A stretch of 64,000 bases of DNA. Origin: Macrocystis pyrifera. Its lineage: Eukaryota; Sar; Phaeophyceae; Laminariales; Laminariaceae. Shown one piece after another: positions 1-64,000 of the stretch. The notes under the pieces are model-generated. The model did no database searches and was not told the DNA's origin. It saw only the letters and a list, made by a program, of their open reading frames with translations. The stretch is from NCBI GenBank assembly GCA_031763025.1, contig JASSKH010000014.1:7262633-7326632 (forward strand), in the 5' to 3' direction. Every line of letters begins with the position of its first letter. Position 1 is the first letter of the stretch. The translations under genes and the position numbers were made by a program.

Positions 1-1441
1 CCGTGGCGTACATAACAGGTGCATACTACTGCCTCGTAAAAAACAAAACCAGAAAAAAACGATGACTGGTGCTCTCGTGTTGGTGTGCGCGCTGAACGTG
101 GGTCTTCGTGTGCCGTCCGGCTGCCGTCCTTCTTGGCCGCCTCATCGCCTGAGCCCTATCCTCTCGCTCCTTTGCACGTGCTCTCGTTGCCACTTCCTTC
201 CAGTCGATTTCCCTGCTCCCCCGTCCCGAAAACAAAATGCTCCTCGTAGTTGCGGTTTTGACTTGAAAAACGAAAATTCTTGCACAGGGTGCGTTCAATC
301 CGTCTCTTCCCCGCTCGTCGACGCTCTGTCTCCCTCCTCCTTCGTCGTCGAATCCAGCTTCCTACGGGTACACTTGACTGTGCGTAGTTTGGCCTGTGGT
401 GGCGCCTGCCTCCTCCGCGCACGGACATCCCGATTGAGCATTGCTGCTCTGCTGCTGATGCCCAATAAAGACGCTCGAATCGTAGGTGTCGGCGCCTGAC
501 GTACCACGTACGATCCAACTCAACGGACATGCCTGAGCCTCGCGACTTCACGCAGCAGCAAGAAGGCATCGCCGCTTGAGGATGACCCCAGCAATACATT
601 TGCCAGAAAGACCTACCCCACGTGCTGTAAGTCTGATAGGGCATCCCCTGGCAGCGTGCCTTGCCAAGGCAGCGAGGAGAACAGAGGTATTCTTGTGAGG
701 AGTATGAAGACCCAATTCGTGGCGCAAGAAGATATTTTAGGCGATCTGCTCTCATTCTAGCTGGCTCTCTGAATTGAAGTTGTTTTAGGTTGTTGCTGTG
801 TCTCACAAGCATTATATGATGCTTGACAACTTTCGTGCAAAAACCCTTTAAATCATCACGCTATTTTTGTTTGGTCGATAGGTACCTCAGGCTCATCAGA
901 GCCATTAATAACTGCTGTACATTGTTACCAGCATGCACTAAGCAAAGTAGACAACGTAATGCCATGCCATCAATGCTATGTTATCGTACATTTCTTTGCC
1001 TCTCGTGCCACCAACTGCAGCAGCTGGTTCCAACGTGGTCTTTCGTTGTCTTGCGTTTTCTTTGTGCTCGATCCTCCGTGATTTATTTGTTATTACTTTT
1101 ATCTTCTTTCTTCTTGTCCTTCTGGAAGGAGTCTTGTTGGGGTATGGGCGGAAACCGAGTATGCTTTGCTTGTTTCGAATTGTCTGACGCATCCTCTCCG
1201 GGGATGGAGCATTGTTGACGAACACAGTGGGCGAACTCAGGACGGAGACCGCAGACAGGGTAGCAATGTGCCGGACCGACCAAGCAGGGAGAACCTGGCT
1301 ATGCTACCCGTACCACAAACTGCTGCGACCACCTGGAGGGTGTTTTGTGCTTCGGTTTGCCTGCTATTTCCTTGGTTCTTACAAAGTATTACTCTGTGGT
1401 GAGATGGTGGTGCTGTTTCTTCAGCTAGTTCTAGGATTGTG
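1..1441. other. No supported gene; degenerate dispersed repeat
   Basis: No convincing gene is visible. Reading frames of 145 codons (+) and 218 codons (-) overlap at 62-812 but lack recognisable domains and have arginine- or cysteine-rich composition typical of chance frames. The stretch about 908-1385 shares blocks with 21.0-21.3 kb and 51.57-51.86 kb: a 'TAAGCAAAGTAGACAA' type block, and a block around 1260-1385 that matches 51755-51860 in inverse orientation. I read it as a rearranged copy of a dispersed repeat. Confidence 0.45.
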
Positions 1442-1709
1442 GCGAAAATCAGGTATACCTGATCCATTTGGGCCAAAAGCAGGTGTATACTAAAACCAAG
1501 TAAAAAGTGCGCGCCACGAGCGTTACTTCGTCCATGAAAATCCGTGAAGTTTTTTTTGGCGCCTGAAAACTTTGAGCGTGTGACTTCCAAAATTTGAATT
1601 GTTTTATTTTCTTTAGAGTATAGGCTCCACGGGCTCCACTTGGACCTGCAGAGAGTCACCAGGCTTCTTTTTTTGTTCCGCCACGGTGGAAGCGCCAAGA
1701 GCACATGTT

Positions 1710-1741
<32 letters not shown>

Positions 1742-1909
1742 GTTGTTGCCAGCTTTGAAGCTTTTGGACCATCCTCGCGGAACCGCCTGCTCGGCACGGA
1801 TTTTTTTTTTTGCCGTATCAAACCTGAGACCACCTCGACGCGGGGCGGGGCAGACGAATATTAGTGTGTATCCACGGTGCTGTAGTATGACTCCTCCCGT
1901 GAACATGAA
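1442..1909 (+). mobile_element. MITE-like element, copy A, left half (interrupted)
   Basis: It starts with the terminal motif of a repeat family seen five times in this window (GCGAAAATCAGGTATACCTG here, consensus GCCAAAATCAGGTATACCTG). The interior shares blocks in the same order with 11644-12487 (inverse), 22992-23560 and 46825-47687, including 'GCGGAACCGCCTG' and 'GAGACCACCTCGACGCGGGG'. A pure C tract of 29 bases (1713-1741) sits where the other copies have about 9-10, so this site is a local mononucleotide expansion. Homology stops at 1909 and resumes at 7781, because a large insertion separates the halves. No transposase is visible, so it is non-autonomous. Confidence 0.75.
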
Positions 1910-3345
1910 CACACCCTGGACGATAGGCAATGGCCCCTGCAATAGCAATATAATCTGGTGCAATGGACGGGTCTATTGTCGTTGGCAAATCCTATCGATT
2001 GGCACGTTCCTCGATCTATTGTGGTCCGTAATGTCTATCGATAGGTTACGTCCTCAACATATTGTTCAGGCAGGAGTGTGCTGAAGTACCTGGGTTGAAA
2101 GCTATTGTTGTCACCGACAACGGCTATCGACGGATAGCTTGCAGAATCTGCTGCGATCCACAGTGATGCACACATTTCTTGATTTATTGTGACCGGCAAT
2201 GTCGATCGATAGATCTGTTTCTGAATATATTGTGGCCGGCAATTACTATCGATGGACACCGTTGAGAATCGATTGTGGTGGACAATGTCTATCGATGGGC
2301 ACCATCACCCGCCTATTTCCACACCTACAATGCACGCTGATTTACTAAGCAACACAATATGTTGTGCAGCAGCAATGCCATATTTTCATCTTGTGATCAC
2401 CGCCAGTACGGAATGAGTGCATGGTGTATCGTGATGAGCAGCAATGTGGGTGGATGGTATAGCGTGAAGGAGGGCTGCAACGTTGTGTGTCTCAACAAGG
2501 CAGTGTGCATCATGGGGGTTGAGTGTGTTATATTGTCGGCTGTGTTCTTGTGCTTGGTACTCTGTGTTATTTATAGTGATTCCTAATCGGTTACACTCTG
2601 TACGTATGTGATAGATGACGCAATATGTGCTATACCCTGGACTATGGAAAGGAAATAGAAAATTGTCGCTACAGCAGTAGCCCCGAAAAAGCGCGTGCCA
2701 ACGGATATCGTTAACGACAATAGACTGGCAACGCTGGCTAACGATAGACATTGTGAACCGCAATTGACTGGCATCACTGTCTATCGATAGCCACTGTTAA
2801 CTACAACGGACTGGCAACACTGTCTATCGATAGACGTTATTAACGTCAATAGACTGACAACGCTGTCTATCGATATATATATTGTCAGGGAACTACATAT
2901 TTTCGGCAATGGAGACAACATGTCTTTACCCCAACAATGGAGTCACAAGGTTGTCCATAGATGGCCATTGTCCTGAACAACAGATGTTGGGGAAGCAACC
3001 GTGACATATATAGTTTAAACAACAGACTATTAATAGAAGCGTTGGCCTATCGATGGCTATTGCCGCCAACAATATACACGCAATTGTTTCCATCAATAGC
3101 CATCGTCACCCACAATAGACTGCTGTTGGGCGTGTTTTCGCAATAGACTATTGACCAAACCTATTGTATACCGTGGAATGATGCATGTCGATGGCCATTC
3201 TTGACGACCGCAGGACCGCCGAAACTTCCATTGTCGCCAACTATACGTACGCGATTGATTGTGTCCAACAACTATTGTCGTCAACAATACGTACGCGATT
3301 GTGTCCAACAATAACCATTGCCACCCACAATAGATTGTTGGCCGG
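1910..3345. repeat. Array of units built around CTATCGATAG palindromes
   Basis: Degenerate units of about 40-50 bp recur. Each carries an ATCGAT-centred palindrome (CTATCGATAG, CCATCGATGG) and a CTATTGT...GGCAAT block. From 1910 to about 2310 the units read in one orientation. From about 2690 to 3345 they read as inverse complements (for example GTCTATCGATAGACG...CAATAG). A non-repetitive core of about 350 bp lies between. This left array, core and inverted right array is the layout of foldback elements. Confidence 0.6.
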
Positions 3346-3638
3346 GCTCCGAAAAATAAACATGAATCTGACTTACTTCATTTCAGTATGGGACAAAAAC
3401 CTCGAGTTAAGAAACGGAAAGCTGATAATTTTCTTGTAAAGGTGGTTTTATTTCTTTTAATAATATCCCGATTATTTTTGAAAGTGCAGCGAATAATATA
3501 AGACAAAGTAAGGGTATAGTAAGGTCGAATCAATTTCCGAAACTACCAGCGCACACAGTTAGTTGATGACAGTTACCAATATCTTGGTGGGCGAGTTTCT
3601 ATTACGTACTACGATTTTAATAGCGACATCTATAATAA
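3346..3638. other. AT-rich spacer
   Basis: No gene, repeat unit or RNA gene is seen here. It lies between the inverted palindromic array and the SINE. Confidence 0.4.
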
Positions 3639-3986
3639 GCCGGCGTCCCCGGTGGCTTGGTAGGTGGTCAGCGTGCCTGTCAAGATCAATTTCGTGGGTT
3701 CAAGTCCCACCGAGTACATTGCATGCTCATAGGGACTTTTTCTTGAACAAAAAAATGATAAGCGGAAAGCGCGAAAGCGTGAGTTGGCTACATTCGATGA
3801 AAATAGACGAGCAGTGGGAATGCTGAACCCTACGCGCGACAAAAAATAAAGGCACGTACCGGGGGGGAGACAGGACGACACCTGTGACCACGGCTTGTCC
3901 AGAAGATCGTCGAGGGTAAAACCTCCTACGAGTGGGCTGGGAAGTAAAAGTGATGGACAAAAATAAATAAATATATATATATATAT
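3639..3986 (+). mobile_element. tRNA-derived SINE, copy 1
   Basis: A Pol III A box (TGGCTTGGTAGG, 3653-3664) and B box (GGTTCAAGTCC, 3697-3707) are spaced as in a tRNA. The flanking bases do not form an acceptor stem, so it is not a functional tRNA. The downstream body is shared with 7141-7478, including 'GATAAGCGGAAAGCGCGA' and 'CGACACCTGTGACCACGG'. The 3' end is rich in ATAAATAAATA. A tRNA-like head, an unrelated body and an A/T-rich tail define a SINE. The two copies look more than 90% identical. Confidence 0.8.
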
Positions 3987-3989
3987 AAT

Positions 3990-4062
3990 GTCTTCTTCAA
4001 ATTAGTGGTAGAGCGTATGGTCTCCACAACATGATGACGTCGGTTCACATCACCACATGCTG
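3990..4062 (+). repeat. tRNA-like direct repeat, left copy
   Basis: The motifs 'TTAGTGGTAGAGCG' and 'GGTTCACATCACC' recall the tRNA D-arm/A-box and T-arm/B-box. An almost identical block occurs at 6651-6728. The pair brackets 2.6 kb of G/C-rich sequence. It is not a functional tRNA gene, since no acceptor stem pairs. It may be a second SINE head or a terminal repeat of the bracketed element. Confidence 0.6.
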
Positions 4063-5158
4063 CTAGCGATCGAGACAAATCCAAACACCGCGCCTCTTCC
4101 GGATCCCACTGAACTTCTGCTGAGATGGCATCATCCATAAAAATTTTAAAAAAAACACAAAGGCTGGGTCGTCCTGCCCTCCCCCGTTCGCTGGTCGCAC
4201 TACGCACTCTGCCGGCCACTGGGCTACTGAACGCCCCGTTGCCTGCGCAACCGTCACGTGCTCCACCGCGCGGTTCCCGCCCTCGAGAACGAAGCGGATG
4301 CTCTCGTGGTGTTGCGTTGCGCACGATGCATCGCAGCTGATATCACGCCCCACCACCCCGGACTACCCCTCCACCCAAACTGCAAGCGCAAATCGACGTA
4401 AAGGTACTCCCCCCAATACGTACCCGGGACACCCGCAGTCCCGGAACCTTCTCTGCTTGCTTCTTTGGGAAGAAATCGCCCTGCCCCCCGCCACGTCCGC
4501 AACCGCTTTCCCCACACTGCGTCGCTAAATTTCTGCGCGCTTGAATGGTTTCCGTATGCAAGTTCCTGTGTAAGGTCCCCCCCTGGCCCAACGTCTACCG
4601 GTACCCCCACGCGCGCTATGCGCCTCAACTTGTCGATTTCCGGGAATTGGTGCTTGTCCCCGAAGAACGCTTGTCAACGAACCCCCCAACCATTACACAA
4701 CCCTCCCTACCCCCTCTTCCCCCCCCCGGTTACCCGCGACAAAACTGCCCCAGCCGTCGTAGCTAAACTCGCACTAAGCTTGCCGCCTTCACCGATTTCC
4801 CCGACACCTTCCCCAACAACCCCTGTGCAACCTCCCAACGCTTCTGATCGTCAACGCGCCGGCCGGATATCGCACCTGTTTCTGACAAAACCACCTCGCG
4901 CTCCCTCCCCCGAAGCCAAAATGGTCCCTCTCCGCGAAATTCCGCACATCAATGTTGCTCAGCGCTGCTACCTGCTGTGTCCCTTCCCCCTTGACGATGA
5001 AAGTCCCCATAATCGTACCCAAGGCATCCGCCGAATCAAAGGGTGGGGATTTCCCATCCCCGCGCAGTGATGACCAGACCACTGTTGTGCTCTTGCGCCA
5101 CATCGTCTCCGATACTGATGGCTTGCTTCCCCGCTCCCCGCCTCCCCACCCCCATCCT

Positions 5159-5160
<2 letters not shown>

Positions 5161-5193
<33 letters not shown>
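5161..5193. repeat. Poly-C tract of 33 bases
   Basis: An uninterrupted run of 33 C on the plus strand, within a region with many shorter C runs. It is the longest mononucleotide tract in the window and is prone to length errors in assembly. Confidence 0.95.
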
Positions 5194-5195
<2 letters not shown>

Positions 5196-5539
5196 CCCAA
5201 CCTTGCAACCCGGACGAGAAATTCGATGCTCCCCCCTCCCCCCACTGCGGCCTGGTGCTGAGTACTGAACTGATGCCGTCCCCCCACCCCGGAGTTGCTT
5301 CGTGCTGCGGCTGCCGGTGCAACCTCCGTGCTCCCCTCTCCCACGCACTTGTCTCCTCCCCCGCCCACCCCCACTGTCCTTCGGGTGCCCCCATCTGCCG
5401 CTGTCGCGACCCCGACACGTCTATCTTCCATTCGCTTACATCCCCGAACCCCCCCCCAGGCCTGACTGCTGCTGCTGCTGTAGCCGCATGCTTGGCCGCT
5501 GTTGCTGCTGTCGCGGATTCGGTACTCCCCCGCCCCAAC

Positions 5540-5612
5540 CTATCCCCCCCCCCCCCCCTCCCTCCCCCCCGCGTTTTCCCTGCCGCATTGCTCTGATGCC
5601 CACCCTTGCCGC

Positions 5613-5648
<36 letters not shown>

Positions 5649-6280
5649 GGTCCCCCCCCCCCCGTATGCCCACCCTTCTTGCTGTGGTGCCCACTCTTGC
5701 TGTAGCTGCTGTGGTGTGCCCCGGCTATGCGGCTGCTGCAGTGCCTACCCCTGCTGCTGCTGCTGCTGCGGCGGGCCTCCCGGGCCCCAGGGTGCATGTG
5801 AGGGCCCGTTAAAGGTCGTGAGCTGATGGATAGCCCGCCTCCCCCCCGCCTCCTGCTGATACGAACTCCCTCCCCCCGACCATTGGGGGCCCTGAAACTC
5901 GTTTCCGGGAAAAAAAATTGGTCGTTGCGCTGCGATGGGGCATGTTGCATGGAGTTGGACTGCTCGCGGTTCCCATACGAGCCGTTCCCCCGCCCCCTAC
6001 CCGACCGCATGTGAGCTCCTTGGTGTACTGTCTGGCTACCCTCAAAGTGCACGTTCCTACTCGTACCCAGACTACTCAGGGTATTTGCTCGCACTCTACC
6101 GTCGTCGTTGTTGCCCGACCCTCCTGCTGAAGACTGATCGTCCTCCGCGTTACCGGCCGCCCCGTTCCCTCGGGTCGACCCCCGCCTTGGCCCTGGGCCT
6201 CCCACAAGATTGTCGTGCTCCTCGTCCTGCTGCTGTATCGCGGTAAGAGGTTCCCCCCTCCTGATCGTCGACCCTCCCAA
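5540..6280 (-). CDS. Possible low-complexity Ser/Gly/Arg/Gln-rich protein
   Basis: A 246-codon ATG-started frame. The first third (to about residue 90) is the least repetitive and has mixed Gly, Asn, Asp and Arg composition. The middle is Arg/Gly/Ser-rich with RGRG-type motifs, followed by a His/Ser-rich stretch, a run of 11 Gln encoded by CTG/GCT repeats (near residue 210), and a Gly-rich end. RG-rich plus poly-Gln composition is seen in RNA-binding or gag-like proteins. I do not recognise a family. It lies inside the block bracketed by tRNA-like direct repeats. It could be a chance frame kept open by low GC-skewed complexity. Confidence 0.25.
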
Positions 6281-6650
6281 CGCACAGGCTCAATGACTGC
6301 TGACCACTTGACGACTCCTTGACGTCCCTTCCCCTGTCAAAAACAACTAGACGACTTCCTGACGTCCCTTGCCCGGTTCTACTCAGCTCGTGCAGGGCCT
6401 TGCCCGTCAGCTATCTATCCTGGATACTCGCTGCACCGACGACCCCGCTTCACACCGCTCTACCGCTGCTTGCTCGTATCTGAACTGCGTTGGTCTTTCT
6501 ACATCAAACATCCGGAACTTCTGTTATTTTTCATTCTTGCCTCCGTACTAAACATCCCTTGTTATTATATGGGAAACCCTCCGAAACCGTCTCATTCCTT
6601 CTCTGGTTTATCTTTTCTACCCGTTACCCTCCAAACACCAGGTTGCCCCT

Positions 6651-6728
6651 ATGACAACCTTCCTCATTAGTGGTAGAGCGTATGGTCTCCACAACATGAT
6701 GACGTCGGTTCGCATCACCACATGCAGA
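6651..6728 (+). repeat. tRNA-like direct repeat, right copy
   Basis: It matches 3990-4062 over about 60 bp with very few differences (GGTTCGCATCACC here against GGTTCACATCACC). It follows the 2.6 kb G/C-rich block and precedes about 90 bp of unassigned sequence leading to the next palindromic array. Confidence 0.6.
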
Positions 6729-6814
6729 ACATGACATACCTGGTACATATATTTGGCAACTTGTTGTGTTCCAAAAGATGATAAAATCTCATTCTCCTCG
6801 GAAAGGCAATTCTC

Positions 6815-7745
6815 AATTATAATAGGAAAATCGGGCACGCGATTGTGTACAACAGTAAACATCGCCATCCACAATATATTATTGGACGCGCTTCGAAAAT
6901 AGACTATTGCCTCGCGTATATCGTGGGATGAGTGCAAAATATCCTCGAGATGGCTATCGATGGATACCTTGTGCAATCTATTATGGCTGGCGATGGCCAT
7001 CGATGGCTATCGATGGATACCTTGTGCAATCTATTATGGCCGGCGATGGCCATCGATAGACATCTCGTACAATCTATTATGGCCGGCGATGGCCATCGAT
7101 AGACATCTCGTACAATCTATTGTGGCCACCAACGACTACTGCCGGCGTCCCCGGTGGCTTGGTAGGTGGTCCACGTGCCTATCAAGATCAATTTCGTGGG
7201 TTCAAATCTCACCGAGTGCGTGCTCGTAGGGACTTTTTCTTGCATAAAAAATTGATAAGCGGAAAGCGCGAGAGCGTGAGTTGGCTACTTTCGATGAAAA
7301 TCGACGAGCAGTGGGAATGCTGAACCCTATGCGCGACAAAAAATAAAGGCACGTACCGGGGGGAAGAAGGGACGACACCTGTGACCACGGCTTGTCCAGA
7401 AGAACGTCGAGGGTAAAACCTCCTACGAGTGACCTGGAAAGTAAAAGTGATGATGAAAAATAAAAATAAAAAAATCATGTATCGATAGACATCTCGCACA
7501 ATCTGTCGTGGCCGGCAATGGCCATCGATCGACATCTCGCACATTCTATTGTGGCCTGCAATGGCCATCGATGGACGAAGTTCACCATCTATTGTGTTGG
7601 ACAATGTCTATCGATCGACAATATCACCAGTATATTGTCGACGACAATATCTATCGATAGATGCCTTCCACAATCTGTTGTCGCAGACAACATGCATCGA
7701 TAGATTCCCCCCCTCGTCTATTGTCGAAGCAATGGACTATTAATA
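6815..7745. repeat. Second array of ATCGAT-palindrome units
   Basis: Units contain 'GGCCGGCGATGGCCATCGAT' followed by AGACATCTCGTACAAT. Two adjacent units at 7038 and 7081 are spaced exactly 43 bp apart and are nearly identical. Orientation is inverse at about 6820-6900 and forward from about 6950, and the SINE at 7141-7478 interrupts the forward part. The family is the same as at 1910-3345. Confidence 0.65.
7141..7478 (+). mobile_element. tRNA-derived SINE, copy 2
   Basis: Same family as 3639-3986. The A box TGGCTTGGTAGG is conserved, and the B box is degenerate (GGTTCAAATCTC). It ends in an A-rich tail with AATAAAAATAAA. It is inserted into the forward palindromic array, so it is younger than that array. 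No clear target duplication is visible. Confidence 0.8.
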
Positions 7746-7780
7746 TTGTTGTTACAGTTGTGTCCATTGTCCAGAGTGTG

Positions 7781-8159
7781 GAAAAACAAACGTAGGAGAC
7801 AACAACAGATATAGCAATCGAAGCACCGCGTACGCCCAAAAGAGAAAAAGTGAAATGACGTACGTATGCATAAATACGTACACACGCACGAGTGCAGAGT
7901 TTATTCACAAGACCGAGGGACGGCAGCATATTCAATACGGGGAGAACATTCGTAGAGTGTACGTATGACCTCTCTGAGTGGTTCAAAATTCGCCAAAAGT
8001 CAGTTGAAAGCTAGACAAAAACAGGTATTTTTCGAGTCAAAATCAGGCACGATCTCAGTCTGGCCAATAGCACAGGGTCCTGACGTGTGATTTGTACTTT
8101 TAATTTTAGTCAGTAACTGATTTTGGACCCAAAAGTGGCCAGATATACCCGATCTTGGC
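7781..8159 (+). mobile_element. MITE-like element, copy A, right half
   Basis: It continues the homology broken at 1909. Blocks 'GAGAAAAAGTGAAA', 'CCTCTCTGAGTGGTTCAAA' and the terminal 'GTGGCCAGATATACCCGATC' line up with the right part of 11644-12487 (inverse) and 46825-47687. It is somewhat more degenerate than the other copies. Confidence 0.7.
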
Positions 8160-9409
8160 TAAAACGCTTCTTTTCTAGTGTGTGCCACACCCCCTGCGGG
8201 AATGCCGGACATTTTCAATTTTATTAATCGTCTTCCTTTTGTCTCTTTTTTAGATTTGTTTCCGTTGTATTTCATTTCTTTCTCTCTTGTTTTCTCTAAT
8301 TAATAGAATGTGTATGTCGAGCCTAGTATATGATGACCTGTGTATGTATAGTGTGTTCCTCTCACATAATCCGTTCTTCCTACGCGTCGACCTGGGATAT
8401 GATGAGCTGTTGCCAACATTTTGGTCAAAATAGCCGTTTTCCCCCAACAACCGCGGAGGGCCTGGTTGGGCGCAGCGCAACACATGCAACCTTGAGCGCA
8501 GGCCCACAAAAAATGTTAACACTGCTGTTTTTCAAATTCGCCTTTCGTTTGCCGAAAAACAGATTGAGCGCCCTTTTCGAATTCGCCGCATGCAGTTTTT
8601 TTTCTACGACGAGTAGGCCCTTTTTCTATCCGCCCTACAAGTTACTAAGTAGAACAAAAGAAAATTAGGTTCTGATCCCGATACACGCTTTTTCGAGGTG
8701 CGGGCAGGCGTTTAAACGCACTTTGTTTCTTGCTTTTCGGGCACACACACATATGTATATATATATATTCATTCGCGCATACATCGCAAATTTTCAGGGG
8801 CCCTCCGGGGGCCCTCCCGGGGGGGCCTTCGGGGGGCTTGCGCGCGCAGGCGCGCAACGGACACCGGACGGACCACTAATAATTACGTCCCTCCCTGCCG
8901 TCGACATCGCATTGCACTGCTGCTGCATAACAACGTAATATCTCTGTCGCGTATATATATATAGTGCTGTGACCACAGAGAACTTGACTTGTATATATCT
9001 CATAGATAGATAAATAGAAGTATCGACACGGACTCTGGTTATTGTGTGCTGGATTGTCGACTGGTTGCCGTCGTTGTTCTCATCACATTGAATGATTAAA
9101 TCACAAAGATCAAGCTGAACAAGGAGTTCGTGGTAACACAAAGAAAGAAAGGTGCTGGAGATAAAAAAAAACACCCCTCCCTTTGAAAAAAAATCGGCTG
9201 AGAAGCACGACTTTTCATGTTTTCCCACCTAAAAAATACAGGGCCTTCTTCGGGATTAATCCCGCGGACCGTGGAATCGGGGTGAATGAACCATCGCACC
9301 GCAGTAGAACCAGAAGGAGAGAGAAAAGAAGGGCGAATATACATAATAAATGGCATGGAAAAAAGAAAAAAGAAAAACAACTCTCTGCTCTGAGGTTGAC
9401 TCTTTTGGG
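8160..9409. other. Intergenic; GC-rich palindromic island
   Basis: No supported gene. At 8796-8857 is a local GC island of GGGCCC/CCGGG repeats ending in a perfect 8-bp stem (TTGCGCGC, 4-base loop, GCGCGCAA, 8838-8857). The block 9121-9212 shares 'GAGTTCGTG.TCACACAAAGAAAG' type sequence with 46589-46682, so it is part of a dispersed repeat that leads into the inverted repeat at 9410. Confidence 0.5.
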
Positions 9410-10070
9410 AAACGGGAACCGGAAAACAGAACAGGATCTCCTTGACACGGTCGTATATATATATATATGGTGTTGTTGTAACCCACACGGCCGATGGGAG
9501 ATATTATTTGGTACCAGGTATGCCGTAGCAGGAAAAACTGCGCCTTCACCACACAACGCATCCCACCGCCGATAATTCTTCACCTCACGGGGCACGAGAT
9601 GACGCCAAGACTGAACGATCACTGCTCTGAGAGTGCTCGCTGCTAAGTTTGAGGGTCGTTGATGTTGTGTGGCCAGAGGTCTCGCTCGAGACGTGAGGGC
9701 TTGACCCATTTCTGGGCGATATTTTTTTCAGACGGAAATGGGTCCCAGTCCGAAAAAAACACGTCCGGAAAAGGGTCAGGCTCCGATGTCTCGACCGATA
9801 ACACCAGCCATACAGCATCACCAACCCTCAAATCTTGTGGCGAGCACTCTCAGAGCAGTGGAGCATACGGCTTCGAAGGTTTGGGTCTCACGTTTCCTGC
9901 GAGGCGGGGAATCAGCGGCGGCGACAGGTGCTGTGTTTTGAAAGCAGCACAGACAGGTTTTTGTGTTTGGGCAGTGATCGGAAATGACCCATGTCTACCG
10001 ACGGCACTACCCTGGGATTTCTACACGATGAAGGGAAATACTGTTTTGTTTTCTGGTTTCCGTCTTCCAT
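9410..10070. repeat. Large inverted repeat (~325-bp arms)
   Basis: The arms meet almost without spacer near 9740. The outer block ACTGCTCTGAGAGTGCTCGC at 9621 is mirrored exactly at 9840-9859. Further out, 'GAACCGGAAAACAGAACAGG' near 9417 is mirrored by 'CTGTTTTGTTTTCTGGTTTC' near 10040. Each arm is a copy of a repeat also found at 22095-22455. The inner part (9643-9831, minus) encodes a stretch resembling the frame at 22.1 kb minus (L-R-x-x-D-A-x-W...SxET...DP), suggesting an old coding origin. Confidence 0.75.
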
Positions 10071-10440
10071 ATGATAGGTGGCCATCATTTGGGTACGTTG
10101 CAGGACGTTGTGGCGAAACATCAACCATGGCACGTTGAGTCGACGCGAAAAAAACGTATAGCGCAACGCTTGCGCAACGTACCAAGCAAATACACCTCCA
10201 CTGTGAGACGTCCTTGTGAGCTCTTCATTATACCGTGTGATGTAGTCGTCGGGTTTTTGTGGGTGTTCTCGCAACGTTTGAGTTTTTTTTCTCCAACACA
10301 CCGACATGTTGCAATCAAAATAAAGCGAGAAAGTTGCCATTTATCTGCAACGAATGATTGTTTGCATCGTAAAACAAGTGGTGAATTTGTGTCGATAGCA
10401 ATTTTTGACCAAAAAAATTGTAGTTTTTGTTACGTACATT
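10071..10440 (-). repeat. Dispersed repeat, continuation shared with 48 kb
   Basis: Blocks such as 'GGTACGTTGCAGGACGTTGTGGCGAA' (split by small changes), 'TTGCATCGTAAAA' and 'GGTGAATTTGTGTCGAT' recur in order at 47930-48350. Minus-strand translations of the two copies align weakly in frame. I read it as an ancient mobile-element coding fragment and cannot name the family. Confidence 0.5.
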
Positions 10441-10640
10441 GTATTTTTTTTTACGCAGAACACACTCGGAACTCATGAAAATAAGTATGAAGATGGCACG
10501 AAACGTTCGTCTTCCCCGAACTTCGACACGTACGAGTTGCATAATTCTTGCTTAATTTTAACGTAGTTTTGGTTAGATTTTCAGTGAAGAGCATGTGCAA
10601 GCAAGCTGGTTCCAGCGATAGCCGCGGCTTGACAGCTTCA

Positions 10641-10917
10641 AACTTTTTCACTTTGGTTTTCGAGAGTTGGGAACCGAAATTTGGCATGGTTGTGCGTCAT
10701 GAATGACAAGATGAAAAAATTGGCCACTGGGCTTTTTATTTTTATTTTTTTCTGGTTTTTCTGATACACATACATTTGTCTGTTTTTTCTGATTTTTTCG
10801 GCAATTTTAACCCTCCCTCATTCTCGAAAAAAAAAAGCGAAAAAAGACCAAAAGACCATGACGCACAACCATGCGAATTTTCATTTTCCAACTCTCAAAA
10901 AGCGAAGGGCAAAAGTT
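10641..10917. repeat. Hairpin: 61-bp inverted repeat, 155-bp loop
   Basis: The arms 10641-10701 and 10857-10917 are imperfect inverse complements. The inner 18 bases are exact (GCATGGTTGTGCGTCATG and its complement at 10857-10874). The loop is T-rich then A-rich. This is the form of a small MITE or a transcribed hairpin. No TSD was recognised. Confidence 0.7.
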
Positions 10918-10922
10918 ATTCC

Positions 10923-11643
10923 CGTGAAGAATATATTATCCCTATCATAGAGGGTTGTTGAAAGGCTTGAAAAGCTCAATACAACAATTATTATTAGTCT
11001 ATTATAGTACTTCGGCAGGCGCTAAATACAACAGAATCTGATAGAGTAGCAATAGATAGGGACGTATATACATACATACCCGTTTGCGAATCTTCTACGG
11101 TTAAGCGTAGCGTTTTGGGAACATACCCACCCGTATGGGAATCTTGTATGGTCACACGCACGTAGTGCTTTGGGTATCTTCTTCATGGGAACACTGCATA
11201 CCAGGCTAGCTACTAATAGTTTTGGTCGACGTCTGGGCTGAGTTGTGTCACTAGTGAAGCCCACTATCTATCGCTCACTCGAGTTCTCCCCCTTTCTCTC
11301 AACTCACTAGAGGAGCATTAACAAGAAGTTCGTGAACTACAAGCAGCGTGCTCTACCCAGCACCGACATCCCTGTGCCCCTTACCAGCTTATATCTCTGC
11401 AGCCCTCCTCCCATTTGACGTCGTCCAGGTCACGGGTGGGTTCGTTTCTGCTTGCGCGTGCATTCATTCCTAAGAAAAAAAAACGCACACACACACACAC
11501 ACACATCTCGCTGGTTCCCCAGGTAATGAAACGAAGCGGGTAAGTCAGAGTACAGACAGACAGACGTAGACGGTTCCGACGACCCAAAGATTCTGCCGTT
11601 CAGAGGGGGGGAGAGTGTCATAAGGATTAATTAATGTTTTTTT
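10923..11643. other. Intergenic, no gene seen
   Basis: No supported frame or repeat copy. A short (CA)n run lies at about 11484-11505, and poly-G with purine-rich sequence precedes the MITE at 11644. Confidence 0.4.
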
Positions 11644-12487
11644 GCCAAAATAAGGTATACCTGGCCACTTTCGTGCCAAAAAACGTTACATACTAAAATC
11701 AAGTACAAAACACACACCAGGAGCCCTGCTATTGGCCAAGCTGACATCGCAACTGATTTTGGCACGAAAAGGTCAAGGTACACCTGATTTTTTCTACTCT
11801 GTCTAGCTTTCAACTGATTTTGGCCAACTTTGAACCAATCAGAGAGGCCATACGTACACTGTGTTTTCTCTCCGTATGCGTCTGCCCTCCCTCGGTTGAA
11901 ATTCTTCTGTATTGACGTATAAAACTCTGTACTCGTACGTCGTACATAAAAGTACGTATTTACATGCATACATGCGTACGCTGGTTTCACTTTTTTTCCT
12001 TTGGGGTGTGCGATGTGCTTCATATTGTTGCCGTGTGTACTCTGTTGTTTTCTAAGTTCACAACAGTCTTTAAGCACCATGGACACTCGGCGTTTCGTCT
12101 GCACCACCTCGCGTCGAGGTGGTCTCAGGTTTGGTACGGCAAGAAAAGGAAGGCGGTTCCGCGAGGACGGTCTGGAAGCTTTTAAGCTGTCAACGGGGGG
12201 GGGGGCGCCAGAGTAAATACTCTTGGCCCTCCTGCCGTGGCGAAACAAACGAAGCATATTAATAGTGACTCTTTGCAGATCCAAGTGGAGCTCGTGGTAC
12301 CTACACCCTGAAGAAAACAAAACAATTCAGATTTTGGAGGCCATGTGGCACGCTTAATGCTTTAGGCGCGTTCTTTTTTTACCGGATTGTCATGGACATC
12401 ACACCGCTCGTGGCGCGCGTTTTTTACTTTTGGTTTTAACATGTACCTGAGTTTGGCTCAAACGGATCAGGTATACCTGATTTTGGC
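11644..12487 (-). mobile_element. MITE-like element, copy B, full length (844 bp)
   Basis: This is one of two apparently complete copies. The left end is GCCAAAATAAGGTATACCTG. The right end is CAGGTATACCTGATTTTGGC, which is the inverse complement of the family consensus GCCAAAATCAGGTATACCTG, so it has imperfect terminal inverted repeats of at least 20 bp. Further in, left GGCCACTTTCGTGCC pairs poorly with right GGCTCAAACGG, so symmetry ends there. No transposase is present. Orientation is inverse relative to copies A, C and D. The right end abuts the 121-bp satellite. Confidence 0.8.
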
Positions 12488-12502
12488 ATTTTCCTACTAC
12501 AC

Positions 12503-15500
12503 TACGTTCGTGTTTCGTGTTCCGTTCATCCGGGGAAGCGTGTGCCACAAGTTGGACCGTGTGCTATTGCAGTGCGTACGTCTGTTTCAGCGAAGCAAGT
12601 GTCACTCTTTGGCTCCCCGTCCGGGTTTTGTGTGCCGTTCGTCCGGGAATCTGGGCAAGCGTGTGCCACAAGTTGGACCGTGTGCTATTGCAGCGAGTAC
12701 GTCTGTTTCAGCAAAACAGGTGTCACTCTTTGGATCTCCGTCCGTGTTTCAAGTGCCGTTTAATCGGGAATCCGGGGACGCGTGTGCCACATGTTGGACC
12801 ATGTGCTTTTGAAGTGCGTACGTCTGCTTCAGCGGAGCAGGTGTCACTATTTTGCTCCCCGTCCGTGTTTCGTGTGCAGGTTATCCGTGAAGCATGTATC
12901 GTGCTTTTGCAGTGCGTACGTCTGTTTCAGCGAAGCAGGTGTCACTCTTTGGCTCACCGTCCGTGTTTCGGGTGCCGATCATCCGGGAATCCGGAAAAGC
13001 GTGTGCCACAAGTTTGACCGTGTGCGTTTACAGTGCGTAGGTCTGTTTCAGGGAAGCAGGTGTCACTCTTTGGTTCCCCGTCCGTGCTTTGTGTGCCGTT
13101 CATCCGGGAATCCGGTGAAGCGTGTGCCACAAGTTGGACCGCGTGCTATTACAATGCGTGCGTCTGTTTCAACGGAGCGGGTGTCACTCTTTGGCTCCTC
13201 GTCCGTGTTCCGGTTGCAGCTTATCGGGGAAGCATGCCTCCTTTGCTATTGCAGTGCGTACGTCTGATTCAGCGAAGCAGGTGTCACTCTTTGGCTCCCC
13301 GTCCGTCTTTAATGTTCGTTTTTCCTGGGAAGCGTGTGCCACAAGTTGGACCGTCTGCTATTGCAGCGCGTAGGTCTGATTCAGCGAAGCAGGTGTCACT
13401 CTTTTACTCCCCGCCCGTGTTTCGTGTGCCCTAATCCGGGGAAGCGTGTGCCACATGTTGTACCGTGTGCTTATGCAATGCTAACGTCTGATTCAGCGAA
13501 GCAGGTGTCACTCTTTTGCTCGCCGTCCGTGTTTTGTGTGCAGTTTATCCGGGAAGCATGCGTCCTTTGCTATTGCAGTGTGTACGTCTGTTTCAGCGAA
13601 GCAGGTATCAATCGTTGGCTTCCCGTCCGTGTTTCGTGTGACGCTCATCCGGAATCCAGTGGGAGCGGGTGCCACGTGTTTGACGCCGTGCTCTTGCAGT
13701 GCGTACGTCTGTTTCAGCGAAGCAGTTGTCACTCTTTGGCTCCCCGTCCGTGGTTCGTGGTTCGTTCATCCGGGCAAGCGTGTGCCACAGGTTGGACCGT
13801 GTGCGTTTGCAGTGCGAACGTCTGTTTCAGCGAAGCAGGTGTCAATCTTTGGCTCCCCGTCCTTGTTTCGTGTGGCGTTCATCCGGGGAAGCGCGTGCCA
13901 CAAGGTGGACCGTGTGCATTTGCAGTGCGTACGTCTGTTTAGCGAAGCAGGTGTCACTCGTTTGCTCCCCGTCCGTGTTTCGTGTGCAGGTTTCCCGGGA
14001 AGCGTGAGTCGTGTGCTATTGCAGTGCGTACGTCTGTTTCGGCGAAGCAGGTGTCACTCTTTTGCTCCCCGTCCGTGTTTCGTGTGCAGTTTATCTGGAA
14101 AGCATGTATCGTGTGCTATGACAGTGCGCACGTCTGTTTCAGCGAAGCAGGTGTCACTCGTTGGTTCCCCGTCCGTGCTATGTGTGCCGTTCATCCGGGA
14201 ATCCGGGGAAGCGTGTGCCACAAGCTGTATTACAGCGCGTACGTCTGTTTCAGCGGAACGGGTGTCACTCTTTGGCTCCCCGTCCGTGTTTCTGGTGCAG
14301 TTTATCCGGGAAGCATGCCTCCTTTGCTATTGCAGTGCGTACGTCTGTTTCAGCGAAGCAAAAATCACTCGTTGGCTTCCCGTTCGTGTTTCGTGTTCCG
14401 TTCATCCGGGGAAGCGTGTGCCAAAAGTTGGACCGTGTGCTATTGCAGCGCGTACGTCTGATTCAGCGAAGCAGGTGTCACTCTTTGCCTCCCCGTCCGT
14501 ACTTCCCGTTCCGTTGATCCGGGAATCCGGGGAGGCTTGTGCCACAATTTGGACCGTGTTGTATTTCAGCGCGTACGTCTGTTTCAGCGGAGCGGGTGTC
14601 ACTCTTTGGCTCCCCGTCCGTGGATCGTGCTCCGTTCATCCGGGGAAGCGTGTGCCACAAGGTGGACCGTGTGCTATTGCAGGGCGTACGTCTGTTTCAG
14701 CGAAGGAGGTGTCACTCTTTTGCTCCGCGTACGTGTTTTGTGTGCCGTTCACCCGGAAAACTGGGCAAGCGTGTGCCACAAGTTGGACCGTGTGCTATTG
14801 CAGCGCGTACGTCTGTTTCAACAAAACAGGTGTCACTCGTTGGCTCTCCGTCCGTGTTTCGGGTGCCGTTCATTCGGGAATCCGGGGAAGCGTGCGCAAC
14901 AAGTTGTTCCGTGTGCTTTTGCAGTGCGTACGTCTGTTTCAGCGAAGCAGGTGTCACTCTTTGGCTCCCCGTCCATGTTTTGTATGCCGTTCATCGGGGA
15001 ATCCGGGGAAGCGTGCGGTACAAGTTGGACCGTGTGCTATTGCCGCTCGTACGTCTGTTTCAGTAAAGCTGGTTTCACTCTTTGGCTCTCCGTCTGTGTT
15101 TGGGGTGCTGTTCATCCGGGAATTCGGAGAAGCGTGTGCCACAAGTTGAGGACCGTGTGCTTTTGCAGTGCGTACGTCTGTTGCAGCGAAGCAGGTGTCA
15201 CTCTTTGACTCCCCGTCCGTTTTTCGTGTGACGCTCATCCGGGGAAGCGTGTACCACAAGTTGGACCGTTTGCTTTTGCAGTGCGTACGTCTGTTTCAGC
15301 GAAGCAGGTGTCACTCTTTGGTTCCCCGTCCGTGTTTTGTGTGCTGTTCATCCGGAAATCCGGGCAAGCGCGTGCCGCATGTTGGACCGTAGTGCGCGCT
15401 TCTGTTTCAGCGAAGCAGGTGTCACTCTTTGGTTCCCCGTCCTTGATTCGTGTGCTGCCCATCCGGGGAAGCGCGTGCCACAAGTTGGACCGTGTGCTGT

Positions 15501-16000
15501 TGCGGTGCGTACGTCTGTTTCAGCGAAGCAGGTGTCACTCTTTTGCTCCCCGTCCGTGTTTCGTGTGCAGTTTTTCCGGGAAGCATGTGTCGTGTGCTAT
15601 TGCAGTGCGTACGTCTGTTTCAGCGAAGCAGGTGTCACTCTTTGGCTCACCGTCCGTGTTTCGGGTGCCGTTCTTCCGGGAATCCGGCGAAGCGTGTGCC
15701 ACAAGTTGGACCGTGTGCTATTGCAGTGCGTACGTCTGTTTCAGCGAGGGAGGTGTCACTCTTTGGCTCCCCGTACGTGTTTCGTGTGCTGTTCATCCGG
15801 GAAGCATGTGTCGTGTGCTTTTGCAGTGCGTACGTCTGTTTGGGTGCAGCAGGTGTCGCTCTTTAGCTCCCCGTCCGTGTTTCGTGTGCCGCTCATCCGG
15901 AGAATCATGTGTCACAAGTTGGACAGTGTGCTGATGCAGCATTTGCATCTGCTCCAGCGCCACGCGTTCATGTTTCGTGTGCGTTTGTCGTGTTTCTGGG
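12503..16000 (+). repeat. 121-bp satellite, about 31 units
   Basis: The unit starts are 12540, 12661 and 12782, a period of exactly 121. Shorter variants of about 95-110 bp lack part of the GGAATCCGGGGAAGCG segment, giving a mean near 116. The most conserved core is ACGTCTGTTTCAGCGAAGC. Since 121 leaves remainder 1 on division by 3, each frame cycles through all phases, and long stop-free stretches arise (for example 13536-15149, 537 codons without an ATG at its start). I do not treat these as genes. Related units reappear at 33629-33939, and degenerate ones continue in both copies of the segmental duplication. Confidence 0.9.
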
Positions 16001-16397
16001 GAAGCGTGTGCCACAAGTTGGACCGTGTGCTATGGTAGTGCGTACGTCTGTTTCAGCGAAGCAGGTGTCGCAACTCTTTGGCTCCCCCGTCCGTGTTTCG
16101 TGTGCCGTTCATCCGGGAAAGCATGCACGTTTCGTTAGCTGTTCATCCAGGGGAAGCTTTGCGCGATATGTTTGGTGACCTCCGCCGGCACACCGCGTAT
16201 CGCCGCCAAAGCGAATTGCGTCGGTTCTCGTTTCTTCGTCTGCGTAGCGCCCGTCCACAGGGGGGACGGTGTGCTGTCGCAGCGTGTGCGCCTGCTTCAG
16301 CGATGCAGGCGTCGCGGCTTGTTGGCGCCCTCGTCCGTGTTTCGTGTAGCGTTCATTCGCGGAAGATTTTGCTACAGATTGGACCGTGTCCTGTTGC

Positions 16398-16898
16398 TGT
16401 GATATGGGTGGAGTATTCATGGGCAATATATATAGATAATACGTTGCAGTCTTGTAGTCTCACGAATACGAGAATAATCCAAAGAATGGATTAACCTGGC
16501 AGATATTCCCTTAGTCGAGAGTAACGTTCTTTTAGGAATGTTCCCTAGGGCGGATAGCCCGTTAGACGAGAGTAATGTTCCTTGACGCAGATAGGACTAC
16601 GAAGTGAGAAGTTCTTATATTAGCAGACGAACGATCGGTAGCCATAGGAAAGTTCTGTAGGAGTACATCAGATAAGAGGAATTTAGGAGAGCTTGTGGCA
16701 TGGGGTGGGACGAGTATATCTGGGCGTCGAGTTCCGCCCCCCTACCTCTCACTTCTGTACCAGAGCACCTCCTCAGCTCTTGCCATCAATAAGAAGATCT
16801 AAATCAGAAGAAGCGAAGCACTGCTTTCCAGCTGCCAGAACCACCTGCGTCCCTTACCACTACCCTTACCACTACCCTAGAGCGGTCTCCGCATCACA
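16398..16898 (+). mobile_element. Solo LTR, copy 1 (501 bp)
   Basis: It begins TGTGATATGG and ends CGCATCACA. TGTGAT/ATCACA are perfect 6-bp terminal inverted repeats of the TG...CA class. TTGC directly flanks both sides as a 4-bp target duplication. The duplicated locus has the unoccupied site with a single TTGC at 34415-34418. A sequence-related element lies at 25636-26100. No internal retroelement domain adjoins, so it is a solo LTR. Copia or Gypsy affiliation cannot be decided. Confidence 0.9.
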
Positions 16899-17791
16899 TT
16901 GCAGTGTGTGGGTGTGCTTCAGCGCTGCTTTTTAGATATTTGCAGATGTCGCCACTCGTCGGCTTCCTCGTGCATGTTTTGTTTGCCGTTCGTCCGGGGA
17001 AGTATGTGTTACAAGTTGGACTGTGTGCCGTTGCAGTGTGTGCATCTGGTTCAGCGCCGCGCAGGCGTCGCTAATCGTCGACTTCCTCGCGCATGTCCGT
17101 GTGCCGTTCATCTTGGGGGGTTCTTCGCAACGCGTTTCGTGGTGTCCGTGGGTACACCGCGTATCTCGGCCGTCGCGGATTTCATGGGTACCTGTTTCTT
17201 CGTATGTGTAACAGCCGCCTAGAGGGGGGGACGGTGTGCCGTTGAAGTGTGTGCGTCTGCTTCAGCGAAGCATGTGTCGCATCTTGGTGTTTCCTCGTCC
17301 ACAGGGGGAGGCAGTGTCCTGTCGCAGTGTGTGCATCTGCTTCAGCGAAGCAAGTGTCACAAGTTGTTGATTTCGTCGCCCTTGTTTCGTGTGTCGTTCA
17401 CGTGGGGAAGTATGAGCCACACGTTGGTTTGTGTGCTGTTGCAGTGCGTGTGCGCAGCACCCGTTCATAGGCGAGGAAGGTGTGTTTTTTTTTTTCAGTC
17501 AGTCAGTGATTTTCTGTCCTGATTCGCGAGTATTCTTGGGCTATTTATTTCCCAGGTGGTGTTTCTTTTTTTTTTTCCACCTGGTTACTTTTTCCCCTTG
17601 TGTTCTGCGAGTTGGGCTGTTTATCCCGTCCGTGTGCGACGGACTGATGTTGACCTCAATCGCGAAACCGTTCAACTTGCAGCGCAGTGCAGCCCGCGTT
17701 GAGGTGTGGTTTCGTGAGTTGAAAGGTGACCTGCTTAGGAAAGGAACAGTTTCTACGTGTGTTCGGGTGTGGGTTCATTGCGCCGGTGGCG

Positions 17792-18794
17792 ATGCCACCT
17801 TCGCACGTTAGTGTGTATGTCTTGTTGCTACCTTTGTTTTTCCTCGCCGGACCCCTCGTTACGTGCTGCGTCTGCAGCGAGCGGCGGATGATCCATGTGG
17901 ACTCCGCTTCAACGGCCGAAAACCCAGCGACGAGTGGTTGCATTGGCGGGAGTGTGCGCACGGAGGAGTACCTCGGCACTCGGCACTCCCTGAGGATTGG
18001 AGGCGCAACGAACTCGTCGAAAGGGGGAGCTGTACCAGAGGGGTTGCTATTGATAATTATCCTTGCATGTGGCAGAGGCAAGCACTTCAATCGATGTTAA
18101 CCGACTGGTAAAGCATGAGCTTCGAGCTCGAAAGAGCTGATGATGAAAGCGATGGCACTCCAAGGCCTTGTCGTTGATTATTGCGGTCTCGCAGAGGAGA
18201 CAGGTGGGGAGAGAAGGAGAGTGAACAAGTGGGCGTGCAAACGCTCCTCTTGGCTGTTTCCGATCTTGACGATCTTCAACAGATACATAACAGATACATA
18301 TACCTCCTACGATGACGTCCGTCAGGTGATGACACACCCGAATCCGATTACGGCCTATGACAACGTTCGTCAGGTGATGACACACCCGTACCCGATTACG
18401 GTCTATGACAACGTTCGTCAGGTGGTGACACACTCAAAATCGATCTATTATGGATCCCTTGTACTGTATACTACCAGATATTCCGTGGTATCCAGTGACG
18501 ACAAAATGATAGCTACTGTCAAGTAACATCTCCAATAGACTAGCTATGTCCCGACAGCGAACCGATAGGCTACTGACTACTGTTATTGTTGTTGTGTAGC
18601 AACTGACTACTGCCAACGCTGCTGTTGGGTAACAACGTAGCTATCTTTAATAGTTGCAGCCCGGCGGTCGATGGACGTGTTTCGCCACGGGGCAGGACAC
18701 CGTCTGGATAGCAAACGGAATGGCCCAGGAGGGTCGTGACAATGGGATCCCGCCGGACCTGGGTGGGCGCGGGTTGATCCACCTAATGATTTAG
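17792..18794 (+). pseudogene. Signal-peptide ORF, copy 1, split by a 605-bp insertion
   Basis: It is collinear with the intact 130-codon frame at 35306-35698: 256 nt precede the insertion junction and 137 nt follow it, exactly as in copy 2. The insertion 18048-18652 lies after codon 85. Substitutions against copy 2 include Arg/Ser near residue 7, Leu/Ile near 32, Thr/Asn near 42 and Pro/Leu near 65. Without splicing of the insertion the protein would be truncated. Whether either copy is expressed is unknown. Confidence 0.4.
18048..18652 (+). mobile_element. 605-bp insertion with 5-bp target duplication
   Basis: GTTGC flanks both ends (18043-18047 and 18653-18657), and copy 2 of the duplication has a single GTTGC at 35557-35561. 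The insert begins TATTGATAATTATCC and ends CTATCTTTAATA, so only TATT/AATA are inverted. Inside are three 48-bp tandem units (about 18308-18435) containing 'CGTTCGTCAGGTGATGACAC'. The 5-bp duplication and the TTG-rich right part suit a solo LTR of another family, but the ends are not TG...CA. No coding domain is seen. Confidence 0.75.
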
Positions 18795-19389
18795 ACAGGC
18801 AGACGTGGCCAAATGTATATTCCGGTCATGCAGCGTGTCCGTGTGTGCCAAGTGAAAAGAGTATGGAGGAGTTGGGTTATCATGCGCGTTCCCCATACGA
18901 TATAGCAACAAGGGGGGGGAGGGCGCTAGCATGGGTTCGTTAATCGGGTCAATCCCATTTGTTGGAGGCTGGCGTCGAGGGTTAGACATTGCCAGTTGGG
19001 ATGGAAGTTGACTCGAGTTTACGGATGCTATTAGTAGGGTGGGGTTGCTGTTGGAGCAGCCTGAGGGGCTTGCCCTTCTCTCCGCCCCCCTTGTCTCCGA
19101 GCGGGGGGGGTGCGCAATAATATGATACAGCTTCGAAAGCAAAGTGCAAAGCATAGTATTATCGAGACACGAGTAAATGCGAGTTTTACACGTACGGAAG
19201 AAGTTTGGGCAACCAATCAGATCAACGCGGGTTAATAAGTGTACGTAACAATTGGACAGGCTTGAGACACACCTCGCCTAGTTCGTATAGTCACTGACCA
19301 GCGAGCTAAACACGTTGTCAAATAGGGTCAGAGCTGCAAGAAGAGTAAAGGTGTGACACAGATTAGTTTGAGTTCCCACCCACCCGCCC

Positions 19390-20829
<1,440 letters not shown>

Positions 20830-21779
20830 ATTATTAATAATATTATATTATTATTTGAATCTTCATTCTTCATACCTCCACGCGCAATATCTGACACAGC
20901 CACCAGCTCGCCACCACACGTGCTGCTGCACTGCTGCTGTTGTTGTTGTTGTGGTTGTGGTGTTGTTGTTTTTTCTTCATATTTGAACCGTTCTTTCTAC
21001 CCGTCGACATCCAGCACAACCAGTGTCCTTGCCGATTCTTCAATCCTAGAGAGATACAAGTTCTGAGGTCACAAAGCTACGCCACAGAGATACTACGTTG
21101 CCACGTATGTATGCAATGCAATGCAATCATGTCATCATACTGCGTACGACAGACGCGACATGCACACTCCATGACCTAAACGAAACAAAGACAGAAAAAA
21201 ACAAAAAAAAAGAAGACAATTCGAAAGAGAAAAGAAACAATATATATATACCAGGTATATAACAACAAACCATCGTGCCCCCCCTGCAGGGGATCTGGCA
21301 GACACTTGAAAAGAACGACTGCACACACAAACAAACACAGACCACTTATCTCACGTCTACGTTGCATCAGATTATTGGGGGTGTGGCCGGTACGGCCGCC
21401 ATGAATACCTATCTCACCGGGCGGGGTCGACCGACCAGCAGCGGCACTTAGTCCAGCATCACCACCACCACCTCCACCTCCACAACCACCAACAACACAG
21501 CGCAACAGCACAACCATCAGAACAGCCACCAACCGGCGCCGCAACTGTTAGTTCTCGGGGCAGGGGCTGGGAAGGAGTTAAAATAAGATAGTTGTCGCCC
21601 GTGTGGCAACACTTATCGGAGTTTGAGCCGCCTGTCGGAAAAAAACGTCCAGTCCACGGTGGTCATAGAGCTACCTGCTTCGGGACGGCTCCCTGCGCGC
21701 AACCAGCAGTGCAGTGGGGGAAACTTTTCACGTACAACCCCGCTGACCTTGAAGGGGGAAATAGCAAAAAAAACAATTA
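20830..21779. other. Intergenic with a dispersed repeat copy (20995-21340)
   Basis: No gene is supported. The block 'AGAGAGATACAAG...GCCACAG.GATACTAC' followed by 'GCAATGC...ACGACA' recurs in the same order at 50600-50712 and 51570-51760, where an insertion separates the halves. CAC/ACC-rich sequence lies at 21450-21510. Confidence 0.5.
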
Positions 21780-22080
21780 CAGTCCCGTCTCGCCGAGGAA
21801 AAAAAATATTCACCGTCTCGTCCCGTTAAGGAGAATACATTTATTTACCGTCCCGTCCCCACCGAGGAAACAGTAGTAACCGTCCCGTCCCGCTTTGTGA
21901 AAATCTGCACTGTTGAGTTTTACCGTCCCGTCCCGTCGGGATATCATGCACCCGGTGTCCCGTCCCGTCCCACCTCGCCTACTTTTAGGTCCTCATTTTA
22001 CCGTCCCGTCCTGTCCCGTTTTCATTTTTTTACCCCGCCAAACAAGTTAAAACTGCCCCGTCCCGTTACGTCACGATTCT
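21780..22080. repeat. Irregular CCGTCCCGTCCCG clusters
   Basis: At least seven clusters of CCGTCCCGTCCC or near variants are separated by T/A-rich spacers of about 25-45 bp. The spacing is irregular, so it is not a simple satellite. A similar motif family (ATCCCGTGG, ATCCCGATCCCG) is clustered at 32466-32760. Confidence 0.7.
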
Positions 22081-22094
22081 CCATCACTGCTCAA

Positions 22095-22455
22095 TGCTGT
22101 GATAAGCCCTGGAAATGAGTCCCAGTTCCGTCTGATAAAACACCCGTCCAGCAATGGATCAGACTCCAATGTCTCGATCGATAACTCCTGCCATATAGCA
22201 TCAACGATCCTCAAACTTGGTAGCAAGCACTCTCAAGGTAGAGTGGAGTATACGGTTTTGAAGGTTTGACGTCACCTCGATCCCCGTAAGGCAAGGAATC
22301 GGCGGCGGCGGTAGGTGCTGTGTTTAGTAAGCACAGGTTTTTATGTTTGGGCAGTGATTGGAAATGGCTAATGGATCAATGTCTACCGACGGCACTACTG
22401 TCCTGGGGTTTCCACGCGTTGACGGGAAATTCTGTTTCGCTTTCTGGTTTCCGCC
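22095..22455 (+). repeat. Dispersed repeat, single copy of inverted-repeat arm
   Basis: It is collinear with 9745-10070, with shared blocks 'GATGTCTACCGACGGCACTA' (small change at the start), 'TTTGGGCAGTGAT' and 'TTTCTGGTTTCCG'. Here it is a single direct copy rather than an inverted pair. Confidence 0.65.
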
Positions 22456-22532
22456 TCCGGTAAGAGGCAACATCGAGAAACGCAGCAAGCAGAAGCGGAT
22501 GAGGACGAGGCGCATGCCCCTCGAAGAACGAG

Positions 22533-22772
22533 ATGGATGCTTTGTGGCGATCAAGCAAGGTCCAGTTGACCGGATGGCTCGTCTGGCTGTTCGTACCTGG
22601 ACTCCTGTGCTACCTAAACTTTCTAAATCTTAACGAGTACCCAGCAGTCGAGAACATCTGGGTCGAGAGACTAGTCGGCGCCAAGCTAGATGCCATCATC
22701 CCTAGAGATGCGAAGGTGAGGTTCTCGCGGGGAGGATACCTGCCGGAGTTACGTGCTGCTGCTGTTGTATAG
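22533..22772 (+). CDS. Hypothetical 79-residue protein or exon
   Basis: An ATG-started frame. Residues about 12-31 are hydrophobic with Trp, Leu, Val and Phe, suggesting one membrane segment (V-W-L-F-V-P-G-L-L-C core). They are followed by a mixed, charged segment with normal composition and no low-complexity runs. A good splice donor follows Lys (GCGAAG|GTGAGG at about 22715), so the real product could splice onward instead of reaching the stop. I recognise no family. It lies between a dispersed repeat and a MITE half. Confidence 0.3.
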   Translation: MDALWRSSKVQLTGWLVWLFVPGLLCYLNFLNLNEYPAVENIWVERLVGAKLDAIIPRDAKVRFSRGGYLPELRAAAVV

Positions 22773-22921
22773 TTGGGAGCAGATATTTTACACGCATAAG
22801 GGTTCGTAGGGATATATGGTATTTACCAGGAAAAAATGCTTCCTCGTACGTACTTGCATCAAGAGAGTCTGAAAAAGAAAGCAATAACACGTGGACAGCC
22901 TCCCTAAAATTCCGTGCTATT

Positions 22922-22955
22922 ACGGGGGACCATAATAAATACCAGGTAGGACATA
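22922..22955 (+). repeat. Half of a CGGGGGACCATA mini-element
   Basis: TTACGGGGGACCATAATAAA matches the left end of the 98-bp inverted-repeat element at 43892-43989, without the right end. It is a truncated copy. Confidence 0.5.
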
Positions 22956-22991
22956 CGGTTCACACAAAAAAACCCATATATTTTCGCAAAT

Positions 22992-23560
22992 GCCAATATC
23001 AGGCACCTGATCCGTTTGAGCCAAAATAAGGTACATACTAAAACCAAGTAAAAAACGCGCGCCACAAGCGATGTGATGTCCATGACAATCCGGTAAAAAA
23101 AATAATGCGCCTAAAGCACTAAGCGTGCCACATGGCTTCCAAAATCTGAATAGTTTCGTTTTCTTCAGGGTGTAGGTACCACGGGCTCCACTTCGTCCTG
23201 CAGAGAGCCACTATTAACATGCTTCGTTTGTTTCGCCATGGCGGGAGCGCCAAGAGTTTTTACTCTGGCGCCCCCCCCCGTTGACCGCTTTAAAGCTTCC
23301 AGACCGTCCTCGCGGAACCGCCTGTTCGGCACGAAATTATCTTGCCGTACGAAACCTGAGACCACCTCGACGCGGGGTGGTGCAGACGAAATGCCGTGTG
23401 GCCATGGTGCTGTGAAGACTGCTGTGAACATGGAAAACAATAGAGTACACACAACAACTAACTGAAGCACATATCGCACACCCCAAAGGAGAAAAAGTGA
23501 AACCAGCGTACGCATGTATGTATGTATGTAAATGTATATAAAGAGAAGTCTTGTTTTAAT
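22992..23560 (+). mobile_element. MITE-like element, copy C, left half
   Basis: It begins GCCAATATCAGGCACCTG and runs collinear with copies A and D through 'GAGACCACCTCGACGCGGGG' and 'GAGAAAAAGTGAAACCAGCG'. The homology breaks at about 23560 near TATATAAAGAG, and its right part is found at 27001-27462. The C tract here is 9 bases (compare 29 in copy A). Confidence 0.75.
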
Positions 23561-23684
23561 ATAATTTAATTTGTTTATACCCTGGACAATTACTATTTTA
23601 ATAGTCTATTTTGTCTACAATTGATTCAGGAGGATGTGTGTTAATTGGATTTGTCTTGACAATTGTTTTTGGTGACTGTCTATT

Positions 23685-24704
23685 AGAGTGTCTGCGCATA
23701 ATATTTTTTTGTTTATCAAAGATTTCCGTCGGAAAGGTAATCATAATCGAAAGCCTTTCGGCATGCGCATAATCGTAGACGAAAAACAGCTAAATATTGG
23801 ATTCTAATGTTTGAAGAAATAACACTTGCGGCAGCTGCGGCAGCCAGCACTTTTTTTTGCACCAAACGAGCCGAACACAAGAAGTCGTGCAAGCAGCAGT
23901 ACCCACAGTACCTACCTGCAGCAGTAGCAGCAGCAGCAGCAGCAGCAGCTGCAGCTGCAGGAGCAGTAAACAGCAGCAAGCACTAACAGGCGGAAGTGCG
24001 ATCTATCTTGCGCTCCTCGACACTCGCTGTGCAAGCAACGCTGCCACAACGAGAAGATCGCCCTCTTTCTTCGTTGTCCTCTCAGCTGCCCGAAAAGGGG
24101 TCGAATCGGCGAAGATCAGGGGCGTGGCGGCAAAGGTGCACATGCTTGCAACACCAGCAGCGCCTGCGACAGCTCTTGCAGCAGCGCTTGCTTGAGGCAG
24201 CTCTCTCGCTTCCAGCAGCGCTTGGTTGCAGCAGCGCTTGGTTGCAGCAGACGTTGCTTGTGTGCAGGAGAGCTCGCTTGCAGCAGCGCTCTTGTTTGCA
24301 GCAGCGCCTGGTCACCGCAGTGCTTCCAGCAACAACAGCACTTGCTTCCAAGCAGCAGCAGCAGCAGCAGCATCAGCACGCAGCAAAGACACATGCAGCA
24401 TCAACGGGAGCAATTCTTTCTTCTCGCAAAACTCCGCCGGTAACAGACATGGTCCGAGAGGGTCCGTGGCCACTCTCGGGGCGAGCTTGGCCAATCCAAA
24501 GCGTCCGGAGAGTTTTCGGCCAACAGAATGCAGCGGTCGAATCTCATATCACACAAATATGGCTCTAGTATAAAATGCTATCCAAAAATGCATAACTTCG
24601 TCATTTTTATGCAAATTTGATTAGGATATTTGATTAGTCGTCGGTAACGGGGGAATAGATAAGCAAAATTCGTAATATTTTTTATTTTTTTGCGCAGACA
24701 CTCT
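23685..24704. mobile_element. 1,020-bp TIR element with GCA-rich interior
   Basis: It has perfect 14-bp terminal inverted repeats (AGAGTGTCTGCGCA at 23685-23698 and TGCGCAGACACTCT at 24691-24704) and ATT on both sides as a possible 3-bp target duplication. It sits in the forward array of the foldback-like element. The interior is rich in CAGCAG/GCAGCGCTTG repeats. Overlapping frames of 112-190 codons there are Gln/Ala/Leu-rich and look repeat-driven. No transposase motif is seen, so it is probably non-autonomous. The superfamily is not assigned. Confidence 0.75.
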
Positions 24705-25635
24705 ATTGATTTATATTAATAATTGTCAATACACTTGATTTCGGCTATTGCCCATTAACTGAAATTGGCCAGGCAATTGTTTTCGGCGATTGTCTATGAA
24801 GGAATGGTCCAGGCAATTGATTTCGACTACCATCTACTAGTTGGAATTGTGTGAGCAACAGGTTTCGAGTGTTGTTGTCTATGAATTGGAATTGTCCAAA
24901 CAATTGGTTGCGGAGACTGCCAATTAATTGGAATCATTCAGCAAATTAATTTCGGGTGCCAATAATTGGAATTGTCCAGACAAATGATTTCGGGTGTTGT
25001 CCACTAACTGAAATTTTCTTCAGACAATTGATTTCGGGAGCTGTCTATTAATTGGATTTGTCTGAACATTTGATTTCGGCTGCTGTGCTTATTAACTGAA
25101 ATTGTCCGCACAATTGATTTTGAGCGCTGTCAAATAAATGAATGAAATTGTCCAAACGGACTTCGGCGACTGGAAAATAGTTGGAACTGTCCGCACAATT
25201 CATTTCAGATGCCGCTCAAGAAATCAATTGCTCGATAAATGTCATGGCGGTGTACCTACAGCAGTCGTTATTGTATTGTGATAGGCACTCCCCATTGAAT
25301 TGATACTACTTGTAATATGCCACAATAAAGGACCTTTTGCAAATGATTGCGTATTGAGGGAAGTTCCCGATTCTGTTGTAGAGGCAATACCAGCATGGTG
25401 GTACTGTTGTGTACTGATCAAATCAAATGCAGTTCTATACAAGTAGCTGCCACGTTGCAAATAACAGAGCCCTCTTAAACTCGACAGTCATGACAATTCC
25501 AATTAGTAGATCGCTTCCGAATCCCATTGTCCCGACAATTCCAATTAATTGACGGTATCTGAAAGCAGTTGCCCCGACAAGTCCACTTCATGTACATCAC
25601 CCGAAATCAATCGTTCAAGCAATTCCAATTAATAG

Positions 25636-26100
25636 TGTGATATGAGTAGAGTATTCATGGGCTATAGATATAGATAATACGTTGCAGTCTTGTAGTTCCA
25701 CGAATACGAGAATATTCCAAAGAATGGATTAACCCGGCGGATATTCCGTTAGTCGAGAGTATCGTTATTTTAGGAATGTTCCGTGATGCAGATAGGACTA
25801 CGAAGTGAGAAGTTCTTATATTAGCAGAAGAACGATCGGTAGCCATTAGGAAAGTTCTGTTGGAGTACATCAGATAGGAGGAATTTAGGAGAGTTTGTGG
25901 CGTGGGGTGGGACGAGTATATTTGGGCGTCGAGTCCCGCCCCCCTACCTCTCACTTCTCTACCAGAGCACCTCCTCAGCTCTCGCCATCAATAAGAAGAT
26001 CTAAAACAGAAGAAGCGAAGCACTGCTTTCCAGCTGCCAGAACAACCTGCGTCCCTTGCCACTACCCTTACCACTACCCTAGAGCGGTCACCGCATCACA
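25636..26100 (+). mobile_element. Solo LTR, copy 2 (465 bp)
   Basis: It is collinear with 16398-16898 apart from one deletion of about 35 bp. It begins TGTGATATGAG and ends CGCATCACA. ATAG flanks both sides, again a 4-bp target duplication. It is inserted in the inverted array of the foldback-like element, so it is younger than that array. Confidence 0.9.
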
Positions 26101-26498
26101 ATAGACAGCCTGTGAAATCATTTGCCAGCAGAATTTCAATCGATAGGCAGTCTCCGAGCTCATTTGTCTGGACAAGTCCAAATATTGAAAAACACAAAAC
26201 CCAATTGTTCAGACAATTCCAATTAATCGACAGTCTCTGAAATCAATTGTCAGGGCAACTTCAATTGATAATGAGTCTCCAATTTTTTTTTGTCCGGACA
26301 ATTCCAATTGTTAAACAGTGCCCGATGTCAATTGTCCGAATAAATCCAATTGTTAGACAGTATCCAAGATCAATTGCCTAAACAATTTCAATTGCTAGAC
26401 AGTCTATGACATCACTTGCCTGGACAATTCCAATTAATAGACAACTTCGTGACTCTGCTGTAGGAGCAATAGCCTATTGATAGGTCTATTGTCCAAGG

Positions 26499-27000
26499 CA
26501 TAATAAGCAGAAAAAGGCGGGACACTTCAACGTTAGCTTTGTATTTTACGTCCGCAGGTAGGAAGTTTTGATTCCGCTTAGCCCATGTGCTCAGATGTAA
26601 ATCATTAAAAAAAGTTTTCACGAAACAAAGCAATCCGTATGCACTGTTGTTTTGAAATGCACGGGCAGTTAATTTTGGAGACTGCCCACCAATGATGGCA
26701 TTGTCTGAAGTAGTTTTGGAGATTTCATATAAGTCGAAATTGTCGGGATTATTTATTTTGTATACCGTCTATTATTTGGAATTGCCCGAACAATTGATTT
26801 CAAAAGCAGTCTGCCAATTGAAATTGTCCGGACAATTGATTTTGGAGACTATGCATAAAATTGGAATTGTCGGGACAATTGATCTGGGAGACTGTCTATT
26901 AATTGGAGTTGTCGGGACAAACACTTTTGGCGTCAGTCTACTAATTGAAATTGTCCAGACAACTTCTCAATATATCATACATACGTACTTTTACGTACGA
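26499..27000. repeat. Unassigned spacer and forward unit array fragment
   Basis: 26499-26640 is unassigned. From about 26640 to 26970 forward CAATTGATTTTGGAGACTG-type units resume, a partial second array of the foldback family. The junction with the MITE right half carries a duplicated GTACGACGTACGAGTACAG block (also at 27165-27183). Confidence 0.5.
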
Positions 27001-27462
27001 CGTACGAGTACAGAGTTTATCGTGTGGCCATGGTGCTGTAAAGACTGCTGTGAACATAGAAAACAATAGAGTATACACAACAACTAACTGAAGCACATCG
27101 CACACCCCGAAGGAGAAAAAGTGAAACCAGCGTACGCATGTATGCATGTATATACGTACTTTTACGTACGACGTACGAGTACAGAGGTTATACGTCAATA
27201 CAGAAGAATTTCAACCGAGTGAGGCAGACGCATACGGAGAGAAACGCAGTGTACGTATGGCCTCTCTGATTGGTTCAAAGTTGGCCAAAATCAGTTAAAA
27301 GCTAGACAGAGTAGAAAAAATCAGATATACCTTGGCTTTTTCGAGCTAAAATCAGTTACGATGTCAGCCAGGCCAATAGCAGGGCTCCAGGGGTGTGTTT
27401 TGTACTTGTTTTTAGCATGTAACTGATTTTGGCCGAAAAGTGGCCAGGTATACCTGATTTTG
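27001..27462 (+). mobile_element. MITE-like element, copy C, right half
   Basis: It continues copy C from 'GTGTGGCCATGGTGCTGT' through 'CCTCTCTGATTGGTTCAAA' to the terminal GTGGCCAGGTATACCTGATTTTG. It overlaps the left half by about 100 bp, so the split involved a duplication or rearrangement, not a simple clean insertion. Confidence 0.7.
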
Positions 27463-27580
27463 ATATAAATACAACTATAATTACGATTTTTGAGGTCGTT
27501 GTCACTTGCTAGCTCTTGGCAGACAGACCGACTGATAGACAGCTCTTCGCAAACAGCCCTTCTTCTTTGAAACAAAGTTA

Positions 27581-27812
27581 GAATTGTCCTGTTGACCCGG
27601 GCAGCATCCAGGGGAGCCGCTGGCCTATATCTTTGACAAGGAATCACATATAGAATACGCGCGTTCGGTTTATCACAATAATTGTAAAATTAGGTAAAAA
27701 TGGAATATAGACGAGGCGTATTACGCAGCTTTCAAAGTTGAGTATCAACTATTTAATCAGTCGAACTCACAGCTGACGTATTTCAAAATTTATAAAATAA
27801 AAAAAAAACAGC
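27581..27812 (+). repeat. A-tailed dispersed repeat, copy 1
   Basis: It shares 'GTTGACCCGGGCAGCATCC', 'CGCGCGTTCGGTTTAT', 'GGAATATAGACGAGGCGTAT' and 'CAGCTGACGTATTTCA' with copies at 37806-37957, 38448-38605 and 39384-39625, and ends AAATTTATAAAATAAAAAA. It looks like a retroposon (SINE-like), but no Pol III boxes are recognisable. Confidence 0.7.
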
Positions 27813-27940
27813 CGAACAGCCAAACAGCCAAACAACCTTTCTCTTCTTTCTTCGCAAACTGCAACCAATAGACAGCTCTTCGCACAACGCCTAGAAGAGG
27901 CGTCTCGCCTTCGACGAACGTCATCTAGATGCAGCTGTAG

Positions 27941-28669
27941 GCGGCCAAGCTGCTTGCTGCTGTCGGTGGCGAACCTGCTGGTGCTGCAACCCCCGCCTCT
28001 CCCTTCTCCACGCTCCCTAAACTCACCTCCCCCTCGTCGAGAGGCGCGTGGTCCTCGCCCTCTGGCAAGAGAGCGGCAACGACAAAGACCGACCTGGTGC
28101 CGACTGTTGTTTGCGACCGGTGCACGGACCAGCACTTACTTACTTACTTGCCCAAGAACTTCGCGCCTGGTGGCAAAAACGTGGCCTTCGCCACCTGCGA
28201 GGATCTCATGTGCGATGGTGGCGGGATCATCCTGTATTGGGCAACCAACTGCGAGTTATGTGCTCGCCCGATCAAGGAAGGGACTGTCTCGTACTCCCTC
28301 GAGACTGCTGACAGTGGTGAGTGTCTTGGGTCTATTGTTGAATGCTGTCTGTTGCCAGTACGTTTTTTGGGGGTTTTCAATTGCCTTTTTGCATACAAAC
28401 CTACCTCAAAGCGTTTATTATTTTTTGGACTCATCCATGCTCGTTCTTTCCCCTTCGTGCGTTGCGTCGGCTCCTCTTACACAGTGCACGCGAACGCGCA
28501 CATGCACAACTGTTTGCGGGACGTGAACGAAGGAACGAAGGATTCAGCTGACGCCGTCACCGCTGCACCGAACGATGTGAGTGCTGCTGCTACTGTGGTG
28601 CATTTTCGGTGCGCACGATTTCTATGTGTACATGTTTTGGTGACCCTACGTACCCCCTTTGCTCGTTTC

Positions 28670-28720
<51 letters not shown>

Positions 28721-29704
28721 CAGCGCCACGCCATGAGTGCTGCTGCTGTGCACCTGCTGCTCCTGTGCACTTGCTGCTGCTGTGCACTTGCTGCTGCTGT
28801 AGTGCTGCTGCGTTGTTGCTGTGCGTCATGCTGGAAGTGGTACATATTTTCGGATCGTCAATAAAATTCCGTAGGTTTCGCGATGGCGGCATACTATTAA
28901 TAGGGTACATCATGCTTTTTTTCTTCCATATTTTCATATCGTTGCTATGCTGCTGCTGCTGCTGCTGCTGCCAACGCTGCGGCGATTCATTGCAGCTTCT
29001 GCTGCTGCTAATGTTGTAGCTGGTTCTGCTGCTAATGCTGCCGCAATATCCACTGAATGTTCGCATGTACTCGGCTTATTGTTTTTATTGGTCGTTTTTG
29101 TACCCAAATGGTTCTTACGTGAAAAATATTTTTGTCGTTTTGCTCCTGCATTTTGCGTACGTACTGCTTTTTCTCGTTTTTGGCTTGATTTTTTTTCCTA
29201 TCGTTGCTATGCTGCTGCTTGCTGCTGCTGTGGTGCTGCTGCGTTGTTGCTGTACATTATGCTGCACTTGTGTGTGTACATATTTCTGTATCGTCACTGA
29301 ATTTCCGTAGGTTTTGCGATCGCGGCATACCAGGGTACATAGTTTTCTTCTTCCTTATTTTCATATCGTTGCTATGTTGCTGCTGCCAACGCGGATTATT
29401 GTTTTTGTTGGCCGTTTTTGTACCCAAATGTTTTTTTTTATACGTAAAAATAATATTTTGGTCGTTTTGCTCCTGCATTTTGCGTACGAACTACTTTTTC
29501 TCGTATTTTAGCTTGGTTCTTTTCGTATTGTTGCTATGCTGCTGCTGCTGCGTTGTTGCCGTACAGCATGCGGGGGTGGGTCTATCTATAGTGAGGTACC
29601 AAAAATACTTTTCGGACGGACTCGGGGTATACTTTTTTTCTTCCTTCTATTCATATCGTTGCTATGCTGCTGCTGCTGCTGCCAACGCTGTGGCGATCCG
29701 TTGC

Positions 29705-29759
<55 letters not shown>

Positions 29760-30144
29760 AGTGGTGCCGCAATATTCACTGAATGTTCGTATGTACTCGG
29801 ATAATTGTGTTTCTTGGTCGTTTTGTCGTTTTGTGGCGCTGCTGCGTTGTTCCCGTACACATCATGCTGGACATGATTTGTGTGCCTATTACACTTGTGC
29901 GTGTGTACATATTTTATAATTTTTTGTGTCAACGATTTTTTTTTGGTGGTGTTGCTGCGTTGTTGCCGTACATCATGCTGGCCGTGATTCGTGTGTGTAT
30001 TACACTCGTGTGCGTGTACATATTTCTGTATCGTCAATAATTACCGTACGTTTTGCGATTGCGGCCGACCAGGGTACGTAGTTTCTTCCTCCTTTTCATA
30101 TCGTTGCTATGCTGCTGCTGCTGCAGCCAACGTTGCGGCGATCC

Positions 30145-30177
<33 letters not shown>

Positions 30178-31134
30178 AATGCTACTAATAATGCTGCCGC
30201 AATATTCACTGGATGTTCGCATGTACTCGGATTGTTGTTTTTCTTGATCGTTTTTGTACCTAAATGGTCGTTTGGGTACCTGGAAAAAATATTTTGGTCA
30301 TTTTGCTGCTGCATTTTGCGTACGTACTGCTTTTTCTCGTTTTGGGCTTCGTTCTTTCCATATCGCTGCTACGCTGCTGTGGTGCTGCTGCTGCGTTGTA
30401 CATCATGCTGGTCATTTGTGTGTACATATTTTTGTTTCGCCAATGAAATTCCGTAGTTTTTGCGGTCGCGGCATACCAGGGTACATACTTTGTTTCTTCT
30501 TTTTTATCATATCTTTGCTATGCCGCTACTGCTGCCAACGCTGCGGCGATCCATTGCTGCTTCTGCTGCTGCTACTGTTGCTAATGCTGCCGCAACCACT
30601 GCTCGAAGCCGTTGCGGCTGCTGCTGCTGCTGCTGCTGCGGCTGATACTGCTAATGCTGGCTCGATATCCACTGATTGTTCTTATGTATTCGGATTACTG
30701 TTTTTCTTGGTCGTTTTTGCACCCAAATGGTCGTTTTGGTACGTTAAAAAAATATTTTGGCCGTTTTCCTGCTGCGTTTTACGCATGTACTTGCTGCTTC
30801 TGCTGCTGCTGCTGCCGTCGTATAGCAAGCGATTACGTACTGCTGTTGTGCCGCTGTAGAGCAGTACAAATAATGAACTCTGCCCCCCTCCCCGCCCCCT
30901 TCCCCCTTCCCCCTCCCCCGCCATTCCCTGCACGCCACTCCCGCCCCGCGCACCCTGTTTACTTCGACCAGGTCGGTGGCAAGTGCTACAACTGCCGCCT
31001 GACGGACTCCACCATCAAACACGGAGACATCATCATCAAGCGCAAGAAGACTCCCTTCCATTTCGCCTGCTCCAGGGCTTCGCGGAATTCCGAAGCAGGA
31101 CGCCAAGCAGATTGTCTCCATCCAGGACGAATGA
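27941..31134 (+). CDS. Possible PARP-type zinc-finger-like protein (two exons)
   Basis: Exon a is open from an AG at 27940 to a donor GTGAGT at 28317. It has a Ser/Pro/Ala-rich start, then C-x2-C (CDRC), further Cys, and C-x2-C-x4-I-x2-G (CELC...IKEG). Exon b probably starts after the AG at 30864 (matching phase 1) with a Pro-rich linker, then C-x2-C-x6-I-x2-G and F-H-x2-C (CYNC...HFAC). This CCHC order, with I-x2-G, recalls PARP-type fingers, though with shorter C-to-H spacing. After HFAC the natural continuation (G-I-P-K-Q-D-A-K-Q-I-V..., stop 31132-31134) is one frame off, so there is a frameshift or error, or the gene is decaying. The intron of 2.5 kb is packed with tandem repeats. No start codon is seen in exon a, so a 5' exon is missing. 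Confidence 0.35.
28590..30830 (+). repeat. Tandem ~410-bp GCT-rich repeat inside an intron
   Basis: At least five units share the marker CCAACGCTGCGGCGATCC at 28971, 29386 (truncated), 29682, 30127 and 30535, with spacings 415, 296, 445 and 408. Each unit contains (GCT)n, 'CACTGAATGTTCGCATGTAC', a TTTTGGTCGTTTT block and 'GTACATATTTCTGTATCGTC'. It fills most of the putative intron of the zinc-finger-like gene. Long Leu/Cys/Tyr frames here are by-products. Confidence 0.85.
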
Positions 31135-31578
31135 GAGGCAACAAATTGTTCCCACATTTCCCAAAATCACGATTATTTCTCCCTACACATACCCAACGGG
31201 TTCAACAGCGGACAGATCCACATTGTGGGCCTCTCGCCTCGTTACTACAGCAGCCTGGAAGACTATTTACATATCATGTCTCATCCAAACTCCTATGCTG
31301 GCTAAATCGAAATCGCGGCCGCCCAGCAACTATACAACATTTCCATAACCGTTGTCGTTGCCGGCACTGCTGCTTTCCCCTCTGTCCCGAACCTTCCTTG
31401 AAACAACAGCCTGTATGTTGTATATCATCCACATGCCATGCACTACTCCACTCTCTCCCGGCACTGATGAAATATGTTATCCTTATATTATTAGACGAAT
31501 GTCATTCTTACTCTTGCGTCACCCGATCTTACGTTTCACATTACATTCACAAATAAACGCGATTATTACATCCTTCAC
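31135..31578. other. No gene seen
   Basis: The stop-free continuation of the previous frame runs to 31556 but has no recognisable domain. I see nothing else. Confidence 0.35.
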
Positions 31579-31735
31579 CGTTTCTTACACAAATACATTC
31601 AGTTTGGTTGGCTTTGGGCTATTACCCCAATTGCAATATAACTGCAATTGGCGTCAAAGCCCAAAGCCAACCAAAACTGCAGTTGGCGTCATAGCCCAAA
31701 GCCAACCAAACTACATGTATTTGTACAAGAAACGA
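31579..31735. mobile_element. 157-bp hairpin MITE with a third arm copy
   Basis: The left arm, from 'CGTTTCTTACACAAATACAT' through 'GTTTGGTTGGCTTTGGGCTA', pairs with the right arm 31680-31735 over about 55 bp with few mismatches. A third, partial copy of the right arm lies between them at 31645-31683, so the foldback can form in two registers. The size and strong arms fit a MITE or a small-RNA-producing hairpin. Confidence 0.8.
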
Positions 31736-32465
31736 CGGAATACCCACTCCGAAGGAAAGCCTTGTATTTCACTATTTTTTCTATCAATATTTGGTCCTAT
31801 TTACGATGGTCCCAGGTGAACGTATTTTCGCGACTAAACTGTGGTGGTGTGTTTTGTCTTGGCATGAGAAAAAGAGATTGTAACAATCAGTATTAATGGT
31901 AATTCCTATACCAGGTGTATGCGTAGTATCTCTATTATAAGTTCATGTGAGATGCCTGTTTTGTTCACAACCGACGGAATTAACCATTTATAGTCAGTCC
32001 TGGACTCTACCGACGGAAACAAATGCGGATTAATTTGTTCAGAGGCAGAGAGAAGAGAAGAACGACCAGGCTTACTGTTTGTCGTGGTTTCTCCCCCCCC
32101 ACCCGCCCCTTTTTTTCGAAGGTGGGTGGAACGGAGCGGCCACATGATGGTGCTAGCCAAACCGTATTTTACATTTGTTATTGTTTGTGATTAGCTGGTT
32201 GCGATTCGAAGCTCTCACTATAAATAGGAGAATGGGGTATGCCAATCGTTTACTACCATTGGGGGTCTCGGTCGTCCGAGACTGCGTTTTTTAGAACCCC
32301 GGCCAGTGGGCTGGGGGGGGAAACTCCCGGGTACTGGCGGTACGATAGGCAACGAGAGTCAGTGGCCGGTGTCGCGGCTCTCGTACCACGCAGCAAGTGC
32401 ATCCCCCCCCCCCCCGACGTTGTAGAATAATAATATGATAATTCGAAGGGTATACAACAAAACCA
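31736..32465. other. Intergenic, no gene seen
   Basis: Two short polypyrimidine/purine runs (32090-32115, 32400-32415) are visible. No reading frame, repeat copy or RNA gene is supported. Confidence 0.4.
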
Positions 32466-32760
32466 GGGTTTTCCACGGGATTTTTCTCGTTGCGAAAATC
32501 CCACGGGATTCCACGGGATAAGGGATAATCTCGTGGAATTGTGAAAATCCCGTTCCCGTCCAAAATGATCCCGTGGAAATGTTCGCGATCCCGATCCCGA
32601 GCTGTGGTTTCTTTCTAAATCCCGATCCCGTGCAAACCAGTCCCGTGAAATTTGGGCAAATCCCGTGAAATCCGTTTCCCGTCCCGCGCAAACCCGTGGA
32701 CTTCGTGATTTCCCCAATTAGGTTCCAAACCAGTCCCGTCGTTTTGTGATCCCGAAGGAT
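32466..32760. repeat. Cluster of ATCCCGTG motifs
   Basis: More than a dozen occurrences of TCCCGTG, ATCCCG and the inverse CACGGGAT appear at irregular 12-35 bp spacing. CACGGGATT dominates on the left side and AATCCCGTG on the right, so the cluster as a whole is roughly palindromic. Confidence 0.65.
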
Positions 32761-33572
32761 TTATTCCGTTCTGAAAAAACGGCATTTTCCAGTGATTTTT
32801 GGTCTCAGAAATTAAACATGCTCAGCTCATAGGCAGTAAGTCATGGTTTCGAACCTTGGCTGAATGTTTTTTTCAAGTGTGCAGCCAGGCATACTTTTCA
32901 GGTATCTCCTATACTGATTTCCTATGAGTGTTTTTTTTTACGTTTTAAAAACACAAATTACTTTTTTGTTTCAAGTTTTTTATTGAACGATAATTCAGTG
33001 CGATCAAAAATGACGCGAATGTACTCCCCCGTGCGACACGCCGTCCATACAATATGAAACACGCGCGCCACGATAAACGAACACACTTCGATAATGGCAT
33101 GGGATTCGGTTATGTTAGCGTATGATCGGTACTAAGTAAGGCAGATTCTTACGGGAGCCGAAACCGGAAAACAAAACAGGGTTTGTAGATAAATCCAGGG
33201 AGAATTTCGTGCCAGATCCGACTTGTCAAATCTTATCGATGGCCTAAAAAACGAAAATATCTAAAACATTTTCTGTATTTCGATCGGAAATGGCCTGGCC
33301 AGACGACACCAGACACCAGTTCTGTACGGTCCCCGAGCTGTGGCCAAAACTGGTTTTGAACCCCACGCGGGAGGCATAATAACGTGGCGGGCCGAACACT
33401 AATAGTACATATATATCATCGCTACTACTGCTGTTCTGTCTCTTGGCATCTCTGACGCGGTATCCCGGCATAGAGCGGTAGCTAGAGAATGAAAGCTCCG
33501 ATGATGGCGAACAACCGACTACACCGCGTGCATACCCTTGTCAGTTATTGTTGTGTTCTTGAGCTTTCTGCA
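32761..33572. other. Intergenic with a degenerate dispersed repeat
   Basis: 33150-33300 (AACCGGAAAACAAAACAGGG and following) resembles the inverse of 9745-10070. No supported gene. Confidence 0.4.
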
Positions 33573-33939
33573 ATGTCGACATGGCCTCCAAAATCTGAAC
33601 AGTGTTGTGTTCTTTAGGGTGTAGGTTTCAGCGAAGCAGGTGTCACTCTTTGGCTCCCCGTCCGTGTTTCGTGTGCCGTTCATCCGAGGATCCGGGGAAG
33701 CGTGTGCCACAAGTTTGGACCGTGTGCTATTGCAGTGCGTACGTCTGTTTCAGCGAAGCAGGTGTCACTCTTTGGGTCCCCGTCTGTGTTGCGTGTGTCG
33801 TTCACCCGGAAACCGGGGAAGCGTGTGCCACAAGTTGGACCGTGTGCTATTGCGGTGCGTACCTCTGTTTCAGCGAAGCAGGTGTCACTTGTTAGCTCCC
33901 CATCCATGTTTCGTGTGCCGTTCATCCCGGAATCCGGGG
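33573..33939 (+). repeat. MITE fragment joined to 121-bp satellite units
   Basis: 33573-33627 (TGGCCTCCAAAATCTGAAC...TTAGGGTGTAGG) is an internal piece of the MITE family. It is fused directly to three satellite units in the same orientation as at 12.5-16 kb. The satellite thus adjoins a MITE copy at both of its locations. Confidence 0.75.
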
Positions 33940-36288
33940 GAGCGTGTGCCACAAGTTGGACCGTGTGCTATGGTAGTGCGTACGTCTGTTTCAGCGAAGC
34001 AGGTGTCGCAACTCTTTGGCTCCCGCGTCCATGTTTCGTGTGCCGTTCATCCGGGGAAGCATGTGGCATAAGTTGGGCTGTGTGTTCTTGCAAAATGTGC
34101 ATCTGCTCCAGCGCTACAGGTGTCGCTACTCGTCGGCTTCCTTGTGCATGTTTCGTTAGCTGTTCATCCGGCGGGAGTTTTTCGCGATATGTTTGGTGAC
34201 CTCCGCGGGCACACCGCGTATCGCCGCCAAAGCGAGTTCGTCGGTTCTCGTTTCTTCGTCTGCGTAGCACCCGTCCACAGGGGGGACGGTGTGCTGTCGC
34301 AGCGTGTGCGCCTGCATCAGCGATGCAAGTGTCGCGTTTTTTTTGGTTCCGTCGTCCGTGTTTCGTGTGGTGTTCATTCGCGGAAGCGTTTGCCACAGGT
34401 TGGACCGTGTGCTGTTGCAGTGTGTGAGTGTGCTTCAGCGCTGCATGTCAGATATTTGCAGATGTCGCACGCAACTCGTCGGCTTCCTCGTGCATGTTTT
34501 GTTTGTCGTTCGTCCGGGGAAGCATATGTTACACGTTGGACTGTGTGCCGTTGCAGTGTGCGTCTGGTTTAGCGCCGCGCAGGTGTCGCTAATCGTCGGC
34601 TTCCTCGCGCATGTCCGTGTGCCGTTCATCTTGGGGGGTTCTTCGCATGGCGTTTCGTGGTGTCCGTGGGTACACCGCGTATCTCGGCCGTCGCGGATTT
34701 CATGGGTACCTGTTTGTTCGTATGCGTAACAGCCGCCTAGAGGGGGGGGCGATGTGCTGTTGCAGTGTGTGCGTCTGCTTCAGCGAATCATGTGTCGCAT
34801 CTTGGTGTTTCCTCGTCCACAGGGAGAGGCAGTGTCCCGTTGCCGTGTGTGCATCTGCTTCAGCGAAGCAAGTGTCACAAGTTGTTGACTTCGTCGCCCT
34901 TGTTTCGTGTGTCGTTCATGTGGGGAAGTATGAGCCACACGTTGGTTTGTGTGCTGTTGCAGTGCGTGTGCGCAGCACCCGTTCATAGGCGGGGAAGGTG
35001 TGTTTTTTTTCAGTCAGTCAGTGATTTTCTGTCCTGATTCGCGAGTACTCTTGGGCTATTTATTTCCCAGGTGGTGTTTCTTTTTTTTTTCCACCTGGTT
35101 ACTTTTTCCCCTTGTGTTTTGCGAGTTGGGCTGTTTATCCCGTCCGTGTGCGACGGACTGATGTTGACCTCAATCGCGAAACCGTTCAACTTGCAGCGCA
35201 GTGCAGCCCGCGTTGAGGTGTGGTTTCGTGAGTTGAAAGGTGACCTGCTTAGGAAAGGAACATTTACTACGTGTGTTCGGGTGTGGGTTCATTGCGCCGG
35301 TGGCGATGCCACCTTCGCACGTTCGCGTGTATGTCTTGTTGCTACCTTTGTTTTTCCTCGCCGGACCCCTCGTTACGTGCTGCGTCTGCAGCGAGCGGCG
35401 GATGCTCCATGTGGACTCCGCTTCAACGGCCGAAACCCCAGCGACGAGTGGTTGCATTGGCGGGAGTGTGCGCACGGAGGAGTACCTCGGCACTCGGCAC
35501 TCCCCGAGGATTGGAGGCGCAACGAACTCGTCGAAAGGGGGAGCTGTACCAGAGGGGTTGCAGCCCGGCGGTCGATGGACGTGTTTCGCCACGGGGCAGG
35601 ACGCCATCTGGATAGCAAACGGAATGGCCCAGGAGGGTCGTGACAATGGGATCCCGCCGGACCTGGGCGGGCGCGGGTTGATCCACCTAATGATTTAGAC
35701 AGGCAGACGTGGCCAAATGTATATTCCGGTCATGCAGCGTGTCCGTGTGTGCCAAGTGAAAAGAGTATGGAGGAGTTGGGTTATCATGCGCGTTCCTCAT
35801 ACGATATAGCAACAAGGGGGGGGAGGGCGCTAGCATGGGTTCGTTAATCGAGTCAATCCCATTTGTTGGAGGCTGGCGTCGAGGGTTAGACATTGCCAGT
35901 TGGGATGGAAGTTGACTCGAGTTTACGGATGCTAGCGTGGGGTTGCTGTTGGAGCAGCCTGAGGGGCTTGCCCTTCTCTCCGCCCCCCTTGTCTCCGAGC
36001 GGGGGGGTGTGCGCAATAATATGATACAGCTTCGAAAGCAAAGTGCAAAGCATAGTATTATCGAGACACGAGTAAATGCGAGTTTTACACGTACGGAAGA
36101 AGTTTTGGCAACCAATCAGATCAACGCGGGTTAATAAGTGTACGTAACAATTGGACAGGCTTGAGACACACCTCGCCTAGTTCGTATAGTTACTGACCAG
36201 CGAGCTAAACACGTTGTCAAATAGGGTCAGAGCTGCAAGAAGAGTAAAGGTGTGACACAGATTAGTTTGAGTTCCCACCCACCCGCCC
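33940..36288 (+). repeat. Segmental duplication, copy 2
   Basis: It is the partner of 16001-19389. It lacks the solo LTR and the 605-bp insertion and keeps both unoccupied target sites (34415-34418 TTGC, 35557-35561 GTTGC). Homology stops at 36288, where copy 1 enters the microsatellite. The left part is degenerate satellite, the middle holds a 130-codon frame, and the right part is non-coding. Confidence 0.9.
35306..35698 (+). CDS. Hypothetical 130-residue protein with signal-peptide-like start
   Basis: The ATG at 35306 is followed by a few polar residues, a hydrophobic core (V-Y-V-L-L-L-P-L-F-F-L-A-G-P-L-V) and a Cys-rich boundary (C-C-V-C-S), as in a secretory signal. The mature part is Gly/Ser/Thr-rich and ends in a less biased segment (W-T-C-F-A-T-G-Q-D-A-I-W-I-A-N-G-M) before the stop at 35698. 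I recognise no family. A copy without indels lies at 17792-18794 but is split by an insertion. Other frames of this G/C-rich region are also open, so coding is not proven. Confidence 0.35.
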   Translation: MPPSHVRVYVLLLPLFFLAGPLVTCCVCSERRMLHVDSASTAETPATSGCIGGSVRTEEYLGTRHSPRIGGATNSSKGGAVPEGLQPGGRWTCFATGQDAIWIANGMAQEGRDNGIPPDLGGRGLIHLMI

Positions 36289-37344
36289 GAGCTTTTGAGG
36301 GAGTCAGTGGAGGGAAGTTGAACGGTCGCAGCAACGTTGTGATGTGTTTGTTGTTGCTGTTTGTTTGACGTACCTGGTGGATGCTGTGTACGCGTCCGGG
36401 TGTCCTAGGGTGCGCAGGTTTGCGGTGGTGGCTAGCCGCGTTTGGTATTTTGGTTATGATGCACGGCATGCCGCGTCATTGTGGCGTAGATAATGGATAC
36501 GTGTATCTCTCCTTGGTGTGGGAGTGCGTCACGACAAGAAAATCACGATTCACGACAAAAAATCTCACGAATCGTGATTTGTTTTGTTCGTTAAGAGTGG
36601 CGCTTACCCCAGAACAAACAAAATCGCGATTCGTGACATGTGTCGTGTCTCAAAATACGCCTGATCAAGCCACCACGTAACCCACGCGTACCAACGGTAT
36701 CCGAAGGTCGGTATAAGAGCATGGCAGACTCTGCTTCGTACGCCGCTTGTAGACAACGGGCGGCTACCTGAAGACACCGCTGAGCGCGGGCTAACGAGGA
36801 GGTTTTGGCCTCGAAATTTCGAGGAGGAGGAGCCACTGCTGGAACACAAACGCGAAAATGACCTGAGGATGTCACAGGCCAGGCCGGGCAGACGGCCTGC
36901 GACATGGAATCTCGCGAACCGAGCTTGGCCGACGGTCGGTATGAAGTTGGAATCTCACAGTCTGGGTCAGGCTTCGGCCCGTGATTCGAAAATATCACGG
37001 GCTGGCTCAGGTGCGGACGGCCCAGCCCGGCGTGGCCGTGCCCCACTCTCGAGAGTTGGCTCCACCCCCAAAAAAACATTGGATTTGAAAATATCGGAAT
37101 TTTAACTATTTGAAAATATCACGAAACGCGACGTTTTTCGGCTTTTTTCGTTAGAACGGAGGGCCGGTCCTATCGGGGGGAAAAAAACCGGGAAAAAAAA
37201 AAAAACGAAATAAAACGAACATACTTTTGTTTTTCGTAAGAAACACCAGGTTGATTTCTATAACGAGAAAAAAAATAAGGAAAAAAGGCGAAACAAAAAG
37301 AAGAAGTATACCGAGTCGAATTTTTACGCCGTGCAATTTTCAGA
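36289..37344. other. Intergenic; CACGATTCACGA palindromic motifs
   Basis: 36535-36640 carries repeated ATCACGATTCACGAC and inverse GAATCGTGATT motifs, and 36990-37130 carries AAATATCACGGGC/AAATATCACGAAA. A poly-A stretch with mixed A runs follows (37190-37320). No gene is supported. Confidence 0.5.
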
Positions 37345-37740
37345 ATGACTCAACCGGCACAGTACGTGATTCCCGGCGATAGCTCTCGACTGCGACGGTG
37401 GATAGACACAACTCGCACACGTGAGGCACCGTCCACAGCAGGCAGTTCTCGTGGTCCAACCCGCTCCCTCCGGAGTGATCTAGAGCTTGTGTATCGGCCA
37501 TCGCTGTTTGATGGCAGACGTTTTAATGTTGAGTGGGACTCACGTCGAAAAGTATACCGCCACAGCCACTTACTTCCTGATCCCCCGCTTTCTTGCGAGG
37601 GCACCCCATCCATGGTGGTTCCCTACCCATATACATACATGTGCTGGCGACGTCAGCAGACAAGCCGCGTGGCAGCCACATGCACTACCTCGGCCATCGT
37701 GCGCTTGCCAACCAGTCGTAGAAACTTTATCGGAACTTGA
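37345..37740 (+). CDS. Hypothetical 131-residue reading frame
   Basis: An ATG-started frame of normal composition for the first 70 residues (Arg/Ser/Thr-rich, with Y-R-P-S-L-F-D-G-R-R-F-N). After about residue 75 the +1 frame looks equally protein-like (to 37843), which suggests a frameshift or a chance overlap. No domain is recognised. It lies just upstream of an A-tailed repeat. Confidence 0.25.
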   Translation: MTQPAQYVIPGDSSRLRRWIDTTRTREAPSTAGSSRGPTRSLRSDLELVYRPSLFDGRRFNVEWDSRRKVYRHSHLLPDPPLSCEGTPSMVVPYPYTYMCWRRQQTSRVAATCTTSAIVRLPTSRRNFIGT

Positions 37741-37805
37741 CCTCAACGCTTCGGGCTCCTATGTTCCTCTTCGACCCTGGGTATCCCATAAACGTTTATT
37801 TGGCA

Positions 37806-37957
37806 CCCATTTTGTACATCACAATACTTGTAAAATTAGGTAAAAAATGAATATAGACGAGGCGTATTACGCAGCTTGCAAAGTTGAGTATCAACTATTT
37901 ATTCAGTCGTAACCCACAGCTGACGTATTTCAAAATTTATAAAATTAAAAAAAAAAC
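37806..37957 (+). repeat. A-tailed dispersed repeat, copy 2 (5'-truncated)
   Basis: It matches the 3' portion of 27581-27812 almost perfectly and ends AAATTTATAAAATTAAAAAA. Truncation at the 5' side with a retained A-rich 3' end is the pattern left by reverse transcription. Confidence 0.7.
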
Positions 37958-38447
37958 GAACTAAATGTATGTGAAAACGGAGGTATCGGGATCTCTACTT
38001 GTAATTTTTTTAATTTGACCAATAAAACTCACGTGCTATTTATTCCTGCTCTTCGTTTTTTTTTTTCGTTTTTTTTACCCCCGTTAGGACCGGCCCTGAA
38101 GTGTCACGGATCGTGATCTTTTGGCATGCCAAAAAGTCACGAATGAATGTAGAAGATTGAACGAATCAAATCTGGGTTTTTTGGATAGGTGTTGAATCGT
38201 TGGCATGCTGGGATAGAGGGGATGGGCAAGAGGTGCATATAGTTGATGACGGGTGCAGTTGGTGGAACGAGGGAGACAGCCTGAGAAGGGTTGACACAGT
38301 GAGGAAGAAGACCAGTGAGGAAGAATACCATTTTCAACTACTGATAGTACTACTCTACTCGTGGGGGTGTACGAGCAGCGGGGGTTTGATATCATATGGA
38401 AGGCCGGCGAGTTGAAAGAAGAATCGGTGCGTTATTAGGAGCGGCCC

Positions 38448-38605
38448 TGAGTTATTACAACATTACAACACATACATGTAAAATTCAGTAAAAATGGAAT
38501 ATAGGCCAGACGTATTATGCAGCTTGCAAAGTTCAGTATCAACTATTTAATCAGTCGAACTCACAGCTGAAGTATTTCATATTTAATAATTTTATTTTAA
38601 AAAAA
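38448..38605 (+). repeat. A-tailed dispersed repeat, copy 3
   Basis: It shares 'GGAATATAG', 'CAGCTTGCAAAGTTCAGTAT' and 'TCGAACTCACAGCTGA' with the other copies and ends in an A-rich tail. Confidence 0.65.
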
Positions 38606-38727
38606 AGAGTGAAAACCGTCAGCTGTGAGTAGGACCGATTGAGTGGTTGAAACTCAAATTTGGAAGCGGCGTGATTGCGTGATACGGCAGACACGCTCAT
38701 AGGGCGCGCTTGTTATGGATATTTGGT

Positions 38728-39272
38728 TTCGCTCTGTACATTTTCCAAGTAAAACACCTCTGAACAACTGTACCATTCTGCTAACAGCTGTAGCAGTACT
38801 CGTAGCTCAAAGCGCCTCCAGAGATCAGACTTTGCAGACAGGCCGAGCATGGACGACCACGTTTGATATCCTCCGATGCGGTTGGTCGGTTTTTCTCATC
38901 GACCTTACAGCTTACTACACTCGGCCCAATTAATACTGCACAGCAGTACCTACTTTCCAACAACCTTCATCAAATTCGACCGGCGAAACCAAAGTTTTGT
39001 ACGTACATGTTCGAAGTAGAACACGCCTCTGAACTACACTACTACAGGCACTGCTGCTGTAGTAGTACAGTACTCGTATTTCAATGCGCCTCCAGATATC
39101 AGACCTTGCAGCACAGCAGTATAGACAGTCCGGGCATGTACGACCACCTACCTGTATGGTATCCTCCGACGTGATTGGTCGGGTTTTCTTATCTAACTCA
39201 CAACACTCGGTCGAGCTCATCCTCTCCAACAACCTCCATTCAATTCCTCCGGCGAAAACAAATAAAAAATGA
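38728..39272 (+). repeat. ~268-bp tandem duplication (two units)
   Basis: The second unit repeats the first with about 85% identity. Shared blocks are 'AACACCTCTGAAC/AACACGCCTCTGAAC', 'GCGCCTCCAGA.ATCAGAC', 'GACCACC...TATCCTCCGA' and 'AACAACCT.CAT..AATTC'. Neither unit encodes a long frame. Confidence 0.75.
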
Positions 39273-39383
39273 CGTGCCGATTTATATGAAAAGGCTTCGG
39301 CATGTTGCAACGTCATGTCATTCTCCCTTTTGTTCGAGCTACCTGGTATGTAGTATCAGTGCGCAATGATGATTATTTAAAAT

Positions 39384-39625
39384 TGTCCTGTTGACACGGG
39401 CAGCATCCAGGGGAGCTACTGGCCTATATATTGGACAAGGAATTACATATAGAATACGCGCGTTCGGTTTATTGCAATAATACTTGTTGTACAATTCGAT
39501 TTAAAATGGAATATAGATAGACGAGAGGTACTACTCGTACGCAGCTTGCAAAGTTGAGCATCAACTATTTACGTAGTGATCAGCCGAACTCACATCTGAC
39601 GTATTTCATAAATTTATGAAAACAC
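39384..39625 (+). repeat. A-tailed dispersed repeat, copy 4 (longest)
   Basis: It matches 27581-27812 from 'AATTGTCCTGTTGAC' to 'GACGTATTTCATAAATTTATG', with two small insertions (ATAGATAGACGAG, TACTACTCGTACG). Confidence 0.65.
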
Positions 39626-40710
39626 TAAATAAATCACCGAATATCCAACGACCTGGTACCAAGAACGGCGCGATACCCCTAGCAGGCGTGTTGTCGACTC
39701 GCGAAGAGAGGGGGGCAAGGGAAGGCAGCCATCAAGTAAGCCAAGACCGAGGGGGTCGAACAGGCCTATGGCGGCCCGCAAACCAATTGAATCGGGAGAA
39801 TATAGCGGTAGCATCAGCAAGGACGAGAATCGAACCTCGGAGAGAAAAGAGCTATTGTAATATCAAGTCGGTCTCTCGAAGGTGTCTGGAATCCAGCCTA
39901 AATTCAACACGGAATCGGAAGCGAATGCTTCGCTCTCAGGCGTCGCGAATCAGTGTATATATATTCAACGTTCCTCTTCGGGATGTGGGTAACGTGAAAT
40001 CCCGGGGGCGTCGCAAGGCGGAAAGGGAGTCACAGATAACACCGTATAGCTGTTCTTGGCGGAAAAATAGTAGTCGGCAGGAACTAAATACTACTCTTTC
40101 TGTGGTGGATACTACATTACTACATGCACGCGGTAGCATGGGTTGACTACTATATATACCGTCACCTTACACCACTATCACTACTACGCGGGTGTAGTAC
40201 AGGTAGAAGCAGCATACACTCTACAAAATACTGCCTGGTACACTACGACTACAGCAGTATTGCTACTACTGCAACCACTAGCGACACTTCTACTAAGTAC
40301 TACTGCTGACCAAACGCCTATACAATATACAGACAACCTCAGAGAGGTCAAATTACCACGCGGTACTATGGATTGGGGCATGGCTGCTGTAAGTAATACT
40401 GTTACTATTGTACAAGGCGCTTCGCTCCGCGGGCGGCCTACGCCACCTGTTGCGCTCGCTCACGAAGGAAAAGTACATCTAAATATGCGAAGCGGACAGA
40501 GGTTCATGATTGATGAATGCATTTTTTTAATGATTGTACAGAGTTGCAAACTGCCGACTTGATAATGCCAACAGTCCCACCGCCATGCTTCAGGAGAAAA
40601 CAACTCGGAAGGCACATACGCTTCGCGTCGCGAGCGGATCGCTCACATGCCGTACGTTCGTACATACCCCAGGCACGTCGGGTATTTTTTTTCTCAATGT
40701 GGGTAACTGC
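39626..40710. other. Intergenic; TAC-rich degenerate repeat
   Basis: 40090-40400 is rich in TACTACT/CACTACTAC with 'GTACAGGTAGAAGCAGCAT', which recurs at 42417-42440 and in part near 42630. A tRNA T-arm-like GAATCGAACC (inverse B box) at 39828-39837 has no matching stem structure. No gene is supported. Confidence 0.45.
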
Positions 40711-42373
40711 TGCATGTACGAAAGAGAAAGCACAGCACGGTTCAACAGCAGCACCGCAAAAGCAATGAAAATGAAACCGAAATTTCGGGAAGAAAACAAA
40801 ATCCCCGTCCCCTCTCATGTAATACTTTTCTGCCTGATTGGAACACCTTGCACTGGTCAAAAAAAAAAAAAAAAAAAAAACTCCGACAAGAGAGCTTCTG
40901 TCTCAGCCTCGTACGCAGCCCGCCCCTCTCTCGACTACCTGGCCTTCGATTCGGTCCGGGTAAAGCTTTCCAAACTCTCTGTCACTAGTGAACCACATCG
41001 CCCGCCTCGCGTGAAGCCCGGTGATCACCGTGGCAGTCGTTCGCCAACTCGACAAGTTAGGTGCTCAGACTGCGTACCTTCCTCTTTGAGCTTCAAGACC
41101 GATCGCAAAAGTAAGCACCGCTTGAATCTTGTCTTGAAATCCCGCACGACCCTAATAATATCGTATGTTCTCTATCAAAAACCACAAACGGAGGCCAGAC
41201 AGAGCGCATTCATGCTTCCCTCGTGTCTCGAGGCACACGCGACGCCTAGGCACGAAAACGGCGACACCGCTCCTTTGAACCCCCCCCCTACCCGCCAGCA
41301 CCCGCTGACATCAACGACGGCGCCGGGCTCACCCGCAGTGCAGTGCTCCGAGTACACGCACGCACACGAAGCGAAAGAAGAAAAATGGAGAAAGGACCGA
41401 AAGTGCCAAGAAAGATGGAGAAAATAAAGACCCGCTGGAAAGATCCGGTAAGTAGTAAAAGAAGGCGATTCCCGAGTAAGAGCTCTGAGAGGTCGGGGAT
41501 GTACCAACCGAGCACGCTCAGAGATTGAGATTTAAATTAGTGGTTCTATGTGTCTGTACTCGTATGTTCTATGTGTACGAAAGATAAAGCACAGCACGGC
41601 GAAGTAGCACCGCAAAACAATGAAATTGAAACCGAGAATTTCGGAAACAAAAAAATCCCTGTCCCCTCTCGTGTAATAATTTCTTGCCTGATTGGAACAC
41701 CTTCCACCGATCAAAAAGAAAAATAAATAAAATAAAACAGCAGAGCTTTTCTCTCAGCCTCGTACGCCGCCCGCCCCTCTCGCGACCATCTCGCCACCGA
41801 TTCGGTCCGAGTATAGCTTTTCTCCCCCTTTCTTCCACAGTGAGCCCCGTCGCCCGCCTTGCGTGAAGCTCCCAGTGCTCACCGTGAACCTCGTTCGCCA
41901 GCTCGACAATGTTGGTGCTCAGACTGGGTACCTCCCTCTGTGGGTTTCAGTCCGGTCTCAAAAATAAGCACCGCTTGAATATTGTCTTACGATCCCGAAC
42001 GGCCCTTATATACTGGTACGTACTCTATCAAAAACCACCAAAAGGGCCAGAGAGAGCCCATTGATGCTCCCCTCGTGTCTCGAGGCACACGCGACGCCTA
42101 GCCACGAAACCGGCGACCGCGCTCCTTGCAATCCCCCCTCTACCCGCCAGCACCCGCCAAAGCCCGTGCTCGCCCGCGAAACCGTGCTCAGCGTACACGC
42201 ACGCACATGAAACGAAAGAAGATAAAAGGAAAGAAGGTCTGAAAGTGCGAAGAGAAATGGAGAAAACAAAGACCCGCTGGAAAGGTCCGGCAAGTAATAC
42301 AAGGAGGCGGTTTCCAAGTGGGAGCTCTGAGAGGCCAGGGATGTACCAACCGAGCACGCTCAGAGGGTGAGAT
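40711..42373 (+). repeat. ~850-bp tandem duplication (two units)
   Basis: Unit 1 (40711-41527) and unit 2 (41571-42373) are collinear with about 80-85% identity. Markers are 'CTGATTGGAACACCTT', 'CCTCGTGTCTCGAGGCACAC', 'AAAGACCCGCTGGAAAG' and 'GGGATGTACCAACCGAGCAC'. Unit 1 has a 22-base A run at 40859-40880 where unit 2 has AAATAAATAAAATAAAA. Frames of 90-297 codons in unit 1 are not conserved as protein in unit 2, so I do not call a gene. Confidence 0.8.
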
Positions 42374-43891
42374 ATCTGTAAACAGTTCTATATACACCAC
42401 CACTAGTAATACGTAGATGCCGTACAGGTAGAAGCAGCATGAATAAATATCACACCACAATACCTACTACTAGTACTGTTGTTCCTATAATACTAAAACT
42501 TCAATACAACGGCGACGTAGCATGCAAGCGGTACCATGAGTTGGGGGCATGACTACGATATACTGTTACTGTTGATGTACACCACTACAACTACTTCGCA
42601 GATAGATGTACTACTGTAGTAAACGGTAGAAGCAGCATGCACGCCACAACTACCTGGTACTATACTACTACGACTATACTGATGATTTAGTAAAATGTAC
42701 AGGTTAAATATGATATACGGTTGAGGGCATCTATCTACTACTGCATCTATTGGCCATAGCAGCAGTATGCAGAGGTAGACGGACCGAGGGAACCAGTTTC
42801 GAGTTCACGTACGTGCTCGGTGTTAGATGTGTGGTGTATGTCAAAAAGGGCTCAGGTGAAACATGTATGACCCTCGACAGCTCGACCGACGTGTATTGCT
42901 GCTGCTGTATCTGCTACTGTATCTGCTGCTGTATCTGCTGCTGCTGAGTGAGGTTGATAATCAAAACGGGCGACTAAAACAATATTGAGATTCTCAAGGC
43001 AGAGAAATTCAGCAGGGGAAATTCTCGTGTTCGTGCGGGATTCATTATTGTTGACTGCTGGCCACGTCCGGGAAGGTTTCCCAGCCTATTGCTCCAAAAA
43101 AAAAAGAACATGAGACCACGATCTCTCGGTTGCTCGACCTGGTGAACACTGTACACACATACTATACGGACACTGCTGTTGTACTGCTGCTGCTGTTGAA
43201 GTGCGCACCGTGGCTGGGCGTTGCTTTTGAATGACGGAAGAAGTCCGTACGAATCGTCGTTCTGCCCCTGCGCAGCATCCAATTAGTTGCACCTTTCTCG
43301 AAATTATGTATGTGTTCGTTCCTATTTCCTACGGAGGTCGACAGGAATCACGGCCCACACACAAAAAAAAATGGGCTATCCGTGGCCGCCACAAAAGGGA
43401 GAGCTTGATGAACGACTGTTGCTGTGCCGTGGCTGCCTCTGTAGAGAGCTAAAGGGACGGTGTGATCAGACATGATAGAGCAGCAGCCAGCTGCAAGCAG
43501 CAGACAAAAATATTAAAACTTGGGGGGTCTCCATTGTCCTGCTTGGCTCTATTAATAGCAGGTCTGAATGACTCCCCGTAGATTTTTGCCAGAATTCTCG
43601 ACTTCGGAGGCCCAGAGCACGCGCCACGGACCTCGGCCGGGGCTCGCATTTGCGCCGTGGTGTACACGCAGGCTCCCTGTGTGCCACGCAGCCTAGAGTG
43701 CGAGACAAGACCCGCGGCCGGACGAGAAAAATAAAGTATTTCGCAGAAAAGGTCCATTGGGTACGAAGTAATATATATTATAACTATTTCACGTACACTT
43801 TTCTCTTTGAAAAGGTTTCATCGATATATATCATGTACCTGATATAGCCAACTTTCTATCAAGGTACCTCCGTTTTGTTTTCTTCGTATTA
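42374..43891. other. Intergenic, no gene seen
   Basis: TAC/TAG-rich degenerate sequence (42380-42760) resembles 40.1-40.4 kb. A GCTGCTGTATCT repeat lies at 42898-42945. Short frames (60-100 codons) have no recognisable domain. Confidence 0.4.
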
Positions 43892-43989
43892 CGGGGGACC
43901 ATAGTAAATAGTACCAAATGTGGTAATAAAAATAGGTAAATATATAGTTTTTTATGTATACCATAGGTCCTATTAACTATGGACCCCCG
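43892..43989. mobile_element. 98-bp MITE-like inverted-repeat element
   Basis: The left end CGGGGGACCATAGTAAATAG and right end CTATTAACTATGGACCCCCG are inverse complements with two mismatches over about 20 bp. The short interior is A/T-rich. A truncated copy of the left end lies at 22922-22955. The TSD is unclear. Confidence 0.75.
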
Positions 43990-44149
43990 AAATATTAATA
44001 TTTAGAAACACTCCAGGAAACAAATCCTACCTCATCTATGACCCTCCTCGGTAAACGTTTTCCTGATTACGATATAATACTGTATTGTTTTTGTCTAGCT
44101 GTCCTGCCAAGCCTAATGACATTCTCAGAAACATAATTACTACTATCAT

Positions 44150-46580
44150 CATAGCATGCGCAACCCATGCGAGGAGGGAAAAACGAAATTAAACCCCCTA
44201 CAACACCCATCCCTCCCCCACAACATGAAAAAAGACAATAATAAACACAAAATCAAACAAAAAAAAAACGAACCACCACCCAAACCAATTTTCCCTCCGA
44301 ACCATCACGTTTTCAGGACTTGGTACAATATTTACGTACTGTAGTATATCGTGAGGAATATACTCGTACTATTCATGCCGCCCCATTATTTCCAGTCTCC
44401 CATGACATCCTTCAACGAAACCGACTTTGGAGAGACATACCCTGGTGTTCAAACCACTCAGACGGTCCGTCCAAGTTAGTAGTCGACGACGCTGGTTCCC
44501 ATCTCCCCCCCTGCAACACATCTCCAACTAGTCGTCTTGTTGTCGGCCTTGCAGAAAAACGGAGTCCGTGTCCCCATCCTCGGATACTCGCAACCCGTCT
44601 CCGGCCTGCCAAACCACCCCCACCCCTGTAAACTTTTGCCGACCGAAAGGACCCCCTGACGGCGCCCCCCGCCCCGTTACCCCCTTACGCTCCCACCTTC
44701 TCCAGCTCCTCCTCCACCTCGTCCCAAACGACGCCCAGAACCTAAACCGCCCGATGGCACCCCCCCCCAACCCCATCACCGCTGTTCATCGCCTGCATAT
44801 CGTGCTTAAATCGACACGACTGCCCCGGCAAACATCTCTCACTCTTTCAAAGGTAAATCCGCGTACCACGTGGGTATCGAGACGCTCCTAATCCTCTTTC
44901 TCCCGTTGAAACGCCAAGCGCTTATGTTGCCTGTGTCGGCTGCCGCGAGCACAGTACTCCTTCCGCCGGCGTACCCCTCCTCTTCCCCAGCGGGCCTCCT
45001 CCCTCTCCACTCCTCGTTTTTGTCGTCTCCATCACTGATTGAAATACCACCTGTTGATGAACCCCTCAAATTCGATTAGTGGCTGACCAAATCCTAGGAA
45101 ATTGTTCCGGAGGCAGCAAAGCTGGAACACTATGACCCAGCACGGGCGGACTGTTAGGGGTCGAACCACTACTTATGGAGGCAGCTACGTCTCCGACCCC
45201 TTGTTCCACGGCTACAAAATCCTGATCAATCGACACGATAATCGCATCAGGTATGTGAAGTCCAAACTCTCCTGCGAGGACGTCCTGGTGTCTCGCTGCG
45301 TACGCGAACAGCAACTGTCGAACATCGCGCAATTCCTGAAGAAAAGACCCCGCCCGACCGTGTTCCCCCAAAACTACTTCGAAGCCCCTCTTATTGCTGC
45401 AAAACAGTCTTCGACAGTCACCTTTGCTGCAGACGGAGTCCGTTTCTTCACCGAACCCTCCCAAACCCTTCTCTTTGGCGCGAACTGATCGACGTAGACC
45501 TCCGAGAACTTTGACAATATCTTCAACACAGCATCGTTCGCTACCAAATCTTGCACGAGCATTTCTTGAATCCGCTCCTTGCTGAACGCCTGCACTCCTC
45601 CTGCTGACAGTGCAAATAATCGCTTTGTGCTATCCTTGCTCCGCGCCGAAACGCGTCGCTTTTCCGCCTCCTCTTATTTTACGGTCTCGTTCGGATTGGA
45701 CAACGCGAACCCCCCATCCACTTGAGATGCCCCTCCCCCCCTGCAAGTTGAGCCCCCACTCCAACTCTCAGTTGTTAGTGTTGCTAAGCACTGACTTGCT
45801 CAGCCAAGCCTTGAATCACTTGGAAGAGCAACCGCGAGCTGCTGGATGATCGTAGTTATTATACGAAGGCAGTTTTCTTGGGCTGATCCACCACACACAG
45901 GTATCGGCACCCCCCAACACCCGCATCGGCGAAACCGCGCTTCTGACCCCCACCCCCACCTTGAATTGCTCCTGCTCCCGCGCCAATAGCTGCATTCGCT
46001 CCACCCCCCTCGTCCTCACCTCCAGCAAGCGCCACGACCGCAACAGCGGCATTACCCGCGTCTATCGCAGCAGCTGTCATCGTAACGGCGTTCCACGCGG
46101 CCGCCGCTGCCGCAGCAACAGCAACAGCAACTACCGCACCTCCACTAGCCCAAACGTTGCCTGCTCTCTCTTACTGTTCCACGCCGCCACCAACTAACTG
46201 GATGTGCTTTTTCCACGCTTCAGCAGCAGCTGCTGCTGTTTCGTGCGCGCTCGCGAGGCGACATATTCTTCTGTCAACTCGCCGACCTCCTACCCAGTGT
46301 CAGACCCCTCCTCGTCAACACCCACGAGCAGAGCTCCGTACTGGATGGTCTTGTTCCTTTTTATGTCGCCCCTTTCTTGCCCGCACATTTGGTCCAGTTC
46401 AACTCTATCACCCTCTTGTCCATCCCCTCTTTTCAACGATTCAATACCTCTCCACAAAACCCAAGATTTCCTCCGTTCAATCTTTCACATGGGACCGAAA
46501 TATGCTCAAAACCTATACCGCATAAGAACCAGCCTAACAAGATGCTGTGATTGTTCTTACGTTCTCACATTAACTGTCAA
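44150..46580 (-). pseudogene. C-rich region with minus-strand coding relics
   Basis: The plus strand is C-rich. On the minus strand protein-like segments appear in shifting frames: 45859-46080 (Gly/Ala-rich, ending C-V-V-D-Q-P-K-K-T-A-F), 45374-45595 (amphipathic, V-L-K-I-L-S-K-F-S-E-V-Y) and 45066-45464 (L-R-D-V-R-Q-L-L-F-A-Y-A-A-R). Together they look like one decayed Gly/Ala-rich protein with a helical domain, similar in flavour to 4063-6650, perhaps gag-like. A 128-codon plus frame (45102-45488) overlaps and cannot be excluded. No family is recognised. Confidence 0.3.
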
Positions 46581-46588
46581 ATCGAGGA

Positions 46589-46682
46589 GTTCGTGATCAC
46601 ACAAAGAAAGGTGATGGAGCCCAAGAGCAAGGTCCGAAAAACCGTTAAAAAACAAAAACAAAATTCGGCTGAGAGCACGACG
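46589..46682 (+). repeat. Dispersed repeat fragment
   Basis: It shares AGGAGTTCGTG, CACAAAGAAAG and 'TCGGCTGAGA.GCACGAC' with 9121-9212. Confidence 0.5.
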
Positions 46683-46824
46683 CTGTCCGTACCAGGACTA
46701 AAGAGTAACTGGTACCTGGTGCCACCGGCGTAAATAGGCAGTCAGTCGTATTTGCTTCCTGGTGCTCACCCGTTCCCCTTTTTCACTCGGCACGAGGGGT
46801 TGCGAAGTCTTTTCTAAGGACTAG

Positions 46825-47687
46825 GCCAAAATCAGGTATAATACCTGGTCCTTTTGGCCCCAATCGAGTGAATCCTAAAACCAAGTAATAAAAGCGCGCC
46901 GCGAGCGGTGTTTTGTACGTGAAAATCCGCGGGAAAAAAAAATGCGCCCGAATGTTGAGGGTGTGTTTCTCCAAAATCTGAATTGTTTTGTTGTGTTTAG
47001 AGTACCACTCGCTCCACTTGGGCCTTCCAAGAGGGTCAACAGGCTTCGTTTGTTTCGCCACGGCGAGAGCGCCAAGAGTATATACCCCCCAGTCCCCCGT
47101 TACCAGCTTTAAACTTCTCGACCATCCTCACGGAACCGCCTGCTCGGCACTAAATAGTTTTTTAGTATCAAACCTGAGACCACCTCGACGCGGGGTGGGG
47201 CAGACGCGAGCTGCCGTGTGTCCATGGCGGTGCTGCAATTTGGCTCCTGTGACCATAGCAACTAACAACAGCAGAGCACAGCATCACAACAACTGAAGCA
47301 CATCGTACACCCCAAATACGAAAATGTGAGATGAGCATACGTATGTATGCATAAAAACGTGTGTATATACGTATACGTACGAGTAAAGAGCTTGTATACA
47401 AGAATTGCAACCGAGGAACCGAGTGACCCCAGACGATAAAAGCGGAGAAAAAACAGTGTATGTGTATGGCCTCTCTGTTGAGTTCAAAATTCACCAAAAC
47501 CAGTTAAATGCTAGACGGAGAAGACAAAATCAGGTATATCTGGCCTTTTCCAGTCAAGATCATGATTCAGGTGCGATGTCTGGCCAATAACAGGGGTCCT
47601 TACGTATGCTTTGCACTTGTTTTTAGTGCGTAGTAGCTGATTTTGGCCCAAACGTGGCCAGGTATTACACCTGTATCAGGATGTGGC
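46825..47687 (+). mobile_element. MITE-like element, copy D, full length (863 bp)
   Basis: It begins GCCAAAATCAGGTATAATAC, and the right end runs GTGGCCAGGTATTACACCTG...GGATGTGGC. It is collinear with copy B over its full length (inverse) and with the halves of A and C. The family's internal poly-C site is reduced to 'CCCCCCAGTCCCCC'. There is no coding domain. It confirms the ~850-bp length of the unbroken element. Confidence 0.8.
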
Positions 47688-47929
47688 TGAAACCCCTTTT
47701 TTAATGTTTCGCTTGCGCAAATTCTTCCAAAGCTTTTTTTACTGAAGACTTCTGCGTCTATACTCCATTATTACAGCAACTTAAACGGCTGCTAACACAC
47801 ACCCCTTGAATATCGTTCTACGCGACCTATTACAAAAAAGCCGCCTATTAACAGGAGGTATACATTTTAGTGGGCAATGCCCGGTACAGCAGCCAAAACC
47901 AAACGTGTGTGTGCTCTTCACCTTAAACC

Positions 47930-48350
47930 ATTGTGTCTCCCCGTCGACACACGCAGGATAGACAGGTGGCAACTTGGGTACATTGCGGGCCGTTGTGGCG
48001 AAGCCACAATCTTTGCACTCTGCCGCGACGAGAAAAACGAATGCCGCAACTATTGCGCAACACCGCCAATTTGAATGCACCTCGATTGTGAGACGTTCTG
48101 GTGTGAACTTTGCATAACGCGTGACGTTGTCGTCAGGTTTGTGGCTGTTCTCACACCGTGTGAGTATTTATTTCTCCAACGTGTATATGACCTATTGCAA
48201 TTGTGAATATATTGACAAAACACTTCAAAGATCTTTCCATCTATCTTCACTTAAAAATTGCTTGCATCGTAAAAAACGTGGTGAGTTTGTATCGATCGCA
48301 ATTTTGGACCAAAATATGAGTTGTTTTGCCTCTCGCTATTTTTCGTTTGT
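47930..48350 (-). repeat. Dispersed repeat with old coding trace
   Basis: It is collinear with 10071-10440. The minus frame 47781-48080 extended upstream reads through Cys-rich motifs (C-K-D-C, C-C-T-G-H-C-P-L-K-C), suggesting a decayed zinc-binding mobile-element protein. The family is unidentified. Confidence 0.45.
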
Positions 48351-48628
48351 TGCAAAATAGAGTACAGTATGACACCCATGAAAAAATATACCTAGTATCA
48401 AAATAATACAATTACACGTTTGTCTTGTCCGGAAGCGGCACGTGCCGAAGTCTCATAGTTTCGTTTCGTTTCAATGAATGTTTTAGGTGGTTTTTGGGTA
48501 AAGAGCATAAACACGGAAACCCCGGGGCTACCATCATACAGCCCCATCCCTGCATCCGTACACACGCAAGGCAATTACCACTCCACCCGGCGAAAGTCCG
48601 TATTCTCCTCCCTGTAATTACTCCCACA

Positions 48629-49115
48629 CTATCTTGCCTCACATGCCACATTCATAGAGTGCGTCACAACTATGGCTAATTTATTCAACACGTAAAATAT
48701 AATACAATAGCCATCGACGTAAACTTTTCCCATCCAATGGATGCACGCTGACCCTACCCACAATGTTGGACTGTGCCCTTTCGAGCCGTCGTTACCCTTC
48801 CGTTTGATCTCTGCACACGACCCCTCCGGCATCCTTTCCTTGGCCTTTGGTCGTGCTAATCTTAACGCGTAACGATCCTCCCGCAACCACTGTTGCGCGT
48901 CAAGCACGGATGGGTTGACATATCTCTTCCTTTCGCACAGTCCGCGATCCCACGTCTGCTCCTGGTGCAGCCCTCATGGCATGGCCACATACAGCAATAC
49001 ACTTTCCGTCAAAGTTATGAATTGCCACTCTTATTTTCTCCCCCCCCCCGCTGACTCCCTCAAAAGTACGGGTGGGTGGGTCAGAAAAAAAACGCTCCCG
49101 AATATATTTCCACAC
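48629..49115 (-). CDS. Two overlapping hypothetical frames
   Basis: The minus frame 48900-49115 (71 codons, M-W-K-Y-I-R-E-R-F-F-S start) and frame 48629-48907 (92 codons, ending in a hydrophobic Y-C-I-I-F-Y-V-L segment) follow one another in different phases. Their composition is ordinary, without low-complexity runs. They could be two exons or the halves of a frameshifted gene. No family is recognised. Confidence 0.2.
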
Positions 49116-50599
49116 TGTTTGCTCGACGGCTTCGCGAACCCTTGCTTGATGCCCGCTCGTGTGCTCAGCTCACGAAAAAAAGGTAATATACTCGGTTGGA
49201 TGTGGCTGAAACCACTGATCTGATGTAGTTTGCGTCATTTTTGCATACCTCACGTACGTATACTCACTGACATCCTTTCCGATCTACCAATTCTTCCGTA
49301 CGTACAAAACACATATTCTCTTGCTTCGCTGCGCTCCCCACGAGAATATTTCGCATTTTATTGTTTAATTTGGGCCAAAAGGGAAAAAAAATGTGGGATT
49401 TTTGTTCCTTTCGTTCAAACGACTGCAGCCGGCGATTTTTATCTTCCTCCTTGCAAATTGTCAACACGCTGACAAATTAGCTAGTGCGACGACAGACCTT
49501 CGATCTCGATATAGACTCAGCCCACGGCCGACCCGCTTGGTGTCGGGCAAGTCCGAGTATAGACGACGGCCTCCAAAATGTCAGGTGGGTCCATAGCCTA
49601 GGGGGCGAGAGCTTGCCGGCGGCGTCCCACCATGGTCTTCTCCCAACCAACCTGAAAAAAAAAGTTTTTTTTTCGCCATTCGAGACGGATCGAGAAATTT
49701 TGTCATCTGTTTTGTGCACACCAGCCGCCACATGTTTCATATTCCTACGTCTGACCAGCGCCCGTCACATATCACCGGCCATTGTGTCAACATGGTGAAC
49801 CCTAGTAGGGTGAGTCGGAGCCCCTAACGGGCGCACTTTGTTCAGACTTCATGACGCTGTCGTTGGTTTGTCGATCGGTGTCTGTCAAGGACTCGGGATT
49901 CTCGCTCCTTTAAACTAAACATCCGCCTGATTTTTTCTGGGGCCCATGTTGAGCCAACATCGCCCCCAGGTCTTTTTTTTCGTTTGGTTTTCCAAAAGTT
50001 TGGAACCAAACGTTTGGAACTTTCGGTTGGAAGAATCGTGCTCATAGTAAGCTGCACCTGAAAAATTCAGGCGGCTATCTTTGGAATTCAATTTTTTTCG
50101 AAAGTATGAGCACTTTGCGTTTCCATTGGCGTAGGTATCACAACTGCAGTTTTTTTTATATATTTTACCTAGTAAATGTATACCAGGGTGTACATGTGTT
50201 TGTAAATAAACGGTGTGTGTTCGCGCGATACCAAACACCGAATGAGACCAGAAAATGTATATGTGCTGAAAAGACAACACGCTGAGTTTTTTTCCGATTA
50301 CGCTACCACTGTAAGTTTATCCCCAATTTCGTGTTTCGCTTTGTTCGGATTTTGTGTTTTGCGTTTTGTTTCGTTGATTTATTCGTCGGTTTGTTTTTGA
50401 TTTTCGCTCAACTGTACTGTCAATACTACAACTCTCACAAAAAAACACAGGAAATTGGCCTGGTGCGTTTCCCAACCCGAGTGCAGTGTGACGCGTAAAT
50501 GGGATAATCCGGTGACACGTTGCGAACGTTTACACGTTCTTCAACAACCGACCTTAAGATTTGTGGCTCGACGTGTCTTTTTTAGGTCACGCTCTGAAG
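49116..50599. other. Intergenic, no gene seen
   Basis: Frames up to 121 codons on either strand have no recognisable domain, and no repeat copy was identified by eye. Confidence 0.35.
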
Positions 50600-50725
50600 G
50601 TACCCCAGTGGCCACCTGTGCATCCAGCACAGCCAGTGGGAACCGTGCCGAGTATTGAATCATAGAGAGATACAAGCTCCGTGGCTACAAATTGACGCCA
50701 CAGTGATACTACAGGCGCCTTCCGC

Positions 50726-51569
50726 AATCAAGCGACATTCATTGGCTGCGGAGACGGGGGTATTTAGCAAAAACAGAGAAAACAGGGAAAATCATTGGTG
50801 GGAAACGTCTTTTTAACACGATAGAAAATGTGCGCAAAAAACACAAACAAACCGATCCCATTTTTTTTTTTACAGTTTCGAAAAGAAGAAAATCCCACGA
50901 AGGTATTGGATTTTTTCCCGGCGAATACGCTTAAACGACGCCGCTTGGCTGCCTTAGGGGGGGGGGTAGAGCTTGGTTTGCTGATTATTTGCGATCCGAG
51001 CAAACCTCGGGCCTCCAAAGGTTCGATAGTTCAGCGGTACATTGTCAGCACGTTTAGGTTTTCGGGCGGTGGTTTCGGCGCTGCGCTTCAGCAACGAACT
51101 CGCAAGGGCGAAAAACTGGGCTATATTAGGTACCAGCTGTGCGGTCATGAATTCGGTGTCATTTTTTCGATTCCGCTATTTTGCGGTCCAAAAAGTTCTG
51201 AAAACAGCTTCGAGACAAATAAAATGTGGCATCCGCCCAGCGGTTTGTGCCTTTTAGCTCACAACAAGGTACGATTCCAAAATTCTGAATTCAGAGTGAT
51301 GCCCAGCCCAATTAGGACCCAACCTGCAATTTTCTGTGGAAAACAGGGAGGGGACCTTTTTAAGTACTGTCCCCGTTTTTTTTCGTTTTGGGAATATTGC
51401 CGCAGGGAGGAGCCAAAACCCGTTGAAATCCGGGCTCTAGCATCGTATTCGTTCTTAAATCTAGACGACCGTGAGAGAGAAGGCACGCTGAGTGCAGCAT
51501 AAAAAAATCACTACTTAGTTTTTTCTTCACCACCCCCTCCCCCCCCTTGACGATCCGTATCGCTTGATT
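50726..51569. mobile_element. 844-bp element with short inverted ends
   Basis: AATCAAGCGA (50726-50735) and TCGCTTGATT (51560-51569) are exact 10-bp inverse complements, extendable with mismatches to about 12 of 14. They coincide with the breakpoints where homology to the 21.0 kb repeat is interrupted. A 224-codon frame fills most of it. No target duplication was recognised, so the exact ends may lie a few bases out. Confidence 0.5.
50828..51502 (+). CDS. Hypothetical 224-residue protein in the 844-bp element
   Basis: An ATG-started frame ending 67 bp before the right inverted end. The N-terminal third is basic (K/R clusters, T-L-K-R-R-R-L). The middle is mixed, with aromatic and Cys residues (Y-Q-L-C-G-H-E-F-G-V and F-C-G-P-K), and the C-terminal third has F-C-G-K and W-E-Y-C-R-R-E-E-P. 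Length and position suit an element-borne protein, but there is no DDE signature I can place and no known family. A chance frame remains possible. Confidence 0.35.
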   Translation: MCAKNTNKPIPFFFLQFRKEENPTKVLDFFPANTLKRRRLAALGGGVELGLLIICDPSKPRASKGSIVQRYIVSTFRFSGGGFGAALQQRTRKGEKLGYIRYQLCGHEFGVIFSIPLFCGPKSSENSFETNKMWHPPSGLCLLAHNKVRFQNSEFRVMPSPIRTQPAIFCGKQGGDLFKYCPRFFSFWEYCRREEPKPVEIRALASYSFLNLDDREREGTLSAA

Positions 51570-51860
51570 ACATTGTTCTGCAGTAAGCAGAGTAGACAAT
51601 GCAATGCCCTGCCATCGTGCGGGATACGACAGGCACGACACACGCACTCTATGAAGGAGAGAAAGCAAAATAAACAAAAAAATAACTCGGCAAAAAAAAA
51701 GGTGTCGTGCCCCACCGTAGGAGATGTGGCAGACAAGACAGACAAAGGGAAATAGCAGGCAAATCGAACCGCAACAAAGAAACACAAAAAAACACGTCCC
51801 GTCCAGGCAGCCGTGTCAGTTTGTGGTACAGGCGGCATAAACAGGTTCTACTCGTAAGAT

Positions 51861-53128
51861 CCGAGTATCGTGGTAAGGGAATGGAATGCAGGTACTATCT
51901 GAACTGGCTAGGAAGGCAGCTTTTCTTGTTCAGGAAACTTTTTTTTGCGTGGTTATCGTATTCTTCCTCTCATTGATGAGAGATGGAAGGGAGCTGTTGA
52001 GAGTGATTCGATGGAGGCTTTGTTCAAGGCATCGAGCCCACTCTGCTCTCCTTGTATTAACCTGATAGACAGGCAGAGACACTTGTCCCGGCAACTCTCC
52101 TCGGGCGCTTGTGTACTCTTCTTCTAGCTGCTACTTGTAGCCAATCATTGTACTGCAAGGAAATGCTTCAGAGCCCCAAGAATACTTTTGGAGTGTTTCA
52201 GGGTTTTGACACCACGGCTATCCCATGACGATTACATAGTCCAATACTACGCCATATCACATTAGCCGACCCTGAACGGCCGTATATGCAGACCACACGA
52301 CGGTCAATGGATGTTACCGGAATTCTCGAAAAGACCGGAAAAGCAGGTCGAAGATGCGGCTATTCGAAACAACGAAATCAGGCTGTAGATTTCTCCACAC
52401 CTCGCAGTAAGGCCTCCGCGTCACGACATGATTTGGTCGAAATCACCTGCTGAAAGAGGGGGTCCGCTGAAAGAGGGGTGTCAAAACCCAAAACAGAAAA
52501 GGACAGGGGCCGAAATAAAGGCAACAAGAAACGCCGTTGATAGGACCAATGTAGGGAAATGATGCAGAAACCCGAAATGGAGTTAAACGGAGTAGCAAGG
52601 CAAATGCAGAAAGAGGCGGAACTCGTAGAACGGTCGCGTGCATCAAAGCTTATCAATCCAGGGTCAGGTAGGGCCCGGAGGTACACGGATGCAGGGCCGG
52701 TAATATAATCTTGGCAAACACGATGGAGGTACGCAAGCGGGAACACCACACGAAATACAGAAATCGGAGGGGGTGAAAAAAAGCCTCCATAACCGTTCCT
52801 GGAACTATAGCTAGGGGACTTGATAGGGCCTGTGAGGTGAGTGAAGAGTGTTCCATTCTGGAACTGCGGACTAGTAGTGGGAGCAACAGCAGCAAACGGA
52901 GCGAGTTAATTCAACCAGAATCAATACGCTCAAGAGATCGTAAGAAGACACTCGGATAAGCAGGCCTAAGACGGCTAGTCCGACGTGGACAACTGGGTGT
53001 GTCAGCTTAACATGCGGATATGCTACTGACGGCGGCTACATGGTAGAAAAGGCGGGTATGCCAGGGACATGAGGTTGAACAAAAATTTCTTGCACGATGC
53101 AACAGAAGCAGGGGATACATAGTAAGTC
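51861..53128. other. Intergenic, no gene seen
   Basis: A minus frame of 123 codons (52378-52749) and short frames are open without recognisable features. Codon-like GA-rich sequence at 52540-52680 reads M-Q-K-P-E-M-E-L-N-G-V-A-R-Q-M-Q on the plus strand but is short. Confidence 0.35.
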
Positions 53129-53425
53129 ATGCATGTGCACCAGAAGCAGGGACCATACAATACGCGTCCAATAGACACTCGGGGCGCGGCAAACCGTCCA
53201 ATTAAAAACACTACTTCACGTGGATATACGGTAGCACTACGGGTCAGTCGCCTTCACGAAGAGGAGGCTGACGGAACCAGTGCTGGGAAGTTGAAGAAAA
53301 ATCTGACATTACCACAGATCGACAGTGGTACGTTCGAGCAGAATTCCAAGTGCTCCCGAACGCACAATGCCACTAACCGGAGGCCATCATCGAGTCTGAA
53401 TACGTCCAGACAAGATCACGTCTGA
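53129..53425 (+). CDS. Hypothetical 98-residue reading frame
   Basis: ATG-started, with polar basic composition (R-P-I-D-T-R-G-A-A-N-R-P-I-K) and no low complexity. It could be a mobile-element remnant. No family is recognised, and no splice pattern can be argued. Confidence 0.2.
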   Translation: MHVHQKQGPYNTRPIDTRGAANRPIKNTTSRGYTVALRVSRLHEEEADGTSAGKLKKNLTLPQIDSGTFEQNSKCSRTHNATNRRPSSSLNTSRQDHV

Positions 53426-53754
53426 CCACGTCGTCTTCACGGCCTTCATGCACCGTCTACGCTCCGTCTTCCGGAGTTCGCAATCGGACCTGATGACGTC
53501 CTTCGCTGATTCCATTTGTTTTTTTTTTTCCGCGTCGAGCATTTCATGACCGCGGGCTGGGCGTGCAAACAACGCTCCAAGTACCTATGCTCCGCCACCT
53601 GTCGATCCGCTCCATTGAATTCCTTTTCGGCACCGCTCCCAAAGCGGGACAAGCGCTCGACTCTTGGCGCTAAACGGCTCCCTGCTATAACCCCTCCCGA
53701 TCCGCCACCAAGCAGCCTCGGACGCATGCTGCAGTACGGGTGCACTATTTGGTT

Positions 53755-54680
53755 TCAGGGCTCCTCACTTGAGGAGCTCCACACCTCACCCAAAAACTGA
53801 CTTCAGTAAAACTCCAATTGCATCCCGATGAGTATTCCCATGACCCCAAGTATACCAAACGTCATTTTTTCAAACAAGACTGGCATTTCGACGATTTTGG
53901 GTGAAGGAGTCCCGTCATCCAGAAAACATTTTATCGGAAATGTGCTACCTCTATCGTAGAACGCGTCCCCGACTAATCATCAGCGTCAGCTACCTTGGAC
54001 CGTTCAACACCGGCTTCTGCAGCCGCTTGGACGACAACCCGAGGCGTTTTCTTGCCGCTAAAATATATGGCCCCGGCGCCATCGTCAGCATCGACCACTT
54101 CTATGCCTTTCTGCTGGCTGCTGCAGGCGTCGTGCTGTCTGGCCCACCTTAACCTTTGTCGACGGCCCCGGCGTCACTGCCACCGACGATAACCTCGAAC
54201 CACCTACACCGACCGTACCAACCACCGCTCCCACTTCTACGCCTTGAGCACAAGACCAACTCACCATCGCAGCCACCGGCCACCCCTTCCATCGATGCAC
54301 TTTATTGGGACAATACAGACCATATCAGAGTCACCCCACGGTAGGGGTAGCACTTTTTGGGCGAAAGGCTTCTGACCAATTCAGTTCTTTAAGTGAGGAA
54401 CTACCAGTTAGGATAAAAAATTTACTCGTATATCCGATTTATGACTAGCCCATACAAGTGCCGGTCGGATGGCCCGAACGAATTTCTTCCAAGGATTTTA
54501 TCGGGTGAGATATTGAGTTCCTAACGTGAGGGGCTCAGGAACGACGGGAACACCCCTACTGTGAGATGGCTCATCAGCCACCGCCGCTTCCACTCGTACG
54601 CCTTCAGCCCAAGATCAATTCACCATCACGGCCGCTGCCCACGCCTTCATCGATGCACTTTATTGGGATAATACAGCGTC
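53755..54680. repeat. Dispersed repeat copies and a 355-bp spaced duplication
   Basis: 53755-53965 (TCCTCACTTGAGGAGCTCC...GAAATGTGCTACCTCTATCG) recurs at 61098-61275. The inverse form (GGGTGAGATATTGAGTTCC) lies at 54360-54540 and in intron 4 of the gene below (57600-57720). The block 54205-54310 ('CGATGCACTTTATTGGGA' end) is repeated at 54565-54680. A minus-strand acidic frame (54000-54150) looks coding but is short. Confidence 0.6.
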
Positions 54681-55026
54681 AACCACCGTGCCTACACGCA
54701 CAACGCGGAAAAGGCGCTTTTCACCAAGGCTTACTACGGTATTTTGACCGGACGGTAGATCTTAGTTCAAACCCTGAAAAATCAGGCTCGAGTCCGAAAC
54801 TCCCAATTATTTTCGCCCTTCGTTCATCTCTCATTCTGTAGTCGGAACTCGAGTCCGAGGTCACATTGCAGACTCTTCGCCTTCCCCCTCCTTCCAACGA
54901 CTGTCCGTGCCTTGCTTTTTTTATCGCGAGAAGCCTTCAGCCCCGTTTACCCCTTCGTCGACTCGTGTCCAATTTGCGCAACCACACGGGACCGGCTCTT
55001 TTCTGCCTGATATTTCTTTACAAGAA

Positions 55027-55095
55027 CTACAAAAGCGTCAGCTGTGAGTTCGACCTATATGGTGGGCGATGCTCAGCTTTGCAAGCTGTTGGCTA
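55027..55095 (-). repeat. Fragment of the A-tailed repeat, inverse
   Basis: The inverse complement gives CAGCTTGCAAAGCTGAGCAT and 'TCGAACTCACAGCTGACG', matching the 3' part of the 27.6/39.4 kb family. It lies about 40 bp upstream of the gluconolactonase-like start and overlaps an alternative in-frame ATG at 55069. Confidence 0.6.
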
Positions 55096-55137
55096 AATCG
55101 TTGTGAATCATTGTTCTCACGCTCAGTCCATTTGGTG

Positions 55138-58100
55138 ATGGTGTTCTCTGTCGAACAGGTGGAAAAAGTTGCGAGCGGCTTTGTTTTCACAGAGGGTCCG
55201 CTGTGGGTGCACGACGAAGAGGTGGGTCTCGTTTTCTCGCATACGGCACAACCTCCAACTGCATGTCTTCTATACATGAAGTGCTGTCGTATTGACCGTG
55301 GTTTATGCTCCAATCAAATTCCCAGTTGTTTGGTGACACAGCTGCTGCTGTTGTGGGCATATTAATGGATAAGGTAACCAGTGCGTAGCATGTACATTAT
55401 CGCTCTCTCACTGTGGACTGAGAATTCTTGAAATTATCATGATTCTCCTCGTGGTTAGTATTCTGGGTTTCGACTTTGTTTGTCCTCCCCCCAATCCCGC
55501 TATTTGTTTGGAGTATCATACAGTGCGTGAAAAGTTCTCCCTCAAGAATTTCCACGCCAGTGAGGTGCACGTTAGGTTTCTCCTGACAGGGACAGCCGCT
55601 CAAAATCTAGTTTGTAGAACGTGCGGGTCTTGTTTCCGTAACGTGTCGCAGAGGGAATTCTCACCGATCAGAAACGCCTCTTTTGAGAATAGATGGATGT
55701 TAAAACTTCGAGCAGTGGAACTCCTGCCCAGCGCACCTGTGCTAGACTGAACAGTCGGCGCTGACCCAAGCCGGTCCTACACCAGAGACCCTCAACACAG
55801 CCCCTGCAAGCACTACCACGCTTGTAAACACCAACACCGAGAATATCCAACCGTCCACCTGTGTATTCATCGCATCTCCACTCAATGATAGCATCGCCAC
55901 CGGGATACAAGCACAACCGTTCGCGCTGTACCACGTTTCCCGTTGTTTGTGGTGCAGGCAGGCAGGCAGTACCTTCTCTTTTCGGACGTGCCCAACAACA
56001 AAATTTGGAAGTGGGAGGTGAGAAACCTTCGCGAGACCGCGAGAAAATCTGGCAACACTCGGGCGACGCGCGTGCCGCGCGGCCCCTGATGGTGGACTAA
56101 ATTGGTGGGGATACGAGTGTGTACACCGTGCAACAGTCACCGTCTGAGTATGGTAAATATGTTTTCAGCAACAACGCCCGTCCGACCCTCGCATACCAGA
56201 TACCGCAGTGGACTACCCATGCTGTTGAGAGCGGCAGCGATGGCTCCGGGAATGAGCCCTCCCACATGCCTTGTCAACCTGTCAAACTCCTAGTGCGAAA
56301 CGTATATATGGTGACAGCCTGCTGTTGTCGAAACGATTCTGTCCAACACGGTTGGCTACAATCGATCAGTTGAGCTATTTTATATCCCTTGGGGGTCTGT
56401 CGCCAAGCAGGAAGGCGGCGGGAGGTTTTCGCGGAGAACGTCTTTGTTCCTGGATAACGCCGGGTGCGACGGAGACCACTGTGCCGCGCTGCCATTTCCA
56501 GGCCCGACCGGGCTGACGCTGGTGAGCTGATAAGTATACCGACCTCACCAACTATTGATCAATGACCGCCCCGTTGAAATTCCTACGGCGAAATTGATCG
56601 CATGGTAAATAAAACTATTAATACAGCAAACTGCAGCATAGGCACCGGTCGGGGCCCGGCTGTTTTCTTTTCCGCTGGTTGCGTCCTGAAAGGGGAGGAT
56701 TGTGCTTCATCTATTTAAAGGCGTTAAGGTGGAACCGCTGCCAACGGGGAGAAATACTCAGAATCGGCGTTCGACGAAGATGTGTTCCGTGCACAGCCAG
56801 TCGGCCACATGCTGTTACTGTAGTCCCTTACCGTTTGGATTTGACGGTGCGTTGGCTTGGCTCGAAAAGATATCCATCCCGACTGGTATCGTGGATTTTC
56901 GGCACGTACCGCGCGGGACGTTTTGGGCTTGTCGTTTGTGCAGGTTCGCGGATCGAATGAGTTGGTGCTGTGCGAACACGGGAATCGGATGGTGACGCGG
57001 ATAGACAATAACGGGACGAGGACGGTGCTAGCTACACACTTCAATGTGAGTACCGGCGGCAACTTCCTCCGCGGCAATGCATTGGGGCGTTTTACAGTGT
57101 TTGAGTGCGGATCATCTAGGTGTTAGCGGGCCCATTCTGGGGTATGCCGTGTGACGGAGCGACCAATCTTGGGTTGTAGTGTTTGTGACGACCGTTTTGG
57201 GCACGTGTCAGCGTCTCTGACGAGTCGCGTCTCTGGTCAATCTCAACCATTTTCGCCTGCTGGAAGGACAAACTTAGCGCGTCCCTACTGCTTTTTATTA
57301 CATTCGGTGCCTGTATGCCGGAAACGCTATTGTGAAGCATTGTTCTGCAGGAATGCAAGATAATCAAACATGGCCAACGCCTTGTCGCTGTCGAGCATGA
57401 GCGGTCTGAAAAACCCGATATATACGAGTATACGTCCTCGTGCTAGCGCTGGGAGAAAACAGCCGCAGGATCGCAGACACCCTGTAAATTATATTCCGGG
57501 AGTGGCTCATCCCACTGTCTGCCGTTTTTTTGGCTCCATATTTTCTGACCGGTGGACCTCCTCAATTGAACAACTTGCTACAGGTTAGCATGGTATTTTT
57601 ACGAATATTTTTCGTCTAGGACTAGCCCGCAAAAATGTTGATCGGGTTGTACAAAAAAACTTCTTAGGAATCATATTTTGGGTGGGATATTGAGCTCTTC
57701 GTGTCAGGGACTTAAAGCGCATGGCGCCACCTCGAGTCGTGATGTTAAAATAGAACATCGAAGCAACCCTCTGGCAGAGGAAATGCAAGAGCACGCTTTC
57801 CAAAGAGAGCTAAACATTCTTCACACCCGTCCATAAACATCACCCGGCACTGGCAGGGACATCGCTTCAACAGCCCCAACGACTTGGCGTTCTCCAAGCG
57901 CGGGGACCTGTACTTCACGGACCCCCCGTTTGGTTTCCCTCTACGTCAAGACGATCCATCCTTTGCCGCCTTCGGCATCGCAGGGGTGTACCGCGTTAGA
58001 AAAGAGGCAATGGAGGCCGCGAGAACTTCTGGTTATATAGCACCTGAGGTTGAGCTTTTGGAAAAAGGTACCAGGTATCTCGTTTCGGGGGAAGACTTGG

Positions 58101-59039
58101 TTCGATCGCATGGGATTGAACGAGATTGTCTAGCCATGCTGTCGCTCCGACTGTTGATCCGGTCGCAGTTCATGAGGGGTAACATCAACGCCCGTGCTTT
58201 AGAGGAAATCCAGATCGGGTTCTCGCTATGTTGTTCACTGCAGACTTTACACGCCATCGATCGTTCAATCGTGATTGAAGCCGCGGTACAAAACGCTGCG
58301 ATCAATCACGCTTGTGGCAAAGACACGGTATCAATATGCAACCCTCGTTTCCTTTCTCGCTTGGCAGAGCTCACGTGGCCGGATGGGCTGGCCTTTTCCC
58401 CAGACTATTCCAAGCTGTACGTAAGCCATTGCTCGATCGAGAAGCCATTTTGGTATGTGTACGACGTCGATGAGGATGGCGACTTATCAAACCGAAGGGT
58501 GTTCTTCGACGGACGACCGATTCAAGAGATGAAGGTGCGGTAAACGATGCACGGGTGGGAGGGGGGCGCGAACCTATGTCGCTTTCGGTTAAAGATTGCG
58601 AGATCAGAGCCAGAGAAGTCGTCAAGGACTAGAAAACCCGGCACGACTGTTGTATCTCAAACGACATGCATATCTATAGTAGAGACCTACACAGGCATAG
58701 CTTTCCCAGGCGCTGTTGGTGTATATCCTTCTGAGAAGCCGTCGGGATATCTTATGTTTGCTTTCCCCATCTAATCGCCATTCGATCCGTCTCAATGATC
58801 TGCCGCAGGGAGATATGTCGAATGGTCCGGATGGAATACAGGTTGACGAACGAGGAAACATAATATCGCCTGGCCCCGGCGGTGTGGCCGTGTTTTCACC
58901 CTCTGGGGAGCACCTCGGATTGATTGTTATGGGTGGAACGTGTGTATCGAACGTGGTCATAGGAGGTGATGGATACTTGTACATGACCGCCTCCGACAGC
59001 ATCCTGAGGATCAAGGTGCTTGTCAAGCCAGCGCCGTAG
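55138..59039 (+). CDS. SMP-30/gluconolactonase-family lactonase, 7 exons
   Basis: Family members are metal-dependent six-bladed beta-propeller lactonases (gluconolactone to gluconate in the type enzymes). Exons are 55138-55221, 55970-56017, 56411-56521, 56944-57045, 57857-58067, 58368-58534 and 58809-59039. All introns are GT-AG (274-811 bp), phase 0 except intron 5 (phase 1). The joined frame is 954 nt, 317 residues, the usual family length. Motifs in order: F-T-E-G-P-L-W (Glu19), L-V-L-C-E-H-G-N-R, R-F-N-S-P-N-D-L (Asn120/123), Y-F-T-D-P-P-F-G, W-P-D-G-L-A-F-S-P-D (Asp191), L-S-N-R-R-V-F, G-P-D-G-I-Q-V-D (Asp249), G-P-G-G-V. The usual Asn of P-N-G-L is Asp191 here. The start at 55138 is preferred because the upstream in-frame ATG (55069) lies in repeat DNA, but a further 5' exon is possible. 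No signal peptide is seen, so it is probably cytosolic. Confidence 0.88.
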
Positions 59040-62000
59040 GCGTTAGGTATACTTGCAGAAGAACACGGTCGCGAGGTGTCGCGAGGCCAACATCTATTTT
59101 AGCAGACTGGGGAGCGCGGTAATTGCCTCTGCGAGTGGGGCGAAGCTGCCAGAGTGCAGCTTTGGTTTGTTGTTCAGTGGGTGAGAGATGGTACATTCCA
59201 CCCAGGGAGGGATGGCGCATGCAGAGCGTCTTCACGGTTGTGGCTGATGTCGTCCTGCGCGATTGTGCAGGGTGCATGGTATTGTCAAGCAACAGTTCTG
59301 GCATACGAAGATAATGTTTGAGTATTGTGCGTGTCTCCGGAGCTGCCAACCTGTCTGTGTTCTGCTGCTAACTGTGCTTGCACAATATACTACCGCGATG
59401 GCAGTTCCGGAAAAATGGAGAGATCCGGGTTCAGCAAGACTTTGCTATTGTCTTAAGCCGCATTCTGCTATTGAATTCGTTGGGTGTGTTGCCTAGCTCA
59501 TCTACTATAGTGTACGGCTTGATATAGATTAGATTGGTGGGTGAGGGATGCATGACTTGTTATGGCTGGAGGTCTTCGACGAGACCTCTGTGAATGCCTT
59601 CTCCACTTCTTGATGTTGAGGTGGGGCTCTACACGATATATATATACTACAACTGGCTCATACGACCAGCTTTCAAGCCGGGTGTCCATTTCCTCCGCTC
59701 CACCTGGGTAAGGACCCTTTTGCCTTGAGGGAGAGAGCAACGCGATCCCATGAAGCTGGGACGCTCCCGGCGAGAGCACACCCTGGTGTAGGGTGGGAGT
59801 AGGCCCTTGATCATGATAGATGGAGTTGGCCACGATTTGTCGAGCGAGCGTGCTGAGGAGGAACGCGAGTGTTCTCGCCCCCCGCAAAAGGACAAAGAGC
59901 AGGATACAATTAAGAGCAGGGTGTGTTTTGGGTGCAGGAACTGGTGACGCGGCACACCTACTGGTGACGCTGCACACCGGTAGGGCTGTTCTGTGGCCAA
60001 CGGCTTGGCGCATTACGAAACGTCTCTGTTCCTCTCTCAGCAAGATGGGCTTATGTCGCGATGGGAACGACCCGAGTGACGAGACTATAACGTGCTGAGA
60101 CTTTCCTATGAACACGTTATCATGGATATGCTCCTGTCACAATAAATTGATTGGAGTTTGAGGGGGAATTCGGGGATTTTGATGAAAATTGGAATTTGGT
60201 TCTGGAATTCGCTTTTTGCTTTCCGGATTGGTTTTTGCGTGGTAACGTTATCGTGCTGCTCTATTACAAATTCCGTTCACTGTGCAGGGAGGATATTCTT
60301 CGTCATTTGTACCCTACACAGATAGGCACGGTTTCTCTTCAAAGTCGAGAATTTGACGTCGCGCTTTCGCGATGGAAGGACTTTAGTTTAGTTTGAGTGT
60401 GATACATTTTTTTCAGTTTGTTGGGGGTTTTCAGGTTGAGAACCCGAAGTGCTGTATGCAAGACCAAGTACCTTGTCGATTTAAGGAGTTTCTGGACTTG
60501 GTAAAATAAAGTCTGTACGCATGATAATGACAGTTGTTGCGCTGTATTCTTGTTTCGACCCTATTTCACGATGGCGACAGTCGTCTGATTACCAGAAAGT
60601 GCCCTAGTTTCGATGGCGTCGTGTTGATTGTCGGGACAAGGTAAGACGTGCAGCCAGTAAGATTTATTTGCTATACCCGCTGGTGGGGTTTGGGACTCTG
60701 GGCGGTAAATTCGCTCTTGGAGATTATCACATTTGGTGTTTGAATTCCGGAATTTGGCGCTGGATTTCGGGATGGTTTTGAGGGTCATTTTGGTACGTAC
60801 TGAAATACGGTATCCCCTCTTCATTGCGCGGGCGGGATATTTATTGTGTATCTGAGTAAACTAATAATATGTCATCGCGCCGTATCGAGTACAGAGCAAG
60901 TGGATTGTAACTATGGTGGCTATTTCAGAAAGACAGGGAGTTCCAGTGGTGACAAGATTTTGTTGCTCTATTTGGCCGAAATCTATTGAGCAAATTCGTT
61001 GGGTATTGTTCTGCCTTGCAACTCTACTCTATACGGCTTTTGATGTGGACTGGATTGAGTTTGGAGGTGTTCGACGATAGAGGTTCATCCTAAGTTTTCT
61101 GAGGCTCCTCACTTAAGGAACTCCATATCTCACCCGAAAATTGACTCCAGCAAAAATCAAATTGCATCCCGATGAATGATCCCACGGCCCTATTCTACAA
61201 AAACGTCATGTTTAGCAACAAGATTGGTATTCCGACTATTTTAGCGGAAATGTGCTACCTCTATCGTAGAACGCGTCTTTTGAGGAGTTTGCATGACTTG
61301 GTATGGCTGGTAGCCTTCGATGACAGCTCCGTGAGTGCCTTCTGCATCTGCTGGTGTTGACCTGGAGCTCTGTATACACGAGACAACTGTTTCTGTTTCG
61401 TAGAAACAGCCTTCAAGCGGGTGCCCATTTCGTCCGCTTCAGCTGGGTAGGGACTCTCTGGGTTGGGAGACAAAGCAACGCACAGTCAGTAACCACAAAC
61501 CTTGCTTGCAAAAGACAACTCGGCACGAGGACAATGATCAGCATGTCGTTACCGTTTACCAGGTATATAGCACGCAAGATCACACACCCTTGGTGTGAGT
61601 TTCTGGGTCTGTTGATTCCCAACCTTGGGGGTTAGACACAGCAAAAACGGTGACTGGCAAAAATGTAATACCTATTAATAGACCTTTGCGTAGGTTCTTC
61701 ATCGCTTGTTGTTTGCATTCTAACGTTGTCGAGAAGTCAGCTTGGCTGTTCATCTGAGAGGTGCATCTTGCGGGCTATTACAATGCTTCACGACTCATGG
61801 TGGACGCCTATCGAGCCCATCATCATGTTTTAGCTTCAATCGCTGATTCCAGAGAATTAACCATCGGGAAGACCAAACGAAAAACCAATTTCCTGATGAT
61901 GCTCACAAAATGAACTATCAGTTTGTAAAACTGAGCCTCTATTCTGGAATTTGCATATCTGCCTGTCTGTCTGTCCGCATGCGTTATATTTATGAACTTA

Positions 62001-62135
62001 TATTAGTCCGTTCCAATGATCGATATATTAGTTTGTTGGAGATGATATTCATACGACGTGCTCGACCCTTACAGACCTAATATACTGAAACATACCATAC
62101 CACCAGGCAATATGTACCCGTGTAATATTCTGTAG
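59040..62135. other. Intergenic with paired dispersed repeat
   Basis: 59540-59720 and 61280-61460 are related blocks ('GCATGACTTG.TATGGCTGG', 'TTCAAGC.GGGTG.CCATTTC'). Their minus-strand translations align weakly (E-x-M-x-T-R-L), suggesting an old coding exon or mobile-element fragment. The 205-codon minus frame 59498-60115 is not otherwise supported. 61098-61275 is a copy of the 53755 repeat. Nothing else is seen. Confidence 0.45.
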
Positions 62136-62158
62136 AGCAGGGCAGTCGTTGCCCTGCT
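62136..62158. repeat. Perfect 9-bp stem-loop
   Basis: AGCAGGGCA, a 5-base loop GTCGT, then TGCCCTGCT. Small and without a T-run, so no terminator role is inferred. Confidence 0.6.
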
Positions 62159-62373
62159 GTTCCGTAGGTATTACCATTTAGCATTTTCGTAGTTTTGTGT
62201 TGTTGTATTGACTAAACCTGATACAACAGCGCGGAGAGTAGACTCGTCGAACAAAAACACGACGGTCGCGAGCGAAAGATCGACGGTCGCCACTACTTTT
62301 GTAGAAATACTTGAAATGTATTACATAAAGCATCCTTAACACAGGGAAAGAAACATCACGAGCCCATCGAAAG

Positions 62374-63370
62374 ATGCTGTGGTACCCTATAGGAAGAGTC
62401 AAAGCACATGACCACCGTTATAAGCGTAGAAAAACGATGTATGTAATCTACACGGGGCTGTTTACTCTTACCCCCCCCCGGGCACCAGGGCCCCTAACGC
62501 AACGCAACGCAGCCCAAATCAAACCCAGCCAAAGATGCTATGGCACGTTTGCTACACTAACCCCGATGCCGGCTCGGAGAGGCAGATAGGGCAAGATGAA
62601 TCCGATCAGAAACGCACTGCACCTATGTTATACGGGGCCGTTTTCCATCATCCCTCCTGACTCAAGGGCCCCTAGGGGTCGGGATTGCAGACGCGTTCAC
62701 CGGACACCTTGCGCCCTGGATCGAACCACCATTTTTCTCGCCAGCCCGTAAGGTCGTCGGCTTCGCGCTCCCCCGCCCCAGCCGAAACCACGTTTGCGAC
62801 TTGAAATGGCTCTCGTGGATAAACCTGCACTTTCGGGCAACGCCACCGTGCTGTTTGCATTGTTTGGCGAACCAACGGTCGTGCCAGCGGGAGACCCCAC
62901 CGTGCGGTATACCCTGTTAAGCAAACCAACGCTCGCACTTGCGCTTCGGTGCGCGGATGACGTGGGCACTCGCGATCTGTTCTGTTGTAAGAACAGAACA
63001 GTGGAGCGGACGACGTCCGCCCTCTGCTAATAGAAGCAATATTCGAAGAAGCAAACCTATGTCTCACCCCGACCCGACAGGTCAAAGACAGCTGAGCGGT
63101 CGCAATTGTAGAACTCGAACGGGGTGGTGGTGTCCGTGATGGTAGGAGGTCGGCAAGCCTCCCCATCACAGCGGAAGTACTTCGGTCAATCACGCCAAAG
63201 GATGTCTACACGCCAGGACAGGAATTACCTTGACAATGGGAGACCAGGGTACCGGTTTGTTACGATTCCTGCAAGACCCGCATAGCAAAAATAAGACGCC
63301 AGGAGACGTGCAGTAAAGCGGAAACCATCAGAACCGTACGAGGGCTTATAAACAGAATTCCATACGAATA
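62374..63370. other. Degenerate duplication and unsupported frames
   Basis: 62374-62500 and 62534-62660 share 'GATGCTGTGG/GATGCTATGG' and 'TACACGGGGC.GTTT/ATACGGGGCCGTTT' plus CAGGGCCCCTA/AAGGGCCCCTA, an old ~160-bp duplication. A 74-codon ATG frame at 62806-63030 (+) and a 173-codon minus frame (62672-63193) overlap, and neither shows a known domain. Confidence 0.4.
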
Positions 63371-63960
63371 CCACTAGTACAGCAGGAACCATCGGAACGT
63401 CGGTGGATTAGTGGGCGGATGAATGCGCTGCTGAGGGACCGATGTACTGTAGTACTGCTGTACTGCTGTACTGCTGTACTGCTGGGGGTGTGGGTGTTTG
63501 GGTGGATAGGTGGGTCAGTTATTCATAGCGTTGCAGAATGGGCGGGTGGTCAGCAAAAACAACCCAAAGTATGAGTAAGCATCGGAACGTCGGTGGTGTG
63601 GGTGTTAACATATGCCGGCCCCGCTGCCGTGGCAGCTGTCGTACCACTAGTACAGCAGTAAGGATCGGAGGGTCAGTGGGCTAGTGGGCGGATTGATTCA
63701 AAGTCAAACGTGCTGGGGTTGGTGGTGGTTTGGGTGGATAAATGGGTCATTTTTTCGATATATAGCGTTGCAGCGTGGGCCGGTGGTCAGCAAACAAAAC
63801 CCAAAGCATTGACTAAGCAAACCAACGTCGATTGTGTGGGTATATACGTATAGAGGCCCCGCTGGCGTGGCAGCGGTCGCATCACAAGTACCGCAGTAAG
63901 CATCGGAACGTTCATTGGTGGGTTAGTGGGCGGATTAGGTGAAAACAAATGGTTATTGTA
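63371..63960 (+). repeat. ~250-bp tandem repeat at window edge
   Basis: The marker CATCGGAACGTC...TTAGTGGGCGGAT occurs at 63391, 63656 (degenerate) and 63894, spacings 265 and 238. Other shared blocks are 'ACCACTAGTACAGCAG', 'GGTGGTCAGCAAA.A.AA.CCCAAAG' and 'GGCCCCGCTG.CGTGGCAGC'. A TACTGCTG microsatellite (63447-63485) lies in the first unit. The third unit is cut by the window or degenerates. Confidence 0.8.
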
Positions 63961-64000
63961 GGTTTTTTCTATGCGGTTCGATTTCAAGCTACAGATTCAT

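Follow-up and report, generated by a model that had tools for sequence, protein, structure and literature searches.

Two neighbouring copies of a dispersed repeat in a kelp genome, one carrying two solo LTRs and the other their empty target sites

Background

Two stretches of a giant kelp window (by which we mean the whole 64-kb stretch of DNA that was analysed) resemble each other closely and share their orientation at a distance of about 18 kb, and one of them holds two insertions at places where the other has single, uninterrupted target sites. An earlier note on this DNA had read the pair as a segmental duplication of about 98% identity, against which both insertions could be dated. The question is whether the two copies are a duplication at all, and what the pair can say about the order of events. 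We arrive, with a probability of roughly 0.65, at the reading that copies 1 and 2 are two old, neighbouring, truncated members of a dispersed family, that their right parts were recently homogenised, and that two LTR elements inserted independently into copy 1 and became solo LTRs.

The genome searched comprises 223 contigs with a total of 537,376,219 bases, the largest of about 26 Mb. We infer that it is the giant kelp assembly described in passages of PMC10498591 (537 Mb, 35 scaffolds and 188 contigs, PacBio reads from a haploid female gametophyte). Coordinates of the main features are collected in Table 1.

Table 1. Features of the two copies and of the LTRs in the window (positions are those of the window)
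Feature	Position	Strand	Remarks
Copy 1	12505..19389	+	Truncated, array-expanded member of dispersed split-direct-repeat family; two later insertions
Expanded tandem array, internal part (X) of host family	12505..16125	+	TRF periods about 98-121 bp
501-bp solo LTR, TRIM-like family	16398..16898	+	TG..CA ends; TSD TTGC
Maximum-likelihood change point	17327 (copy 1)		Left 7.3%, right 1.4% different from copy 2
605-bp solo LTR, gag-bearing pol-less Copia-type family	18048..18652	-	TATT..AATA; TSD GTTGC
Repeat B1, copy 1	18966..19150	+	Split direct repeat
Repeat A2, copy 1	19148..19375	+	Overlaps B1 at AAA
Second LTR of 501-bp family	25636..26100	+	465 bp, internal deletion; TSD ATAG; outside both copies
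Copy 2	33625..36529	+	Truncated member of dispersed split-direct-repeat family; both insertion sites empty
Empty 501-bp-LTR site, copy 2	34415..34418	+	Single TTGC
Empty 605-bp-LTR site, copy 2	35557..35561	+	Single GTTGC
Repeat B1, copy 2	35870..36049	+	180 bp
Repeat A2, copy 2	36047..36274	+	228 bp

Results and discussion

Two insertions in copy 1 and their empty sites

Alignment of positions 16121-19389 with 34142-36288 yields 2141 aligned sites, of which 74 are mismatched, and eight small gaps; the two large gaps, of 505 and 610 bases, each equal the insert plus one copy of its target site. Both inserts with their flanking TTGC and GTTGC in copy 1, and the single TTGC and GTTGC in copy 2, were found as the earlier note had described them. 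The 501-bp insert is, as that note said, a solo LTR, and so is the 605-bp insert: each consists of a single LTR with its own target-site duplication (TSD) and without an internal region. Copy 2 also contains an 83-bp stretch (34062-34144) that is absent from copy 1, and the initial 120 bp or so of copy 1 as first delimited (from 16001) turn out to be the final unit of a tandem array that begins near 12505.

Other members of the family to which the copies belong provide natural empty-site controls. The 605-bp site is empty in all 20 of those examined. The 501-bp site is empty in 4/4 strictly anchored members, and 17 of 20 members align across it without an insert, although the units there are repeated and some of these alignments may involve a different unit. 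The empty sites in relatives indicate that both insertions are gains in copy 1 rather than losses in copy 2, so that the before-and-after reading first proposed for the pair stands on firmer ground than the pair alone gave it.

The copies are members of a dispersed split-direct-repeat family

The sequence shared by the two copies is not confined to them. For the right flank (18653-19389), 40 places were scored among 881 candidates across the genome; among these, copy 2 matches at 98%, the next full-length match reaches 93%, and the best of the partial ones, 420 bases long, reaches 95%. Reading outward in seven members, we obtained the layout A1-X-B1A2-C-B2, in which A1 (228 bp) forms the left end and is followed by an interior with tandem units (X), B1 (180 bp) abuts A2, with which it overlaps at AAA, and a spacer (C) leads to B2, the right terminus. 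A1, B1, A2 and B2 all occur in 4/7 loci (complete in L048, L049 and L050, and in L047 with the final 31 bp of B2 missing), and L045, L046 and L051 have a partial set. In the five members whose length was measured it ranges over 3.7-5.9 kb; two of these are cut at the right end. The interior array has expanded in copy 1, where we counted 33 unit anchors; copy 2 has 8, and five further copies have 4-17 each.

Both copies in the window are truncated, given that neither reaches B2 and that the left 1.2 kb or so of the L045 element, beyond its A repeat, has no match in the window. Homology of copy 2 to dispersed loci runs beyond 36288, to 36526-36529, in seven of the eight loci compared, the sole exception being L052, where it ends at 36295; five of these loci extend up to about 610 bases further. 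Beyond the borders of the copies, comparison of 3.5-3.7 kb per side revealed no flank homology save an inverted MITE-like piece of 46-48 bp, which at 33579-33626 (48 bp) abuts the left border of copy 2. The shared sequence being a dispersed repeat, the pair a mosaic (see below) and this piece the only thing that the compared flanks have in common, "segmental duplication" is not the best term for the pair. Provided that a good share of these 881 candidates are genuine copies, it would by rough estimate be unremarkable for two members to lie within 18 kb of each other in 537 Mb.

Several other repeats lie near the copies. A MITE-like element, whose terminal repeats as judged by eye follow the type GCCAAAATMAGGTATACCTG, occupies 11647-12487 and has relatives at about 1429-1913, 22988-23526, 27021-27462 and 46825-47665. 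To the right of copy 1, the stretch 19390-20855 has ATT-rich tracts on both sides (about 365 units in the second one) of a block of about 300 bp (19449-19753) that contains GGTTCGACC; if this is a B-box, as we assume it may be, the block could be SINE-like. Directly after copy 2, the translation of 36530-37120 resembles, by eye, an extra stretch within L032, a copy of the gag-bearing element described below, and this stretch is probably another mobile element.

The search for coding capacity was negative. For the copies no Pfam family scored above its cut-off (we ignored weak matches to MBD, E 0.1, and Nyv1_longin, E 0.026), three ORFs from other copies were without a Pfam match, and neither a reverse transcriptase nor a tyrosine recombinase was recognised for the element; in the genome, PF00589 (tyrosine recombinase) had no match at E<=0.001 with all 125 of 125 candidates scored. 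Since no enzyme was recognised, we call the family PAT/Ngaro-like in layout and apparently non-autonomous, and do not file it as a coding member of that group. Elements of PAT/Ngaro type are not known to make a target-site duplication. We saw no flank repeats at the ends of L048 and L050; a possible 8-bp repeat at L049 would, if real, count against a tyrosine-recombinase element, which should make none. Elsewhere in the window, an exon-like ORF at 57749-58543 matches SMP-30/gluconolactonase (PF08450, E 3.7e-9).

The pair has a mosaic history

Divergence between the copies is far from uniform. Left of copy-1 position 17327 they differ at 51 of 695 sites (7.3%) and right of it at 20 of 1443 (1.4%), a partition that improves the log-likelihood by 23.8; the 98% identity claimed for the pair is thus accurate for the right block and does not hold for the left. 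Between either copy and the rest of the family, mean distances are 6.4-10.4% on the left (a thin comparison, with 3-5 other members) and 5.5-11.6% on the right (17-20 others), with no comparable step. In the left block the two copies are as far from each other as from other members. In a right-block tree of ten sequences they group together with a support of 1.000 at a distance of 1.3%, and the eight other members are 6.1-9.4% apart on short inner branches. Copy 2 is nearer to L045 (6.1%) than to copy 1 (9.2%) over 16124-16397, and over 16899-17484 the copies are slightly closest to each other (5.0%, as against 6.7-8.4% to L045 or L052).

We therefore propose that copies 1 and 2 parted when the family spread, its members now being about 6-9% apart, and that a recent local exchange, which most likely would have been gene conversion, later made the right part of one like that of the other (17327 to at least 19389, some 1.4 kb if the insert is left out). 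The host element itself may have been integrated by a tyrosine recombinase. A TRIM-like element with a 501-bp LTR and a gag-bearing, pol-less Copia-type element with a 605-bp LTR would have inserted independently into copy 1, their mobilisation perhaps aided by autonomous partners, and each would have been reduced to a solo LTR by LTR-LTR recombination.

The main alternative, a credible if unlikely one, is that a single member was duplicated locally and that one copy subsequently had its left half replaced, either through exchange with a further member or through array turnover. Such a duplication would account for the common orientation and the distance of about 18 kb, and for the right block, which makes the copies each other's closest relatives by a wide margin; the 5.0% over 16899-17484 likewise favours shared descent in that segment and speaks against our preferred reading. 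However, a second event is needed to explain the 7.3% of the left block, the compared flanks share no sequence outside the element other than the short inverted MITE-like piece, and the right ends are unequal (19389 and 36529). A simple segmental duplication whose left part merely evolved faster is largely refuted and in our view highly improbable: the degenerate tandem units do lie in the left part, but the distances to other members show no step where the distance between the copies falls from 7.3% to 1.4%, even if the left-hand comparison involves 3-5 members. Least probable of all is an assembly artefact in which two haplotypes or alleles were wrongly put into one contig, given that the presumed source is a haploid gametophyte, that the window contains no N characters, that the flanks of the two copies are unrelated except for the MITE-like piece, and that the left block has diverged as much as unrelated family members have.

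The 501-bp LTR belongs to a TRIM-like family

Scoring 40 of 2321 candidate places gave 46 further near-full-length matches to the 501-bp LTR, and relatives in which the LTRs flank an internal region are among them. In six loci the LTRs lie 177 to 320 bp apart. At C198 (L003, L007 and L008) three LTRs alternate with two internal regions in a chain LTR-222-LTR-222-LTR with TATC at both outer flanks, which suggests unequal exchange within an element. The two internals at L003 are identical and, at 222 bp with a primer binding site, have the short internal region that characterises a TRIM. The internal region starts with TCTGGCGTCGTCGGCA, and a 14-nt part of this is the complement of the kelp tRNA-Ser(AGA) 3' end with its CCA. 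A pattern for that tRNA end was matched 34 times; of four pattern loci scanned with ARAGORN, one yielded a call of the tRNA. At L005 the primer site is followed by a different, longer sequence, and at L036 an extra stretch of 472 bp lies beside a truncated LTR. The TSD is an exact 4-bp repeat in eight of the nine insertions whose outer flanks are both visible; in the ninth the repeat is 5 bp long.

The second LTR of this family in the window has a TSD of its own (ATAG) and hence did not form a pair with the 501-bp LTR of copy 1. It is flanked by arrays of 42-43-bp units, in opposite orientations on its two sides (24721-26962).

The 605-bp LTR belongs to a gag-bearing family in which no pol was seen

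For the 605-bp LTR, 40 matches were scored including itself, each covering at least positions 4-603. Seven direct LTR pairs were fetched, with internal regions of 2.0-3.5 kb; the two LTRs of a pair differ at 5 to 15 of about 600 aligned bases (0.8-2.5%). With solo LTRs included, TSDs are exact 5-bp repeats in 12 of 16 insertions, have one mismatch in three and are missing in one. The insert was also considered as a DNA transposon, a candidate that we dropped, as a search for terminal inverted repeats found none beyond what shuffled sequences show.

The internal region, on the minus strand of the window, starts with GGTTATGAGCCTCG immediately after the LTR, and its primer site has 14 nt complementary to the anticodon arm of a kelp tRNA-Met, which we take to be the initiator tRNA. 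(The pattern used for tRNA-Met had four matches, three of which are one type of tRNA-Met.) Half-tRNA primers of this kind are used by copia and Ty5. An ORF of 365-366 aa matches Retrotran_gag_2, the copia-type gag, in both of the two ORFs tested, with scores of 26 bits (E 7e-6) and 27.3 bits (E 2.9e-6) that lie on either side of the curated cut-off of 27. No pol was seen among the four further ORFs (85-125 aa) of L029, which were searched against Pfam and had no match.

The two insertions may differ in date

The 605-bp LTR lies within the 1.4% block, where the sequences to its left and right match copy 2 about equally well (9 differences in 551 sites and 8 in 731). Taken together, these observations make it most likely that the element arrived after the exchange, unless the latter skipped the LTR. 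The LTR pairs of its family, at 0.8-2.5%, fall in the range of the 1.4% block. The earlier proposal to place the insertion after a duplication is arguable for this LTR. It does not extend to the 501-bp LTR, which lies in the 7% block and can be said only to postdate the separation of the two members. One shared date for both insertions does not follow.

Significance

The elements and processes at this locus are of known, well-documented kinds, and the pair is a before-and-after example of ordinary genome turnover, in which one copy was hit twice and the other was not. It offers two insertions with clean polarity and adds a description of three kelp element families that appear to be non-autonomous; our search for literature on solo LTR retrotransposons in brown algae found no paper. 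The locus also illustrates that a pair of repeat copies with a mosaic history may mimic a segmental duplication, and that dating insertions from such a pair requires block-wise comparison with further members of the family. More broadly, and tentatively, we suggest that kelp genomes might harbour a large non-autonomous split-direct-repeat family of the tyrosine-recombinase type with a minisatellite body, in which neighbours convert each other and arrays expand, and which could seed satellite DNA. If so, this minisatellite-bodied family would keep a natural record of how a haploid-diploid alga recombines.

Comparison with known elements

In layout, the host family resembles the PAT and Ngaro retrotransposons of the DIRS order, for which passages of PMC4157794 and PMC8547959 give split direct repeats arranged A1-[internal]-B1A2-B2 with B1 abutting A2; Ngaro and PAT-like families are among those that PMC12477816 reports from the brown alga Ectocarpus. 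The kelp family differs from them in that no reverse transcriptase or recombinase was found for it and in that its interior is largely a tandem array.

The 501-bp family is like a TRIM in having direct LTRs around short internals and in its tandem LTR-internal chain. It is unlike a TRIM in its LTR, 501 bp being long for such an element, and in the longer sequence at L005 and the 472-bp stretch at L036. A tandem arrangement is also described for maize Wukong.

Lastly, the 605-bp family can be likened, by description only, to the gag-only Copia elements (TR-GAG; Copia-N1_Ec32 and Copia-11_Ec32 of Ectocarpus), with which it shares an LTR pair, a 5-bp TSD and one gag ORF with no pol seen, and passages of PMC12477816 report Ectocarpus Copia families that have just one ORF, resembling gag. 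It differs from them in its TA..TA termini and in a primer site that matches 14 nt of the anticodon arm of tRNA-Met.
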